From Gloeobacterales cyanobacterium ES-bin-313 (lineage in GTDB: Bacteria; Cyanobacteriota; Cyanobacteriia; Gloeobacterales; Gloeobacteraceae): a DNA stretch of 60,466 nucleotides. Both the position numbers and the translations under genes were made by a program. Below, piece by piece: positions 1-60,466 of the stretch. The notes under the pieces were generated by a model. It saw nothing but the letters and a program-made list of their open reading frames with translations, searched no databases and had not been told where the DNA came from. The first letter of the stretch is position 1, and every line of letters starts with the position of its first letter. The stretch spans positions 1 through 60,466 of the forward strand of contig JACMLN010000165.1 of the NCBI GenBank assembly GCA_014379585.1, written 5' to 3'.

Positions 1-48
1 GCAACCCAGCAACACCAAGTATCAAGCCACTAAAGTTGCCAAGGGGGT

Positions 49-74
49 GTGGGGGACAGGCTTCTGTCCCCCAC
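49..74. repeat. GC-rich palindrome (11-bp perfect arms)
   Basis: The arms GTGGGGGACAG and CTGTCCCCCAC flank a 4-base loop. No T-run follows, so this looks more like an extragenic palindrome than a factor-independent terminator. Related GGGGACA/TGTCCCC palindromes occur at 39981-40010 and, with a different core, at 44646-44675. It sits 36 bases before the dispersed repeat at 110-183. The remainder of 1-263 holds nothing I can assign; a gene ending upstream of the window cannot be excluded. Confidence 0.7.
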
Positions 75-109
75 GGGGTGGGAGTCCAGAGGGAGGGGCT
101 CGCCCCTTC

Positions 110-183
110 CCTTTGGTGCCGTTCGCCATATTTATCGCAACTCACCAAACGAGGAATTATGCGCGGTGTGATCGGTATCCGCA
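110..183. repeat. dispersed intergenic repeat, copy A
   Basis: This stretch aligns without gaps to 44571-44644, with 10 mismatches in 74 bases by hand count. Both copies lie outside recognised genes and close to a G/C-rich palindrome. Neither strand shows a convincing open frame across the element. It may be a non-autonomous element or the remnant of a mobile element end. Terminal inverted repeats or target duplications could not be defined from two copies. Confidence 0.7.
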
Positions 184-263
184 CGATCTGAATGGAAAGG
201 CATAGCATAGTTGCCCCTTTCATGGCTTGCCATTAAATTGCTCAATGAAAAGGTGAAACGGTA

Positions 264-692
264 TCACAGAGATCTAGCCAGGATAACCCCACCGAAAGCA
301 GCAACGATGCCACCGAGAACATTGCCAAAGATGTACAGTAATCCTAAACCGAAATCACCTTTTTCGAGCATCACCAAACTCTCAATACTAAACGTACTGA
401 AGGTCGTAAACCCACCGCAAAAACCTGTGCCCAGCAGTAAACGCAGTTTCGGATCGATACCGATAGGCTGCCCCCAAGCAACGAGAAAGCCAAGAATAAA
501 CGAGCCTAAAATATTAATTCCTAAAGTGCCGATTGGGAAAGCAATTCCGAAAAGATAAACGGCGAAATTGTTGACCCAAAAGCGGCTCAAACTACCAACG
601 GCTCCACCCAACATCACCAATAACGATTCCCAAAGTGCTTCTAACACGTTCGCTGACTCCGGTGCAATTGTGTTAGAGACTGTTGGCTGCAA
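264..692 (-). CDS. crcB: CrcB/Fluc fluoride channel
   Basis: This is a small four-helix membrane protein of the CrcB/Fluc family, which exports fluoride as a dual-topology dimer in the inner membrane. Family signatures are clear: the glycine-rich first helix followed by SRFW, the INxLGS segment, and GFCGGFTTFSTFSIE, which carries the central Phe/Ser/Thr residues of the pore. The length of 142 residues is slightly longer than usual. The only start giving the full frame is TTG at 692; a GTG at 647 would give a more typical N-terminus and may be the real start. No confident fluoride riboswitch was found upstream. The gene stands alone and is divergent from the DUF985 gene. Confidence 0.9.
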   Translation of the reverse strand: MQPTVSNTIAPESANVLEALWESLLVMLGGAVGSLSRFWVNNFAVYLFGIAFPIGTLGINILGSFILGFLVAWGQPIGIDPKLRLLLGTGFCGGFTTFSTFSIESLVMLEKGDFGLGLLYIFGNVLGGIVAAFGGVILARSL

Positions 693-882
693 AGAGCGGT
701 TCTTTCAGGCAATACTGAAACGGTGAGCCTCACCACCGAGTCTTCAGCGTAAAACTCCATGGCCTCAACGTCAATGGCATCGCATTTTAGTTGCATGGAC
801 AGCACCAAGCCATCATCATTGCTCTACGCCTCACCACAATCCCAAACTCACTATCCAGAAAGTACATCTTCTGTAGACACCT

Positions 883-1344
883 ATGCCTCCTACGCCACTC
901 TCCACTTCTGTCATCCAGCTCATTGCTAATCTGCAATTGCAGCCTCATCCCGAAGGCGGCTTTTATCGTGAAACTTGGCGTTCGGATCTCTGTTTACCCC
1001 AATCGGTTTTACCCGATGGTTATACGGGCGCGCGATCAGCAGGCACTGCGATTTTATTTCTGCTTCCTACTGGTCATTTCTCTCGGTGGCATCGGGTGCG
1101 TTCAGCAGAGTTATGGTTTCACCAAGCAGGCGATCCCTTGGAGTTGGTGATAGCTGAAACTTTAAATGGGAGTTCCAAAGTCATCTACCTCGGCCAAGAT
1201 GCTTGCTGGCAAGCCGTTGTGCCACCCAATCATTGGCAAAAAGCGCAACCCCGCGACGTTGGCAATCCAGCAGGATATGCCCTGGTAGGCTGTGTAGTTG
1301 TGCCTGGATTTGACTTTGCTGATTTTTCGCTGAGTGATACGTAG
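883..1344 (+). CDS. DUF985-type cupin protein
   Basis: A 153-residue single-domain beta-barrel protein of the DUF985 (Cupin_5) family. The hallmark opening LQPHPEGGFYRETWRS is at about residues 18-33, followed by an AGTAILFLLP strand, SRWHRVRSAELWFHQAGDPL with cupin-like histidines near residues 68-82, and a C-terminal VGCVVVPGFDFADF segment. The family is widespread and its physiological substrate is not established; some cupins of this shape bind sugars or small acids. ATG at 883 fits the family N-terminus. It stands alone ahead of the efflux operon, with about 95 bases between. Confidence 0.85.
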   Translation: MPPTPLSTSVIQLIANLQLQPHPEGGFYRETWRSDLCLPQSVLPDGYTGARSAGTAILFLLPTGHFSRWHRVRSAELWFHQAGDPLELVIAETLNGSSKVIYLGQDACWQAVVPPNHWQKAQPRDVGNPAGYALVGCVVVPGFDFADFSLSDT

Positions 1345-1438
1345 CACTGGAAACGCAAACGTGCCGATGGCAGGTGAATTCACCAATTCGTCACCACTCT
1401 TGCCTAGGATTAGCGTGTTGCATTTCGGTTGAGTCGCT

Positions 1439-2734
1439 TTGTTCTCACATCGTATTTGTTTAGCCCTAGGGATTTTTTTAATTGCTTTCCCGATAGAGGT
1501 ACTGGCTCAAAGCACACCACGGACTTTACGCATCGAGGAAGCCATGGTGCAAGCAGAGGCCAATAACCCGCAACTGCAAGCTGCCCGCCGTAGTATCGCT
1601 GTTGCCGAAGCGGGGACGACGATTGCCGATGTTGGCCCCAACCCTCGCCTCGCTCTCGATGCGCCCGTTGGCTTGGCGGAGACAAAACGAACCTTTAGTC
1701 TTGAGCAACCTTTTGAATTAGGGGGCAAGCGCGAAGCCCGCTTGAATCTCGCTAGGAATCAAGTTCGGGCGGCTCAGTTGCAACTGGACATTCTGCGCTG
1801 GCGAATTCGTGGGGATGTGCGACAGGCCTATGCAGAACTGGCGATTGCTCAAGCTGCCCGCAGGCAGGTCGAACGCACGGTGGAACTAGCCCAACAACTG
1901 GTCGAAATTGCCCGCAAACGCCTCGCCGCCGGGGATGTAGCGGAAGCTGATTTGATTCAGGTGCGCTTTGTGCTGGAGCGTACCCGTCAACGCCTTGAAC
2001 CGACGGCCAATCGTATCCGCCAAGCCACCATCAGGCTCGATACCCTGCTGGGAGAGCCTACGGACGATTCCATCGAACCCTCGGATCGTAGAGTCTTTAG
2101 CCTCTCCGTCGAGGAGAATCGGATCGCTCCGGAAGCGCCACAAGCGATCCCAGATCTGAAGGTGCTGAAGGCGTTGGCGCAAGAGCACCGCTTGGATCTG
2201 TCCCTGGCTGCTTTGCAGCAGCGCCTTAGCGACGATCAGTTGACCCTCGCCCGCGCCGGACAAATTCCCAACATTTCCCTGGCTACGGGTTTTACCTGGG
2301 ACCCCGCCAATCAAACAACCGCCGCCCTCCTCGGCCTCCGGATCGATCTGCCGATCTTCAATCCGCGTCAAGGGGAGGTCAATCAGGCGATTGCCACCCG
2401 TTCCCTTGCTGAAGTCCAGCGCAAGGTGATGGAAAGACAAGTAGAGCAGGAAGTGGCTGCAGCTTACGCCGATGCGCGCACTGCCGAACGACTCTTAAAG
2501 CAAGATCGTATGGTCTTATTGCCTCAAGCTGAGAAGGTGCTCGATCTCGCCCGCAAAAGCTACCAATTTGGCCAGACGGGACTCGGTGAAGTGCTGATCG
2601 CCCAACAATCCGTTCAAGACCAGCGCGATGCTTACTACAACGACGTCCTAGCCTATCAGACTGCCCTAGGCAGTTTGGAACGTGCCGTGAACCAACCCCT
2701 TGCGAGTTACTCTGATGCGCCAACAACCCCTTAA
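1439..2734 (+). CDS. TolC-like outer-membrane efflux protein
   Basis: This is the outer-membrane exit duct of a tripartite pump. The 431 residues start with a Sec signal peptide (about residues 1-23, cleavage after VLA), followed by two outer-membrane-efflux repeats (about 28-215 and 240-425) rich in long heptad-like helices, for example REARLNLARNQVRAAQLQLD. It resembles CzcC/CusC-type members of the family. An in-frame stop at 1430 leaves TTG at 1439 as the first usable start, and it gives a sound signal peptide. The 3' end overlaps the adaptor gene by 20 bases, so the genes form one operon with the pump and the two-component system downstream. Confidence 0.88.
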   Translation: MFSHRICLALGIFLIAFPIEVLAQSTPRTLRIEEAMVQAEANNPQLQAARRSIAVAEAGTTIADVGPNPRLALDAPVGLAETKRTFSLEQPFELGGKREARLNLARNQVRAAQLQLDILRWRIRGDVRQAYAELAIAQAARRQVERTVELAQQLVEIARKRLAAGDVAEADLIQVRFVLERTRQRLEPTANRIRQATIRLDTLLGEPTDDSIEPSDRRVFSLSVEENRIAPEAPQAIPDLKVLKALAQEHRLDLSLAALQQRLSDDQLTLARAGQIPNISLATGFTWDPANQTTAALLGLRIDLPIFNPRQGEVNQAIATRSLAEVQRKVMERQVEQEVAAAYADARTAERLLKQDRMVLLPQAEKVLDLARKSYQFGQTGLGEVLIAQQSVQDQRDAYYNDVLAYQTALGSLERAVNQPLASYSDAPTTP

Positions 2735-3848
2735 ATTGCTAATCAGTTCTGCCTTGCTGGTTGGCTTGTCGGGATGCGGAAGTGCGCAGCCTGCAGAAGA
2801 TTCCACTCCTGCTCCTGCACTTCGTCTGCCGATCGTCCAGGTTCTGCGTCAAGATGTGCCTAAAGTCCTCAACTTAACGGGCACGGTGAACGCCCTTCCC
2901 GATCATTCCGTCAAAGTGAGTCCGGCCATAGCGGGCAAACTGATCTCCGTAGCGGCTATTCCTGGAGAGCGCATTGCCCGTGGACAAGTGATTGCCCGCC
3001 TCGATAGCCGTCAGGCCACCGATCAACTGGCCCAGGCGACGGCGGCTCTGGAAGTGGTGAACGCGGGGGTCGCCCAGGCACAGACCAATCGACTGCTTGC
3101 CCAAAACAACCTTAGCCGCGTTCAGATGCTCTACAGCGAGAAGATTGCTCCCCAAAAAGACTTGATTGCTGCCCAAAGTCAGTTGGCGACTGCCACAGAG
3201 CAAGTGCGGGCCGCTCAAGCCCAAGTTGCCCAAGTCCGCGCCACCCAAGGTCAGGCACGCACCCAATTGAGCTTTAGTGAAGTGCGCAGCCCGATTTCTG
3301 GGGTCGTGGCTAGCCGGTTTTTGAATGCCGGCGACACGGCTGACACAGCGACACCGATTGTTCAGATCGTCGATCTAGAGACGGTGATCGTCAGCGCGAA
3401 CTTGCCTGCCGATGCCTCCGCAGTGGTGCATGTAGGGGATCGTGGTCAGATTCGCAGTGCCGCCACTGCCGGAAGTCTGGTGGCCACGGTCACAGCTGTC
3501 AGCCCAGTCGTCGATCTCCAGAACAATGCGCTGGCGATTCAGTTGCGCTGCGCCAACCCGCAAACTTACCTCAAAGAAGGGCAATCCGTCAGTGTCCAGA
3601 TTACAACTGGGGTGCATCGAGGGGTGATGACGATTCCGAAGACCGCCCTCGTGCCCGACCCAGAGCATCCCGAGGGGCATCTCGTCTATCAATTTCAAGG
3701 AGGGAAAATCCGTCGCGTGAAAGTGCAAACAGGCATTGAAGTGGAAAACCGCGTCGAGATTACCAGTGGCCTGGGGGTGAATACCCAGATTGTTGCGAGG
3801 GGTGCCTACGGATTGCCCGACGACACGGCTGCGGAGGCCAGCCGATGA
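2715..3848 (+). CDS. RND efflux periplasmic adaptor (membrane fusion lipoprotein)
   Basis: The membrane fusion protein bridges the pump and the outer-membrane duct. ATG at 2715 gives a lipoprotein signal with the lipobox LSGC (Cys21); a TTG at 2700 is in frame but gives a poorer signal. It then shows the usual order: a first lipoyl half (VSVAAIPGERIARGQVIARL), a helical hairpin with repeated QAQVAQ motifs, a second lipoyl half (LSFSEVRSPISGVVASRFLN), a beta-barrel and a membrane-proximal domain. No His-rich N-terminal extension typical of dedicated metal pumps is seen. The stop overlaps the start of the pump gene (ATGA), implying translational coupling. Confidence 0.9.
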   Translation: MRQQPLKLLISSALLVGLSGCGSAQPAEDSTPAPALRLPIVQVLRQDVPKVLNLTGTVNALPDHSVKVSPAIAGKLISVAAIPGERIARGQVIARLDSRQATDQLAQATAALEVVNAGVAQAQTNRLLAQNNLSRVQMLYSEKIAPQKDLIAAQSQLATATEQVRAAQAQVAQVRATQGQARTQLSFSEVRSPISGVVASRFLNAGDTADTATPIVQIVDLETVIVSANLPADASAVVHVGDRGQIRSAATAGSLVATVTAVSPVVDLQNNALAIQLRCANPQTYLKEGQSVSVQITTGVHRGVMTIPKTALVPDPEHPEGHLVYQFQGGKIRRVKVQTGIEVENRVEITSGLGVNTQIVARGAYGLPDDTAAEASR

Positions 3849-6800
3849 TCAGCAAAATTTTGCAGTCCCAAGCACGAGCTATCTATCTTTTATTTATCCT
3901 CATCGCTGGGGCAGGACTGCTTGCCTACTTGAATCTGCCCTCCGATGTCTATCCAGAACTGTCCTTTCCGCGCATCGCTGTGATCGCGGATGTTGGCGAT
4001 GTGTCACCGGAACGGGTGGTTGTGACTGTGACCCGTCCCCTCGAAGAAGCGGCGGGTCAGGTCTATCGGGTTCGGTGGGTGCGCTCAAAAACGATCCGAG
4101 GCGCAACGGAACTGTCCATTGAGTTTCAGCCCGGCACCGATATGCAGTACGCGCTCCAGCAATTGCAAGCCCGCATCGCCGAAGTGCGCTCCAGTTTGCC
4201 GGTAAATGTGAAACTTACCGTCGAACGCATTACCCCCGCCATTTTCCCGGTGTTGGGTTACAACGTCAGCACACCCACCTTGACCCAGGCCGACCTTTAT
4301 ACGATTGCCCGCTATCAGATTCAGCCGCGGTTGACCCGTGTTCTAGGTGTTGCCCGGGTGCAAATTCAGGGGGGTGACATTCCCCAAGTAGCCATCGAAA
4401 TCGACCCAGCCAAACTGAAAAGCAACGCTCTGAGCCTGACGCAGATCGCCGATGCGTTGACCCGAACCAATCAGATCCAAGTCGTCGGCAAGCTCGACGA
4501 AAACTATCAGCAAAGTCTGGTGGTCGCCACCAACGAATCCACCGATCTCGACCAACTCGGCGGGGTCGTCGTCGCCAGTCGTCCAGGTAATGCCCCCATC
4601 TTTTTGAGGGATCTCGGTCGGATTCATCGAGGGATCGCGGATCGGACGCGCCTTGTGAGCGTGGATGGCAAGCCCGGCCTTACTCTCAATCTGTTTCGGC
4701 AGCCAAGTAGCAATGTCGTGGAGGTTTCTAAGGGGGTGCGCTCAGAACTCGCAGCGATCCAAAAGAGCCTTCCCCCTGGGGTTGTCATTCGTCCAGCCTA
4801 CGATGAGTCGGGGCTTGTGGTCGATGCCATCGCCAATGTGCGGGAGGCCATCGCCATCGGTATTGTCCTGATTATCGCCGTTCTCTACTTCTTCTTGCGG
4901 GAATGGCGCAGCACGGTGATTGCCGCTTTGAGCATTCCACTTTCGGCCCTCGCCGCCTTTGCAGTGCTGTATTTGGTCGGTCAAAGCCTCAACTTGATGT
5001 CCCTGGGAGGACTGGCCGTGGCGATCGGCTTGGTCATCGACGATGCCATCGTCGTCATCGAGAATATTGACCGCCAACTCAAAAGTGGTCTCGATCCGCG
5101 CTCAGCAGTGGCAGCCGCAGCCAAAGAGCTGGTCGGTCCCGTCACCAGTTCCACGGTGACGACGGTGGTGGTCTTTTTGCCTTTGGGATTGCTCTCGGGG
5201 GTTGCTGGCCAGTTTTTCACCAGTCTGACCCTGACGCTCTCCGCCGCCGTGATCTTCTCGCTGATCCTGGCTTTGACCCTGACCCCTCTGCTGGCAGGCA
5301 ATTGGTTAGGTGCTGAGAAAAAAGTTCAAGAATCTCGATTGCTTGCCCAGATCGATAGTGCCTACACAAAGCTACTGTCGCAAGTCCTCAAGCAGCCCTG
5401 GGTGGTCGGCATTGCCTCGATGGTGCTTTTGGTAAATGGTTTCTTGATCTATGGTCAGTTGGGTTCGGACTTTCTGCCCGCCGTAGACGAGGGCAGCTAT
5501 ATTCTCGATTACCTCACGCCACCAGGAACTTCTCTCGCGCAGACGAACGAGTTGGCTCAGGAATTAGAGCGTATTCTCGCCAAAACGCCGGAAGTCGTCG
5601 CCTGGACCCGGCGCACCGGCGCTGAAAATGGTCTATTTGCCACGGAACCCAACAAAGGGGATATTTTGGTTGTCCTCAAACCGGCGCGTGAACGCAAACG
5701 CAGCGTTCTGGAAGTGATTGAGGAGCAGCGCCAGCAAATTGCCCAACAATTGCCCCAGGTGGATAGCGATTTTCACCAGATTCTCCAAGACGAACTCAAC
5801 GATCTCTCCGGTACTGCCAGTCCGATTGAGGTACGGGTCTTCGGGGAAAACCCAAAGATTTTGCGCAGTCTCGCCGCTCAGATTGAGGAACGCATTCAAA
5901 AAACCCCTGGTCTTGTGGATCTAGTGACTACGGGTCGGGTGGGTGCGCCGCAAATCGATATTCGAGTCGATCCGAAGCGCTCTGGACGCATCGGTCTTGC
6001 ACCAGCCGAAGTGATTACCCAGGTTCAAAATGCCCTGCTCGGTGGAATTGCGACCCAAGTGCGCCAAGAGGATCGGCTCATCGATGTGCGCATTCGGCTG
6101 TTCGATTCGGTGCGCCTCGATCCCAAGCAACTGGCCGACGTGCCGATTATTGGCAGTGCTGGGGAAGTCCTGCCCCTTTCTGCCCTAGCAACCTTGAAAC
6201 CTGCTGCCGGCGAAGGCGAGATCTCCCGGGAAAATCAGCAACGCTACATTTCTCTCCAAGCGAATCTCGAAGGCCGCGATCTGGGCACAACGGTCCAGGA
6301 TATTCGCAATCGCTTGACCTCTCTCAAGCCCCCGCCGGGATACACTATTGCCATCGGTGGGCTGTACGCAAGCCAGCAGGAGGCGTTCTCTCAGCTCTTG
6401 GCCGTTATGGGTTTAGCGATCGTACTGGTCTATCTTGTTCTTGTGGTGCAGTTTCGCTCCTTGATTCAACCCCTCGCGATCTTTACTGCCATTCCCTTGG
6501 CCCTCTTTGGGGTCGTCGCTGCTCTCTGGGCAACCAGTACACCTGTGAATGTTTCCTCGTTCATGGGCATCATCTTGCTGATTGGCCTGGTAGTCAAAAA
6601 CGGCATCATTCTGCTGGAATATACCAACCGTCTGCAACAAGAAGAAGGTTTGCCCCTTGAGTCTGCTTTGATCGAAGCAGGCAGAGTGCGGCTGCGTCCT
6701 ATCCTCATGACGACCCTCTGCACGATCCTCGGACTGTTACCTTTAGCTTTGGGATTGGGGGCTGGAGCCGAACTCCAGAAGCCACTGGCGATCGCTGTTA

Positions 6801-6913
6801 TTGGCGGTTTGTCACTTTCGACGGTGTTTACCTTGATCTTCGTGCCAGTGGTCTTCCGGGTTTTACAAAAGTCGAAGCAGGCTTCTGAAAAACTATCAAT
6901 GGTTAAGGGATAA
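3845..6913 (+). CDS. RND-family efflux pump
   Basis: The inner-membrane proton-driven pump of the tripartite system is 1022 residues, the usual size, with the expected two-fold repeat of six-helix bundles and large periplasmic loops. Helix 4 carries GLVIDDAIVVIEN with the proton-relay pair Asp399/Asp400, and helix 10 carries GLVVKNGIILLEY with Lys918. This double-Asp arrangement is the signature of hydrophobe/multidrug (HAE) pumps rather than of heavy-metal (HME) pumps, which have DGAVV there. The regulatory genes downstream are nevertheless of the metal-sensor type, so the substrate is open. It starts within the stop of the adaptor gene and is followed one base later by the response-regulator gene. 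Confidence 0.93.
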   Translation: MISKILQSQARAIYLLFILIAGAGLLAYLNLPSDVYPELSFPRIAVIADVGDVSPERVVVTVTRPLEEAAGQVYRVRWVRSKTIRGATELSIEFQPGTDMQYALQQLQARIAEVRSSLPVNVKLTVERITPAIFPVLGYNVSTPTLTQADLYTIARYQIQPRLTRVLGVARVQIQGGDIPQVAIEIDPAKLKSNALSLTQIADALTRTNQIQVVGKLDENYQQSLVVATNESTDLDQLGGVVVASRPGNAPIFLRDLGRIHRGIADRTRLVSVDGKPGLTLNLFRQPSSNVVEVSKGVRSELAAIQKSLPPGVVIRPAYDESGLVVDAIANVREAIAIGIVLIIAVLYFFLREWRSTVIAALSIPLSALAAFAVLYLVGQSLNLMSLGGLAVAIGLVIDDAIVVIENIDRQLKSGLDPRSAVAAAAKELVGPVTSSTVTTVVVFLPLGLLSGVAGQFFTSLTLTLSAAVIFSLILALTLTPLLAGNWLGAEKKVQESRLLAQIDSAYTKLLSQVLKQPWVVGIASMVLLVNGFLIYGQLGSDFLPAVDEGSYILDYLTPPGTSLAQTNELAQELERILAKTPEVVAWTRRTGAENGLFATEPNKGDILVVLKPARERKRSVLEVIEEQRQQIAQQLPQVDSDFHQILQDELNDLSGTASPIEVRVFGENPKILRSLAAQIEERIQKTPGLVDLVTTGRVGAPQIDIRVDPKRSGRIGLAPAEVITQVQNALLGGIATQVRQEDRLIDVRIRLFDSVRLDPKQLADVPIIGSAGEVLPLSALATLKPAAGEGEISRENQQRYISLQANLEGRDLGTTVQDIRNRLTSLKPPPGYTIAIGGLYASQQEAFSQLLAVMGLAIVLVYLVLVVQFRSLIQPLAIFTAIPLALFGVVAALWATSTPVNVSSFMGIILLIGLVVKNGIILLEYTNRLQQEEGLPLESALIEAGRVRLRPILMTTLCTILGLLPLALGLGAGAELQKPLAIAVIGGLSLSTVFTLIFVPVVFRVLQKSKQASEKLSMVKG

Positions 6914-6917
6914 GGTG

Positions 6918-7595
6918 ATGACGAAGATTCTCTTGGTGGAAGATGATCTGCGCATTGTCCGTTCTCTTAAACGGGAATTGGAGCGTGAACACTACTTAGT
7001 CGATGTGGCAAGTGACGGGGAGGAAGGTTGGGACTATCTCCAGCAGGCGGCCTACGATATTGTGCTGCTCGATATCATGATTCCTCGCTTAGACGGTACT
7101 GCTCTTTGTCGTCGGTTGCGTCAATATGCCAATGGGGTGCCTGTGTTGATGTTGACGGCTCGCGATACGACGTCGGACAAAGTCCATGGACTGGATGCTG
7201 GTGCGGATGATTATTTGGTCAAGCCTTTTGAAATCGAAGAATTGCACGCCCGTCTTCGCGCCTTGCTGCGTCGCCAAGATCCCCATCGTCAGCCCCTGCT
7301 GCAATACGGCTCCATCAGCTTAAATCCAGCATTGCAAGTCGTGAGCGTCGGCGATCAAAAAGTCGATTTAACCCCCAAAGAATACCAGTTGCTTGAGCAA
7401 TTCTTGCGCAACCCAAACCAGAGCTTTAGCCGAGACCAGTTAATTGAACGCCTCTGGGGGTGGGATGAAACCCCAGGCAGCGATGTGATCAAATCCCACA
7501 TCAAGAGACTACGCCGCAAACTGAAAGAGGCTGGTGGCTCAGATCCGATCGAAACCGTTTTTGGCTTTGGCTATCGATTAAAAACCCATGTTTAA
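6918..7595 (+). CDS. OmpR-family response regulator
   Basis: This is the DNA-binding partner of the sensor kinase that follows. The receiver domain covers about residues 1-118 with acidic pocket Glu-Asp-Asp 8-10, phosphoacceptor Asp52 (LLDIMIP) and Lys102 (YLVKPF). The winged-helix domain covers about 125-225 and has the recognition-helix pattern SDVIKSHIKRLRRKLKE. GTG at 6915 and ATG at 6918 are both in frame; ATG is preferred. The gene follows the pump stop almost directly and overlaps the kinase gene by 8 bases. Direct linkage suggests that it controls the efflux operon, as NrsR/RppA does in Synechocystis; that is inference. Confidence 0.93.
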   Translation: MTKILLVEDDLRIVRSLKRELEREHYLVDVASDGEEGWDYLQQAAYDIVLLDIMIPRLDGTALCRRLRQYANGVPVLMLTARDTTSDKVHGLDAGADDYLVKPFEIEELHARLRALLRRQDPHRQPLLQYGSISLNPALQVVSVGDQKVDLTPKEYQLLEQFLRNPNQSFSRDQLIERLWGWDETPGSDVIKSHIKRLRRKLKEAGGSDPIETVFGFGYRLKTHV

Positions 7596-8847
7596 CAAGG
7601 TGGAAAGTCGCTTGCTTCTGAGCAACTTAGCCGTGCTAAGCAGCATTCTTGTGGTCTTTGCCTTAGCGGTCTATGCGCTCTTTGTCCAAAGTTTGGCGGC
7701 TCAATTTGACGAACGGGTGATCCTCTTTGCTCAGGCAGTCTCCGCCTCTATAGAAAGTGAAAATGGAAAACCACAATTTAAAGAATCCATCTATTTAGGC
7801 AGTTCTCAAGAGCGCATCGTGCTCGGTGAAACAGCGATAGCGCAATGGTTTGATTTACAAGGCCACCGCTTACTTTCCCGTGGTGGCTTGCCCCTGGAGG
7901 CCAGAGGACTGCAACCAGGAACGCTGTTGACCCATGACCAGCCTGTGAGCGTTCGCCTGTACAGCCAAATCGTCCGGGATCTAGAAACTAGAAAAGCCTT
8001 GGGCTACGTTCAGGTCGGCCTTGCTTTGGCTCCGATGCAAAGCATGATCCATCGACTCGCTTGGGGATTGGCGGGAGGTGTAACCTTGGCACTCTTGCTT
8101 GCAGCCATCGGTAGCCTCTGGCTCACCCGGCAAGCGATGATCCCGATTCGATCGGGATATCGTCGCCTTCAACAATTCACTGCCGATGCCTCGCACGAAC
8201 TGCGTAGTCCACTAACAGCGATCAAACTGAACGCTTCTAGTGCAATGCGTCACTCCGAAGATTTAAGTGTTGACGAGATTCGAGACAGTTTTCAACAAAT
8301 CCAGGATGCCGCTAACGACATGACCCGCCTCACAGAAGATCTGCTCATGCTAGCGCGGACTGACGAAGATTCCGGAATGCCGAACAGTCGAGAAATACTC
8401 TCACTCGATTCTTTGCTCGACACAATTGTTGAGCAGATGAGGAGTGTAGCCCAACAAAAACTCATTCGTCTTCACTACAGAGCTGAGGCATACCCGAAAG
8501 TACTTGCTGACCCCGACCAACTAAAACGCTTATTTCGTAACTTGATCGAGAATGCTATCCAATACACGCCTCCTAGCGGCGAGGTCAAAATCTTGTTGCA
8601 GGAACAAGAACACAATGCCCTGATCTCAGTTCAGGATACTGGTATCGGAATCGCACCAGAAAACCTCACTCGCGTATTCGACCGTTTCTGGCGGGCTGAT
8701 CGCGCACGTACACGCTGCTCTGGTGGAATGGGTCTGGGGCTGGCAATTGCCTTAGGCATTGTCCGCGCTCACGGTGGCGAAATGAACTTAAGCAGCAAGG
8801 TGAATCAGGGGAGTAGCTTTGTAGTTAGACTGCTGACGCATAAGTGA
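7588..8847 (+). CDS. sensor histidine kinase, NrsS/RppB-like
   Basis: A 419-residue inner-membrane kinase with helix 1 at about residues 9-33, a periplasmic sensor of about 115 residues, and helix 2 at about 155-177. After a short linker without a clear HAMP domain comes the phosphoacceptor box DASHELRSPLTAIK with His203. The ATPase domain has the N box NLIENAIQY, the G1 box DTGIGIAPENL and the G2 box GMGLGLAIALG. The short linker between helix 2 and the H box is like that of RppB/NrsS kinases of cyanobacteria. No Cys/His-rich metal site is evident in the periplasmic part. It overlaps the regulator gene and ends the operon. A weak inverted repeat lies shortly after the stop. Confidence 0.9.
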   Translation: MFNKVESRLLLSNLAVLSSILVVFALAVYALFVQSLAAQFDERVILFAQAVSASIESENGKPQFKESIYLGSSQERIVLGETAIAQWFDLQGHRLLSRGGLPLEARGLQPGTLLTHDQPVSVRLYSQIVRDLETRKALGYVQVGLALAPMQSMIHRLAWGLAGGVTLALLLAAIGSLWLTRQAMIPIRSGYRRLQQFTADASHELRSPLTAIKLNASSAMRHSEDLSVDEIRDSFQQIQDAANDMTRLTEDLLMLARTDEDSGMPNSREILSLDSLLDTIVEQMRSVAQQKLIRLHYRAEAYPKVLADPDQLKRLFRNLIENAIQYTPPSGEVKILLQEQEHNALISVQDTGIGIAPENLTRVFDRFWRADRARTRCSGGMGLGLAIALGIVRAHGGEMNLSSKVNQGSSFVVRLLTHK

Positions 8848-8917
8848 ATGGTAGAAATAGTCGCTTTAGAGACTATCTATAAAAAGTGATCAATGCACTT
8901 TTGGGTTCAGAGGAAAA

Positions 8918-10609
8918 TCACTGACGGTACAAAACCTTGCCATCGAAGATCGTTAAGACGACGCGGGTTTTGTAGATATCCATGGTCGGAATTTTGAATA
9001 GATCCTGGGAGAAAACAATGATGTCAGCCCACATACCGGGAGCAAGTTGGCCTTTGGTCTTCTCTTCGAAAGAAGCATAGGCTCCTGCACTGGTGTAGCC
9101 TCGCAATGCTTGTTCAACGGTAAGCCTTTGTTTCGGAATCCAGCCGCCTGGTGGGTTGCCTTCGATGGTGCGACGGTTGACGGCGTTGTGCAGGCCACGC
9201 ATCGGATCGAGGCTGATCGCCGCTGGCCAATCGCTGCTGAGGACAAGATGAGCACCACTTTTCAATAGTTCGGCCCAGGCAAAAGCGCGGTTCACACGCT
9301 CAGGCCCAACTGCCTTCGACCAGACTTCGATGGTGTCCGGGTCGGCGTGGATCGGTTCCATAGAAGGCATCACCCCGATCTGCGCAAAACGGGGAATGTC
9401 TTCGGGGGAAACCACTTCGATATGTTCGATGCGAAAACGCGGATCGACGTTGGGGGCAATGCTACTGGCGTATTGATAGCCGTTTAAGGCCATGCGTACC
9501 CCCCGGTCGCCAATGGCGTGGGTGTAGAGCTGAAAACCGGCTTGGGCATATTGGCCGACAACATAGTTGTATTCCGGCTGGGTGTAGGCGGGATTGCCTT
9601 TTTGCTTTGGAAGATCTGTGTAGGGGGCGAGCATGGCAGCAGTGTGGGACTCGATCACCCCATCCATAAAGAATTTCACCGCTCCCGCCCGCAACATCGG
9701 GTTGCCTGTGTACTTGTCTTTTAATTTTTTCCAGGTTTCTAGATCTTTGAGGCTCTCTTTGCCGTCCACACCGAAGGCGACAGAGGTTCGAACCGTGAGT
9801 TCCCCTTTTTGCAGCAAAGTTTCATAGCGTGCCAGTTCTTCTGGGCTACCACTGGCATTTTGCATACTGGTGATCCCTAAAGAGGCCAGCAGCTTCATCC
9901 CTGTTTTGAGGGCGGTCAGTTCTTGTTCGGGGGTAGGATCGGGGATCAATTTGCCGATCAGACTGCCAGCGTCTTCTTTAAACACGCCTGTGGGTAGACC
10001 CGTCTTTGGGTCGCGGACAATTTCGCCGATACCTTCCACTTTCGTCTGTGCTGTGATCTTGGCTAGCTCTATGGCTTTGGAGTTCGCCCAGCCCGTGTGG
10101 CCGTCGTAGGCGCGCAGATAGACTGGCCGATCTGCAATCACAGCATCGAGATCTTGGCGAGTCGGTAAACGTTTTCCAGGCAAATAAGCGTACTCCCAGC
10201 CCCGTCCATAGATCCAGGGACGGTCAGGATGGGCTTTGGCGTAAGCGACGACGCGCTCTTGAATCGCCTGCAAAGAGCGCGCTCCGGTCAGATCCACTTC
10301 GTCTAAACCCAAGGAGCCACTCAAAAAATGGATGTGGGCATCGTTAAACCCAGGCGAAGCAAGTCGTCCACCGAGATCGATCACCTCTGTACTTTTGTCG
10401 GCAAGGGCTTTTATTTCTGCATCTGTGCCAACGGCTAGGATCTTGTGATCTCGAATCGCCAATGCCTGTGCCCAAGGGCGCGCTTCCACGCCTGTCCAAA
10501 GCCGACCGTTGATCAACACCAGTTCAGCCGTTTGGGGAGATTCCGCCCAGACAGGAAAGGCAAGGCCAAGTAGAGCAACAAAAAGAATCAGCGGGCGCAC
10601 AACTTTCAC
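8918..10609 (-). CDS. exported amidohydrolase (YtcJ-like, amidohydrolase family 3)
   Basis: This is a metal-dependent hydrolase of the amidohydrolase superfamily, 563 residues, with a Sec signal peptide ending at PVWA (residue 22). Metal and active-site signatures include the HxH motif in [14 protein letters not shown] (about residue 92), THAIGDRG and RIEHIEVV in the second half, and a conserved Asp in LSSDWPAA. The family hydrolyses amides or cyclic amides of varied structure; the substrate cannot be read from the sequence. Export to the periplasm is seen in part of the family. The start is GTG at 10609. It is monocistronic, convergent with the efflux operon. Confidence 0.9.
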
Positions 10610-10668
10610 GTTTTATCTTTCCGAATAGTGCCGATCTACCTTGCCAGTGCCCCTGCCGAAAAGTCGTA

Positions 10669-11274
10669 TCAAGGGTCACGGATCGTTCCTTGTCTCACGA
10701 ACCCCCAACTTTCCCACTTCCAGACCGAGAGTGAAGTTGTCCAACAACGGTTGGGTGGATCTGTGTAGCTGCCGTCAGCAAAGATCACCACGGGTTCACC
10801 AGTCCCTTTGAGATCGGCAATTTCCATGGTGCAGTGGGGATGGGGCAAACTTGAAGACGTGTGATTATTTGCGAGTGAAAGAATTATGAATCCTGCTTGT
10901 TTGAGAGCCTTTTCAACTCCAGGCTCCGCCCGCAGATGAAAACTATTTAATGCGATCCCAGCACCCGAAACAATCGGTGCTTCAAGATTGCCGAAGATAA
11001 TATTCGATCTTTTTAGGCTACTTTTTACTTCTAAAAAAGGATAATCTAATCCATACTTCTCGATTTGCCTTCCGACATTTCTGCCTAGCATGATATCCCC
11101 AACGGCAGTGAGGATAATCGGTTGTGTTTGCTCAGATTGCTCCATAAGCAAATTCCGAAAGCAAGTAAAGCTCGTTTCCCACGCACAGCTACCTTTTGCT
11201 CTCACCAAAGAGGTTGAAGGAAAAAAGGTAGCGAACAACACAATAAACCCAAGCCAAATATGATGTTTCAACAT
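10669..11274 (-). pseudogene. CapA-like protein fused to an FG-GAP/VCBS-like tail (probable deletion chimera)
   Basis: From ATG at 11274 the frame begins with a signal peptide (about residues 1-26). It then has a recognisable CapA/PgsA poly-gamma-glutamate synthesis domain: TAVGDIMLGRNVG, FGNLEAPIV and LSLANNHT. These are the first metallophosphatase-like motifs. Right after NHT the family sequence stops, although CapA proteins usually continue for another 200 or more residues. The last 60 residues instead contain DLKGTGEPVVIFADGS and a Cys/Trp-rich end that looks like a single FG-GAP/VCBS repeat. The simplest reading is an in-frame deletion that joined two neighbouring genes, leaving no active CapA. 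Expression as a short exported protein is possible. Confidence 0.65.
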
Positions 11275-11391
11275 GCTCGTTGGAGAGTGGTAAATCACGG
11301 GATAGCGTGACTTGACCCATTATGAAGCCTATGTAAAGATCACTATTATTAAGAGAGCACATCAAATCTCTCAACTAAAAGGAGCACGATC

Positions 11392-11613
11392 ATGAGTGAA
11401 GTTCGGGAAACATTTGAGTTGATTCAACATGCCCCACGCGAATTGCTCGAAGCAGGGCAAGATGCTTATGATGTGACGCAAGAATTCTTAGAAGATACAG
11501 GCATTCGCGGTGTCATCAACCATGCTGTATCCGACTTGGATGATGCTATGGGCGGCATTATTGGCGAGACTGTTGCAGATATTCAAGATTATTCTGCAGA
11601 AGGAATGGAATAA
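11392..11613 (+). CDS. small acidic protein of unknown function
   Basis: A 73-residue acidic protein that I do not recognise. It has no signal peptide or membrane helix. The pattern is an amphipathic helix (residues 1-32, EVRETFELIQHAPRELLEAG), then an Asp-rich second helix with a GG turn. A strong ribosome-binding site (AAAGGAG, 7 bases before ATG) and a good terminator hairpin just downstream (11639-11665) support a real monocistronic gene. The upstream neighbour is the broken CapA-like gene, divergent from it. Confidence 0.65.
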   Translation: MSEVRETFELIQHAPRELLEAGQDAYDVTQEFLEDTGIRGVINHAVSDLDDAMGGIIGETVADIQDYSAEGME

Positions 11614-11638
11614 TTTAATCAATCATTATCCTCATTCA

Positions 11639-11668
11639 TTCCTGATAGTTTTATGCTATCAGGAATTT
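11639..11668 (+). terminator. terminator hairpin after the small acidic gene
   Basis: Perfect 10-bp arms TTCCTGATAG and CTATCAGGAA enclose a 7-base loop (TTTTATG), followed by TTTCT. It ends the transcript of the 73-residue gene and separates it from the ctp-like gene. Confidence 0.75.
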
Positions 11669-11777
11669 CTCTGTGTCTATGCTCTTTTTGAGATCGACAT
11701 TTCCGCATTGGTGATTTGGCACAATCGAGCTAACGTGAAGAAAGACGAGTGCTACTTTGAGGGAAAGGTGAGGATCC

Positions 11778-13007
11778 GTGCGACTTGATCGTTCTACACA
11801 GGGAATTGTCCTAAGTATTCCTGCTGCGCTCCTCATTTCGGGCTGCTCGCCTGGCCCTACAGCTGGAACTAGTCTCATGGCCTCTCGCACCGCCATGGAA
11901 GAAGTTTGGGACTACGTCAACAAAGATTATGTGGACGGCACTTTCAATGGTCAGGACTGGCAAAAATCCCGCGAACAGTATCTCGGTAAACCAGTGAAAT
12001 CCCGTGAGGAACTGTACGACCAGATTCGCGCCATGCTCAAATCTCTGGATGATCCTTACACCCGCTTTCTTGATCCTGATCAGTTCAAAAGCCTAAAAAC
12101 GACTACCAGTGGAGAGCTTTCGGGGATCGGCATTCAGATTGGCATTGACAAAGTTAAAAACTCTCCCTTTGTGCTCGGTGCTGTGGATGGGACTCCAGCC
12201 TTTCGGGCGGGCATCAAACCAGGGGACTTGATTATCGCGATCAACGACGCTCCCACCAAAGATCTGCCCCTCGACAAAATTGCCTCTCTTCTCAAGGGCG
12301 AAGTTGGCACAGAAGTCACACTCGACTTGCAGCGCGGCGCAAAGCCGTTCCAAGTCTCACTCAAACGGGAAACGATCCAAGTCAATCCCGTCACCTTCGA
12401 AGCCAAGCAAGTGAATGGCAAAACCGTTGGTTATATTCGCCTCGCGCAATTTAATGCCAATGCTGCCGTCGATGTTCAAAAAGCGATTCAAGCTCTCGAA
12501 CAAAAAAATGTCTCTGGTTATCTCCTCGACCTGCGCAGCAATCCCGGTGGATTAGTGACTGGTGGTATTGAAATCGCCCGTTTCTGGCTCAGTCCCGGTC
12601 AGATCATTGTCTACACCGTCAACCGCCAAGGCGCACGGGAAGAAGCACTCGCTACCAAGCAACCCCTGAGCCAAAAACCGTTGGTTTTACTTGTCGATCA
12701 GTTCACCGCCAGTGCCAGTGAAATCCTTGCCGGTGCCCTCAAAGACAACAAGCGGGCGATCCTCATCGGCAAAAAAACATTTGGCAAAGGGGTGATTCAG
12801 GCAGTCCATACCCTCAAGGATGGTTCCGGTCTGGCTGTGACCGTTGCTCGTTACCAAACCCCCAATCGTATCGACATCCACAAAGTCGGGATCGAACCCG
12901 ATACTGTTGCTGCTTTGCCAGCCAGCTTTACTTCAGAGCAAGTCGCTACAGCCACAGATCCCCAATTTATGGCTGGGGTCAAAGCACTCAATAGCCAAAA
13001 AAGATAA
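11778..13007 (+). CDS. ctp: S41 carboxyl-terminal processing peptidase (lipoprotein)
   Basis: A periplasmic serine protease of the CtpA/Prc family, 409 residues. The GTG start at 11778 gives a lipoprotein signal with lipobox LISGC (Cys23). A helical N-domain with DDPYTRFLDPDQF is followed by a PDZ domain (about residues 115-200, FVLGAVDGTPAFRAGIKPGD) and the S41 catalytic core. The Ser/Lys dyad lies in TASASEILAGALKDNKRA and the following GKKTFGKGVIQ. Cyanobacteria have several Ctp paralogues; CtpA matures the D1 protein of photosystem II, but which paralogue this is cannot be decided here. holA follows after 2 bases, so the two are probably co-transcribed. Confidence 0.92.
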   Translation: MRLDRSTQGIVLSIPAALLISGCSPGPTAGTSLMASRTAMEEVWDYVNKDYVDGTFNGQDWQKSREQYLGKPVKSREELYDQIRAMLKSLDDPYTRFLDPDQFKSLKTTTSGELSGIGIQIGIDKVKNSPFVLGAVDGTPAFRAGIKPGDLIIAINDAPTKDLPLDKIASLLKGEVGTEVTLDLQRGAKPFQVSLKRETIQVNPVTFEAKQVNGKTVGYIRLAQFNANAAVDVQKAIQALEQKNVSGYLLDLRSNPGGLVTGGIEIARFWLSPGQIIVYTVNRQGAREEALATKQPLSQKPLVLLVDQFTASASEILAGALKDNKRAILIGKKTFGKGVIQAVHTLKDGSGLAVTVARYQTPNRIDIHKVGIEPDTVAALPASFTSEQVATATDPQFMAGVKALNSQKR

Positions 13008-13009
13008 TC

Positions 13010-13996
13010 ATGCCCGTCTATCTTTTTTGGGGAGAAGATAATTTTTGTCTGAGCAAAGCGGTTCAGACCCTCCGTGGCAGTGTGCTTGACCCCAATTGGG
13101 AGAGTTTTAACTACCAACGCCTCGGCAGTGACGGTGCCATTGAAGCCCTCAATCAAGCCGTGACATCGCCTTTTGGCCTGGGTGGACGGCTGATTTGGAT
13201 TGAAGAGGCTCCAATCTTTAACAAGTCTTCTGAGAGTACCGAGAGTCAGATGGCTGAATTCGAGCGCACCTTGCCCCGGATTCCTGAGACCAATCATTTG
13301 CTCTTTACCCAGACAACCAAACCCGACGAGCGTCTCAAATCGACAAAAACCCTGCGCAAATTGGGAGAAGTGCGCGAATTTGCTTTGATTCCTCCCTGGC
13401 AAGAGGATCAGTTGCGGGATCAAGTCCTGCGCATGGCCGCCGAGCAAAAGATCAAAGTCACACCGGGAGCAGCACAGCTCCTCGCCGAGGCGATTGGCAA
13501 CGATACGCGGCGACTCGACGGCGAACTGACCAAACTTGCCCTCTACGTCGGCGATCGTCCCGTGGACGAAAAAGCGGTGGCGGCGCTGACAATTAGCGGT
13601 GCCCAGAGCAGTTTTAATCTCGGTTCAGCCCTGCTTTCAGGCAACACTGCCCAAGCTTTGAATATTGTCGATGAACTCTTGCGCCGCAATGAACCAGCCC
13701 TGCGCATGTTGGCAGTACTGGTTAACCAATTTCGTACCTGGCTCTGGGTGCGCTTAATGGTCGAGTCCGGAGAGCGGGATCGCCAAGTGATCGCCAAAGC
13801 TGCTGAGGTGGGCAATCCAAACCGTCTCTTCTTCTTGCAAAAAGAAACCGAGAAGCGCTCGGCTCGCCAACTCAGCCACGTCTTACCCGCACTTTTAGAG
13901 GCCGAAGTCCAGCTCAAAACCGGACAGCCTGACCGCCTCGTTCTTCAAACCCTCGCGGTGCGCATCGGCACGATCTTCGCTCAGCGAACCAGCTGA
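13010..13996 (+). CDS. holA: DNA polymerase III delta subunit
   Basis: Delta opens the beta sliding clamp within the clamp loader. The 328-residue protein begins with the typical clamp-contacting N-domain (MPVYLFWGEDNFCLSKAV), has the linker around TPGAAQLLAEAIGNDTRRLDGEL (about residues 150-173) where the second AAA+ lid starts, and ends with the C-terminal collar domain containing NPNRLFFLQKE. Length and architecture are normal. It follows the ctp gene directly and overlaps the convergent YheT-type gene by 16 bases at the 3' ends. Confidence 0.9.
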   Translation: MPVYLFWGEDNFCLSKAVQTLRGSVLDPNWESFNYQRLGSDGAIEALNQAVTSPFGLGGRLIWIEEAPIFNKSSESTESQMAEFERTLPRIPETNHLLFTQTTKPDERLKSTKTLRKLGEVREFALIPPWQEDQLRDQVLRMAAEQKIKVTPGAAQLLAEAIGNDTRRLDGELTKLALYVGDRPVDEKAVAALTISGAQSSFNLGSALLSGNTAQALNIVDELLRRNEPALRMLAVLVNQFRTWLWVRLMVESGERDRQVIAKAAEVGNPNRLFFLQKETEKRSARQLSHVLPALLEAEVQLKTGQPDRLVLQTLAVRIGTIFAQRTS

Positions 13997-15012
13997 TCAC
14001 AGTACTCCAGGACGCGATTGAGCGCCCAAAATTCATCTTCGTCGCCGTCAGGAAAGCCAACATAACCGACGTGGCCACCGTGGGGGGTGATTACCAAAGT
14101 TGCTTGGGGATTACTGCCACTGCGCCGCCGCAATTCTGGCAAAATGCGTGGATCGAACATCGGATCATCTTCGGCATAAAGAATCAGGTGAGGGAGTTTC
14201 AGCTCTTCAAGCAGATACAAACCACTGGTCTGCTTGTAATAATCTTCAACACTCGAAAAACCGTAGTAATCGATCACCATTTCATCGTCAAACTCGCTGA
14301 TGTAGTTGACCCTTTCTAAAATCCCCGGTGGAACCGTTTCAGGATAGTACTGGAGCCTTCTTTTGACTTCGCAGCGCAAATCCTTCACCAAAGCCGCTTC
14401 AAGGGTTCTGCCAACTAGTGTGGTGCGCAAGTTATCTAAAGACCAAGTGGATTGGAGGTTCGGGCAGATGGTACAGGCACCGAGAATTGCCGTTTCTCCT
14501 AGGTCCACAGCCGCTTTCAGTGACCAAAGTACCAGTTGCCCTCCCAAGGAAAAGCCAACGGGAATCGCATGACGGGCACAACCGAGGACATGGGCTTGGC
14601 GGGCGATGCACACAATATCTTCCCCATCGCGCCAACCGTCCGAGGGCGGCACAGGCGAAAGTTGGGCCGTGCGACCGTGACCGCGCCAATCGTAGAGAAC
14701 GACATCGTAACCTTGGGCGTAGGCTTTGCGGGCGAGATAGTGGGTGTACCAACTCGTGTCCATCATCCCGGTGATCCCGTAGCAAAGCACCAAAGTTGCC
14801 CGTGCTGTCTGTGGTTGACGGGCGAACCGACCAGCAATCGGCACACCCTCGGCACCTCTAAACGTTTGTTCCTGCCAGGGTACGGGGGGCAATTTCGGGG
14901 CGAGAGACGAATTTTCGCCTTCCCGTATCCAGGTGTTGCCGTGGTACAAACTGACCAAAATAGTCTGCACTAGTCCATTTTTGAAGAACCAGGGTGCTTC
15001 GTAAGGTTTCAT
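13981..15012 (-). CDS. YheT-type alpha/beta hydrolase
   Basis: A cytoplasmic alpha/beta-hydrolase of the YheT (COG0429) family. The N-terminal YHGNTW and the strand TLVLCYGITGMMDTSWY, with a Gly-Ile-Thr-Gly oxyanion region, are typical. The nucleophile elbow is PVGFSLGGQL, and the acid and base are in LILYAEDDPMFDP and TPHGGHVGYV. The substrate is unknown; eukaryotic ABHD relatives act on lipids. ATG at 15012 overlaps the TGA of the upstream DUF3493-like gene, which points to coupled translation of the pair; a GTG one codon earlier is in frame. Confidence 0.88.
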   Translation of the reverse strand: MKPYEAPWFFKNGLVQTILVSLYHGNTWIREGENSSLAPKLPPVPWQEQTFRGAEGVPIAGRFARQPQTARATLVLCYGITGMMDTSWYTHYLARKAYAQGYDVVLYDWRGHGRTAQLSPVPPSDGWRDGEDIVCIARQAHVLGCARHAIPVGFSLGGQLVLWSLKAAVDLGETAILGACTICPNLQSTWSLDNLRTTLVGRTLEAALVKDLRCEVKRRLQYYPETVPPGILERVNYISEFDDEMVIDYYGFSSVEDYYKQTSGLYLLEELKLPHLILYAEDDPMFDPRILPELRRRSGSNPQATLVITPHGGHVGYVGFPDGDEDEFWALNRVLEYCDQLVR

Positions 15013-15338
15013 CACTTGCCTTCGCCCCGCTTTTCCTCCTGGGCTAAGTAGCGGGCAAATAGTCGATCTTGCTGCTGCGATTCAATTTTCCAAAGCACAA
15101 ACATGATCATCATCACTGCGCTCTGGATCACCAGATTCCGCACACTGATTTCCAGTTCACGGCCCGCAATCACCCGAAAAAGATTGATCCAGAAGCCAAT
15201 AAAGCCACTCGCCCCAAAGACAACGTAAAAGAATAGGCGCACTTTTCGCCAAGGCCGTTGGGCTTCGGCGCGCAGCAATGCCCGACGATGGGCTATTTCC
15301 CCAGAATTCATGGCTTTCTGCAACAGAACTTTACCCAT
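15012..15338 (-). CDS. DUF3493-like small membrane protein
   Basis: A 108-residue protein with two predicted helices (about residues 32-50, VRLFFYVVFGASGFIGFWI, and about 66-84, VIQSAVMMIMFVLWKI) after a basic amphipathic segment (LLRAEAQRPWRKV). This arrangement and the FGASGFIG motif match the DUF3493 family of cyanobacteria and plastids, part of which is linked in plants to photosystem assembly (LPA/REP27-type proteins). That role for this copy is inference. The start at 15338 is the family-like one; the frame extends further upstream but would then run toward the divergent glycosyltransferase gene. It is coupled to the YheT-type gene. Confidence 0.75.
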   Translation of the reverse strand: MGKVLLQKAMNSGEIAHRRALLRAEAQRPWRKVRLFFYVVFGASGFIGFWINLFRVIAGRELEISVRNLVIQSAVMMIMFVLWKIESQQQDRLFARYLAQEEKRGEGK

Positions 15339-15399
15339 TATCCCTACAGAACCAGGAACGAGATAAGATCCCTGAGTGCCACTCCAGAGAAAACGCGCT

Positions 15400-16332
15400 A
15401 TGTTTGCGGCTGGTCTCGAAAATCCACCCAAGATCTCCATCGTCACCCCCTCATTTAATCAAGCCAGCTTTTTAGAAGCGACCATCGACAGTGTGCTTTC
15501 CCAGCGCTACCCCAACTTGGAGTACATCATTATCGATGGCGGCTCCACCGATGGCAGTGTCGAGATCATCAAGAAGTACGAAAAGCACCTTGCCTACTGG
15601 GTAAGTGAACCAGATCGTGGCCAGTACGAAGCCATTAACAAAGGATTCGCCCATTCCACAGGCGAGATCCTGGCCTGGATCAATAGTGACGATATGTATC
15701 AGTCTTTTGCTTTTCGCACCGTGGCCAGCATCTTTACCGAATTGCCCCAAGTCGAGTGGCTGACCACCCTCTCTCCGGCGTTTTGGGATTGGTACGGTTT
15801 TAGTCTTGGCTACTGCACCTTTACAGGCTTTGCGCGGGAAGCGTTTTTGGATGGCTATATGTTTCCACCGGGCTACAAAGGGGCACGGGGCACCCCTCAG
15901 CAAGAATCGACCTTTTGGCGGCGCAGCCTTTGGGAGAAAGCAGGGAGCCGGGTTCGCACCGAATTCAAGCTGGCAGGGGACTTTGACCTCTGGTCTCAGT
16001 TCTATCGGCACGCCGATCTGTACACGACCCCTTCTCCTCTAGGAGGCTTTCGCTACCAAGACAAAAATCGCTCTCTTTCTTTCGATGACTACGTTCAAGA
16101 AGCGGAGCGCTCCCTGGAGGAGATGCGCAAGTCTGTGGGATTGTCCAACACGATCTTTAAAAAAATGAAAACGATACTAAGAAAAATTATTCTGCGCCTC
16201 TATATCTACCGAATTCCAGGGATTAGCGTGCTGACAAAACCAATTCTGGATTACCAAGGTCTCCGCATTGTGCGTCAAAAGCGCAATACGCCCCAAGGGT
16301 ACTGGGAGATCGAAATGTACAAATTTCAGTAA
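15400..16332 (+). CDS. family 2 glycosyltransferase
   Basis: A 310-residue GT2 enzyme, GT-A fold. The nucleotide-sugar domain shows SIVTPSFNQASFLEATIDS, the first acidic motif in IIIDGGSTDGS, EPDRGQYEAINKGF, and the DxD-like SDD in LAWINSDDMY. A conserved Trp-rich mid-region and ELAGDFDLWSQFYR-type acceptor helix follow (here KLAGDFDLWSQF). It resembles the GT2 group with EPDxGxYDAMNKG used in O-antigen and exopolysaccharide assembly. ATG at 15400 is preferred to 15376. It precedes the Wzm/Wzt export genes on the same strand, so a role in the exported glycan is likely. Confidence 0.88.
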   Translation: MFAAGLENPPKISIVTPSFNQASFLEATIDSVLSQRYPNLEYIIIDGGSTDGSVEIIKKYEKHLAYWVSEPDRGQYEAINKGFAHSTGEILAWINSDDMYQSFAFRTVASIFTELPQVEWLTTLSPAFWDWYGFSLGYCTFTGFAREAFLDGYMFPPGYKGARGTPQQESTFWRRSLWEKAGSRVRTEFKLAGDFDLWSQFYRHADLYTTPSPLGGFRYQDKNRSLSFDDYVQEAERSLEEMRKSVGLSNTIFKKMKTILRKIILRLYIYRIPGISVLTKPILDYQGLRIVRQKRNTPQGYWEIEMYKFQ

Positions 16333-16437
16333 AGCTTCCCCAGTATACGATAGGAAGCAAATCATATGGCTATACTTGCGACCGAGAAGGCTCTTAGATA
16401 TTCGTGTTAGTATCTTTGAGCACTTTCTTTGCGCCCT

Positions 16438-17244
16438 ATGGCCGTTTCCCTAGGTAATCAGCTCTTTTCTCCGGGGTTGCAGCGCTATTTCAGCGTCCTC
16501 TACGTCCTCACATTGCGCAATCTCAAGATCCGCTATCGCGGTTCGATCCTGGGAGTGTATTGGTCTTTGCTCAATCCAATGATCATGACAGGTATCTACA
16601 CTGCCATCTTTGGTCAAGCATTTACTGCCTACTACGATCACTCTTTGCTCAATTATCTGTTGGCTGCATTCACGGGGCTGGTGGTCACGAACTTTTTTGT
16701 TGCTTCAACGTCTCAAGCTTTAACCAGCGTGGTATCCAACGGTGCGTTGCTCAACAAGATCCAGGTGCCCATGAGTGTCTTCCCGCTGTCGATGATCGCA
16801 GCGAACCTCTTCCAGTTTTCGGTAGGATCTCTGCCTTTACTGGCTGTGGCGACTTTGTGGATCACCCATAATCCCCTGCACTTGCTCCTGCTTCCCCTCC
16901 CAATTTTGGAATTGTTGCTCACTTGCACAGGCATCGGTCTGTTGATTGGTACGCTTTATGTGTTCTTTCGAGATCTGCCGTACTTTTACGAATTAATTAC
17001 CTTTGCATTGTGGATCAGCAGTCCTGTTTTTTATCCAGCGGCGATTGTACCTGAGCAAGTGCGGGCTTTTTTGGTGCTCAACCCCCTCTGGCCGATCATT
17101 GAAGGACTGCGCCAAGTCGTGCTCTCCGACCAAATGCCGGATTTTGGGATGATGGGACTTGGCTTGTTGAGCAGTACGCTGATCTGCGCCATTGGCTGCT
17201 TCTGCTTTCTGCGCTGGCGCGAGGCATTTATGGATCTACTTTGA
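16438..17244 (+). CDS. ABC-2 polysaccharide export permease (Wzm-type)
   Basis: The inner-membrane channel half of an ABC exporter of O-antigen-like polysaccharide. It has about six membrane helices over 268 residues and the N-terminal motif LTLRNLKIRYRGSILGVYWS, typical of Wzm/KpsM/TagG permeases. The central NKIQVPMSVFPLS and the C-terminal NPLWPIIEGLRQVV are also family-like. An in-frame TTG at 16429 exists, but ATG at 16438 is preferred. The ATPase gene follows after 15 bases. Confidence 0.9.
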   Translation: MAVSLGNQLFSPGLQRYFSVLYVLTLRNLKIRYRGSILGVYWSLLNPMIMTGIYTAIFGQAFTAYYDHSLLNYLLAAFTGLVVTNFFVASTSQALTSVVSNGALLNKIQVPMSVFPLSMIAANLFQFSVGSLPLLAVATLWITHNPLHLLLLPLPILELLLTCTGIGLLIGTLYVFFRDLPYFYELITFALWISSPVFYPAAIVPEQVRAFLVLNPLWPIIEGLRQVVLSDQMPDFGMMGLGLLSSTLICAIGCFCFLRWREAFMDLL

Positions 17245-17259
17245 TCGACGAAGGGATGT

Positions 17260-18015
17260 ATGCATTCAACTAGCCCAACTTCCACTGTCATTCGCTTAGA
17301 TAATGTTTCCCTTTGGCGGCGCACTCAGGAAGAGTTTTCCTATGACCTCAAAAAAACGATCCTTTCCTTGATCGAAGGCAAGTACCGCAAACCCGCCCGC
17401 AAGTTGATTTTAGATAAGGTGAGCCTTGCCATTCAACCGGGGGAGATCGTTGGGATCGTCGGTGCGAATGGCTCGGGCAAATCCACCCTGCTCAAAGTGA
17501 TCTGCGGCATTTTGAAGGCAACAGAAGGAAAAGTTCAGGTAAACGGGAAAATTGCTCCCCTGATTGAGTTAGGGGCAGGTTTCGATCAAGATCTTTCTGT
17601 GCGCGACAACATCATCCTCTACGGTGTTCTACTCGGTTTTATGCGTGGAGAAATGATCGATCGATCAGAATCAATTCTTGAGTTTGCTGAATTGCAAGAC
17701 TACGGGGCAGCCCCAGTCAAATCCCTCTCTTCGGGAATGACTGCGCGCTTAGGGTTTGCCATTGCAACGGATGTTCAGCCCGATATTTTAATTTTAGATG
17801 AGGTGCTATCGGTCGGAGATGAAAGCTTTCGCAACAAGTGCCGCCGCCGCCTCGACAAATTCTGGCGGGGCAACGCAACGGTACTCGTTGTCTCTCATAA
17901 CTTGGATTTCATGCGCGAGACCTGCAGCCGGGTAATCTGGCTTCGCAAAGGATCGATTCAGTTAAGCGGTTCCCCCGATGAAGTTGTTTCTAGCTATCAA
18001 CATTCCGTAGGATAG
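17260..18015 (+). CDS. ABC polysaccharide export ATPase (Wzt-type, short form)
   Basis: The nucleotide-binding partner of the permease just upstream. It has Walker A GANGSGKST (about residues 71-79), a Wzt-type Q-loop region, signature SLSSGMTARLGFAIAT, Walker B ILILDEVLSVGDESF and the switch His in VVSHNLDF. At 251 residues it ends after the nucleotide-binding domain and lacks the C-terminal carbohydrate-binding domain of Wzt proteins that recognise a modified glycan end, so export is probably not coupled to chain capping. Confidence 0.92.
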   Translation: MHSTSPTSTVIRLDNVSLWRRTQEEFSYDLKKTILSLIEGKYRKPARKLILDKVSLAIQPGEIVGIVGANGSGKSTLLKVICGILKATEGKVQVNGKIAPLIELGAGFDQDLSVRDNIILYGVLLGFMRGEMIDRSESILEFAELQDYGAAPVKSLSSGMTARLGFAIATDVQPDILILDEVLSVGDESFRNKCRRRLDKFWRGNATVLVVSHNLDFMRETCSRVIWLRKGSIQLSGSPDEVVSSYQHSVG

Positions 18016-18075
18016 ATGCACCATTGATCTCACCCAAGGAAAATAAGTTCGCCCCCAGACGATACCTCGATCAAC

Positions 18076-19266
18076 ATGGCTACAACCCCTTCTGCGATGA
18101 ATAAAGATCTGCCATTGCCAGAGGATGCCTCTCCCCTGCTCACGTCGATTATTCCAAATCTGCACGGGGGGCGAGGTCATGTCTATGGGTACCATTGTGC
18201 AGTTGCAGAGGCCGCGAAGCATTTGGGCTGGAAGCATATTGCTCTTGTCACCCCTGATCCCGCCTTCACAAACTTGCCAGAAAGCTGGCGGATCTGCCTC
18301 GATCAAGGCAACACGGATCTAAAAATTAATCCCTTTCGCAAACTCAAAGGTGCTTATCGCTGGTTTACAACGCTAGATCGCGCATTACGAGAAATTCCGA
18401 CACACAAGCAACCAACAGTAATCCTTTTTGAAGGATTTGGCTCTCTTCAACTGGGTGGACTAGCAGCTACCTTGTTGTTGAATAGACCTGCTAATACGCA
18501 TGTTTGGCTTCTTTACTATACCGACGTTCATCGCAGTCGAATTTCTAATATTTATCTCCTTCTCAATAAGCTGATTAAAAATATTCTGCGAGAAGGTCAT
18601 TTTCAATTGCTTACAGACAGTGAGTTACTAGCAGAATCTTTTGCAGACTATTTTGGAGAGCCAGTGACCCATGTGCCAATGCTGCCGGGAAGTTCGCCCG
18701 CAATTCTCGATCTACCACCCACAAAAACAGACATTCTTTGTTGGTGGCCGGGAGAACCACGTTGGGAAAAAGGTCTGGCGGTCATGCAGCACCTCTCTAC
18801 CCTGCCAAGTCAAGCCTTAGTGCTCCTTGCTGCCGAAGATTCAAACTTGACATCGACTCCTGGTGGCTCGCGCATTCAACTTTTACCCATGCATTTATCG
18901 GAGGAAGAGTACCTTCACTGGCTAGCCGCTAGCGACTTAATCTTGTTGCCCTACGACCAGAATACTTACCAGGAGCGCACCTCCGGCATTTTCTTGGAAA
19001 CTATCCTAGCAGGCAAGATTCCAGTAGTCAGTCAAGGTACCTGGATGGCGTGGCAATTAAGCCAGCATCAGCTATCAGAACTGGTGGTGGACTGGTACAG
19101 AAATGATCTCATCGAGCATCTTAGTTTCTGTGCCCGCGATCCCAACCTGGCAGAAAAGATCAAAAAAATGCAAAGGCACTTTCAGCGTATCCATACTGTG
19201 GACGGGTACGCTGCGGCGATCAAAGCCCTCTTTGCCAGATCCCAAAATCGCAATACGCATCATTAG
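18076..19266 (+). CDS. GT-B type glycosyltransferase
   Basis: A 396-residue protein that reads as a GT4-like glycosyltransferase. An N-terminal Rossmann-like domain contains IIPNLHGGRGHVYGYH, the glycine-rich acceptor loop. The C-terminal domain has WWPGEPRWEKGLAVM and then ASDLILLPYDQNTYQERTSG, the acidic segment that usually holds the donor sugar. It has no signal peptide. It follows the export genes on the same strand with a 60-base gap and probably helps build the exported chain. Specificity is not visible. Confidence 0.8.
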   Translation: MATTPSAMNKDLPLPEDASPLLTSIIPNLHGGRGHVYGYHCAVAEAAKHLGWKHIALVTPDPAFTNLPESWRICLDQGNTDLKINPFRKLKGAYRWFTTLDRALREIPTHKQPTVILFEGFGSLQLGGLAATLLLNRPANTHVWLLYYTDVHRSRISNIYLLLNKLIKNILREGHFQLLTDSELLAESFADYFGEPVTHVPMLPGSSPAILDLPPTKTDILCWWPGEPRWEKGLAVMQHLSTLPSQALVLLAAEDSNLTSTPGGSRIQLLPMHLSEEEYLHWLAASDLILLPYDQNTYQERTSGIFLETILAGKIPVVSQGTWMAWQLSQHQLSELVVDWYRNDLIEHLSFCARDPNLAEKIKKMQRHFQRIHTVDGYAAAIKALFARSQNRNTHH

Positions 19267-19324
19267 TTCTTCCAATCTATAGGGAAGGCTAAAGTAGGGA
19301 GATTGGTTCGTATCAAGAGGTTGG

Positions 19325-19873
19325 ATGATGCTGAGTGAAACAGCCAAAGCATTGATTCCCAAGGCGCGGATCTTTGGTTTCACAGCAGAAATTTCGAATA
19401 GCGTTCTGCACACTGCTGACGACGAAGGGCGGTACTTGACTGATAGTGAACTTGATACCCTCGTTGCCATGCAACCGAATACACCCGTTTCCGCTGTGCG
19501 TTTCCTCCGAGACCACGCCTTAGAGATCGCCGCTGAGTCCCACGCGCAACTTATTGCGGAGCAGCCTGAACTCACCCAACCAGGCGGTGGTCTGTATCCA
19601 CCACTTCGCGCTGAAGCCTGTTTGCGAGATCTTTGGCACTTTTTGCGCTGCACAACCTACGGGATCGCCAGCCAAAATCCTGAATTTACTAGTCCTGAGG
19701 GATTGCACTATATGCAACTGCTCTACCAAGAGTTGCAGGTTCCTTTGCCCGCTATGGTCCGTGGGCTTGAAGGCAACAAGACAGCGAGTCTCAAGCGTTT
19801 GAGCTTGATCGATCAAGAAACCTTCGCACCCTACTTTGAGCACCTGATCGAGAAATTCAAAGCTTTCCATTGA
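19325..19873 (+). CDS. phycobilisome-family (phycobiliprotein-like) protein
   Basis: A 182-residue protein of the phycobilisome globin-like family. Recognisable parts are LIPKARIFGFTAEIS and ADDEGRYLTDSELDTL, a version of the helical start of this family, and then RAEACLRDLWHFLR (residues 95-108), which matches the bilin-attachment segment of allophycocyanin and phycocyanin alpha/beta subunits with Cys99 in the chromophore position and an Arg-Asp pair after it. The end, VPLPAMVRGLEGNKTASLKRL, also follows the family. It is about 20 residues longer than core subunits, and the insertion around QPGGGLYPP is unusual. It is probably not a structural antenna subunit; a paralogue with a photoprotective, assembly or sensing role is possible. 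AAGAGG lies before the ATG pair at 19325/19328. Confidence 0.8.
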   Translation: MMLSETAKALIPKARIFGFTAEISNSVLHTADDEGRYLTDSELDTLVAMQPNTPVSAVRFLRDHALEIAAESHAQLIAEQPELTQPGGGLYPPLRAEACLRDLWHFLRCTTYGIASQNPEFTSPEGLHYMQLLYQELQVPLPAMVRGLEGNKTASLKRLSLIDQETFAPYFEHLIEKFKAFH

Positions 19874-20067
19874 GTTGGCTTCATTTTTTACACCTGACAT
19901 CTTTCCTAGGAGAGAATATTTCTATCTGTAAGGATGACCTTTGACACCTTACTACCTCAACAATATGCATGCATGAGATCAATACTTTCAGGAGATGTGT
20001 GGATTTAAATAAGTGAGTACTATGCATATAGATTCAAACAGGTCATTCTCGCAAAGGAGAAAGTACC

Positions 20068-20571
20068 ATGCAAACGATCAATAAGCCATCAGAAGCAAGC
20101 AAAACGCCGACCCAAAGATTCTTTGATGTTATCGATTTTGGCTCTAAAACCCTTGGCCTTGATGTTCCGCAAATTGTTAAGATTGAAACGCTGCGCGCCA
20201 TGCCAGAAGGCAGCTTCGGTCGCGCTTGGGCAGAATTTCTCGATGACAACCATTTAGATCCACTGACCAATGGACCACGCCGCAAGCAGTTACACGATGG
20301 GGTTCATGTCTTGACTGGCTATGGGAGTGATTTAGTCGGTGAAGCCCAAGTGCAGGCTTTTATGATCGGTGCAAAATGGGAACCCGCCAACGCAGCGGTT
20401 CTGCTTACAATCCTGCGGGGTGCACGCCGACATGGTGTAACGATTGCTTGGGAGACGTTAATCGAAGCGTACCAACGTGGTCGACGTGCCCTATTCGAAC
20501 CCGATCGCTGGCCCGCCGAAAAGCTTTGGGATCTGCCGCTCTCCTGTGTACGCACTTGCATGAATCTTTAG
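20068..20571 (+). CDS. Coq4-like protein
   Basis: A 167-residue homologue of Coq4. The diagnostic metal motif HDxxHx11E is intact (HDGVHVLTGYGSDLVGE, about residues 76-92), with an N-terminal helical MPEGSFGRAWAEFLDDNHLD and a C-terminal helix pair. In eukaryotes Coq4 is needed for coenzyme Q synthesis and has recently been linked to ring decarboxylation/hydroxylation steps. Cyanobacteria make plastoquinone and do not make ubiquinone, so this copy may act on another quinone or prenylated compound; that is inference. A strong AAAGGAG precedes the ATG. The roughly 190 bases upstream hold no gene I can see. Confidence 0.82.
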   Translation: MQTINKPSEASKTPTQRFFDVIDFGSKTLGLDVPQIVKIETLRAMPEGSFGRAWAEFLDDNHLDPLTNGPRRKQLHDGVHVLTGYGSDLVGEAQVQAFMIGAKWEPANAAVLLTILRGARRHGVTIAWETLIEAYQRGRRALFEPDRWPAEKLWDLPLSCVRTCMNL

Positions 20572-20723
20572 TACAGGCACGGTTCAAAACTGGCTGAATG
20601 GGCTGAGGATCTGTGCTGGGTATCACGAGAAGACAACTCTCCAAAATATTTCCTGAACTGATGGGTGGCAGTCTTGGCACGAAACTTGTGCAAGGATGAA
20701 GCAAGTAGATAGGGATTACGCAG

Positions 20724-21596
20724 ATGAGTTCACCAGCATTTACCCTGATCGAACCCCATGAGCGGGATCTAGGCAGCTTCACAGTCCGTCGCCTGCTTCC
20801 CAGCGCGCAGCGCCAAGCAGTTGGCCCATTTATTTTTTTCGATGAACTTGCTCCCTCGACTTTCCCCCCCGGTCAGGGCATGGATGTGCGACCCCATCCC
20901 CACATTGGCCTCGCCACTGTCACCTATCTGTTTGAAGGGGAAATCTATCACCGCGATAGTCTGGGCTACGTGCAACCGATCCATCCCGGTGATGTCAACT
21001 GGATGACTGCAGGCAAAGGCATTGTCCATTCCGAGCGCACTGGTACCGCAGCCCGTGCTTCTGGCATCACCATGCATGGCATTCAGTCCTGGGTCGCGCT
21101 TCCCCAGGCTTATGAAGAAGTGGAACCCAGCTTTCACCACCATGCCGCCAGCACATTGCCGATTCTAGAGAAGCCAGGAATTACGCTTCGGGTAATCGCT
21201 GGTAGCGCCTACGGCCTCACTTCTCCTGTGCGAACTTACTCTCCCTTGTTTTACGTCGCAGTAGAAATGCGTGCGGGTAGCGAACTTGCCTTACCTGAAG
21301 ACTACCCAGAACGCGCAGTCTATCTTGTCGAGGGTCAACTGACTGTCGGTTCCGAAGTGCTTACTTCTGGCAAATTAGCGATCTGGCTCGGAACAGATCC
21401 AGTTATCCTTCATGCTCAATCCGATGCTCGTGTCATGTTGCTCGGCGGCGAACCCCTCGATGGCCAACGCTATCTCTGGTGGAACTTTGTCTCAAGTTCC
21501 GAGGCACGCATCGAACAAGCCAAACAGACTTGGCTCAACCATCAATTTCCAAAAGTTCCAGGGGAAACAGAGTTTATTCCACTGCCCCAGTCGTAG
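20724..21596 (+). CDS. pirin family protein
   Basis: A 290-residue bicupin of the pirin family. The metal-binding N-domain is clear: GPFIFFDELAP, VRPHPHIGLATVTYLFEGE with the two metal histidines, and TAGKGIVHSERT with the third His and the Glu ligand. The C-domain carries the pirin-type FYVAVEMRAGSELALPE. Bacterial pirins include quercetin 2,3-dioxygenases and modulators of metabolic enzymes; the role here cannot be fixed. It is monocistronic, followed by overlapping inverted repeats that probably end transcription before the convergent hipA gene. Confidence 0.9.
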   Translation: MSSPAFTLIEPHERDLGSFTVRRLLPSAQRQAVGPFIFFDELAPSTFPPGQGMDVRPHPHIGLATVTYLFEGEIYHRDSLGYVQPIHPGDVNWMTAGKGIVHSERTGTAARASGITMHGIQSWVALPQAYEEVEPSFHHHAASTLPILEKPGITLRVIAGSAYGLTSPVRTYSPLFYVAVEMRAGSELALPEDYPERAVYLVEGQLTVGSEVLTSGKLAIWLGTDPVILHAQSDARVMLLGGEPLDGQRYLWWNFVSSSEARIEQAKQTWLNHQFPKVPGETEFIPLPQS

Positions 21597-21602
21597 TTTT
21601 CA

Positions 21603-21634
21603 CAACAAATTTGTTGCCAACAGAATTGTTGGCA
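21603..21634. terminator. overlapping inverted repeats between convergent genes
   Basis: CAACAAATTTGTTG (21603-21616) is a perfect palindrome. It overlaps a second hairpin with arms TGCCAACA and TGTTGGCA (21615-21634, 4-base loop). The two cannot fold at once. They lie in the short gap between the pirin stop and the hipA stop, so a bidirectional termination role is likely, although there is no long T-run. Confidence 0.5.
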
Positions 21635-21640
21635 GCATGG

Positions 21641-22870
21641 CTAACGAGAAGTTAGAATTTTTTGGATGCGCTTGATCGTGGTGGATCGCACCCCTGCATC
21701 AGCCGCAAAACTCCGCCACTGGCTGGTCGCAGATCTGGTAACGGAAATAATGTTGAGTGCGGTCTGCCGCTGGATGCCCACTTTACTGGCTAATTGGAGG
21801 AGATGATCTTGATTGGGAGAGCGACCTTCCCCAGATACCAACATGCTGTGTTCGCCACCGGGGCCACTCGAAAAAGTGAGGTCATAGGCGGGAGAGACCT
21901 GCCAGGTTCCAGAGCGATCCATTACATAAGAAAAGTTTTTGCTGTGGTCGTCGCGGTTATGCGCAAGAACGTTGAAGACGGCTATCCGATACATCCTCTC
22001 GACTTGTTGGATGTCCTTGGTCAAAATCATGGTTGCCTTGAGCAAGTTGTCGTAGTCCAAAGAAGAGAAACGATGATCTGCATGGAGCAGCCCCGATGCT
22101 GTATGCATATGTACTGACCCTGATGCTGTCCGATCAAATCGGCGCACACCAAAATAGCCTGGGCCAGTTCGCGAAGGGAAAAGATAGGTCTCTGGCACCT
22201 CTAGCACTGCGGTTCTGGCCATCACACTGTAGGCGTACTCGACCGCGCCACTATCAGGCGCATCTATGCCTGCGCGAAACTTGATCAACCAGGGTGTGTA
22301 ATCCTGAGGGGCTGTTTTTCTCTGAACTACCAGCGTTTTGTCTGGGGAGACATAGGCCAGGATTTTGGGACGTGCTCCCCCCGAAGAGCCGGATAGTTGT
22401 ATGAGCTGCTCTAGCAAATCACTGGGAGTGCCAGCAAGTTCCTGCTCTGCGGCTGTCGCCAATCGGTCAAGTTCTAAGGTTTCTTGGATTTCCGGTTGCT
22501 GCGATTTGGTCTCTGGTTCGTAGCGCAGTGCGCCCATGGCCTGAGAGCCAATCAAGGCTAGGCGATCTAGAGGTGTGAGTGTGCCAGGTTCAGCGCCCTG
22601 TCGTAGAAGTTGGCGATCAAGCAAGAGTCTTCCCCAGCCATCGGGAAGACTATCGTTGAAAACGCCAAACAGGCCATCAAACACCATCTCTTTGGGGACC
22701 TGGACTCCCGATTTAAGTGGCAGTTTGAAAGGTGAAATCGGTAAGCCGACACTCAGAAATTCGCTGTCGTACTCAAAGAAGATCCGTCGATTTTGTGCTG
22801 CGAGCTTCCCTACAGACAGAACATCGTTACCACCAAGATCGAGGCTCACATTTAAAGAGGTGACGGTCAT
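21641..22870 (-). CDS. hipA: HipA-type serine/threonine kinase toxin
   Basis: The toxin of a type II HipBA module; HipA kinases phosphorylate tRNA synthetases such as GltX and induce growth arrest. The 409-residue protein has the N-terminal HipA subdomain (KSGVQVPKEMVFDGLFGVFNDSLPDGWG is spread over about residues 52-80), the glycine-rich loop SGSSGGARPK (about 162-171), the catalytic loop HNRDDHSKN (about 303-311) and the metal-binding PAYDLTFS. All key residues look intact, so activity is expected. The start overlaps the last bases of the antitoxin gene by 4 bases (ATGA). Confidence 0.92.
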   Translation of the reverse strand: MTVTSLNVSLDLGGNDVLSVGKLAAQNRRIFFEYDSEFLSVGLPISPFKLPLKSGVQVPKEMVFDGLFGVFNDSLPDGWGRLLLDRQLLRQGAEPGTLTPLDRLALIGSQAMGALRYEPETKSQQPEIQETLELDRLATAAEQELAGTPSDLLEQLIQLSGSSGGARPKILAYVSPDKTLVVQRKTAPQDYTPWLIKFRAGIDAPDSGAVEYAYSVMARTAVLEVPETYLFPSRTGPGYFGVRRFDRTASGSVHMHTASGLLHADHRFSSLDYDNLLKATMILTKDIQQVERMYRIAVFNVLAHNRDDHSKNFSYVMDRSGTWQVSPAYDLTFSSGPGGEHSMLVSGEGRSPNQDHLLQLASKVGIQRQTALNIISVTRSATSQWRSFAADAGVRSTTIKRIQKILTSR

Positions 22871-23175
22871 TTCCGCCGTCCACGTTGGCGTTTTGGAGTT
22901 TGCTTGAGAAGCAAATCTAGGGTTGCTGGTAGCGCCTCTCCCTGGGTAAACAGGGTCTTAAATGGGTCAAGGGCATCCAAAACGAGCGCCAGTTGCAGCA
23001 AACTGGCCAAAGAAATCTGCCCAGTTCGTTCAAAGCGTTTGATAGAACTAAGGCTTACCCCAGAACGCCTTGCTAATTCCTCTTGGGTCATGGCGAGGGC
23101 GAGACGAGACTCCTTGGCCTGAACCGCGATCTTTTGGGCAATTTCTTGAGGAGTATCTAAGCTAAGAGCTAGCAT
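22867..23175 (-). CDS. hipB: HipB-type Xre antitoxin
   Basis: A 102-residue antitoxin with an Xre helix-turn-helix at about residues 23-75 (ALAMTQEELARRSGVSLSSI, then KRFERTGQISLASLLQLALV). The basic C-tail LLKQTPKRQRGRRK probably contacts the toxin or DNA. The gene is first in the operon and overlaps hipA. The 100 bases upstream contain a TTAAC direct repeat (about 23179-23190) and two AGCTAT copies, any of which might be the autoregulatory operator; this is weak evidence. Confidence 0.88.
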   Translation of the reverse strand: MLALSLDTPQEIAQKIAVQAKESRLALAMTQEELARRSGVSLSSIKRFERTGQISLASLLQLALVLDALDPFKTLFTQGEALPATLDLLLKQTPKRQRGRRK

Positions 23176-23284
23176 ATTAACTTTTAACAGGCTTTATTCA
23201 TCCTAGCAGCTATCTAATGAGCTATTAATCTGGTAGATGATTGGCTTGCCTCTTAGGGGAAAGAGGCAGATTCAGAACCCGCAT

Positions 23285-24250
23285 TTACCAACCCAAAACG
23301 TAGGCAAAGATCAGTGGGGCAACGATGGTTGCATCAGATTCGATGACGAACTTGGGCGTTTTTGCATCGAGTTTTCCCCAGGTGATCTTCTCGTTGGGAA
23401 CAGCGCCGGAGTAGGAGCCGTAGCTCGTGGTGGAATCTGAGATCTGGCAGAAGTAGCCCCAGGTGGAGACATCTTTGAGCAGATCTTGGTTAAGCATGGG
23501 CACAACGCAGATCGGGAAGTCCCCGGCAATGCCACCGCCAATTTGGAAAAAGCCAATACTGTGTTTGCGGCTGGTGGTTTCGTACCATTCAGCCAGAGCG
23601 ATCATGTACTCGACACCACGACGCAGGGCGTGGAGTTGAATTTTGCCTTCGATGCAGCGGGCTGTGAAGATATTGCCGAGGGTGGAGTCTTCCCAGCCGG
23701 GTACGAAGATCGGTAGGTTCTTTTCGGCAGCGGCGAGGAGCCAACTGTCTGCTGGTGGGATCTGATAGCTCTCTTTGAGGCGGCCATCCAGTAAAATGCG
23801 GTACAAATATTCGTGGGGGAAGTAGGCTTGGCCTTCTTCGGAGGCAGATAGCCATTCTTCAAAGACAACCCGCTCGATGCGGCGAATTGCTTCTTCTTCG
23901 GGAATGCAGGTATCCGTGACTCGGTTGAGATGCTTGGAGAGCAGTTCTTCTTCTTGGGCGGCGCTCAACTCGCGGTACTGGGGAATGCGCTTGTAGTAGT
24001 CGTGGGCGACGAGGTTGAAGACATCCTCTTCGAGGTTGGCACCAGTGCAGGTAATTGCATGGACTTTATCTTGACGGATCATCTCAGCCAGAGAAAGTCC
24101 GAGTTCGGCAGTACTCATCGCCCCAGCCAGCGTGACGAACATCTTGCCACCGTTTTCGAGGTGGGCACAGTAGGCTTTGGCTGCATCGACCAAGCTGGCC
24201 GCGTTGAAGTGCCGATAGTGCCGTTCAATAAATTGTGAAATGGTTGTCAT
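23285..24250 (-). CDS. deoxyhypusine synthase family protein
   Basis: A 321-residue NAD-dependent enzyme of the deoxyhypusine synthase family. Characteristic parts are MFVTLAGAMSTAELGLSLAE and ITCTGANLEEDVFN near the N-terminus, FVPGWEDSTLGNIFTA in the middle, GGGIAGDFPICVVPM, and a C-terminal ITWGKLDAKTPKFVIESDAT segment whose Lys corresponds to the catalytic lysine that carries the butylimine. Bacteria have no eIF5A, and bacterial relatives can make homospermidine from spermidine or putrescine, so a polyamine role is the best guess. It is monocistronic, divergent from the cobalamin riboswitch. Confidence 0.9.
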   Translation of the reverse strand: MTTISQFIERHYRHFNAASLVDAAKAYCAHLENGGKMFVTLAGAMSTAELGLSLAEMIRQDKVHAITCTGANLEEDVFNLVAHDYYKRIPQYRELSAAQEEELLSKHLNRVTDTCIPEEEAIRRIERVVFEEWLSASEEGQAYFPHEYLYRILLDGRLKESYQIPPADSWLLAAAEKNLPIFVPGWEDSTLGNIFTARCIEGKIQLHALRRGVEYMIALAEWYETTSRKHSIGFFQIGGGIAGDFPICVVPMLNQDLLKDVSTWGYFCQISDSTTSYGSYSGAVPNEKITWGKLDAKTPKFVIESDATIVAPLIFAYVLGW

Positions 24251-24320
24251 CGATTTTTTGCTAAGTCGCCTTGCCTATTGTGGCAGGAATAATCCGTGTA
24301 TGATGAGCGAGCCAACCAAA

Positions 24321-24454
24321 TAGCTCAGGGTGTCCGGGGGAGCAGCCCGGACGTAATGGGGAAAGCGTGGTGCGAATCCACCGCTGTGCCGCAACTGTGA
24401 TGGTTTTTCGTCAAACAAAAAACCTTAGTCAGGACGCCCACCCGTAAAGAGCTA
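24321..24454 (+). promoter_or_regulatory. cobalamin (B12) riboswitch
   Basis: The core of the class is easy to read: GGGGAAAGCGTGGTGCGAAT, then CCACCGCTGTGCCGCAACTG, then AGTCAGGACGCCCACC (the B12 box, 24427-24442). The outer stem P1 pairs TAGCTC at 24321 with GAGCTA ending at 24454. About 37 bases follow before the ATG of the receptor gene. There CCTGCGTCGCACAGG can fold and lies just before the AGGAAAGG ribosome-binding site, which suggests control of translation. Cobalamin binding should turn the downstream gene off. Confidence 0.93.
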
Positions 24455-24491
24455 CTGCACACCACCTGCGTCGCACAGGAAAGGAAAGCTC

Positions 24492-26489
24492 ATGTCGCAT
24501 CTTTTTGCGTCGTCCCGTCTAGGGGCGGCCTGTATTGTTCTTTTGTCGATCAGTTCGCCTGCATGGGCAGAGGAACCACCGACCACCCAGTTGCCTGCTT
24601 TTTTAGAACAGCAACTCAGTCAGCCTGTCTTTACTCCCTTTCGTCAAGAAGCACCGCTGCGGGATGCTTCGCGGCCTGTCTATGTGATCACCCGTGGACA
24701 GATCGAAGCCCAAGGGGCACGAACGGTGCAAGAAAGTCTTAAATATCTACCCGGTATTTTGAGCGATGGGACTGCTGGCACCCAGTTGGGGGCGCAAAGT
24801 GGCCAATTTATCCGGGGTTCAAGCGGTGCCCAAGTCCTGATTTTGCTGGATGGTCGCCCGATTAACGACATCGGTTTTCAGGGTGGTTACGACCTTTCGA
24901 CCCTGACCACCGACAATGTGGAGCGCATCGAAGTCACACCTGGGGGTGGTTCCACCCTTTATGGCGCGGACGCGGTTGGGGGCACGATCAACATTGTTAC
25001 CCTGCCTGCGGGCGAAGCACCTCGAACAAAATTGCAAGGTGCGTTTGGCAGTTTTGGCCTGAATGAGGAGAGCCTCCAAACCAGTGGGCAAGGGGGAAAT
25101 CTTTCCTGGATACTCGGCTATCGGCGTATCCGAAGCCAAAATGACTTTGCCTTCGCCATTCCTGGCACGAGTGCAACGCGGCAGAATGCCGATGCTCTCT
25201 ACAACAACTTAAATGGGAAGTTGGCTCTCAAGCTCAATGACCGCCAAGATCTTCAACTCAATACCTTCTGGAATAACAAAGAGTTGGGGGTGCCGGGAGG
25301 GGTACCAACGGCGGATCCGAATAGCATCGGTGCTTTCAACTCCCTCACCCCCGATACCCGCCAGACCACGGGGGATTTGCTCAATGACCTCAGTTTCAAA
25401 GCCAAGTTGGGGAACGGTGAAGATTCTCTGTTGACCGCGCGCCTCTCTTTGGATGTCTTGAACTACAGCTTTAATGCTCCAGACAGCTTTGGTACCAAAG
25501 ATCTAATTTCCCGTACTTCTTTGGGTGCGCAGGTTCAGCACAACTGGCAGATTACGGATAACCAAAACCTCACCTACGGTATCGACTACCGCCAAGTCAA
25601 AGCGTTGAATCAGACCCTCGACTATTTCAGTGGCTTGACCAATACCAACTACGACCGCAGTGTCAGTCAAACGGCTTTCTTCGTTCAAGATGCGATTGCT
25701 CTGAGCCCTGACTTTCGGCTGAACCTGGGTGTACGCCAGGATTTCAGCAACTTCGGTAGTTCCACCTCGCCAAGTATTGGGGTGAAGTGGGAAGTTTCAG
25801 AGACGACGACACTTCGCGCCAACTATGCCCGCAGTTTTCGTGCCCCTCTCGTTTCGGAACTTTTTTATAAGTTGCGGGGCTTTTTCAATCTCGATGGCAA
25901 TCCCAATCTCAGCCCAGAACGCGGCGATACCTACGACATCGGCATTGACCAGATCCTGGGTGATTTTGGTCTACTGCGGGTGACTGGATTCATCAACAAT
26001 ATCCAGGACAATATCGCCTTTGTCTTTTCCCCAGATTTTACTTCGGGCACCTACACCAATCTTGGCCAAGTCCGTAGCCAAGGGATTGAAGCCGCCCTCA
26101 ACGTCAAACTGGGCAACAATCTTTACTTAACGAGCAACTACACCGCTGTAGATCCGCGCATTCTGGCGAGTACAAATCCAGTGGAAGTGAACAAAGAGAA
26201 AGCCTTCGTCGGGGCAGATAGCTTTAACCTTGGATTGTCCTACGAGAAACCAGGGGGCATTTTTGCTGGATTATTCCTGCGGACGATTGGTAGCACTTTT
26301 GTGAATAATACCAACACAGAAACGCTTCAGGGGTACACAACACTGGATCTTAAATTGAGGGTTCCTGTGACAGCAAATTTGTCGATCAATGCCCAGTTAA
26401 ACAACTTGCTCGATCGCCAATATCAGGTCTATCCAGGCTTTCCGGGGGTTGGAGCAAACTTTAGGGTTGGCCTTAGTTTGACATTCTAA
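24492..26489 (+). CDS. btuB: TonB-dependent outer-membrane receptor, cobalamin-regulated (BtuB-like)
   Basis: A 665-residue outer-membrane transporter with a signal peptide (about residues 1-26), a plug domain (PVYVITRGQIEAQGARTVQE to GADAVGGTINIV, about 54-165) and a 22-strand-type barrel ending in the canonical C-terminal Phe (GLSLTF). Plug motifs LDGRPINDI and VERIEVTPGGGSTLYGADAV are those of BtuB/FepA-type receptors. The riboswitch directly upstream indicates that the cargo is cobalamin or a related corrinoid. No btuCDF, tonB or cob genes are within the window. A terminator follows at 26595. Confidence 0.92.
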   Translation: MSHLFASSRLGAACIVLLSISSPAWAEEPPTTQLPAFLEQQLSQPVFTPFRQEAPLRDASRPVYVITRGQIEAQGARTVQESLKYLPGILSDGTAGTQLGAQSGQFIRGSSGAQVLILLDGRPINDIGFQGGYDLSTLTTDNVERIEVTPGGGSTLYGADAVGGTINIVTLPAGEAPRTKLQGAFGSFGLNEESLQTSGQGGNLSWILGYRRIRSQNDFAFAIPGTSATRQNADALYNNLNGKLALKLNDRQDLQLNTFWNNKELGVPGGVPTADPNSIGAFNSLTPDTRQTTGDLLNDLSFKAKLGNGEDSLLTARLSLDVLNYSFNAPDSFGTKDLISRTSLGAQVQHNWQITDNQNLTYGIDYRQVKALNQTLDYFSGLTNTNYDRSVSQTAFFVQDAIALSPDFRLNLGVRQDFSNFGSSTSPSIGVKWEVSETTTLRANYARSFRAPLVSELFYKLRGFFNLDGNPNLSPERGDTYDIGIDQILGDFGLLRVTGFINNIQDNIAFVFSPDFTSGTYTNLGQVRSQGIEAALNVKLGNNLYLTSNYTAVDPRILASTNPVEVNKEKAFVGADSFNLGLSYEKPGGIFAGLFLRTIGSTFVNNTNTETLQGYTTLDLKLRVPVTANLSINAQLNNLLDRQYQVYPGFPGVGANFRVGLSLTF

Positions 26490-26594
26490 ATTCGGGAAGA
26501 TTGGTGCGCTTTGCCCGCAAATGTTTTGGATCTTTTGGAGAGCGAGAGAAATATGGCGAAAGCGAAAGTTCGCGCTCTCCATAAGATCAATACA

Positions 26595-26626
26595 AACCCA
26601 CTTAACCCCCTTGGTGGGTTGTTTTT
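26595..26626 (+). terminator. terminator of the TonB receptor transcript
   Basis: AACCCAC (26595-26601) pairs with GTGGGTT (26614-26620) across a 12-base loop and is followed by GTTTTT on the plus strand. The hairpin overlaps the stop codon of the convergent glycosyltransferase gene. Confidence 0.75.
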
Positions 26627-27852
26627 ACCCAAACCAAGCGCTTCGGTTTAAGCACCATATTGGCCATCTTGATGACAATTACCGGAAACCAATGCAGAAA
26701 ATAAACAGTGCCCAAAACACTCTCTGTCACCGCTTTAGGATTAGGCACACCTGCTTGGCGCTGCCCAAGATAAAAAGCTGTACCTGTAAAGAGCGTAGCA
26801 ACAAGTACTAGAGGGGTAAGCAGTGGTGTGTAGCCACCGAGTAACGAGAAGAAAAGATCCCAGACAGCGGCGAGGGGCATCAAGTATTGAATGCTGCCAA
26901 AGAAGAGTTGATCGAAGGTTTTGGCCGAACCCATGCGATTCGCAAAGATGCCCTCAGCGTAGTCGAGGTAGCGCTGAAAACCCCCTTCAGCCCAACGAGA
27001 ACGCTGGCGAAAAAGACTTTCCCAAGTGGTCACCCCTTCTTCAAAGACGCAGGGTTCCGCCACAAATTGGACATTAAACCCGGCAAGCGGCAGTTTAAGG
27101 CTCAAGTCAAGGTCATCCGTCACCGTTGTTTCCGTCCACCCTTTAACGAGACGCAACGCTTCGACTCGAACCAGTTGACCGTTACCCCGCAGTTCGGCAG
27201 TCCCCCCAAGGCTCGCCCGCTGTTGCAGTTGACAAGTATCCAGGAGCATTTCCGCCGCTTGACCCCGCGTCCAAAAGTTCTCTTTGGCATTGACGATCAT
27301 TTTGCGCGCCTGAACAGCGCCCAATTCCGGATCCGCAAACAAAGCGACATTGCGCTGCAAAAAGTCGGGTTCCACTTGGGCATCCGCATCGAAGACCGCC
27401 AAAATGTCACCTTTTGCTTTGGCCGCCAGGTCATTCAGCACAGCCGACTTGCCAGGACGACTGCCTTCCGGACGGCGCAGAATCTGCAATCGTGGCTGAT
27501 TACGCCCCGCTTCGACGAGCCTGCGGTAAGTGCTATCGGTGCTCCCATCGTCAGCCACCCAAACTTCAAAATCCTCGTAGTCCAAAGCGCAGAGATTCGC
27601 CACCAACCGCTCAACCACTGCTTCCTCGTTCCGTGCCGCTACAAGGACAGAAACCCGAGGACGATAGAGCGGATCGTTTGTTAGGGGTGTTGGAGCACTC
27701 AAAAGAATACGAACAAAATACACCCCTGCGCCAAGGGCAAGCAAAGCAGCCGTAAGGCGGCCTTGGGGAGCGAGGTGGAGACCAGAAACAAAGACGATGA
27801 TGAACGCCCAAACCAGGGCAACCTGCCACTGCCGGGTGCGCGGGTCTTCCAC
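26602..27852 (-). CDS. membrane-embedded processive family 2 glycosyltransferase
   Basis: A 416-residue polymerising-type GT2, similar to cellulose/hyaluronan synthase catalytic subunits and NodC. Two N-terminal helices (about residues 9-50) precede the cytoplasmic catalytic domain with the D,D,D,QxxRW set: WVADDGSTDST, AVFDADAQVEP, TVTDDLDLSLKL and RQRSRWAEGGF. Two or three helices close the protein (about 315-395). The start is GTG at 27852 with a GGAGGGA ribosome-binding site. It lies 9 bases after the TIGR02652-like gene and is probably co-transcribed with it. The product polysaccharide is not identifiable; PilZ and export partners are absent here. Confidence 0.88.
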   Translation of the reverse strand: MEDPRTRQWQVALVWAFIIVFVSGLHLAPQGRLTAALLALGAGVYFVRILLSAPTPLTNDPLYRPRVSVLVAARNEEAVVERLVANLCALDYEDFEVWVADDGSTDSTYRRLVEAGRNQPRLQILRRPEGSRPGKSAVLNDLAAKAKGDILAVFDADAQVEPDFLQRNVALFADPELGAVQARKMIVNAKENFWTRGQAAEMLLDTCQLQQRASLGGTAELRGNGQLVRVEALRLVKGWTETTVTDDLDLSLKLPLAGFNVQFVAEPCVFEEGVTTWESLFRQRSRWAEGGFQRYLDYAEGIFANRMGSAKTFDQLFFGSIQYLMPLAAVWDLFFSLLGGYTPLLTPLVLVATLFTGTAFYLGQRQAGVPNPKAVTESVLGTVYFLHWFPVIVIKMANMVLKPKRLVWVKTTHQGG

Positions 27853-27861
27853 AGTCCCTCC

Positions 27862-28365
27862 CTAGTCGAAGAGTCGGAAGTAAGGGTACTTGAGAGGTTG
27901 TCCGGGTTCTTTGACTAATTCAAAGTTGATCACGGCCCAACGCCCATCGTTATCTTCAGTTCCACTAAAATCCACAGGCAATCCGTAGAGGCGATGTTTG
28001 GCATCTTCGGCGCGCCATGGGGTAGTGCGCTCCAAAAAAGTGCTGATCAGCTCGCGATAGCGCTCTGCCACAACCACCCGCGTTGCTCGAAAACCTTGGG
28101 TGTGAAGTCGATCCAATTCTTCATGAATCTCAAAGCGAATGCCATCGGGATGGGTGTGCTGGCGGAACCAGTTGTCTTCCCACTGCCGCCAACGCCGACC
28201 GGACTGCAGATGTACCAGGGTTTCAGTCTGGGGATCCGCTTCAAAAGCACCGTGGCGGGGACACAGGTAGGTATCCGTCAGGGTGAGGGCTGCGACAGAC
28301 TGCCGACAGTGGGGGCAGCGAATTTCAGGCCCAAAGATTGGGTTGTAGTTAACTGGCTGATACAT
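27862..28365 (-). CDS. TIGR02652-like conserved cyanobacterial protein
   Basis: A 167-residue cytoplasmic protein that I recall as the TIGR02652 family, found in cyanobacteria and of unknown function. The N-terminal IRCPHCRQSVAALTLTDTYL and the following CPRHGAF form a CxxC-x(n)-CxxH zinc-finger-like site (about residues 16-41). The rest is a conserved mixed domain with HTHPDGIRFEIHEELDRLH and TRVVVAERYRELI. ATG at 28365 is preferred over an upstream in-frame codon. It precedes the glycosyltransferase gene. Confidence 0.8.
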   Translation of the reverse strand: MYQPVNYNPIFGPEIRCPHCRQSVAALTLTDTYLCPRHGAFEADPQTETLVHLQSGRRWRQWEDNWFRQHTHPDGIRFEIHEELDRLHTQGFRATRVVVAERYRELISTFLERTTPWRAEDAKHRLYGLPVDFSGTEDNDGRWAVINFELVKEPGQPLKYPYFRLFD

Positions 28366-28469
28366 TGCCACGCACCCAGGATTTGCCCCCAATTATAGCG
28401 ATCTCGCGGTAACAAAAGGCTTTCACTGTCCGCTTATCCTGGATTAAGTAGTTTTTGGGCGCAGCGACG

Positions 28470-29873
28470 ATGGAATCTTTAGGCATTATGGGCGGCACAC
28501 GGGACTTTTTGCCCGATACGATGATTCGCCGCGAGTTTGTGATCGATACCCTCAAGCTTCTGTTTCGCAAGTACGGCTTTGAACCTCTGGAGACTCCAGC
28601 CATCGAACGCCTCGAAACCCTAACGGGCAAATACGGAGAGGAAGGCGAAAAACTGATCTACCAAGTTATCAACTCTGGCTCTCTCGCAAACCTGCAGCCA
28701 GGGAAGCGCCTCGAACACGCCCTACGCTACGACTTGACAGTTCCCCTCGCCCGCGTCGTGGCCATGTACGGCGACGAGATGCTCCCCGATCCCAAAAATC
28801 CCAAAAAGCAGTTGCGCCGTTTGCCCCGTCCTTTCAAGCGCTACCAGGTTCAACCTGTCTGGCGGGGGGATCGCCCCGGTCAAGGCCGTTTTCGAGAATT
28901 TTACCAATGTGACGCCGATGTCGTTGGTGCCACCAGCCTCCTCGTCGAAGCAGAACTGATCGCCCTCGCCGTGGAAGCCTTCAAAACCCTTGGTTTTCAA
29001 GACTTTACGATCAAGATCAATCACCGTCAGCTTTTGGCTGGTCTGATTTCCTGGGCAGGCGTTCCAAAGAGCAAAGAAGCAACCACCCTCAGTTCCATCG
29101 ACAAGTTAGACAAGTTGAGTGTCGAGGCCGTCAAAAGTGAGTTGCACGAAAAAGGCTTGGAGCAGGATCAAATCGAAAAACTCTTCAACGTAATCAAGCT
29201 GTCAGGGAATGGAGCGGAACTCTTGGACGAAGCTGGTGCGCTTCTTAAAGCCTCTGAAACAGCTTCCACAGGCATTGCTGAGTTGCAACAGCTCCTAGGT
29301 CTCCTCAAAGCGCTCCAAGTCGATGGCCAACACTACAAAATTGACCTCTCCCTTGCCCGTGGCCTCGACTACTACACAGGCACGATTTGGGAAATAGTCA
29401 CTGCAGCGCCAGTTGGTTCAGTAGGAGCAGGAGGCCGCTACGACGGACTCATCTCAACCCTTTCTGGTGGCTTAGTCGATCAGCCCGCCTGTGGAACCTC
29501 CTTTGGCCTTGACCGCCTCCTCGCAGCCATGGAGCATCTGGATCTGCTCCAACAGATTCCTCGCAATACAGAAGTGCTGGTACTGCGTTTTACAGATCCA
29601 GGTGCAGAACTAATTCTTTTATCACTGGTGTGTGCATTGAGAAAAGTTGGAGTGCGGACTGAAATTGGTTACAACGATGCTCCATTCTCTCCAGATGGAA
29701 TGCGACAGCAGTTGGGCTATGCCAACGAAAAAGGCATCTCTTACGCAGTAATCATGGGGCCAGATGAAATGACCCAGGGCATGGTCACCCTGAGGAATTT
29801 GCTGACCCGTGAACAGAGCAAATTGCCAATTGTTGACGCTGTCAACCTAATCTCCAGTAGACTCCACAGCTGA
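28470..29873 (+). CDS. hisS: histidyl-tRNA synthetase, eukaryote/Bacteroidetes-like type
   Basis: HisRS charges tRNA-His in translation. Class II motifs are present: the motif 1 region IMGGTRDFLPDTMIRREF, motif 2 QVQPVWRGDRPGQGRFREFY, and the HisRS signature LARGLDYYTGTIWE, followed by GGRYDGL, which together argue against a HisZ paralogue. The C-terminal anticodon-binding domain is complete (467 residues from ATG at 28470). The sequence around motif 2 (QCDADVVG) and the longer N-domain are unlike the usual cyanobacterial HisRS and resemble the type of Bacteroidetes, archaea and eukaryotes; horizontal replacement is possible. Confidence 0.88.
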   Translation: MESLGIMGGTRDFLPDTMIRREFVIDTLKLLFRKYGFEPLETPAIERLETLTGKYGEEGEKLIYQVINSGSLANLQPGKRLEHALRYDLTVPLARVVAMYGDEMLPDPKNPKKQLRRLPRPFKRYQVQPVWRGDRPGQGRFREFYQCDADVVGATSLLVEAELIALAVEAFKTLGFQDFTIKINHRQLLAGLISWAGVPKSKEATTLSSIDKLDKLSVEAVKSELHEKGLEQDQIEKLFNVIKLSGNGAELLDEAGALLKASETASTGIAELQQLLGLLKALQVDGQHYKIDLSLARGLDYYTGTIWEIVTAAPVGSVGAGGRYDGLISTLSGGLVDQPACGTSFGLDRLLAAMEHLDLLQQIPRNTEVLVLRFTDPGAELILLSLVCALRKVGVRTEIGYNDAPFSPDGMRQQLGYANEKGISYAVIMGPDEMTQGMVTLRNLLTREQSKLPIVDAVNLISSRLHS

Positions 29874-29907
29874 TCCCCTATGTTGTTAGGGTAAGCTAAC
29901 TGAGTGG

Positions 29908-32900
29908 ATGCTCTCTGTTTACCCAGTCATGTTTTTTCGTCAAGAGACAACCTCTCTACAAGTGATTTTTAAGCAATTTTGCCTATCCCTTTTGCTTTGG
30001 TTTTGCTTCGCAAGTGCGATGTATGCAGAAGTTGCCTCTGAGCCGCTTCCCAGCAAACAAGAACTTCTTGGCGAGACAAAATGTGTCTACCAAGATCGTA
30101 TTGGCTTGATTTGGGTATGCACGAATGAAGGAATAAGCCGATATGACGGCTACACTTTTACAGACTACAAACTCAGTACTGGCGACGGGAAGCAGGGTTC
30201 CTACACAAGTACCAGCCGGATCTACGAAGATCGCTCAGGTAGACTCTGGCTTGCTTCTAAGAATGGTCTATGGCGCTTTGATCGAAGCACCCAAAAATTC
30301 ACCCATTTTGTCCATCATTCCTCAGTCGCGAGTAGCTTGAGCGGCAACAATATTTTCTCAATTATTGAAGACAAGCACGGTTCTCTTTGGGTTGGCACCG
30401 ACAGTGGGTTGAACCGCTTCGACCCGCGCACCGAGACTTTTACTCATTTCTTCCATCATCTCAATCAGCCAGAGAGCTTAGGCGGGGATTTCGTTTCAAC
30501 ACTCTGGGAAGATCATCTCGGTGTGCTGTGGATTGGTAGTACAGGTGGTCTCGATCGCTATGAGCCAACGCGCCAACAGTTCATCCACTATCCGAGCAGT
30601 ACCCCAGACAGTCCAAGTAGTAACTTAATTACTGCCCTCTACGAAGATCGCTCCGGAGCACTTTGGATCGGCACTGCCGATGCTGGCCTCAATCGCCTTG
30701 ACTCCAAACGCCAACACTTTAAACGCTATCAAGCTGATCCACTGAATGCAAAGTCGCTGAGCTACGACACAGTCCTGTCGATCTACGAGGATCACACAGG
30801 CAAGATCTGGGTGGGGACAGATCAAGGATTGAATCGCCTCGACGTGCAAACTCAGATTTTTTCACACTACAGTTTCAGTGCCTATCACAATATCTACGCA
30901 ATCGTGGAGGATCGATCCGGAATGCTCTGGATCGGTACGAACTCTGGACTGATTAAATTCGATCTCAAACCACCCAAATTTCAGCTCTATCGCCATCAAG
31001 AGGGAGAAACAAATAGCCTGCCTTACGATTTTCTTTGGGGGATTGGAGAAGATCGATCCGGTGCCATTTGGATCGCGAGTAATGGTGGTGGGCTATGCAA
31101 ATTTGATGGCAAAAAATTTACCTCCTACCGTCACGATCCCAAGAGGCCAGACAGCCTGAGTGATAACTTAGTCTTGAGCGTTTATATAGACCCTAGAGGG
31201 ACGCTCTGGGTTGGTACCCGTCGCCACGGCATGGATCGATTTGATCCGAAAAGCAATCGATTCACTCATTTTCAAAATAACCCAAACGATCCCAAAAGTT
31301 TGAGTGGTAGTGCTGTCACCTCAATGTATGAAGACCATCGTGGAAATTTCTGGGTGACCACGCGCCATGACGGTCTGAACCGCTTCGATCCGCAGACAGG
31401 CTCATTCATTCGCTACCAACATCATCCTGCTGATCCAAAGAGCATTATCAGCGACGCTATCCACTCGATCTACGAAGATCGCTTTGGGAACCTTTGGCTC
31501 GCGACAGAAAGTGGCCTAGACCGCTTTAATCCGGATACACAAACATTTACTCACTATCAACATAAAGCAGAAAAAAACGACACGATCAGCCATAACAATG
31601 TCCTAGGGCTCTCTGAAGATCGAGACGGCGTACTCTGGATTGCGACGGAGAAAGGACTCAACCAAATGAATCCGAAGACAGGGGCTTTCACGCATTACTT
31701 TGTAGAAGATGGATTGCCTAGCAATATTATCTACAAAATTGTCGATGATCAGCAAGGTAGTCTTTGGCTCTCAACCCAGAATGGGCTTTCCCGCCTCTCA
31801 TTGGCGACTAAGAAATTTCGTAATTATTTTGAAGTCGATGGGTTGCAAGATGACGAATTTAATTCTGGATCTGCATTTAGATCTTCCCGTGGGCAGCTTT
31901 ATTTTGGTGGCATTCATGGGTTGAATAGTTTTTATCCCGAGAAAGTTGTTGATTTTGCTTACATTCCTCCAGTCATTGTCTCCAGCTACAGAGTCAACAA
32001 TCAGCCTGAAAGTCTAGAACCCCCAATTTCAAGATCAGAACCATTGACTTTGGACGATAAGAATACTGTCATTTATTTCGAGTTTTCGGCTCTGGATTAC
32101 ACAGCACCCAATAGGAATAGGTATACCTACAAACTAGAAGGTTTTGATAATCAATGGATCGATCTTGGAAACCGACGAGATGTGACTTATACCAACTTGA
32201 ACCCAGGAACGTATCGGCTTCACTTGCGCGGGACTAACAGTGATGGCATCTGGAATCCCCAAGAGACAGTGCTCACCATCGTCGTTACACCACCCCCATG
32301 GAAATCGATTTGGGCTTATGGCTTGTATGCTTTAGGCATCATGGCCAGTTTCTTCGCCTTTACCCACCTGCGCGCTCGAACCCAAACACGCGAGATTGAA
32401 CGACAGCGGCAATTGAACGAGCGCCTAGAGTTCCTCGTCCAGCAGCGGACAACAGCGCTCATCGAAGCGACTGAGCAAGCCCAGCAAGCCAACCAGGCCA
32501 AGAGTCTCTTCCTCGCCAATATGAGTCACGAGATTCGTACACCCATGAACGGAATTCTTGGCATGACAGAGTTGCTGATCGACACTCCCCTCACAAAAGA
32601 ACAGCGCGAGTACGCAGAGACCGTGATGACCTCCAGCGAGCTGCTACTGGCCATCATCAACGACATTCTTGACTTCTCCAAAATCGAAGCGGGTAAACTC
32701 GATATCGCTTGTATTGACTTTTCACTCAAAAAAGTGGTGGCGGAGTGCTGTTTTTTGGGGGCTGATGCAGCCGCACGCAAACAACTCTCCTTTGCGTGTC
32801 ATGTTGCCTCCGATGTGCCTGAGCAGGTTCAGGGCGATCCTGTGAGGTTGCGCCAGATATTGATGAATTTAGTGAATAACGCCATCAAGTTCACCCACAC

Positions 32901-33231
32901 AGGCGAGATCATCGTCGAAATTACCCTTGCAAAAGTCGATGGCCAACAAGTGTTCATCCACTTCAAAGTTCGAGATACAGGGATTGGCATCTCGCCACAT
33001 ATTCAGACCCAACTTTTTCAATCTTTTCAGCAGGCAGATCCTTCCACAACCCGTACTTACGGCGGCACAGGTTTGGGTCTGGCGATTTGTCGGGAACTTG
33101 TGCAGTTGATGGCTGGCAACATTGGTGTACAGAGCGAACTTCAAAAAGGCTCGACATTTTGGTTTACCTTACCCTTTCTCACTGTCCTCCCAATTCTTTC
33201 TGGTGTTGGATCACAAGCGGACAAGCGTTAG
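29908..33231 (+). CDS. periplasmic-propeller sensor histidine kinase
   Basis: An 1107-residue kinase. A signal segment (about residues 1-44) precedes 14 two-component-regulator propeller repeats of the DRSGxLWIGTxxGLNRFD type (about 58-681), enough for two seven-bladed propellers. Then come a Y_Y_Y domain (about 685-796), one membrane helix (about 800-821), a coiled coil, the H box [15 protein letters not shown] with His874, and an ATPase domain with the boxes [20 protein letters not shown] and GGTGLGLAI. This is the body of a hybrid two-component system as known for glycan sensing in Bacteroides, but here there is no receiver or AraC domain at the end. Its partner regulator is not in the window. 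The trpC frame follows. Confidence 0.92.
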
Positions 33232-33284
33232 CGGGCAAGCAAGCACCCGTGCCAGAATATGTGGGCAATCTTGGCTGTAGTCCT

Positions 33285-34172
33285 GTGAAAGTTCGTCGTC
33301 GCCCTGACCAACCCCCTGTAGATGTCGGTCCTTTGCAGTTTCAGGTGCATGGGTCGGATCTAGAACCGCGCAATATTCTTGAAAAAATCGTTTGGGCGAA
33401 AGAAAAAGAAATTGAGGCCCGCCGCAACCAGTTACCTTTGGCGAAGTTACGGACACGGGTTGCTTCTGCGCCGCCTGTGCGGGATTTCTTGGGCAGTTTG
33501 CGCCGCTCTCCCCATCCCGTTGCCCTTATTGCCGAAGTGAAACGGGCTTCGCCTAGTCGTGGCATTATTCGCGAAGACTTCGATCCGGCTGCCCTTGCCC
33601 TTGCCTACGCGGCTGGGGGCGCTGATGTGCTCTCTGTGCTGACGGACAAACCTTTTTTTGGGGGCAGTTTTAGCGACCTCACCCTGGTACGAGAGGCTGT
33701 CGAATTGCCCGTGTTGTGCAAAGAATTTATCCTCAGTCCCTACCAGATCTACTTAGCCCGCGCCCATGGTGCCGATGCAATCTTGCTGATTGCTGCTATT
33801 CTGAGCGATACAGACCTCAATTACCTGCTGCGCATTACAGAACAGTTAGGAATGACGGCTCTCGTCGAAGTCCACGATTCCGAAGAGTTAGACCGCGTAC
33901 TGGCTATCGAAGGTGTGACATTGATCGGAATCAACAATCGAGACTTAACCACTTTTGACGTCAGTTTGCAGACGACCCGTGCCCTGATTGCTGAACGCGG
34001 GACGCAGTTAGTGCAGCGAGGGATTACAGTCGTCAGCGAATCGGGCATCTTTAGTCCAGCCGATCTGGCGACAGTCGGTGAAGCAGGAGCGCGGGCTGTG
34101 TTGGTTGGCGAATCGCTGCTCCGCCAGCCGGATGTTGCACAAGCGGTTATTTCACTGTTGGGGAAGCGTTGA
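33285..34172 (+). CDS. trpC: indole-3-glycerol phosphate synthase
   Basis: TrpC closes the indole ring in tryptophan synthesis. The frame is open further upstream, but the region before 33285 overlaps the kinase gene in another frame. GTG at 33285 gives [20 protein letters not shown], the N-terminal extension seen in cyanobacterial TrpC, and a normal length of 295 residues. TIM-barrel motifs are intact: [14 protein letters not shown] with the catalytic Lys, [24 protein letters not shown] with the second Lys and Glu, INNRDLTTF, and [12 protein letters not shown] near the end. The next gene starts in the TrpC stop codon (TGATG). Confidence 0.93.
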
Positions 34173-34396
34173 TGCAGATTCCAGTACCAGCCCATATCCA
34201 TTACGAGACGCTCTTGCGGGTGCTGGAGCGGCAGACGGTGTCCGCTGTCGTCCAAGCAGATCACGCTGGCCTTGAAGAACTGCAAGAACTGATGCGCACC
34301 CTGCGCAAAGCCCTCTCGCAACAAAAGCACCTCGAAGAGCGCTGGGAACGCCAAGGTCTACAAGTCGATCCGCGCTGGTCCTACGAGCAGCCTTAG
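34172..34396 (+). CDS. small DUF5340-like protein
   Basis: A 74-residue soluble protein with the N-terminus PVPAHIHYETLLRVLERQT followed by a long helix (LQELMRTLRKALSQQKHLEE) and WSYEQP at the end. This pattern matches a small cyanobacterial family (DUF5340, recalled from memory) of unknown function. The ATG overlaps the last base of trpC, so it is very probably translated with trpC. Its stop overlaps the stop of the convergent hypothetical gene by 2 bases. Confidence 0.75.
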   Translation: MQIPVPAHIHYETLLRVLERQTVSAVVQADHAGLEELQELMRTLRKALSQQKHLEERWERQGLQVDPRWSYEQP

Positions 34397-34719
34397 TCTC
34401 TCAGCACCTTGCGATAGATGGCACAGAGGCGAGAAGGCCGAGAAATGCGCGCTTGGAATATGAAATTTGCGGGGACATTCACAACCAAGTAGTCTTCGCT
34501 GTTGTGGTATGGTTCAAAAGCTCTGGGCATACCGTGGGGCGTATTTGTGCTGTAAGGGACGGGCTGGAAAAGTAGTTCCAAGAAAGTGACATCTTTGCAC
34601 TGTGCCCCTGTACTGACTTGTTGACGAAAAGTCGAGCCGTGGAGGAGGGCAAATAGGGTTTCTTTGGCGGCGGATTCCAGTTCGAAGGAACCATCAAATT
34701 CCATTATCCGAATTTGCAT
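34393..34719 (-). CDS. hypothetical protein
   Basis: A 108-residue protein that I do not recognise. From ATG at 34719 it begins MQIRIMEFDGSFELESAAKE, contains a short helix (ETLFALLHG) and ends with a basic tail (RISRPSRLCAIYRKVLRD). It has no signal peptide or membrane helix. It lies 42 bases downstream of the symporter gene on the same strand. The frame is also open upstream into that gene, so the start is uncertain. Confidence 0.5.
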   Translation of the reverse strand: MQIRIMEFDGSFELESAAKETLFALLHGSTFRQQVSTGAQCKDVTFLELLFQPVPYSTNTPHGMPRAFEPYHNSEDYLVVNVPANFIFQARISRPSRLCAIYRKVLRD

Positions 34720-34760
34720 AGGGCAGAGTTCAGGGTATTTCCAGCGAGTATACAGAGAAA

Positions 34761-36338
34761 CTATTCTTCTTGGGCCATAACCGCCTCTTGACTGGGCTGT
34801 ACTGGCACAATGGCCGCAATCGGCCCCCAAATGCCAAGGGGACGAGCACGGCTATAAAAATTGACCAAAGTTGCCTCGTCGTCAGGTTTCGTCAAAAGAG
34901 CAACGCTGACCCAAGCAATCGTTGTCACAGCCATGGAAACGAGAATCTGTAGACCATAATCTTGGCCTGCCAAGAGTACTTTGCTCACCAACAAGTAAAT
35001 CAAGGGTCCCCCGATCGAAGCCGTCAGACGCGCTTGAATGTTGAAGCGCCACCACCACCACTGTGCCCAGTTTGCTGGCAATTCGGCGGCACTGATGCCG
35101 AGCATAAAGACAGCAATGTCGAGAAGGTACTGTACCCCGAAGACGACTCCCAACGAGAGCGCCAAGATCAAGACCGTGACGAGCTTGCCCACTTTTAAAT
35201 AGTGGGCATCAGGTAAGTTGGGGCGCATGTAGCGGCGATACAGATCGTTGACTGCGACCTGAGCACCGAAGTTCAAATTAGAACTGACCGTGGACATCAG
35301 CGAGGCGAGAATCGAGACGACCACCATGCCCAACAGCCCACTGGGAATGAATTTGCCGATCAACAGACCATAGACCATTTCTCGATCGGCAGTGGGGTCG
35401 GTGCGAAATTCAGGCCAGATCACCATGGCACCGAGGGCTGGCAAGGTAATCACCAACAAAAAGATAAACAGCACAACTTCGGTCCAGACGTACATGCGCG
35501 CCGATTCGCGACGGTTTTTGCACGAAAGAATGCGTTGACCTTCCATCGCTCCACCTAAGGGCGCGACATCGCCGCCGTAGCCAATCGAAGTACCAAAACT
35601 TAAACCGATTACAGAAATTAACGAGACAAACTGATCGTTGACGGGTGGAATGCTACTCAGTACCTGACTCCCAAATTTGGCCTGGAGTGCTGTACCCAGC
35701 CCCGCAGGTCCACCGAAGTGTAATAAGACAGCGACAAGCAGAACCACGCTACCGAGCAGGATAAACAGAGATTGCACCGCGTCGGTGATCACGACACCCA
35801 GATAACCACTGAAGTAGAGATAGACAAGAATAATCGGAATAACGATGAGCAACGTTGTTGTCTTGTCGATGCCAAAAATCGGAGTGACGACCTTGGTCAT
35901 TCCTAATAACCCTGCCCCTGTCCACGCGACGATGGCAATAAACGAAGAGCGAAAAGCGATCCAACCCCGCATCCAACTCGCTCCTGTGCCCTGGAAGCGC
36001 AATTCGTAAAATTCGGGGGAGGTAAAGATTTTCAGTCGTCGCCAAAAAGCAGCAAAGAGCACCCCGCCAATAATCAGGGCAAGGCCGAAGCGGGCAATGT
36101 AGAACCAACCGACGTAGACCCCCGTTGCCACCGCCAAACCGCAGTAGAACGGAGCAACATCGGCGTTCAAGCAGGTACTCGCATAGGACAGACCATTGAG
36201 CCAGCCCGGAAGATTGCGCCCCCCCAAAAAGTAATTCTCCATGCCTTTTTGAGCGAAGGCGCGGAGGGACCAGCCAATCGAGATAAGCATCGCCAAGTAG
36301 ATGCCGATCACCGCCCAGTCCAAGCCATTGAGATGCAT
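34761..36338 (-). CDS. sodium:solute symporter family transporter
   Basis: A 525-residue inner-membrane transporter of the SSS family with about 13 helices. Family features: the N-terminal DWAVIGIYLAMLISIGWSLR, the early motif YFLGGRNLPGWLNGLSYAST, the GGVLFAAFWRRLKIFTSPEF segment and the conserved helix LMSTVSSNLNFGAQVAVNDL, near the sodium site. The substrate is open: the family carries sugars, amino acids, carboxylates and others. Met at 36338 is preferred to 36395 because the upstream residues are not hydrophobic. It is divergent from the VWA/SBP module. Confidence 0.88.
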   Translation of the reverse strand: MHLNGLDWAVIGIYLAMLISIGWSLRAFAQKGMENYFLGGRNLPGWLNGLSYASTCLNADVAPFYCGLAVATGVYVGWFYIARFGLALIIGGVLFAAFWRRLKIFTSPEFYELRFQGTGASWMRGWIAFRSSFIAIVAWTGAGLLGMTKVVTPIFGIDKTTTLLIVIPIILVYLYFSGYLGVVITDAVQSLFILLGSVVLLVAVLLHFGGPAGLGTALQAKFGSQVLSSIPPVNDQFVSLISVIGLSFGTSIGYGGDVAPLGGAMEGQRILSCKNRRESARMYVWTEVVLFIFLLVITLPALGAMVIWPEFRTDPTADREMVYGLLIGKFIPSGLLGMVVVSILASLMSTVSSNLNFGAQVAVNDLYRRYMRPNLPDAHYLKVGKLVTVLILALSLGVVFGVQYLLDIAVFMLGISAAELPANWAQWWWWRFNIQARLTASIGGPLIYLLVSKVLLAGQDYGLQILVSMAVTTIAWVSVALLTKPDDEATLVNFYSRARPLGIWGPIAAIVPVQPSQEAVMAQEE

Positions 36339-36447
36339 AGAACGCCCAAAAGTTTCAGCTAGCGTAGCTCGAAATGCGCTTCGGTGAAAGTCCACCCTGT
36401 CCGGGCTATGCCTTGCAATGGTACAAAGAAGTAAATAAGGGACTTTT

Positions 36448-38139
36448 ATGCGGAATCGAAAGTACTTCGCTGTCCTGTTAACCGCCCTCTTCCTCGCTAG
36501 CTGTAGCAGCGACGCGCCTGCTGATTTTTCTGGTTTTCAAGTCGAACTGCGGGTCGGTAGTGCCCTGGGTGACTTCTGCAAAGCAGCCATTGCCAAATTC
36601 AACGCCCAAAGCCCAAAACTCGCCAATGGCCAGCCTTTTCAGGCGACCTGCAACCCTGAAGGCAGTGGGGATGTGGTGACATCGGTCACGACGCTTGCCA
36701 ATCAATTGAAGTCCGGAACGATCAAGGCCGACGATCCCCAATTTCCGACCTTGATCTCTGTAGACGGGGAGATCTATCAAAGCCAACTGATCTACCAAAT
36801 TGATCAGCTCTTCCCTGGCCAGAATTACATTCCGGCGATCACCGATGCACCACTGATCGCTAACAGTCCGATGGTCTTGATGGCGCAGCCCGATGTCGCG
36901 AAGGGACTGCAAAAAGTCGCGGATCCCTACAAGGCATTGGTCACTGCCAAGACCCACCAAGATATCGATCCGGCTGGCCCAGCCCTCACTGTTCACTACG
37001 TGCAAACGGCTCCAACCCGCTCTAACTCTGGCTTACAAACCCTGGTCGCTCAATTCGCTTCGGTTTCTGGCAAGCGGCCTGAAGACTTGAGCGTGGCGGA
37101 TGTGCAGCGCTATCAAGCTGATATCCAAAAAGTACAGAGCAAAGTGACCCGCTACGGCGCTTCAACAAATAGTCTGGCCAAGGCGATGGTCAAAAATGGT
37201 CCCTACTGGGCGACGGTCGGCTCGGTGTACGAATCTTCGGTGATCGCTGCCAATAGCACTCTGCCCACAGATCAGACCCGCTACCAGGCGGTCTATCCGA
37301 AGTCTACATTTTCTTCGAATATGCGAATAATTTTGCCCAATGCGCCCTGGGTGAGTGCAGACGAAAAAGCGGCAGCCAAGCAGATTATTGACTTTTTGCG
37401 CACACCTGAAACCCAGAAAATTGCTACTGAGCTGGGACTGCGCCCTGGTGTGCCTGGTGTGCCCCTCGGCGATAAATTTACGGCGGCCTACGGAGTGCTT
37501 CCCGAACCGAAGTACGATTCCTATCGGCCTCCTAGTCCGGCGGTGGTGAGTGCAATGCTCACCTCCTGGCTATCTTTCGCTAAGAAATCTTCCTTGGTGG
37601 TGGTTGTCGTCGATTCTTCTGGATCCATGGAAGGCGACAAGATTGCAGCGGTGCAGCGAACCTTGCAGACCTACGTCGATACCCTAGGGCCGAAAGATCA
37701 GATCGCCTTGATCGACTTTGACACCGAAATTCGCGAACCTGTGGTGATCGACGGCACCCCCCAAGGCCGTGCCAGGGGTCAACAATTCATCAGCAACCTC
37801 CAGGCAGAGGGGGGCACGCACCTCTACGATGCAGCGATATTTGCTCGCAACTGGCTGCGTGGTCATCTGCGCAAAGAGGCGATCAATGCAGTCTTGATCC
37901 TCACCGACGGCAACGACGAAGGCTCCGCTATTTCTTTGGAGGCCTTAGGGGAAGAACTGAAAAAGAGCGGATTCTCCACGGACGAACGGATTTCCTTTTT
38001 TACAGTCGGTTACGGCAATGACGGCGATTTTAATAAATCTGCCCTTACTCAGATTGCGGAATTGAACGGTGGGTACTTTGCCCCTGGCAATCCTGAAACA
38101 ATCAACCGCTTGATGGCGGATCTGCAAGTGGAGTTTTAG
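36448..38139 (+). CDS. lipoprotein with solute-binding and VWA domains
   Basis: A 563-residue protein with a lipoprotein signal (lipobox LASC, Cys19). Residues about 30-345 form a type 2 periplasmic binding-protein fold, with TAPTRSNSGLQTL at 188-200. Residues about 382-560 form a von Willebrand A domain with an intact MIDAS: DSSGS at 389-393, Thr457 in GGTHLYDA and Asp487 in LTDGND. A MIDAS metal site usually mediates protein-protein contact. No permease or ATPase gene is beside it, so it is unlikely to serve simple uptake. The partner gene starts 2 bases after the stop. AAGGGA precedes the ATG. Sensing or assembly at the cell surface is a guess. Confidence 0.85.
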   Translation: MRNRKYFAVLLTALFLASCSSDAPADFSGFQVELRVGSALGDFCKAAIAKFNAQSPKLANGQPFQATCNPEGSGDVVTSVTTLANQLKSGTIKADDPQFPTLISVDGEIYQSQLIYQIDQLFPGQNYIPAITDAPLIANSPMVLMAQPDVAKGLQKVADPYKALVTAKTHQDIDPAGPALTVHYVQTAPTRSNSGLQTLVAQFASVSGKRPEDLSVADVQRYQADIQKVQSKVTRYGASTNSLAKAMVKNGPYWATVGSVYESSVIAANSTLPTDQTRYQAVYPKSTFSSNMRIILPNAPWVSADEKAAAKQIIDFLRTPETQKIATELGLRPGVPGVPLGDKFTAAYGVLPEPKYDSYRPPSPAVVSAMLTSWLSFAKKSSLVVVVVDSSGSMEGDKIAAVQRTLQTYVDTLGPKDQIALIDFDTEIREPVVIDGTPQGRARGQQFISNLQAEGGTHLYDAAIFARNWLRGHLRKEAINAVLILTDGNDEGSAISLEALGEELKKSGFSTDERISFFTVGYGNDGDFNKSALTQIAELNGGYFAPGNPETINRLMADLQVEF

Positions 38140-38141
38140 CG

Positions 38142-39959
38142 ATGCGCTGGGTGAATCCTCTCTCCGCTCCCTTGGCAGTGTTTGCTGCTAGTGTGCTGTT
38201 ACTCCTTGGACTCCGCTTTCTCGATCTCTCGATCTGGATTGCCCTCCCTGTCGCCCTCGTTGTCGCTTTTGGCCTTGCTCCTTTTTTCCAGGCAAAACCA
38301 CCGACGGCCAATCCAGAACTGGCCAGGGAACTAGAGGCAGCCAAGCAACGCGCCTTGGAACTTTCTACGAAAGCGGACAGCTTCTACGCTGAGGCAACAA
38401 AACTACTCACTGCCCCCGGCCAAGTGGAAGCCTTAGGGATCGTTCAGTACGCCCGCAGTCGGGTGCAGGATTTGCCCACTCGCGTCGCCCAACTTGCGGA
38501 TCGCTTTGAAGGCAGCGGTTCATTGCTGGCTCTCGATGACCTGCGCGAACAATTGCAGGGTGTTGAAGCGAAGGCCAGTAAAAGTAGCGGGGTCGCCCGC
38601 ACCCAATTTGTCCAGTTGGCAGACAGCCTGCGGCGCAACATTCGCCTTGCCCAAGAAGGCCAAGATGCCCGAGTCGCCCAAGTCACAAGTCTGAATACGC
38701 TCATTTTGGATACCGCAGGCACTCTGCAGGCGATGCAGAACCGCCTGCGCACCACCGACCTTCCCCAAGTCAAAGAACTGCAATCCCTCGATGAACAGCT
38801 CACGGCATTTAGCGAAAGTGTCGATCTTCTCGTCGGCGATCCTGGCCTCGCCCCTGCCGCAAAAACGACCCAGGACAGGCGTAGCTTCTTGACCTCCCTC
38901 GGTATTGCTGGTGCAGCCGTTGCCCTGACGTTTGCCCCCATTCCTGGCACCCAGCGCACCCTGGTCATCGTCAGTGGTACCGAGTTGCAAGAACCGTTGC
39001 AGGCGTTAAAGATACAGTTTGAAAAAATTCACCCTGAACTACGCCTCGACCTGCAATTTCAAGGCTCCCAGGATATCGTCAATAAATTTATTGATGACAA
39101 AAACGACTTCAATCCGGCGGTGATCATTCCAGCCAACGGCCAGATCCTGAAGGAATTAGAAGCCCGTTGGCGTGCTCAGAATAGTAGCGACCCTTTCTAC
39201 AATGCTCCCAAGCCGATCACCAAAACCCTCCTCGTGGCCATCGCTTGGCCGGAGCGGGGGAAAGTGCTCTTTCCCGATGGTCGGTTTCGCTGGGATCGCC
39301 TCGAAGCCGCCCTGAAAGCAAAAAATTGGGCGAACTTCAGTGGAAACGCAAGCTGGGGCAGTTTCGACTTTGTGATCACGGATCCAACCCGATCCAACAG
39401 TGGCCAACTCACTCTCGGACTTTTTGCCCAATCCAAGTCGGGTAGTCTCAGTATCGCCACCCTCAACGATCAAAGTGCCAGTGACCTGATCGCTCTCGTC
39501 AAGCGCTCCGTCTACCAACCACCACGATCCACAGATGTTCTGCTCCAAGAATTTATTGCCCGTGGACCCAACGAAGCTGACATTGCCATAGTGTACGAGA
39601 GTATCGCCCTCCATCGGTGGTCTCAATCGACGACGACCCAAGGCAAGCCTTACCAGATCTACTACTTAGATCCAACCGTTGAAACCGTCTCCACTGCAGC
39701 GATTGTCCGTCGTAGTATCGATGAGCGCACTGCCCAATCCGCCCGTACTTTCCTCGATTTCTTGACTCAGAGTGAGCAGCAGGCGACCTTTGTGCGCTAC
39801 GGTTTTCGGCCTGTCAATGGCGATGTGCCCAACGTGTCGGATAGCCCCTGGCAAAAGAATATTCCCGGAGCAGAGTCAAAACTCAGCGTGCATACCCTCC
39901 CGATTTTCGAGCCTGAAATCTTGACAGAAATCAAACGCCTCTGGGAGCGCTCAAATTAG
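38142..39959 (+). CDS. membrane-anchored coiled-coil protein with a solute-binding domain
   Basis: A 605-residue protein in a tight operon with the VWA lipoprotein. Two hydrophobic segments lie at about residues 11-27 and 29-49. A charged helical region follows (about 57-235), then a third hydrophobic segment at about 249-265 preceded by DRRSFLTSLG, and a type 2 solute-binding domain from about 272 to the end. The solute-binding part has FQGSQDIVNKFID and ITDPTRSNSGQLTL (412-425), sharing PTRSNSG with the upstream protein. A reasonable topology puts the coiled coil in the cytoplasm and the binding domain in the periplasm. The RRSFL sequence resembles a twin-arginine signal at an unusual internal place. 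Function unknown. Confidence 0.8.
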   Translation: MRWVNPLSAPLAVFAASVLLLLGLRFLDLSIWIALPVALVVAFGLAPFFQAKPPTANPELARELEAAKQRALELSTKADSFYAEATKLLTAPGQVEALGIVQYARSRVQDLPTRVAQLADRFEGSGSLLALDDLREQLQGVEAKASKSSGVARTQFVQLADSLRRNIRLAQEGQDARVAQVTSLNTLILDTAGTLQAMQNRLRTTDLPQVKELQSLDEQLTAFSESVDLLVGDPGLAPAAKTTQDRRSFLTSLGIAGAAVALTFAPIPGTQRTLVIVSGTELQEPLQALKIQFEKIHPELRLDLQFQGSQDIVNKFIDDKNDFNPAVIIPANGQILKELEARWRAQNSSDPFYNAPKPITKTLLVAIAWPERGKVLFPDGRFRWDRLEAALKAKNWANFSGNASWGSFDFVITDPTRSNSGQLTLGLFAQSKSGSLSIATLNDQSASDLIALVKRSVYQPPRSTDVLLQEFIARGPNEADIAIVYESIALHRWSQSTTTQGKPYQIYYLDPTVETVSTAAIVRRSIDERTAQSARTFLDFLTQSEQQATFVRYGFRPVNGDVPNVSDSPWQKNIPGAESKLSVHTLPIFEPEILTEIKRLWERSN

Positions 39960-39980
39960 TCCCTGATGGCCAAGACCAAA

Positions 39981-40010
39981 GTTGGGGACACATCAGGCTG
40001 TGTCCCCAAC
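39981..40010. terminator. palindrome/terminator after the VWA/SBP operon
   Basis: Perfect 11-bp arms GTTGGGGACAC and GTGTCCCCAAC flank an 8-base loop. It lies 22 bases after the stop at 39959 and probably ends the transcript. There is no T-run, and it belongs by sequence to the same GGGGACA palindrome type as 49-74. Confidence 0.6.
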
Positions 40011-40020
40011 TACCCATACC

Positions 40021-40140
40021 CTATTTGAAGTAGCCAACTGCATCCACGACCAATTTTGTACTTGATTGATTTGCCTGAATATTCAAATCATTGGCACAGG
40101 TGGCTATCGCTGGATCGCAGATACAAACGAAAAATATGCG
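40021..40140 (-). pseudogene. remnant ending in VVDAVGYF
   Basis: The last residues of a minus-strand frame read NIQANQSSTKLVVDAVGYFK before a stop. The VVDVxGYF end is typical of the C-terminal beta-strand of some secreted cyanobacterial and actinobacterial repeat proteins. Nothing upstream in the frame extends the similarity, so this looks like the debris of a lost gene. The identification is weak. Confidence 0.35.
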
Positions 40141-40183
40141 GAAACCGGTATGGATTTCAAGATGTGTATGATGGCTATTGGTT

Positions 40184-40360
40184 TTAAACTTCGCGTTCAG
40201 GCAGGATTCGAGAACCGAGAATTTTTTTGCTGTCGGCACTGAGGGCAAGAAGTTGTTGATTGGCAGCTTCGGCGAGACGGAGGCTCGCTTCGAGGGTCAA
40301 AGAAAGGCCAGCGACGGCAAGGAGAAGCAGTGGATCAAGTTCCGGGGATTTCAAAGACAT
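40184..40360 (-). CDS. small hypothetical protein coupled to the HEAT-repeat gene
   Basis: A 58-residue protein, mostly helical: LLLLAVAGLSLTLEASLRLA could form a hydrophobic or membrane-associated helix, followed by SADSKKILGSRILPEREV. The start overlaps the end of the HEAT-repeat gene by 26 bases, and a strong AAGGAG lies 8 bases before the ATG inside that gene, which favours translation. I do not recognise the family. Confidence 0.5.
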   Translation of the reverse strand: MSLKSPELDPLLLLAVAGLSLTLEASLRLAEAANQQLLALSADSKKILGSRILPEREV

Positions 40361-40997
40361 CAACACCATCTCCTTCAAGTTCGTTGTAACCAAGCCGTTC
40401 TAAAGCTTCGTGGACATCCTGTTGGACGCTTAGATCTTCGTCTTTTAAGGCTTTGATCAAAGTCGGGATCGCCTCTATACATTCTAGTTGGCCTAACGCC
40501 CACGCACAATTACTGCGCACAACAGCCAGTGGGTCGTCAAGCAAAGCAGTGCATAGGTAAGGAACAGCGCGTAAATCCCCTAACTGCCCCAAGGCACTTG
40601 CTGACCAAAGACGAACAGCGGGAATATCGGTGGCCAAAGAATCGACCAAGGGTTCAAAGGCACGGCTGTCGCAGCAGTTGCCTAACGCCCAAATCAGTCC
40701 CTTGCGGACATAACCATTCCAGTCTGTACGCAACGCAGCAATCAGAGCATCGACGATCTTTGGGCAAGGATTGCGTCCAAGGGCGTAGGCCGAACTGACC
40801 CGGACTAGGGGGCAGTTGTCCTGCAACAAGTGAATGAGGGCTGGAATTGCCCGTTCCTCTTGGACTTCTGAGAATGCGCGGGCAGCTAACATGCGTCTGT
40901 TGACATCACTTGCCCACAGGTCTTCGAGCAGAGCCTCCACATCCAGCAGCAACTCAGCTTCGTCAGGTATGAATTCCTCGACGATCAGATCTTCCAT
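40335..40997 (-). CDS. HEAT-repeat protein
   Basis: A 220-residue protein built of about five HEAT (PBS-lyase type) repeats, such as PALIHLLQDNCPLVRVSSAY and AVPYLCTALLDDPLAVVRSN, each of about 30 residues between residues 25 and 205, with an acidic N-terminus (MEDLIVEEFIPDEAELLLD) and acidic C-terminus. In cyanobacteria such repeats occur in phycobilin lyases (CpcE/F) and NblB, but also in unrelated scaffold proteins; the lyase role is not supported by local neighbours. ATG at 40997 follows the sigma-factor gene by 49 bases, so both could share a transcript. Confidence 0.8.
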   Translation of the reverse strand: MEDLIVEEFIPDEAELLLDVEALLEDLWASDVNRRMLAARAFSEVQEERAIPALIHLLQDNCPLVRVSSAYALGRNPCPKIVDALIAALRTDWNGYVRKGLIWALGNCCDSRAFEPLVDSLATDIPAVRLWSASALGQLGDLRAVPYLCTALLDDPLAVVRSNCAWALGQLECIEAIPTLIKALKDEDLSVQQDVHEALERLGYNELEGDGVDVFEIPGT

Positions 40998-41046
40998 TGC
41001 CCTATTTTGCCATCCCTGTGCCCCGTTCAGCACCCCTAGGCACGAC

Positions 41047-41952
41047 TTAGTCTTCTGCCCAATCCCGTAGTTGTGATTGACGGCGAGGATGGCGGAGCTT
41101 GCGCATCGCTTTGGCTTGAATCTGACGCACCCGTTCGCGGGACAAATTGTACATCTCGCCAATGTCCGAAAGGGTATAGGTGTTGCCGTCGGCGAGACCG
41201 AAGCGCAATTCAATAATGTCCCGCTCTCTTTGGGTCAAAAGGTGCAGGAGTCCTTCGATTTGCTCCACAAGCAGAACGTGATCCAACATCTCGGTCGGTG
41301 AGGTGGTTGTGTGATCTTCGATCAGTTGGAGGAGTTCTGTGTCCTCTTCTTTGCCAACTTTGATGTGCAAAGAGAGAGTGCGGCGACCCGCATCGAGAAT
41401 TTCATCGAGTTTCTCAATGCTCAGTTCAAGGGCTTCCGCAATCTCAGCTTTGGTCGGTTTGCGGGAATGCTCTTGGGTAAGTTCGCGGCGAACCCGCTTT
41501 ACCTGATTGAGCTTTTCCACCATATGCACAGGAAGTCGTACAGTGCGGGACTGAGAAGCGATGGCGCGGGTAATCCCTTGGCGAATCCACCAGTAGGCGT
41601 AGGTCGAGAATTTATAGCCGCGCTCAAAATCGAACTTTTCAGCAGCCCGCATCAAGCCAATCGCGCCTTCTTGAATCAAGTCCAGAAAAGGCACGCCCCG
41701 ATTGAGATATTTCTTGGCAATTGAAACCACCAAGCGCAAGTTTGCCCGCACAAGTCGGCGCTTGGCTGGTTCTGCCTCAGACCCCCCAGCCGCAATCACC
41801 TGGGCAAGTTCCACTTCTTGCTCGCCAGTTAACAGGGGGTATCGAGACATCTCGCGGAGAAACTGGCCTACGGAATCCTCAAGGGAGGCTTGGGTTGGGC
41901 GACCACGCTTTTGATCGTTGACAGTGAGATTTACGTTTACGGAGCTTGACAT
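41047..41952 (-). CDS. RpoD-family group 2 sigma factor
   Basis: A 301-residue primary-like sigma factor. Region 1.2 starts at [19 protein letters not shown], region 2 carries [20 protein letters not shown] and [18 protein letters not shown], region 3 has [17 protein letters not shown], and region 4 has [13 protein letters not shown] followed by the helix-turn-helix [10 protein letters not shown] (here [13 protein letters not shown]). No region 1.1 is present, as expected for group 2 sigma factors SigB-SigE. Which of these it is cannot be told. ATG at 41952 is preferred. The downstream neighbours are the HEAT gene and its small partner. The first 120 bases before the start hold an AT-rich stretch that may be its promoter. 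Confidence 0.92.
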
Positions 41953-42080
41953 TGGTGATCTCCCGATACCCTGCAAAACTGATGCGGAAAGCTTGAATAG
42001 CTATATTAGTTTTTTTAACAAAAATTAAAGATTAAGTCAACCTGTATTCAGGCGCTTTACAAAAAAACTATGCTATGTAG

Positions 42081-42752
42081 TCATTCTAAAAATTTCTCAG
42101 GGGCGCTTGGCTCTATCTCCAGGAGCAGATCGATCATGGTGTGAATTTGTTCGGTGCATTGCTGGGTCACGGAACGTAGGGTTTCGCGGTCGCCAGTTTG
42201 TGGTGCGGGGATCACCTCACCGAAGCTGACTTGGAGGCGAGCGAGGTTCGGTATGGTCTTGCCTTTGGGGAGGATCCGTTCAGATCCGCAGATCGCCATT
42301 GGCAACAGAGGCACTCCGGCTTTCGCAGCGATCATGGCTGCACCGAGTTGTGGTGTAGGAATGCGGCCATCTTCTGTGCGGGTGCCATTTAAAAAAATTC
42401 CGACTGCCCAGCCTGCGCTTAAGGCTTCAAGGGCGACCCGAAATGCACCCCGATCTCCACTTCCGCGCTTGACCGGAAAAGCCCCGTATGTACGAATCAC
42501 ATCTTTGAGGATCGGAACGCGAAACAGTTCTTCTTTGGCCATGAAGGCGACAGGGCGGGCAGCAGAGTGGGCGACAATGACCGGGTCTAGGTTGCTGGCA
42601 TGATTACAGACCAGCAAGAATGAACCAGTCTTGGGGACTTGCTCGATGCCCTTGACGTGGATGCGGAAAACGCCGTTCAGCAGTGGCCCCACCAAGGACC
42701 ACTTCAGGATGTTGTAGGCGCGTTGGGTTTGTTCTGGTTTAAGTGTGGCCAT
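42081..42752 (-). CDS. plsC: 1-acyl-glycerol-3-phosphate acyltransferase
   Basis: PlsC makes phosphatidic acid from lysophosphatidic acid at the membrane. The 223-residue protein carries the acyltransferase box LLVCNHASNLDPVI (HxxxxD, His at about residue 50), PVKRGSGDRG, and the third box FLNGTRTEDGRI; the usual FPEGTR is here FLNGTR, a noticeable change in the glycerol-phosphate-binding box. The start codon overlaps the ubiD stop by one base (TGATG), so the two genes are coupled. The order is ubiD then plsC. Confidence 0.88.
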   Translation of the reverse strand: MATLKPEQTQRAYNILKWSLVGPLLNGVFRIHVKGIEQVPKTGSFLLVCNHASNLDPVIVAHSAARPVAFMAKEELFRVPILKDVIRTYGAFPVKRGSGDRGAFRVALEALSAGWAVGIFLNGTRTEDGRIPTPQLGAAMIAAKAGVPLLPMAICGSERILPKGKTIPNLARLQVSFGEVIPAPQTGDRETLRSVTQQCTEQIHTMIDLLLEIEPSAPEKFLE

Positions 42753-44260
42753 CAACCGCTGTAGCCCCACGCTTTGGGATCCAAATTTTTGAGGGGCAAA
42801 TCGCCGAGACCGTACTCTGCCCAACGCCGACTGACTTGGGCTGCTACGGCTGGGTCGGAGCGCAGTGGATCCCCCCAGGCATGATCGGTTTCTGGGGCAA
42901 TTTTTGTGGTGGCATCGATGCCCATGCGCGCTCCAAGACCAATGCGTTCACTGGCAAAATCCAAAGAATCAAACGGCGTGTCGGGAATAATAAACACGTC
43001 TCGCTGCGGATCGACTTTTGAGGCGATTGCCCAGACGACTTGAGCGGGGTCGCGAATATCGATTTCCTCATCCACCACAACCACGAATTTGGTGTAAGTG
43101 AATTGAGCAAGAGCCGTCCAGAAGGCGAGAGCCGCTCGCCGCGCCTGACCGGGATAGGCTTTTTTGATCGAAAGGATGGCGAGCTTGTAGCTGAGGGCAT
43201 CCATGGGCAAGAAGAAGTCCCGGACTTCGGGCACCTGTTGGCGCAGCAGTGGGGTGTAGATCCGGTTGAGGGCGATGGCGATCATCGCTTCTTCTTTGGG
43301 GGGACGACCCGAAAAAGCGGTGTGGTAGATCGGGTTTTCCCGGTGGGTGACTGTATGGATTTTGACGAGGGGCGAATCTTCCGCCAAACCGTAGTAGCCC
43401 ATGTGATCGCCGAAGGGGCCATCGGACATCACTTCCCCGGGGGTAATCGTGCCTTCCAGGACAAATTCGCTGTGGGCAGGCACCAAGAGATCCGAAGTCC
43501 GACACTGGGCCAACTGCACACCCTCTCCGGCGTAAAGTCCAGCGAAGACCCACTCCGAAAGATCCACAGGAATCGGTGTAGCAGCAGCCATGATCAAGAG
43601 CGGATCGACACCGACAGCGATGGCAATCGGCAATTTTTCACCCCGTTCTGCGGCCTTACGTAAATGTCTTGCCCCACCCCGCACCGACAACCAGTGAACG
43701 GTCATTGTATTTCTGTTCTGTTGCTGGAGGCGGTAGATGCCGACGTTGGGGGTGCCTGTTTCGGGGTCATTGGTAATCACAAGACCCATGGTCAAAATTC
43801 GACCCGCATCGCCAGGGTAGGGACGGATCATTGGGATGCGATTCAAATCAACTTGGGCACCTTCTTCCACCACTTGTTGGCATTCGGGGCCAAACAGCAC
43901 CCGACCGGGCTGGGATCTAAGCACATCGAACACCAGCGGTGCAAAGTCCATGGCATCCTGCAAACTGCGGGGAGGGCGGGGTTTTTGGAGCTTACCCAAC
44001 TTTTCGCCGAGACCCTCTAATTCCTGAATATCTTGCAATCCCATAGACCAGACCACCCGTTCCACCGTCCCCATCAAATTCACAGCCACGGGGTAACTGG
44101 TGCCCTTCACATTTTCGAACAGCAAAGCCGGCCCACCGCTGGCCAACATGCGATTGGCAATCTCAGCAATTTCTAAGTCTGTGCTCACCGGAGCTTTGAT
44201 CCGACGCAACTGCCCACGATTTTCGAGGAGTTGCAAAAATGTCCGCAGATCCCGCCCCAT
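42752..44260 (-). CDS. UbiD family decarboxylase
   Basis: A 502-residue prenylated-FMN-dependent decarboxylase of the UbiD family. It begins RDLRTFLQLLENRGQLRRI and has IANRMLASGGPALLFENVKG, PFGDHMGYYG and HTVTHRENPIYHTAFSGRPP, the part that holds the active-site Glu/Arg region, and a C-terminal IDATTKIAPETDH. In cyanobacteria UbiD-type enzymes are proposed to act in plastoquinone synthesis on 4-hydroxybenzoate intermediates. The cofactor-forming partner ubiX is not in this window. ATG at 44260 is preferred over 44278. Confidence 0.9.
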   Translation of the reverse strand: MGRDLRTFLQLLENRGQLRRIKAPVSTDLEIAEIANRMLASGGPALLFENVKGTSYPVAVNLMGTVERVVWSMGLQDIQELEGLGEKLGKLQKPRPPRSLQDAMDFAPLVFDVLRSQPGRVLFGPECQQVVEEGAQVDLNRIPMIRPYPGDAGRILTMGLVITNDPETGTPNVGIYRLQQQNRNTMTVHWLSVRGGARHLRKAAERGEKLPIAIAVGVDPLLIMAAATPIPVDLSEWVFAGLYAGEGVQLAQCRTSDLLVPAHSEFVLEGTITPGEVMSDGPFGDHMGYYGLAEDSPLVKIHTVTHRENPIYHTAFSGRPPKEEAMIAIALNRIYTPLLRQQVPEVRDFFLPMDALSYKLAILSIKKAYPGQARRAALAFWTALAQFTYTKFVVVVDEEIDIRDPAQVVWAIASKVDPQRDVFIIPDTPFDSLDFASERIGLGARMGIDATTKIAPETDHAWGDPLRSDPAVAAQVSRRWAEYGLGDLPLKNLDPKAWGYSG

Positions 44261-44281
44261 ATTTAATTCCTTCCCCAAGGT

Positions 44282-44562
44282 TCAGATCAATCCTAGTACG
44301 CCCTCCGCAATGCCCTTGCGCTCCAAAAAAGCGATTGTCTCATCGCACCAGGCGACCTGAGCCGATTCGGCATATACACCGCTGCGCGGGGTGATGTAGA
44401 CAAACCGAGCTTGATCATCCAGAGTCTCTGGCTGTTCAAAATATTTCTTTTCTAGGCAAGACGCTCTTGGTGGGCACTGCGGTGGCGCTGCAATTCAGCC
44501 AGAACCGTTGGCAAAGGTACGACATAGCCCGAATAGAGTTTGACGAGCAAATCATCTTTTAG
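44282..44562 (-). pseudogene. decayed coding sequence of unknown family
   Basis: Two minus-strand segments look coding but lie in different frames. The first (44452-44562) reads KDDLLVKLYSGYVVPLPTVL and ends in a stop at 44452; the second (44282 to about 44460) reads RFVYITPRSGVYAESAQVAW and ends in a stop at 44282. A single frameshift near 44455 would join them. The upstream part of the gene is missing, and the dispersed repeat copy B begins nine bases further on. I do not recognise the family. Confidence 0.45.
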
Positions 44563-44570
44563 GGGACTGC

Positions 44571-44675
44571 CCTTTGGTGCTGTTCGCCCTATTTATCGCA
44601 ATTCACCAAGCTAGAAATAATGCGCAGTTTGATCAGTATCCGCAGATGTCGGGGCAGCATCGTTTACCCCGACAT
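44571..44675. repeat. dispersed intergenic repeat, copy B, with adjacent palindrome
   Basis: 44571-44644 matches 110-183 (see copy A). It is followed immediately by the palindrome ATGTCGGGG / CCCCGACAT (44646-44675, 12-base loop). Copy A has its palindrome on the other side, so the repeat and the palindromes are not in the same order in the two places. Confidence 0.7.
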
Positions 44676-45048
44676 ATCTTGTAATTAATCAAAAGGCGAA
44701 AAGGTATACAAGCGCTGAGGGAAACTTGCGTTTTAGCGCAATTTGTTTTTCTATAAATCCACTTTTAATCCATAAAAATCGATGATAATAGTCGCGCATT
44801 AAATGAGGAAGTTTGAATTGAGTTTTTTGCATAATAGGCGCAATCATCCGGAGATAATACGTCTTCCTTTGGAGAGATTTCTATTGGTGACTATGGTCAT
44901 TAGTATAGTTGTGAAGTTTGTTGGATTCCTGAACTTACTAAGCGTTGTAGATTGTTGATGTGGATGAATAAAGCAGTGCACCGCATTCGCTTTTGTCCTG
45001 AAAACCACAATTTTCCTCAACGCAGACTTTGCACAAAGGAGTTTCCCG
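44676..45048. other. AT-rich intergenic stretch
   Basis: This region of over 370 bases has no convincing open frame on either strand. It becomes AT-rich (for example about 44740-44830), unlike neighbouring coding sequence, and leads into the secreted-protein gene at 45049 with an AAAGGAG ribosome-binding site at its end. A promoter for that gene is probably here, but I could not fix its boxes. Confidence 0.5.
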
Positions 45049-45393
45049 ATGTCTATGAACAAGATGCTTGCCCCTGTATTGGCTCTGTCCCTACTCGGTG
45101 CGCCATTGCTTACCAGCGCTGCAGAAGCACAAGTGACAACAAGCCCAACCCTTACTGGTGGAACTCTCTATCAAACCCCCTACGGCAGTGCCTATCGTGG
45201 CTCCCGTGTCCAGGGTTTCCAAGGGGCAAATGGTCGCTCTGGTGTCGTGACGCCTAGATTTCGGGCCGTGAATGGCCCAAATGGTGCTTACGTAAATGGC
45301 ATCAATCGCGACTTTGGCTACAACAAAAATACTGGAGCCTACGGCTACCAGGGACGGTACCACAGCACTAGCAGCGCCTATGAAGATGATTAG
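45049..45393 (+). CDS. small secreted Gly/Tyr/Asn-rich protein
   Basis: A 114-residue protein with a clear Sec signal peptide (about residues 1-27, cleavage after AEA). The mature part is low-complexity, rich in Gly, Tyr, Asn, Ser and Arg, with short repeated themes such as TPYGSAYRGSRVQGFQGANG and NKNTGAYGYQGRY. It has no cysteine. I recognise no family; an envelope or matrix component is possible. AAAGGAG lies 9 bases before ATG. It is monocistronic, convergent with the deacetylase gene. Confidence 0.75.
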   Translation: MSMNKMLAPVLALSLLGAPLLTSAAEAQVTTSPTLTGGTLYQTPYGSAYRGSRVQGFQGANGRSGVVTPRFRAVNGPNGAYVNGINRDFGYNKNTGAYGYQGRYHSTSSAYEDD

Positions 45394-45430
45394 CCATTTT
45401 TGACATGCGACGTGTTAGGCAGGGCACGCA

Positions 45431-47131
45431 TCAGCGTGCCCCTACGGATTCTGGGGTGCTTTCTGTCGTCGGTGCAACCACGGACGGATGGACAAGGATA
45501 ACGTGGGGCACAATCCGACTGGGCATACTCTTTTCGGTGTGCCCAGTGACCAAGATCTTGCCCTGGTAAACTAACGAAGTCGAGAAACCTGAATCGAGAA
45601 GCACTGATTCGCGCATTCCTGCTGCTGCGAGACCTTTCGCCAACTGAGTAGCATTAATATTCGAAAGAGTGCCACCAACAACGGGAAGACCTTTTTGGTC
45701 GATGGCGAGAAAAGCCCGACGGCGAAACTCCGCGTGGTTGCTGAGTTTGAACTGAGCAATTTGCTTTGTGGTCAACGCTTTGCTGTCGTTGACAAGCCAA
45801 ATCCCGGCGACAAACATATCCGTGAGATCGTTCAGGTAGACCTGGGCAGATTCAAGGCTGCTGAAAGCCTCTGGGCTGTAGGGCACAAACCGAATTCCCG
45901 TCGGACTGATCAGCACCACTGGCCGTCCTCGCAAAGACTTGTCGAAGTCGGGATTGCCAGGGGTATAAACGCCTTCATTTTTGGCTAAGTACGGGCCAAC
46001 CATGTCGCTGTTGTCGCTGTGGAGCGCTTTCATCGCAAAGAAGCCACCGTTGACCCCCGCCGTAGCTGCTGCTTCTTTGACAAATGTTCCAACTGGAAAG
46101 CGTCCATTGGCATGGTTGGTGGTCAGATTACCACCGCTCACCCAGACGAGATGGGCAGGGCCGTAGGTCGCTTCATGTTTGGTGATCGGTGCATCGAGAT
46201 GGACAGTCGTATCCGGGGCAGCATCCATCACAGACAGCGCTAACTCGAGGCGCGTATCGATAAATCGCTGGACAGCTAACATGCTTGGTGACTGTTCGGC
46301 GTAGCCCAAATCCATGGTGAAGGACATCAAATAGCCTGCGTCGATGGCGGCTCTGCGTACCCGTTCATCTTGATTTCCCGTTGGATAGGCCAAGTACAAG
46401 ATTGGATGGCCTAACTTTTCTTCGAGGAGTTGCTTTGACTTGGTCATCTCGTTCTGCAAAGAAAGATCGGAGATCAGTCGCAGGTCGTCGGGATGATTCA
46501 CCGTGTGGGATTGAATGGCAACGAGACCCTCTTTGTCGATGGTTTCAAGCTGTTCCCAACGCATGTGTTCTTTGCTCGTCTTCACCCCAATGTAGGCGGT
46601 ATGCACAAAGAAAACGGCTGGATAATTGTATTCCTTGAGTAGTGGATAGGCATATTCGAAATGCCCCAAGTAGCCATCGTCGAAAGTGAGCAGAATCGGC
46701 TTGGGGGGAAGGGCTGCACCTGCATGGAGGTGGTCGTAAAGTTGCTGAATGGAAATTGGTGTTGCACCACTTTCGCGGATCCGGTCAAGTTGTTCACGAA
46801 GCTCTGTCTCCGTCGTATCGAACCAAACTTGCTTTTTGTGAACGACATCGTGGTACATAATCACCGGAACACGACCAAGACGCACGTTCGAGATGATCCC
46901 TTCTGGATCCGTTGGGATCGCAGCTACTTCGGCGGCGACGGGGACTGAGGCGGTCTCGACGGGAGTGGAAATAGCACTTGGGTTTGAGGAATTTGTGAGC
47001 CAGTAGCCAGCACCAACCCCAATCGCCCCCCCGATCAAAAGCACTGTCGCGAGTTGACGGAAGCGCTGTGTCGTTTTTTTCTTTTGCACCTGAAACCTCT
47101 TCGCCCTCTGTGACCTATCAAGTAATAACAT
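45431..47131 (-). CDS. polysaccharide deacetylase fused to a phosphodiester glycosidase domain
   Basis: A 566-residue protein with an N-terminal basic stretch and a single membrane anchor (about residues 27-46), so the body lies outside. Residues about 88-300 are a NodB-type carbohydrate esterase: VPVIMYHDVV, the first metal motif LLTFDDGYLGHFEYAYPLL with the catalytic and metal Asp pair, and QSHTVNHPDDLRL with the metal histidines. Residues about 320-555 are an NAGPA-like phosphodiester glycosidase domain: VSGGNLTTNHANGRFPVGTF, AGVNGGFFAM and VLLDSGFSTSLVYQGKI. The two activities on one chain suggest trimming of an acetylated surface or wall glycan. It is divergent from the GMC oxidoreductase gene. 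Confidence 0.88.
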   Translation of the reverse strand: MLLLDRSQRAKRFQVQKKKTTQRFRQLATVLLIGGAIGVGAGYWLTNSSNPSAISTPVETASVPVAAEVAAIPTDPEGIISNVRLGRVPVIMYHDVVHKKQVWFDTTETELREQLDRIRESGATPISIQQLYDHLHAGAALPPKPILLTFDDGYLGHFEYAYPLLKEYNYPAVFFVHTAYIGVKTSKEHMRWEQLETIDKEGLVAIQSHTVNHPDDLRLISDLSLQNEMTKSKQLLEEKLGHPILYLAYPTGNQDERVRRAAIDAGYLMSFTMDLGYAEQSPSMLAVQRFIDTRLELALSVMDAAPDTTVHLDAPITKHEATYGPAHLVWVSGGNLTTNHANGRFPVGTFVKEAAATAGVNGGFFAMKALHSDNSDMVGPYLAKNEGVYTPGNPDFDKSLRGRPVVLISPTGIRFVPYSPEAFSSLESAQVYLNDLTDMFVAGIWLVNDSKALTTKQIAQFKLSNHAEFRRRAFLAIDQKGLPVVGGTLSNINATQLAKGLAAAGMRESVLLDSGFSTSLVYQGKILVTGHTEKSMPSRIVPHVILVHPSVVAPTTESTPESVGAR

Positions 47132-47262
47132 CGAGCAGAATCACCTTGCTTAAAATCAGAGAAGGCGCTCTCCAATGCAAACGGAGAAACCCCCTCCGAA
47201 CTGACCCAGCGTGCCTGAGTATCCGTATATTCCTAAGTCGTCCTATCAAATCAGGAGTTTCC

Positions 47263-48831
47263 ATGGCAACCGAGCGCTACGACGTAATCATCATCGGTAC
47301 TGGCGCTGGGGGTGGCACCCTTGCCTATCACCTCGCTAGTAGCGGCAAACGCATTCTGATCTTGGAACGCGGCCCCTATTTGCCCCGCGAAAAAGCGAAC
47401 TGGGAGGCAAAGGCGGTCTACCAGGATGAGCGCTACCACACCACCGACCTGTGGCAGGACAAAGAAGGAAAACCGTTTCGGCCCGCTACGGGCTACTGGG
47501 TGGGGGGCAATACCAAGGTGTACGGGGCAGCCCTGTTGCGTCTGCGAGAACGAGATTTTGAGGCAGTCACCCACAAAGACGGCATCTCACCTGCATGGCC
47601 ATTGGGTTACAGCGACTTCGCGCCCTACTACGATCAAGCCGAACAACTCTACCAAGTGCACGGCGAGCGGGGCGAAGACCACACGGAGCCACCCAGTTCC
47701 GTACCCTATCCCTTTCCTGCGGTCAGCCATGAACCCCGTATGGCTCAGATTGCTGACGGCTTGAAACAGCAGGGACTCCAGCCTTTTCACTTGCCCCTCG
47801 GCATCAAACTCAACGAAGTGGATCGGGCCTTGAGTGCCTGCATTCGCTGCGATACCTGCGATGGCTTTCCCTGTCTTGTCCAAGCAAAAGCCGACGGCGA
47901 GATCGACGGGATACGTCTCGCCATCGCCCATAACAACGTGACGCTGAAAACCGAGGCTCAAGTCCTGCGTCTGCTCACCAGTCAGACAGGTCGCGAAGTC
48001 ACTGGAGTAGAAGTTTCAGAAGTCGATGGTCTAGTCACCTACACGGCGGATATTGTTGTCGTCGCCTGTGGATCCCTCAATTCCGCCGCGCTCCTGCTCA
48101 AGTCTGCCAACGAACAGCATCCCCAGGGACTTGCCAACAGCTCAGATCAAGTCGGGCGCAATTTCATGAAGCACTTGACCGTCGCGCTCGTCTCTTTGAC
48201 CCCAACCCCCAACGAGGCGGTCTACCAAAAGACCATAGCCGTCAGCGATTTTTATTGGGGGGCACCGGACTTTCCTTATCCGATGGGATTGGTACAAAAC
48301 ACGGGAAATGTCCTTAAAGATATGCTCCCCGCTGAAGCCCCTGCTCTGCTCGCCCCTTTTGTAAAACTCTCCCCCGGATTTGCTCTAGAGGAAATTGCTG
48401 AACGCACTACAGGCTGGTGGTTGCAGACAGAAGATTTGCCTGATCCCAAAAACCGCATCCACTGGGTAAAGGACAAAATCCAGGTGGACTATACCCTGAA
48501 CAACATCGAAGCCCGCGATCAATTGCTGAAGCGTTGGATCAATATTCTGAAAGCCGTCGAGAAAGCTGAGCATGTCATTCCCTTTGGCATCTATCCACGC
48601 ACCCTCATCCCCCTTCAAGCTGTCGGCCATCAGTGCGGAACCTGCCGATTTGGCACCGATCCTGCCACTTCTGTTTTGGATATTAACTGCCGTACCCACG
48701 ATGTCGATAACCTCTACGTCGTCGATGGCAGCTTTTTTCCTTCGAGTTCCGCTGTCAACCCGACGTTGACGATCATCGCCAATGCCCTGCGGGTTGGCGA
48801 TCATCTCTTGAAAAGACTCAGTGGTGCTTAA
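47263..48831 (+). CDS. GMC family oxidoreductase
   Basis: A flavin-dependent oxidoreductase of the glucose-methanol-choline family, 522 residues from ATG at 47263 with AGGAG ahead. The Rossmann motif is VIIIGTGAGGGTLAYHLASS near residue 8, followed by the FAD-linked Glu in ILILERGPYLPRE. The substrate-side active site is QCGTCRFGTDP with HQCGTC at about residue 454, and the C-terminal NPTLTIIANALRVGDH holds the catalytic His/Asn type pair. The substrate (sugar, alcohol or sterol-like) is unknown. It is monocistronic. Confidence 0.9.
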   Translation: MATERYDVIIIGTGAGGGTLAYHLASSGKRILILERGPYLPREKANWEAKAVYQDERYHTTDLWQDKEGKPFRPATGYWVGGNTKVYGAALLRLRERDFEAVTHKDGISPAWPLGYSDFAPYYDQAEQLYQVHGERGEDHTEPPSSVPYPFPAVSHEPRMAQIADGLKQQGLQPFHLPLGIKLNEVDRALSACIRCDTCDGFPCLVQAKADGEIDGIRLAIAHNNVTLKTEAQVLRLLTSQTGREVTGVEVSEVDGLVTYTADIVVVACGSLNSAALLLKSANEQHPQGLANSSDQVGRNFMKHLTVALVSLTPTPNEAVYQKTIAVSDFYWGAPDFPYPMGLVQNTGNVLKDMLPAEAPALLAPFVKLSPGFALEEIAERTTGWWLQTEDLPDPKNRIHWVKDKIQVDYTLNNIEARDQLLKRWINILKAVEKAEHVIPFGIYPRTLIPLQAVGHQCGTCRFGTDPATSVLDINCRTHDVDNLYVVDGSFFPSSSAVNPTLTIIANALRVGDHLLKRLSGA

Positions 48832-48899
48832 GAAGCAAACACAATTGCAGGTCGTCTACATTGAACCGACAGCCTTTTTGGATAGGCTCTTCAAAGCCG

Positions 48900-49484
48900 T
48901 TAGCCTTTTGTCTTGAGCACTGATTCGACGCGAATCCGTAAAGGCGGAAGCAGTTCTTCCTCGAACCAAGGGTTTCGACGCAGCCAGATATTATTGCGCG
49001 GGCTGGGATGGGGTAATGGCATAATACTTGGCCAGTGTTCCCGCCAAGCCTGCACTGTACGCGTTACCGATACCCGTGTATCAGGAAAATAGTGCGCCTG
49101 CGCATATTGACCGATGACTAGGGTGAGTTGCAAATGCTGAAGAGGTTGCATCAATTGTGCACGCCAAGCAGGGGCACACTCTGGACGTGGTGGCAGATCT
49201 CCTGCCTTGCCAGTACCAGGAAAACAGAAGCCCATCGGTAGGATGGCCACGCACTGGGGATCATAGAAGTTTTCGGAGCTGATACCTAGCCAACTGCGCA
49301 GACGTTCGCCGCTTGCGTCTTGGAAAGGGATACCGGAGACATGCGCCTTTCGGCCAGGTGCCTGGGATGCGATCAGAATGCGGGCTTGGGGATGCAATTG
49401 GAGAATCGGTCGTGGGCCAAGGGGCAGATGTTCCGCGCAAATAGTACAACAGCGAACTTCGTCAAGCAACGAGGTAAAAGACAT
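48900..49484 (-). CDS. uracil-DNA glycosylase family protein
   Basis: A 194-residue protein of the uracil-DNA glycosylase superfamily. ARILIASQAPGRKAHVSGIP holds the first active-site motif, followed by FQDASGERLRSWLG. The second motif is PLPHPSPRNNIWLRRNPWF with the conserved His. An N-terminal VRCCTICAEHLP cysteine cluster is like that of the iron-sulphur group, but only part of the four-cysteine set is apparent. The family removes uracil or other damaged bases, although some members have unknown activity. ATG at 49484 is preferred over an upstream frame extension. Confidence 0.82.
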   Translation of the reverse strand: MSFTSLLDEVRCCTICAEHLPLGPRPILQLHPQARILIASQAPGRKAHVSGIPFQDASGERLRSWLGISSENFYDPQCVAILPMGFCFPGTGKAGDLPPRPECAPAWRAQLMQPLQHLQLTLVIGQYAQAHYFPDTRVSVTRTVQAWREHWPSIMPLPHPSPRNNIWLRRNPWFEEELLPPLRIRVESVLKTKG

Positions 49485-49642
49485 AAGGCAGCAAACTCTG
49501 ATGGAGGCGCAAGGGTTTTGCACTCCTATTTTCTTCTCCAATAAACTTCGCACAGAGTACTGCTCAGCATTCAAGTTCCTCCTTGCCCAAAATAGGCAGT
49601 GAAGTTTACATTTGACTGGGTTATTTCATTAGGTGTCGTCGA

Positions 49643-50137
49643 ATGCAGTATCACCTCGCCCAACTCAACATTGCGCGCATGAAGGGCGAGATTGACTCAC
49701 CCGTGATGGCAAGCTTTGTTGCTCGGCTCGATGAAATCAATGCCCTTGCCGAATTCAGCCCTGGTTTTGTCTGGCGCTTGAAAACCGAAGCGGGGGATGC
49801 AACATCAATTCAGCTTTACGAAGATGATCGGATCATCGTCAATTTCTCCGTCTGGGAAGATCTCGGCAGCCTGCGGGAATTCGTCTACCGCACAATGCAT
49901 GGAGCGGTGATGAGACAGCGCCGAGACTGGTTCGAGCGCATGGAAGATTTTTACTACGTCCTGTGGTGGGTTCCCGCCGGAAGCATTCCCAGTCTGGAAG
50001 CAGCCAAAGAGCGCCTTGAATATCTTCGGGTTCACCGGGAGACTGCCTACGCTTTTACCTTTGCAGATCCAAAACCTTCGCCGGAAATATCTATAGATAT
50101 CGACCTGAGCGGTGTGCGTGACGGCTGTCCAGCTTAG
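49643..50137 (+). CDS. DUF3291 protein
   Basis: A 164-residue protein of the DUF3291 family: HLAQLNIARMKGEIDSPVMA at the N-terminus, SPGFVWRLKTEAGDATSI, NFSVWEDLGSLREFVYRTMH and RRDWFERMEDFYYVLWWVPAG. This is a dimeric alpha/beta-barrel (ABM-like) fold with an unknown ligand or reaction. It is alone, convergent with the HPP gene with 4 bases between the stops. Confidence 0.85.
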   Translation: MQYHLAQLNIARMKGEIDSPVMASFVARLDEINALAEFSPGFVWRLKTEAGDATSIQLYEDDRIIVNFSVWEDLGSLREFVYRTMHGAVMRQRRDWFERMEDFYYVLWWVPAGSIPSLEAAKERLEYLRVHRETAYAFTFADPKPSPEISIDIDLSGVRDGCPA

Positions 50138-50141
50138 TGCT

Positions 50142-50693
50142 CTAAAACCAGTGCCTCGGATAGGTGCGTCCAGGTGCAAAAGTGCTGAAAGCAAAAGTGC
50201 AACAGACTAAGACCAACGACCCACAAAATACTGGTGCCAGGATGAATGGCCAAGAGGCATGACTCATGACGCCAACAAGAGCCACAGCACCCGCCGGTGG
50301 ATGAACAGATCGCGTCCATTGCATGGCTGCAATCGCTGTCGCCACGGCTAATGCCATCACCAAAGGCTGTGCCCCAAATAGAGCAACGAGGGCAACTGCA
50401 ATACAGGCACTCAGGCAATTGCCTAGCAAGACGTTGCGTGGCTGGGCTAGCGGACTATCAGGGACACCAAACACCAGTACACTCGTCGCTCCAAAAGGCG
50501 CAATGACCAGCGGGTAACCCGTGCCAAGACTCAAATACGCAAGAGCGCCGATACCAACGATCGCTCCAGCCCAAGACAATAGAATCTGTTGGTTGGAAAA
50601 TTGGGGTTGAACATCTTTATGGGCACCAGTGCCTCCGAGTAGTTTTCCCAAAGCAGTAAATCTGTTGCGCCGACTTGCCCACATATTTTTCAT
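50142..50693 (-). CDS. HPP family membrane protein
   Basis: A 183-residue inner-membrane protein of the HPP family with about five helices. The signature RSVHPPAGAVALVGVM includes the HPP motif near the third helix; FGATSVLVFGVPDSPLAQPR is also typical. Relatives in chloroplasts have been linked to nitrite transport; there are no nitrogen genes close by to support this here. The N-terminus is basic (ASRRNRFTALGK). AT-rich DNA lies upstream. Confidence 0.85.
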   Translation of the reverse strand: MKNMWASRRNRFTALGKLLGGTGAHKDVQPQFSNQQILLSWAGAIVGIGALAYLSLGTGYPLVIAPFGATSVLVFGVPDSPLAQPRNVLLGNCLSACIAVALVALFGAQPLVMALAVATAIAAMQWTRSVHPPAGAVALVGVMSHASWPFILAPVFCGSLVLVCCTFAFSTFAPGRTYPRHWF

Positions 50694-50801
50694 ATGCTTA
50701 CCAGTTACACTAAAATGTTCAAATCAAACATAACAAAAAATTATGTTGTTTTTGTAACAAAATTTTTGACATGTTTTATAAGTATAAGTTATGAATTTTG
50801 G

Positions 50802-50891
50802 CTATTCGCTTGCTGAGAGCCGTGGCCACTGGTCGTTGTACAGGACGATTCGATACCCATCGTGGTCTTCGAAGGTGACACCGTGCTCGCC
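50802..50891 (-). pseudogene. remnant of a glyoxalase/VOC family gene (C-terminal fragment)
   Basis: A minus-strand frame reads GEHGVTFEDHDGYRIVLYND and ends at the stop at 50802. This is the last strand pair of a vicinal-oxygen-chelate (glyoxalase-like) domain, where VTFxDPDGYxIxLxx is very common. A stop lies just before it at 50892, and the rest of the gene is absent. It sits between the HPP and CAP genes and marks gene loss or recombination. Confidence 0.6.
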
Positions 50892-50921
50892 CTAGTAGGG
50901 ATTGAAATCAGCTTACTGGTT

Positions 50922-51575
50922 TCACCGTGTCTTCAATCGAGTTGGGGTACTGTTTGCGCGGGCGGTACGTGGAGCAGGGATCGGGGGTGCGGTCAGAATC
51001 ACATAGTAGTATATATATGTACTTCTTGGATTGCAGGCCATACCGATGCCCACCTCTGTATGGCTGCGAAAGGGACGGGCGGTAGCGAGCAGGTGAGCCC
51101 GATGTTCCGCACCGGGTACGCCATAATCGATCACTAATTGATCGATCGCCTCATTGGCATTAGAAGCACCTGAAGCAAGGGATTCGACCGTATTCGCTTG
51201 AGAATCGAGAGGATAGTCCCTGGGCAGAGGATAGCCAGACATCACGAGGCGTCGATTGGGACCTAAGCCATTTGGTTGGGTATGCGCAAAGTAGTTATAG
51301 CGAGCCATACTCTGCGCTTTTTGCCGTGCCACTCGTGCGAGGTGCGGATTCCAATGTAAGGGTGGGGATGGAGCGAGTTGATCGTGGCTAAAACCGTTGC
51401 GCTGCGCATAGGGAACTGGAGCAGAGCGGATCAAATTGAGATATTCCGAAGAGAGCCTATCCTGCCCACTCAGATCTGCACATGGCTCCTCAGCAACAGC
51501 AGATCTGCTTGGGAGAAAATTCATCAGTATAAACACGGTAGAAATCACGCGAACTTTTAGCGTGTTAGTTTTCAT
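50922..51575 (-). CDS. secreted CAP-domain protein
   Basis: A 217-residue protein with a signal peptide (about residues 1-27) and a CAP (SCP/PR-1-like) domain: YLNLIRSAPVPYAQRNGF, LARVARQKAQSMARYNYFAH with the conserved histidine, a SGYP region, NANEAIDQLVIDYGVPGAEH and HTEVGIGMACN. Bacterial CAP proteins are secreted, and their exact activity is often unknown. The C-terminal tail APPIPAPRTARANSTPTRLK is low in complexity. ATG at 51575 is preferred over the preceding TTG. Confidence 0.85.
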   Translation of the reverse strand: MKTNTLKVRVISTVFILMNFLPSRSAVAEEPCADLSGQDRLSSEYLNLIRSAPVPYAQRNGFSHDQLAPSPPLHWNPHLARVARQKAQSMARYNYFAHTQPNGLGPNRRLVMSGYPLPRDYPLDSQANTVESLASGASNANEAIDQLVIDYGVPGAEHRAHLLATARPFRSHTEVGIGMACNPRSTYIYYYVILTAPPIPAPRTARANSTPTRLKTR

Positions 51576-52155
51576 AACTTTTGATAAAAGCAAATAAAAT
51601 TTTAGACCAGAAAAGAAACTTAAGGAGATTAAAAAATTCCAGACTATTTTCTAGAAACTCTGATAGAAGAGAGCTCTAGCTTTTATAGGCAAGGATTTAT
51701 AACATCACTAAAAAACATTTAGGGGAAGTAGGAATAACAAGAAGCATCCAGAATTTTCACGAAAACAGCATCGGCATAGGTACCCAATACTCAGTGAAAT
51801 TACATAGCCACTTGCAGTACCCTCAGTGTTTGCCGAAGGCAATGACGAGTTGCGTTGCAGAATCTCCGCAAAGGTGAGCGCGGTCTGGCGAATCGATGCT
51901 GGGGAGGGGCAATCGGATTTTCTGGCTTCACGCCCTGCAACTCCTGCGCTATACAGGCGGAAACATCACCAAAAATTTCGGATTAAGCCTTTTTAATCCA
52001 TTTTTGGAGCAGTTACGTACACCTTGTGTAGGTTCATTTTTGTAGGAGATAATCCGTGCACCGCGCCATTGCCCTCGTTTTACCTGCTTACATCGCCACC
52101 TTTCGGTGTGGCTACCGAAATATTGATATCCTGCAACGCTGAAGCGCGAAGCGCA
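51576..52155. other. long intergenic region
   Basis: 580 bases with no clear gene. The first half (51576-51830) is AT-rich; the part from about 51830 to 52155 is more GC-rich. I see a 7-bp hairpin GGATTAA/TTAATCC (51980-51999) and one small candidate frame at 52056. The GC-rich half could be gene debris, but no family was recognised. Confidence 0.5.
52056..52142 (+). CDS. candidate 28-residue ORF
   Basis: GTG at 52056 has a good AGGAG seven bases upstream, and the frame runs 28 codons (HRAIALVLPAYIATFRCGYR is the core) to TGA at 52142. The hydrophobic stretch might sit in a membrane. It has no similarity that I know. The downstream gene is on the other strand, so it is not its leader. A chance frame is quite possible. 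Confidence 0.25.
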   Translation: MHRAIALVLPAYIATFRCGYRNIDILQR

Positions 52156-52671
52156 CTATCGACAGGCTGCAAGGTGAAAGCGTAGCACGCGTTGCGCGTT
52201 GCGCACTCGGCTTTTGACCGTCCCCAAAGGAGTCTTCAGATGGCCAGCGATTTGGGTTTGACTCAGCCCATTAAAGTAGGCAAGTTCCAAAACGAGACGC
52301 TGGTGGGTAGATAAGTGTGGCATTGCTTGGTGCACTTGTTCGGCACGCTCTGCAGCAACAGCACGGTCGAGGGGGGACGCAATTGGTTCTGAGAGAATCG
52401 TGCCGAGGCGTTCATGGGCACGTTGCTTCACTCCCTTGGTACGCAAACGATCGATGGCACGGCAACGGGTCATCGTGCGCAAAAAATGAACAATCGAACC
52501 CCGTTCTGGGTTGAACTGGTTGTTGCGGAGGAGTCCTAGAAAAATATCCTGGGTCAGATCTTCCGCATCTTGGGCGTTTTTAAGCAGTGGATAGGCTGTC
52601 CAGTACACCAAAGATCGATACTCTCTATAGAGATTCGTTGCCATTTGGCGATTCGTGCATCCCTGAGGCAT
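52156..52671 (-). CDS. ECF-type sigma-70 factor
   Basis: A 171-residue extracytoplasmic-function sigma factor. Region 2 covers YREYRSLVYWTAYPLLKNAQ and DAEDLTQDIFLGLL; the core-binding and -10 recognition helix is MTRCRAIDRLRTKG. Region 4 covers LSTHQRLVLELAYFNGLSQT followed by the helix-turn-helix QIAGHLKTPLGTVKSRVRNA. GAAGGAC lies before ATG at 52671, which is favoured over ATG at 52746, which has no good site. No anti-sigma gene is adjacent; the divergent neighbour is a GAF sensor kinase. Confidence 0.9.
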   Translation of the reverse strand: MPQGCTNRQMATNLYREYRSLVYWTAYPLLKNAQDAEDLTQDIFLGLLRNNQFNPERGSIVHFLRTMTRCRAIDRLRTKGVKQRAHERLGTILSEPIASPLDRAVAAERAEQVHQAMPHLSTHQRLVLELAYFNGLSQTQIAGHLKTPLGTVKSRVRNAQRVLRFHLAACR

Positions 52672-52823
52672 AACGTAGTCCTTCTGTGTTTTTAACAGGA
52701 TGTCAAACTGGTTTGAGCACTCCCTGAGGAAAACACCAGGATCCATGCAAGATTAGCTGAAGAGGAATTTATGTATTTTTTAGCCTGTACTCCCAAATTA
52801 TTCAGCAAATACTCAGCTAGTGA

Positions 52824-54056
52824 ATGACAATGTCTACCCCAACGCCTTCTTCCTGGCCAAATGCACAGCGATTGCTTGAAATCCTGCATTCCCTGAGCTA
52901 CAGAACTACAGACCTTTCCAACTACCTCAAGATGATCGCTGACGGGGTGAGCGAGTTGCTGCGTGTCGACTGGTCAGTAGTAACTTTATGTGATACAAGT
53001 AACGAAAAAGTATTGGCGAGCAGTATTGACTTAGATGGCGTACTGGAGGGCTCTCTCCACGGCAGAGTAACGAGCTATGTAGTTTCCAGTGGCCAGATTC
53101 TTGCCATTGAAGACATACAGAAACAGCCAGAATTCGGGAAAATGTCAGTAGGCTATCGTGCCTACCTCGGTGTCCCCCTACGTACTTCTCAAGATGCAGT
53201 GATTGGCACCATTTGTTCGTTACATCGGCAGCCTCGAAAGTTTGAGGCCAATGAATTAAAGATCGTTGAGATGTTTGCTGAGCGAGCCGCAATTAGTTTA
53301 GATAACTATTCTCTTTACGAGCGTGAACGCCACTTTCACCAAAATCTTGAAACAGAAATCGAACTACGCACCCAACAACTGCGCGATGCACAATTACAGC
53401 TGATCAAGAAAGAGCGTCTTGCAGCCATCGGCCAATTTTCAGCTTCGATTGTCCATGAAATTCGCAGCCCCCTTACCACCATCGGTGGGGTACTGCGCCA
53501 TCTCCAAAAGATCGCATTGCCCGAACTTTCCAAAGAGCGCCTCGGTCTTGCCATTGAAGAGACTGACCGCCTAGAGCGATTGATGTCAGAGATTTTGCTG
53601 TTTGCGCGACCCGACAATCTACAACAGTTTCCGGTCGATCTTGAGAATTTGGTGGGTCAGACAGTCGAAGAATTCCAAGCCTTAGGCCAACAAATGTCCT
53701 GCACCACTATCGGTTCGGCCAGACCCTTCCAAGCAGATCCAGATAAGCTCAAACAGGTATTCATCAATATTGGTCGCAATGCGTGTGAAGCAGTGAATCG
53801 TAGCGACCTGATTGCCTGGAGGATCGACTGGTCTTCGCCTGTGAGCGTCGAAATCAGTATCAACAATGGTGGTGAACTGATTGAGCCTGAAACATTAATG
53901 CGCTTGACAGAGCCGTTTTTTTCGACGAAACAGGCCGGAACCGGATTGGGTCTCGCCATCGTCAAGAATATCGTTGAGGCGCATCAAGGCAAGATCACGA
54001 TTTCCTCAACCCCAGAAACGAAAACGACAGTCAGCATCCATCTACCTACAGGCTGA
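52824..54056 (+). CDS. GAF-domain sensor histidine kinase
   Basis: A 410-residue soluble kinase. The GAF domain covers about residues 20-165 (SYRTTDLSNYLKMIADGVSE, DWSVVTLCDTSNEKVLASS, YRAYLGVPLRTSQDAVIGTI). A coiled coil of about 30 residues follows, with many Glu/Gln. The phosphoacceptor box is FSASIVHEIRSPLTTIGG with His211, and the ATPase domain has the boxes NIGRNACEAV, LTEPFFSTK and [11 protein letters not shown]. The GAF domain has no obvious bilin cysteine. No transmembrane part is present, so it senses an internal signal. It is convergent with the OmpR-type gene 5 bases away, which may or may not be its partner. Confidence 0.88.
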   Translation: MTMSTPTPSSWPNAQRLLEILHSLSYRTTDLSNYLKMIADGVSELLRVDWSVVTLCDTSNEKVLASSIDLDGVLEGSLHGRVTSYVVSSGQILAIEDIQKQPEFGKMSVGYRAYLGVPLRTSQDAVIGTICSLHRQPRKFEANELKIVEMFAERAAISLDNYSLYERERHFHQNLETEIELRTQQLRDAQLQLIKKERLAAIGQFSASIVHEIRSPLTTIGGVLRHLQKIALPELSKERLGLAIEETDRLERLMSEILLFARPDNLQQFPVDLENLVGQTVEEFQALGQQMSCTTIGSARPFQADPDKLKQVFINIGRNACEAVNRSDLIAWRIDWSSPVSVEISINNGGELIEPETLMRLTEPFFSTKQAGTGLGLAIVKNIVEAHQGKITISSTPETKTTVSIHLPTG

Positions 54057-54061
54057 ATTGG

Positions 54062-54742
54062 TCAGTCAGTTTTCAAGATGTAACCAACACCCCTGATCGT
54101 GTGCAGCAGGCGTTTCTCGCCTTCTTTTTCGAGCTTGAGTCGCAGACTGCGCACGTAGACCTCGATGATGTTGGAATCACCCATGAAGTCGTAGCCCCAG
54201 ACTCGCTCCAAAATCGCATTTTTACTGACAACCTGTCGGGAATGATTGAGCAAGTAAACGAGTAAGTCAAACTCCTTAGGAGTTAATTCGATGGCACGCT
54301 TGCCTCGATGCACCTCGTGGGTTAGGCGGTCGATAAAGATGTCTTCGAAACTGAGTTTATAGGTCTCTTTTTCATCTTTAACAGAGCGTAAACGCGCCCG
54401 AATGCGGGCCAATAGTTCTTCAATACTAAATGGCTTGGCCAGATAATCGTCTGCACCTGCATCGAGGCCGACGACCCGATCCGCAACGGCACTGCGCCCC
54501 GTTAGCAAGATCACTGGCACCTGAATACCTGTGCTGCGCAGTCGCCGACAGACTTCTAAACCTGAAATACCGGGCATCTCCCAGTCCAACAAGATTAAGT
54601 CCGGTTTCGATTCGCGAGCAGCAATCAGGCCAGCCATACCATCGCCAGCCACACTGACGCTGTAGCCCTCACTGGTCAATTCCAGTTCCACGAATCGGGC
54701 TAGCTTTTGCTCATCTTCAACCAACAGAATGTGCGAAACCAT
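54062..54742 (-). CDS. OmpR-family response regulator
   Basis: A 226-residue regulator with a receiver domain (acidic pocket at residues 10-11, phosphoacceptor Asp53 in LLDWEMPG, and the conserved Lys in YLAKPF) and a winged helix (about 130-225, SNIIEVYVRSLRLKLEKEGE, GVGYILK). It resembles the PhoB/OmpR group found in many copies in cyanobacteria. It is convergent with the GAF kinase; no kinase is on its own strand. Its partner is uncertain. Confidence 0.9.
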   Translation of the reverse strand: MVSHILLVEDEQKLARFVELELTSEGYSVSVAGDGMAGLIAARESKPDLILLDWEMPGISGLEVCRRLRSTGIQVPVILLTGRSAVADRVVGLDAGADDYLAKPFSIEELLARIRARLRSVKDEKETYKLSFEDIFIDRLTHEVHRGKRAIELTPKEFDLLVYLLNHSRQVVSKNAILERVWGYDFMGDSNIIEVYVRSLRLKLEKEGEKRLLHTIRGVGYILKTD

Positions 54743-54898
54743 TGCCCTAAACCGCTTTTGTGCCCTATTCTACGCCTGAGTCTATGAAGAAAGCCGAAAT
54801 CGTTACTCAACAGAATTCCGTTTACTTAGAATTCACAAAAAAATCCGGCTCCAATTGCTTGGAGTCGGATGCCATGGAACAAGCTGATATCGATTGGT

Positions 54899-55183
54899 TC
54901 ACACCCGTGCGTGGCTACGAATGACGCAGTTATCCGTGGGATAAGCAACACACAACTGAACAGACCCTGAGGCGATTTCATCTTCGTCAAGGATTTCTTG
55001 CTCATCTTGATTGACAGTGCCCTTTTCAAGATGTGCAGTACAAGTACCACAAACCCCTGCTTTGCAGGAATAGGGCAACTTGATCCGATTTTTCAGGGCA
55101 GCATCGAGGATATATTCATCGCTTTCGCACTGGATCTCTTTGGTACCCGCCGGAAGAACGAGCTGAATCGTGTAGGTCGTCAT
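54899..55183 (-). CDS. plant-type 2Fe-2S ferredoxin
   Basis: A 94-residue ferredoxin with the 2Fe-2S ligands in YSCKAGVCGTC (CxxxxCxxC) and a fourth Cys in QLCVAYPTDNCVI. It is like photosynthetic PetF but has a slightly unusual sequence (ALKNRIKLPYSCKAGVCGTC rather than the common RAGACSTC), so it may be a specialised paralogue with its own partner. Monocistronic. Confidence 0.88.
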   Translation of the reverse strand: MTTYTIQLVLPAGTKEIQCESDEYILDAALKNRIKLPYSCKAGVCGTCTAHLEKGTVNQDEQEILDEDEIASGSVQLCVAYPTDNCVIRSHARV

Positions 55184-55244
55184 GCCTTGCCTTTGCAGTG
55201 AATGTGGGACGCTTAAAAAGAATACGCAGCCATTTGGAGATTGG

Positions 55245-55361
55245 ATGCCAATTCACGAAACTGCCCTCGCACCGAAAACCCTATACCCAGGCGATCAAAT
55301 CGTCTAGGTACGCTCTACCCACGTGCTGGAAACCAGGAAGCTCTTCGCTGAAGATGTTTAA
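55245..55361 (+). pseudogene. short frame interrupted by TAG
   Basis: A frame from ATG at 55245 reads MPIHETALAPKTLYPGDQIV, meets TAG at 55305, and continues with VRSTHVLETRKLFAEDV to TAA at 55361. Both halves look like one small coding sequence in composition, so this may be a broken small gene. There is no match that I can name, and chance is possible. Confidence 0.25.
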
Positions 55362-55363
55362 AG

Positions 55364-55403
55364 ATCAAAGTCTGGGCGCAGCATGTTGCACCCAGACTTT
55401 GAT
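55364..55403 (-). terminator. terminator hairpin of the transketolase-like gene
   Basis: Perfect 13-bp arms ATCAAAGTCTGGG and CCCAGACTTTGAT enclose a 14-base loop, 8 bases beyond the stop of the minus-strand gene. The T-run after it is short (CTTTAAAC). A terminator is the likely role. Confidence 0.65.
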
Positions 55404-55411
55404 AAGTGCAT

Positions 55412-57322
55412 CTATTTGAGCAATTCCTTCACTTTGCTCACGATGCTCACCGGATCAAGACCTTGATGGGGATACTGTTCCCACAGTCCACCACAACCTT
55501 CGATGTGGGTACCGAGGAAAGCAAACTTTGGAGTCAGACCCCGCTCAAGCAACCAAGAACCGAAGCGACTGCCCAGACCGGTGCGGCGGTTGAAGGCTTC
55601 AACCACTAACACAAAAGGAGCCGCGCCAATCTTGGCGAGCATTTCTTCATCGATCACATTTAAGGTGGGCTTGTTGATTAGGCCAACCTCGATGCCTTCT
55701 TGTTTGAGGCGCTCCACAGCATCGGCAGCACGATAAAGGGCATCACCGAAGCTGACGATGTACCCAGCGCTTCCTTCGCGCACTAGTTCGTCTTTGCCGG
55801 GAACGAAGGTGTAATCGCCACCGTAGAGATCGTTGCCGTCGCTATCAAGAATATTGGGGGTTTTGGAGCGGGTCGAGAAGATGAAGCGCAAACCCGGATT
55901 GTGGAACACGGCTTTGACGCAGGCAGTCATCTGGGCTGCATCGGCGGGGAAGTAGAGTTTGGTGTCGTAGCCATCGTCTAGACCGTTGTCTGCAAAGAAA
56001 TTGTTCAGTCCGAAGTGGCAGGTGTTATCGGCCATATCGTCGATGCCGGAGTGGGAGAAGTGGCAGAGCAAGTTGGAGTAGTTCAACCGCGCCATCGTGA
56101 TCTCAGAGATGCACATTTCTAGAAAAGCAGCGAAGGTGGCGAAGATGCCCTGTTTGCCTTTTTCCATACCAAATCCAGCCGCAGCTGAAATGTTGCCACG
56201 CTCCATGATCCCGGAAGGAATAAAGACTTCTGGATGTTTTTCATGAATGATCTTTAGACCGCAGGAACCTTCGAGATCGCTATCGATCACCAGGACACTC
56301 GCTTTGCGCTCTACTTCGCTCATGGCACCGAGCATCGCCACAACTGCCTCACCGAAGACATTGCGATTTGAGCCCCACTTGCTGCCTGAACCCATGAAGG
56401 TGTCGGGGTTTTTGGGTTGTTGGATCTGCTTCAAGTAATCTACTGCCGCAGTCAGTCCCCGCTTTTCGAGGTACGCCAGAGCCAGTTTCACCGAGATCAC
56501 GTCGTGGCCGTGGGTGGAGCCTTCGAGTCCTTCAATGCCTACGGACATCGGACGCTTGTTGACCACAGCGATGGGCCCGGGGGTGGCGATCGCTTCACAG
56601 ATCCGCGCATAGAGACTATCTACATCTTCGCCGTCGCCTTCGAGTACCTTCAATCCGTGGCCAGCCAGGGTTTTGGCGACTGTAAAACCGGGCAAATACT
56701 TGGAAGGATGTCCAGCGATGGTCACATCGTTGTCGTCGATGATCAACTTCACATTAATATGTTGAGCAACAGCTAGACGTGCAGCTTCTGCGTCGTTGCC
56801 TTCTTGTTGTGAACCATCGGAGCCAAGACAAAATACCGTCTTGCCGGGATTGGCGATGGCGACACCGTTTACATAAGGCCACATGTGTCCCAATCGACCA
56901 GAGCTAAACTTCACCCCAGGGGTCAAGCCGAGTTCGGGGTGTCCAGGCAGATGGGCATGGGCTGCGCGGTATTGGGTCAGTTGTTCGACGGGCAAATCGC
57001 CGTAGATGGCCGCCATCAAATATTGGGTTGCGACCCGGTGGCCAGCTTCGTCGAAGAAGATCGGCACGAACTGGTCAGGCCCACTACGAAACAGGGCATC
57101 GAGGATAACGACTTCAGGAACGGTATCGTAGGGACCACCCGTGTGACCGCCAACGCCTCTTGCTGCCCCTGTCGCCGTAAAAAAGATGATCGCATCGCGG
57201 CAAAGTTGAATATTTGCTTTGAGAATAGACCGCTGCGCATCTGTCAGGGTCGGAATGGCCGGATCGAGCGTGAGCGCTTGATACGCACTAAGATCGATGG
57301 GAAACGGTGTCTCGGAATTCAT
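55412..57322 (-). CDS. divergent transketolase-like enzyme
   Basis: A 636-residue thiamine-diphosphate enzyme of the transketolase superfamily. The first half has a ThDP motif, CLGSDGSQQEGNDAEAARLA to KLIIDDNDVTIAG; the second half is the Pyr and C-terminal parts (ASVLVIDSDLEGSCGLKIIH, IMERGNISAAAGFGMEKGKQ, EAFNRRTGLGSRFGSWLLER). The N-terminal region (GAARGVGGHTGGPYDTVPEV) and the order of motifs differ from the normal Calvin-cycle Tkt and from Dxs. It may be a second transketolase with another substrate. ATG at 57322 is the sensible start; no operon partner is seen. Confidence 0.8.
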   Translation of the reverse strand: MNSETPFPIDLSAYQALTLDPAIPTLTDAQRSILKANIQLCRDAIIFFTATGAARGVGGHTGGPYDTVPEVVILDALFRSGPDQFVPIFFDEAGHRVATQYLMAAIYGDLPVEQLTQYRAAHAHLPGHPELGLTPGVKFSSGRLGHMWPYVNGVAIANPGKTVFCLGSDGSQQEGNDAEAARLAVAQHINVKLIIDDNDVTIAGHPSKYLPGFTVAKTLAGHGLKVLEGDGEDVDSLYARICEAIATPGPIAVVNKRPMSVGIEGLEGSTHGHDVISVKLALAYLEKRGLTAAVDYLKQIQQPKNPDTFMGSGSKWGSNRNVFGEAVVAMLGAMSEVERKASVLVIDSDLEGSCGLKIIHEKHPEVFIPSGIMERGNISAAAGFGMEKGKQGIFATFAAFLEMCISEITMARLNYSNLLCHFSHSGIDDMADNTCHFGLNNFFADNGLDDGYDTKLYFPADAAQMTACVKAVFHNPGLRFIFSTRSKTPNILDSDGNDLYGGDYTFVPGKDELVREGSAGYIVSFGDALYRAADAVERLKQEGIEVGLINKPTLNVIDEEMLAKIGAAPFVLVVEAFNRRTGLGSRFGSWLLERGLTPKFAFLGTHIEGCGGLWEQYPHQGLDPVSIVSKVKELLK

Positions 57323-57575
57323 TATTTTTCTCGTTGGAGATAGGCTTGGGACGGACTGCCTGATTATACGTCGCGAATCGCATACGAAAAGCACAGCTTC
57401 ACGGATCACCATAATGAGCCAAAACCTGAGTGGCTATTCGTATCTATTGGATTGAGTCACAAGACGATCCTTCTGAGGAGAGAGCAGCTTTTACTTGCAT
57501 TACCTGCTCAAGATAGAGGTAATTAAACTGCGAAGATCCGATCATGAAACTGTCAAGATTTTGAGAATTTTTCCA

Positions 57576-58136
57576 ATGAAGAGCAACACTTTCGTCCTTT
57601 GCGGACTGCTCGCTACCAGCCTTTTTGCTGCTGCGCAGATCCCCACAAATGCTCAAGAAAACCCAATGACTTCGCCATCCACGACGATGCAACCGTCTAC
57701 TCCGACCATGACTTCGCCATCCACGACGATGCAAACTCCGCCGACATCAACAATGGGTAATGTCCCCCGCCCTGACGCCTCGCTGATTGATGTTCAAGAC
57801 CAAGCAGTTCCCGATGGCAAATTCTTTGTCAAGCAAGTTGATGCGCCCAAAGTCGGCTGGTTAGTCGTCCGCGAAAGCATCGGTGGCAAACCTGGTGATG
57901 TTCTTGGCTACATCCCCTTGCGCTCCGGGACGAATAAAAATTTGACTGTTCCCCTGCGTGCTCTGCCTAATAGTGGGATGGCACTTGTCTCCGTTCACGC
58001 TGCCCCCCGCAACATTAGGACATTAAGCGGTTTCGATCTAACTTCCTATCCCTTGGCCAAGAGTGGCAACAAGTCTGCGATTACTACAGTCAGCATTTTG
58101 CCTAATACGACTCCCTCCGCGACTCCAAGCCAATAG
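57576..58136 (+). CDS. exported DUF7282-like protein with Thr/Pro/Ser repeats
   Basis: A 186-residue protein with a signal peptide (about residues 1-26), a Thr/Ser/Pro/Met linker with an internal repeat, and a single beta-rich domain (about 68-150): VQDQAVPDGKFFVKQVDAPK, GWLVVRESIGGKPGDVLGYI, SGTNKNLTVPLRALPNSGMA, VSVHAAPR. This domain fits the DUF7282 pattern (recalled). It is probably a periplasmic or surface domain; the function is unknown. ATG at 57576 is preferred because it starts the signal peptide. A strong terminator follows. Confidence 0.75.
   Translation: MKSNTFVLCGLLATSLFAAAQIPTNAQENPMTSPSTTMQPSTPTMTSPSTTMQTPPTSTMGNVPRPDASLIDVQDQAVPDGKFFVKQVDAPKVGWLVVRESIGGKPGDVLGYIPLRSGTNKNLTVPLRALPNSGMALVSVHAAPRNIRTLSGFDLTSYPLAKSGNKSAITTVSILPNTTPSATPSQ
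57666..57734. repeat. 27-bp direct repeat (42-bp period) inside the DUF7282-like gene
   Basis: ATGACTTCGCCATCCACGAC begins a 27-base unit found exactly at 57666-57692 and 57708-57734. It is 27 bases of identity in a 42-base period, in frame (14 codons), and encodes the repeated linker MTSPSTTMQ. It may vary in copy number by slippage. Confidence 0.85.
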
Positions 58137-58166
58137 CCCACGCCGAGAGACCGCATAAATTGACAG

Positions 58167-58200
58167 AACCATCTGGACTCCAGTGCCCAGATGGTTTTTT
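58167..58200 (+). terminator. factor-independent terminator
   Basis: Arms AACCATCTGG and CCAGATGGTT with a 10-base loop, followed by T residues. It ends the DUF7282-like transcript. The stretch to 58423 holds nothing else that I can assign. Confidence 0.9.
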
Positions 58201-58423
58201 AACCTTTTGGGCTGCCACGAAAAAGACTTGTACTACCAGTACGCAGCACCTTGTACTCCGCACTGCAGCATAAGACATTTAAGACCCATCGGCTTTGCTT
58301 TTCTTGAGAATATTTTGTAAAGCCGACTGAGAAAAACAAGGCAAGATTCATCCAGAAGTTAAAGTAGGAATACCTTCTGCGGGCTGCTTTTGTGAGCCTA
58401 GATATTTCTTTTCCGAGGCAGGC

Positions 58424-60466
58424 ATGAAATCTTTCTTCGGGCCATTGGGATGGTTGGGGCAGAACAAAAAGCAAGTTGCCTTTGCTTCAGTACTGATTTT
58501 GACAGCTACCTTAACAGGACTTTGGTTTTCGCTGACTTGGGATCTGCCTTCCGTTGCCCAGATCCGCAGTTTGAGACCGGGGAGTGCCCTCCAGATCAAA
58601 GCGATGGATGGATCGCTGATCTACAGCGGTGGCCATGGCCCAGTACATCAAGTCACCACGAAGCAGATTCCAGAAACCCTGCGCAAAGCGATTGTCGCCA
58701 CCGAAGACCGCCGCTTCTACGAACATTCGGGAGTAGACTTTTTTGGCATTGTGCGGGCACTCGTCCGCGATGCCCAAAAAGGTGAGGTGCGCGAGGGCGC
58801 GTCAACCATCACCCAACAGCTTGCCCGAAATCTCTTTTTGACCCAAGAACGCACCATCTGGCGCAAACTCCGAGAAATGATCTTAGCGGCGCGCATTGAG
58901 CAGGACTTGTCTAAAGACGAAATTCTGACGCTCTACCTCAACCAGATCTACTTCGGTTCAGGGGCTTACGGAGTGGCCGATGCCTCTCTCACGTACTTCA
59001 ACAAGCGCGTCGAGAAACTCAATTTTCTTGAATCCGCCCTACTCGCTGGGATGCCCCAAGCCCCAAGCCGCTACTCGCCCCTCGTCAACAAAGAACTGGC
59101 CTTAAAGCGTCGAGATGTCGTCCTCAAAAATCTTGTCGAAGTTGGCTACTTAAATACCAGAAATTACGAAGGATTGCGCAAGAAGCCCATTCGCCTCGAT
59201 CCCCAAAATTATCAAACCACCACCCAGTCTGCTTATTTTGCGGCCTACATCCAATCCCAACTCCCCGACATTTTGGGTAGCAGCGCCCTTCCTGAAGGTC
59301 TGATTATTGAAACCACCCTCGACCCTGTCCTTCAAAATACCGCCCAAAATACGATCACCAATTCTCTCAACGCCTACCGACGCTACCGGGTCAACCAGGG
59401 CGCAATGGTTGTCCTCGACCCCATCACCGGACAAATCCGGGCCATGGTCGGCGGCAAGGATTTTCAAAAGAGCCAATTTAATCGGGCGGTGCAAGCGATG
59501 CGCCAGCCGGGATCTACATTTAAAGCCTTCGTCTACACCGCCGCCCTCGAAAGTGGCATTCGACCCGACGATACCTACACTGACAAACCGACACGCATTG
59601 GCAATTACGAAGTCAAAAACTATGACCACCGCTACTTTGGCGAGATGCACCTCACCGACGCGCTCAAAGAATCCCGCAACACCATTGCCGTCCAACTCTT
59701 CGTCAAAGTCGGCGAACAAAAAGTGGTAGACGTTGCCCGTCGCATGGGCATCCACAGTGAATTACAACACGGAGCCGCCATGGCCCTCGGTGCTTCCGTC
59801 GTCAACCTCTTAGAACTGACCAGCGCCTACGGCACCTTCGCCAACAACGGCACCCACGTCGAACCGACAGCAATCCTGCGCATTCTGAACCGATCCGGCC
59901 AGGTTTTGTACAGCGCCACCCCAAAAACCACCAATGCCCTCACCCCCGAAATCGCCGCCAATATGACCCACATGCTTGAGGCGGTGATCACCGATGGCAC
60001 AGGACGACGGGCGAATATTGACCGACCCGCCGCCGGCAAGACAGGCACGACCGAAGATCACAGAGATTTACTTTTCGTCGGCTACACCCCCCAACTTGTT
60101 GCTGGTGTGTGGCTCGGCAACGACGACAATTCACCCACCCGAGGCACCAGCGGCCTCGCAGCTGCAGTCTGGGGCAAATTCATGGGCAGAGCCATGGCAA
60201 AGCTGCCCTCCAAAGATTTCCCTGAAGCCCCTGGCCTTCCAGATACCCAAGTCCCTCCTGCCGTTCCCGATGAACCAGTCATCCCCGAACCTGCTGTCCC
60301 AACACCGCCCACCATCGAGAACACCCAGGGAGACGAACCACCCCCCAACGACACTATTGACTGCCAAACCAACGACCAAGGCGACCTTGTTTGCCGCAAT
60401 GCCCCAGACCCCAGCCTCGACAACCTCCGACGCACACCGATCCCCAAGGGTATCCGCGAAGAATAA
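58424..60466 (+). CDS. class A penicillin-binding protein (PBP1A family)
   Basis: A 680-residue bifunctional peptidoglycan synthase. One N-terminal membrane helix (about residues 16-38) precedes the GT51 transglycosylase domain with ATEDRRFYEHSGVDFFGIVR (catalytic Glu), GASTITQQLARNLFL and RKLREMILAARIEQ. The transpeptidase domain has the SxxK motif in RQPGSTFKAFVY, the SRN-type triad in KESRNTIAV, and KTGTTEDHRDLLFVGY. The end is a low-complexity Pro/Glu/Asp-rich tail of about 80 residues, then RRTPIPKGIREE. The gene ends at the last base of the window with TAA. It is probably complete. Confidence 0.93.
   Translation: MKSFFGPLGWLGQNKKQVAFASVLILTATLTGLWFSLTWDLPSVAQIRSLRPGSALQIKAMDGSLIYSGGHGPVHQVTTKQIPETLRKAIVATEDRRFYEHSGVDFFGIVRALVRDAQKGEVREGASTITQQLARNLFLTQERTIWRKLREMILAARIEQDLSKDEILTLYLNQIYFGSGAYGVADASLTYFNKRVEKLNFLESALLAGMPQAPSRYSPLVNKELALKRRDVVLKNLVEVGYLNTRNYEGLRKKPIRLDPQNYQTTTQSAYFAAYIQSQLPDILGSSALPEGLIIETTLDPVLQNTAQNTITNSLNAYRRYRVNQGAMVVLDPITGQIRAMVGGKDFQKSQFNRAVQAMRQPGSTFKAFVYTAALESGIRPDDTYTDKPTRIGNYEVKNYDHRYFGEMHLTDALKESRNTIAVQLFVKVGEQKVVDVARRMGIHSELQHGAAMALGASVVNLLELTSAYGTFANNGTHVEPTAILRILNRSGQVLYSATPKTTNALTPEIAANMTHMLEAVITDGTGRRANIDRPAAGKTGTTEDHRDLLFVGYTPQLVAGVWLGNDDNSPTRGTSGLAAAVWGKFMGRAMAKLPSKDFPEAPGLPDTQVPPAVPDEPVIPEPAVPTPPTIENTQGDEPPPNDTIDCQTNDQGDLVCRNAPDPSLDNLRRTPIPKGIREE

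Follow-up and report, generated by a model that had tools for sequence, protein, structure and literature searches.

A solute-binding/VWA lipoprotein and a fused membrane protein from a Gloeobacteraceae genome form a conserved module whose relatives adjoin xpaC and telA

The window analyzed here is a stretch of 60,466 nucleotides from Gloeobacterales cyanobacterium ES-bin-313 (contig JACMLN010000165.1). It contains two ORFs on the + strand, 36448..38139 and 38142..39959, whose coordinates are exact and which are separated by a gap of 2 bases (38139 to 38142). The first ORF encodes protein A, in which a solute-binding protein (SBP) domain is joined to a VWA domain. The second encodes protein BC, in which a membrane-anchored helical part (B) is followed by a second SBP part (C). 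The features of the locus are as follows.

36448..38139, + strand: gene A, an SBP–VWA lipoprotein of 563 aa (Pfam SBP_bac_8 and VWA; AlphaFold2 model)
36448..36504, + strand: predicted signal peptide and lipobox LASC of A, with Cys19 (motif; Cys19 invariant in 21 homologues)
36529..37527, + strand: SBP domain of A, residues 28-360, with pocket motifs GSGD, TRSNSG and YES (structural matches to sulfate-binding proteins)
37585..38130, + strand: VWA domain of A, residues 380-561 (Pfam VWA; structural matches)
37612..37626, + strand: MIDAS motif DSSGS, D389-S393 (no variation at D389, S391 and S393 in the 21 cyanobacterial or the 12 cross-phylum proteins)
37816..37818, + strand: MIDAS Thr457, invariant in the same two protein sets (21 cyanobacterial, 12 cross-phylum)
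37906..37908, + strand: MIDAS Asp487, invariant in the same two protein sets (21 cyanobacterial, 12 cross-phylum)
38142..39959, + strand: gene BC, a fused membrane/helical protein and SBP of 605 aa (one ORF that runs through the junction without a stop)
38169..38288, + strand: N-terminal transmembrane (TM) hairpin of B, residues 10-49 (predicted helices 10-26 and 31-49; hydropathy peak at 31-49)
38313..38834, + strand: helical bundle of B, residues 58-231, putatively cytoplasmic (predicted helices, pLDDT mostly 70-88)
38850..38942, + strand: third TM segment, in C, with twin-arginine flank DRRSFLTS, residues 237-267 (hydropathy; TAT_signal_seq score)
38949..39881, + strand: SBP domain of C, residues 270-580 (SBP_bac_11, E 1e-19)
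39980..40011, no strand assigned: perfect inverted repeat of 13 bp, located 20 bases past the stop codon of BC, a possible operon end

Pfam places an SBP_bac_8 domain at residues 46-347 of protein A (E 2e-23) and a VWA domain at residues 384-541 (E 9e-14), and the AlphaFold2 model of the protein is confident (mean pLDDT 87, pTM 0.81). The LASC motif marks A as a predicted lipoprotein. In structure searches with this model, the best matches of the SBP domain are sulfate-binding proteins (5um2, Z 26.5; 1sbp, Z 25.6), and the VWA domain matches inter-alpha-inhibitor heavy chain H4 (9c4f_I, Z 23.6, rmsd 1.9) and a bacterial VWA protein (4fx5, Z 22.5). Pocket residues S192, G195 and E262 of the SBP domain are kept in all 12 A proteins of the cross-phylum set, which covers Cyanobacteria, Actinomycetota, Pseudomonadota, Deinococcota and another class of the window's phylum. 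The VWA domain has every residue (DxSxS, Thr, Asp) by which a functional MIDAS is recognized in sequence. An earlier note on this DNA had read A as a lipoprotein joining a type 2 SBP to a VWA domain with an intact MIDAS (DSSGS, Thr457, Asp487), followed 2 bases downstream by a membrane-anchored helical protein ending in an SBP domain. The exact ORFs, the LASC motif, the Pfam calls (SBP_bac_8 and VWA in A, SBP_bac_11 in BC), the sulfate-binding-protein matches and the invariant MIDAS residues bear out this reading. A variant of gene A is found in Calothrix sp. PCC 7716 (L009:7644-11248), where it is split (residues 2-151 and 149-563) around an insertion-like ORF of 465 aa.

Within BC, the helical bundle of B lacks a significant Pfam match. 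The positive charges that follow the hairpin and precede the third TM segment suggest that the bundle is cytoplasmic. For the third segment, considered as a Tat export signal of C, TAT_signal_seq scores 16.9 bits on the C part alone, borderline against the cut-off of 16.7, and 14.7 on the whole BC protein; RRxF also occurs in the fusion proteins of genomes G369 and G371. The SBP_bac_11 match covers residues 274-556 (E 1e-19), and this domain weakly resembles models of the oxyanion SBPs ModA, WtpA, Sbp and PstS. A and C are homologous along the SBP region (hhalign 99%), and the pocket motifs GSxD, SNSG and YES are retained by both, so that C looks like an A devoid of its VWA domain. The BC model is poor across the SBP (mean pLDDT 59); its alignment used in-frame read-through rows of B and C, purely as a folding aid.

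Every cyanobacterium examined outside the window's family has B and C as ORFs of their own, B corresponding to the N-terminal 231 residues of BC. Within the family, G369 and G371, which belong to a second genus, encode BC as one uninterrupted ORF (60% identical), in each case 2 bases downstream of A. Since the fusion recurs in these two genomes, it is not an assembly error. They came from a search of the window's order (9 genomes), in which three other family members gave no match. The fusion is family-specific and most simply taken as derived, because B and C stay apart in the relatives G034 and G361 and in Pseudomonadota. Joining of B and C elsewhere by stop-codon readthrough was considered and rejected: the two share a frame in 12 of 20 loci, but 1-22 stops lie between them. 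That three genomes from two genera carry the two as a fusion implies that B and C are partners; it also suggests contacts between parts and, through the positive-inside rule, the membrane side on which each one lies.

Across the phylum, 292 genomes were sampled, and A, B and C occur together in one and the same set of 21, the window's genome included; complete copies of A have at least 52% identity. In these carriers, A, B and C are usually three adjacent genes. In two genomes of one genus (G085 and G241), they lie at three distant sites and all are kept. The pairwise distance matrices of the three proteins correlate (r 0.81-0.91), to which genome descent contributes and of which it may be the sole cause. 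Judged by these sequence comparisons, A, B and C make up a real conserved module. Conservation of the pair, which the earlier note had proposed to check, therefore holds for the parts; the unit, however, is A, B and C, and the two-gene form that had been described is the family-specific fusion. A description of this module was not found in the literature searched, although work on Ter-dependent stress systems may cover it.

In the window, the module is flanked by a divergent sodium:solute symporter (SSF), a HEAT-repeat protein and a sigma-70 factor, as had been noted before. Apart from A, B and C themselves, the loci compared have no widely shared neighbour, and the three window neighbours show no linkage to the module elsewhere except for one SSF-like gene in G371. 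Further upstream (29908-34172), an ORF for a Reg_prop/Y_Y_Y histidine kinase overlaps an indole-3-glycerol phosphate synthase ORF by 145 bases; the true start of the synthase probably lies further in than the called ORF. The half-site of the inverted repeat behind BC, GTTGGGGACACA, has no other exact occurrence in the window, and the repeat is a possible terminator, with no T run on the + strand.

The genes of an ABC importer, in which a permease and an ATPase are encoded with the SBP, are not found here. Among 27 loci, no ABC gene near A, B or C is conserved: an ABC ATPase occurs in two, at 1.2 and 4.7 kb from A and adjacent in neither, and the few permease queries used found no permease in any. 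Homologues of the pair are thus not regularly accompanied by a permease and an ATPase, and the earlier view that this is not an ABC uptake operon is supported for cyanobacteria. Uptake might still proceed through an ABC or secondary transporter encoded elsewhere, to which A and C would feed a solute. The structural neighbours, Sbp and ferric-binding proteins among them, are SBPs that serve transport, ABC parts are present in distant Vibrio TelA operons, and the window has its divergent symporter. That symporter, however, has no homologue in the other cyanobacterial loci of the neighbour comparison; G371 has an SSF-like neighbour of 31% identity about 1.3 kb from BC, and none was found in the stretch of G369 examined. 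In addition, two SBPs, a VWA domain and a helical bundle would be an unusual set for an importer. Together with the 27 loci, this makes uptake through an unlinked transporter improbable in our estimation. Relatives in several bacterial phyla retain these parts, in many cases next to the stress genes xpaC and telA, so that a role in sensing or stress is more probable for the module than one as a nutrient pump.

Both TelA and XpaC are stress proteins of wide occurrence, and their genes are found in envelope-stress regulons. In Bacillus subtilis, xpaC-yaaN belongs to the sigmaW regulon (PMC3498285), xpaC is part of the LiaR regulon in Enterococcus (PMC10269926), and a Listeria TelA mutant has raised sensitivity to nisin and tellurite (reported in PMC12791056). 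In G034, from another class of the phylum, the gene order is A, XpaC (PF10112, E 1e-26), C and TelA (PF05816, E 3e-115), and in G361 it is A, XpaC, C. Sphaerotilus, Variovorax and Nonomuraea have the order C-TelA-A-B, with a 2-TM protein in the B slot. In Deinococcus, C and A are accompanied by a 2-TM protein, and Thiodictyon combines A and C with a third protein. The protein that goes with A in Miltoncostaea and Streptomyces is hydrophobic at its N-terminus and otherwise rich in helices. Profile comparisons identify the A proteins of G034 and G361 as full-length SBP–VWA homologues of cyanobacterial A (hhalign probability 99.8-100) and their C proteins as VWA-less second SBPs matching cyanobacterial C (93-97); for C of Sphaerotilus, Deinococcus and Variovorax the probability is 97-98.

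An earlier hunch that TelA/XpaC co-occur with the pair is therefore right for G034, G361, Sphaerotilus, Variovorax and Nonomuraea, but not for the cyanobacterial carriers: Pfam models found no TelA (PF05816) in the 21 carrier genomes and no XpaC (PF10112) above the cut-off in 20 of them, and PF10112 is absent from the listed matches of 23 B proteins. Sequence homology of B to XpaC was also considered and is not established, with weak, collinear hmmsearch matches (E 0.05-0.13) and an hhalign probability under 6%. Since XpaC or 2-TM proteins adjoin A and C in the relatives, cyanobacterial B fills the slot of XpaC with a like outline, a match in position and topology only. In more distant TelA operons, on Vibrio plasmids (L124 and L125), the VWA protein is separate and is encoded with SBP/OmpA-type proteins as well as an ABC ATPase and a permease; the wider class may therefore have a link to transport.

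Other VWA genes were seen alongside. A second cyanobacterial VWA clade (L098, L101, L103, L120, L146), of about 590 aa and in some cases with an SBP domain, lies near band 7/prohibitin or CHAT genes, on plasmids; it was rejected as part of the A-B-C module. On a plasmid of Streptomyces sp. CdTB01 (L119:2487-7834), the gene for an nSTAND1 and WD40 protein (annotated as a trypsin-like peptidase) overlaps a VWA gene.

A role in defense or conflict, related to the ter/tel networks, would agree with the position of Curtobacterium TelA beside TerD genes and with the company that other VWA or SBP–VWA proteins keep with nSTAND1-WD40 and CHAT proteins. As neither A nor BC has a PADLOC match, and no other conserved gene surrounds A-B-C, we regard such a role as very unlikely.

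The reading that we prefer, and to which we give an even chance, is that A and BC form a trans-envelope sensing or stress-response complex that was ancestrally coupled to XpaC/TelA. We infer its topology, ligand class, VWA partner, signal direction and output as follows. The module would consist of the SBP–VWA lipoprotein A, a membrane protein with the helical bundle of B, and the membrane-anchored SBP C. A and C would each hold a solute outside the inner membrane, probably an oxyanion or similar small ligand, because the two share pocket motifs and C weakly resembles ModA, WtpA, Sbp and PstS. The MIDAS of A would make a metal-dependent contact, most simply with C, and the ligand state would alter this contact. 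The change would then pass via C and B to the cytoplasmic bundle of B, and in other lineages this bundle would act together with TelA. The complex would probably serve in sensing or withstanding envelope or toxic-anion stress, and not in uptake. A more specific form of this proposal is tentative and rather doubtful: a sensor with neither kinase nor ABC transporter, in which two oxyanion-type SBPs and a metal-gated VWA domain act on an XpaC-like membrane protein, and in which TelA, ancestrally the cytoplasmic output, has since been lost from cyanobacteria or replaced there.

A structural or assembly complex would explain the fusion and the co-occurrence just as well. VWA proteins often have assembly or scaffolding roles. 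Such roles in archaea have been reviewed (PMC5898192). In a complex for envelope assembly or metal insertion, the VWA domain would act as scaffold or chaperone in a metal-dependent way, with the SBP folds re-used to bind proteins; a stable complex of this kind suits the B-C fusion and the co-conservation. Yet both SBP domains keep their pocket motifs (GSxD, SNSG, YES), and no conserved neighbour would fit as a partner ATPase, which leaves this explanation unlikely, albeit the strongest of the alternatives. If instead, as in the sensing complex that we favor, the SBP–VWA proteins are the sensing half of TelA/XpaC, they would offer a testable route to the ligand and mode of action of these stress proteins.

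Several known systems share features with the module. Sbp and other type 2 SBPs have the same fold as the SBP domain of A; in A, however, this domain is fused to a VWA domain and is encoded without a permease or ATPase. In Corynebacterium GlnH-GlnX-PknG, a lipoprotein SBP is coupled to a membrane protein that passes the signal inwards, and GlnH-GlnX is a case in which an SBP lipoprotein signals via a membrane protein with no transport involved (PMC9769921). It serves as a working analogy only, since it has no VWA domain, no second SBP and a different membrane protein. The xpaC-yaaN (XpaC-TelA) pair of Bacillota encodes an XpaC with a 2-TM start and a helical domain next to TelA, with no SBP–VWA or SBP gene alongside in the records examined. 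Closest are the SBP–VWA/XpaC/SBP/TelA clusters (RefSeq 'substrate-binding and VWA domain-containing protein'), in which A and C are homologous to those described here, the order A-XpaC-C occurs in G034 and G361, and a 2-TM protein occupies the slot of B. Compared with these clusters, the cyanobacterial carriers have no detectable TelA and a B without an XpaC Pfam match, and in the window's family B and C are fused.
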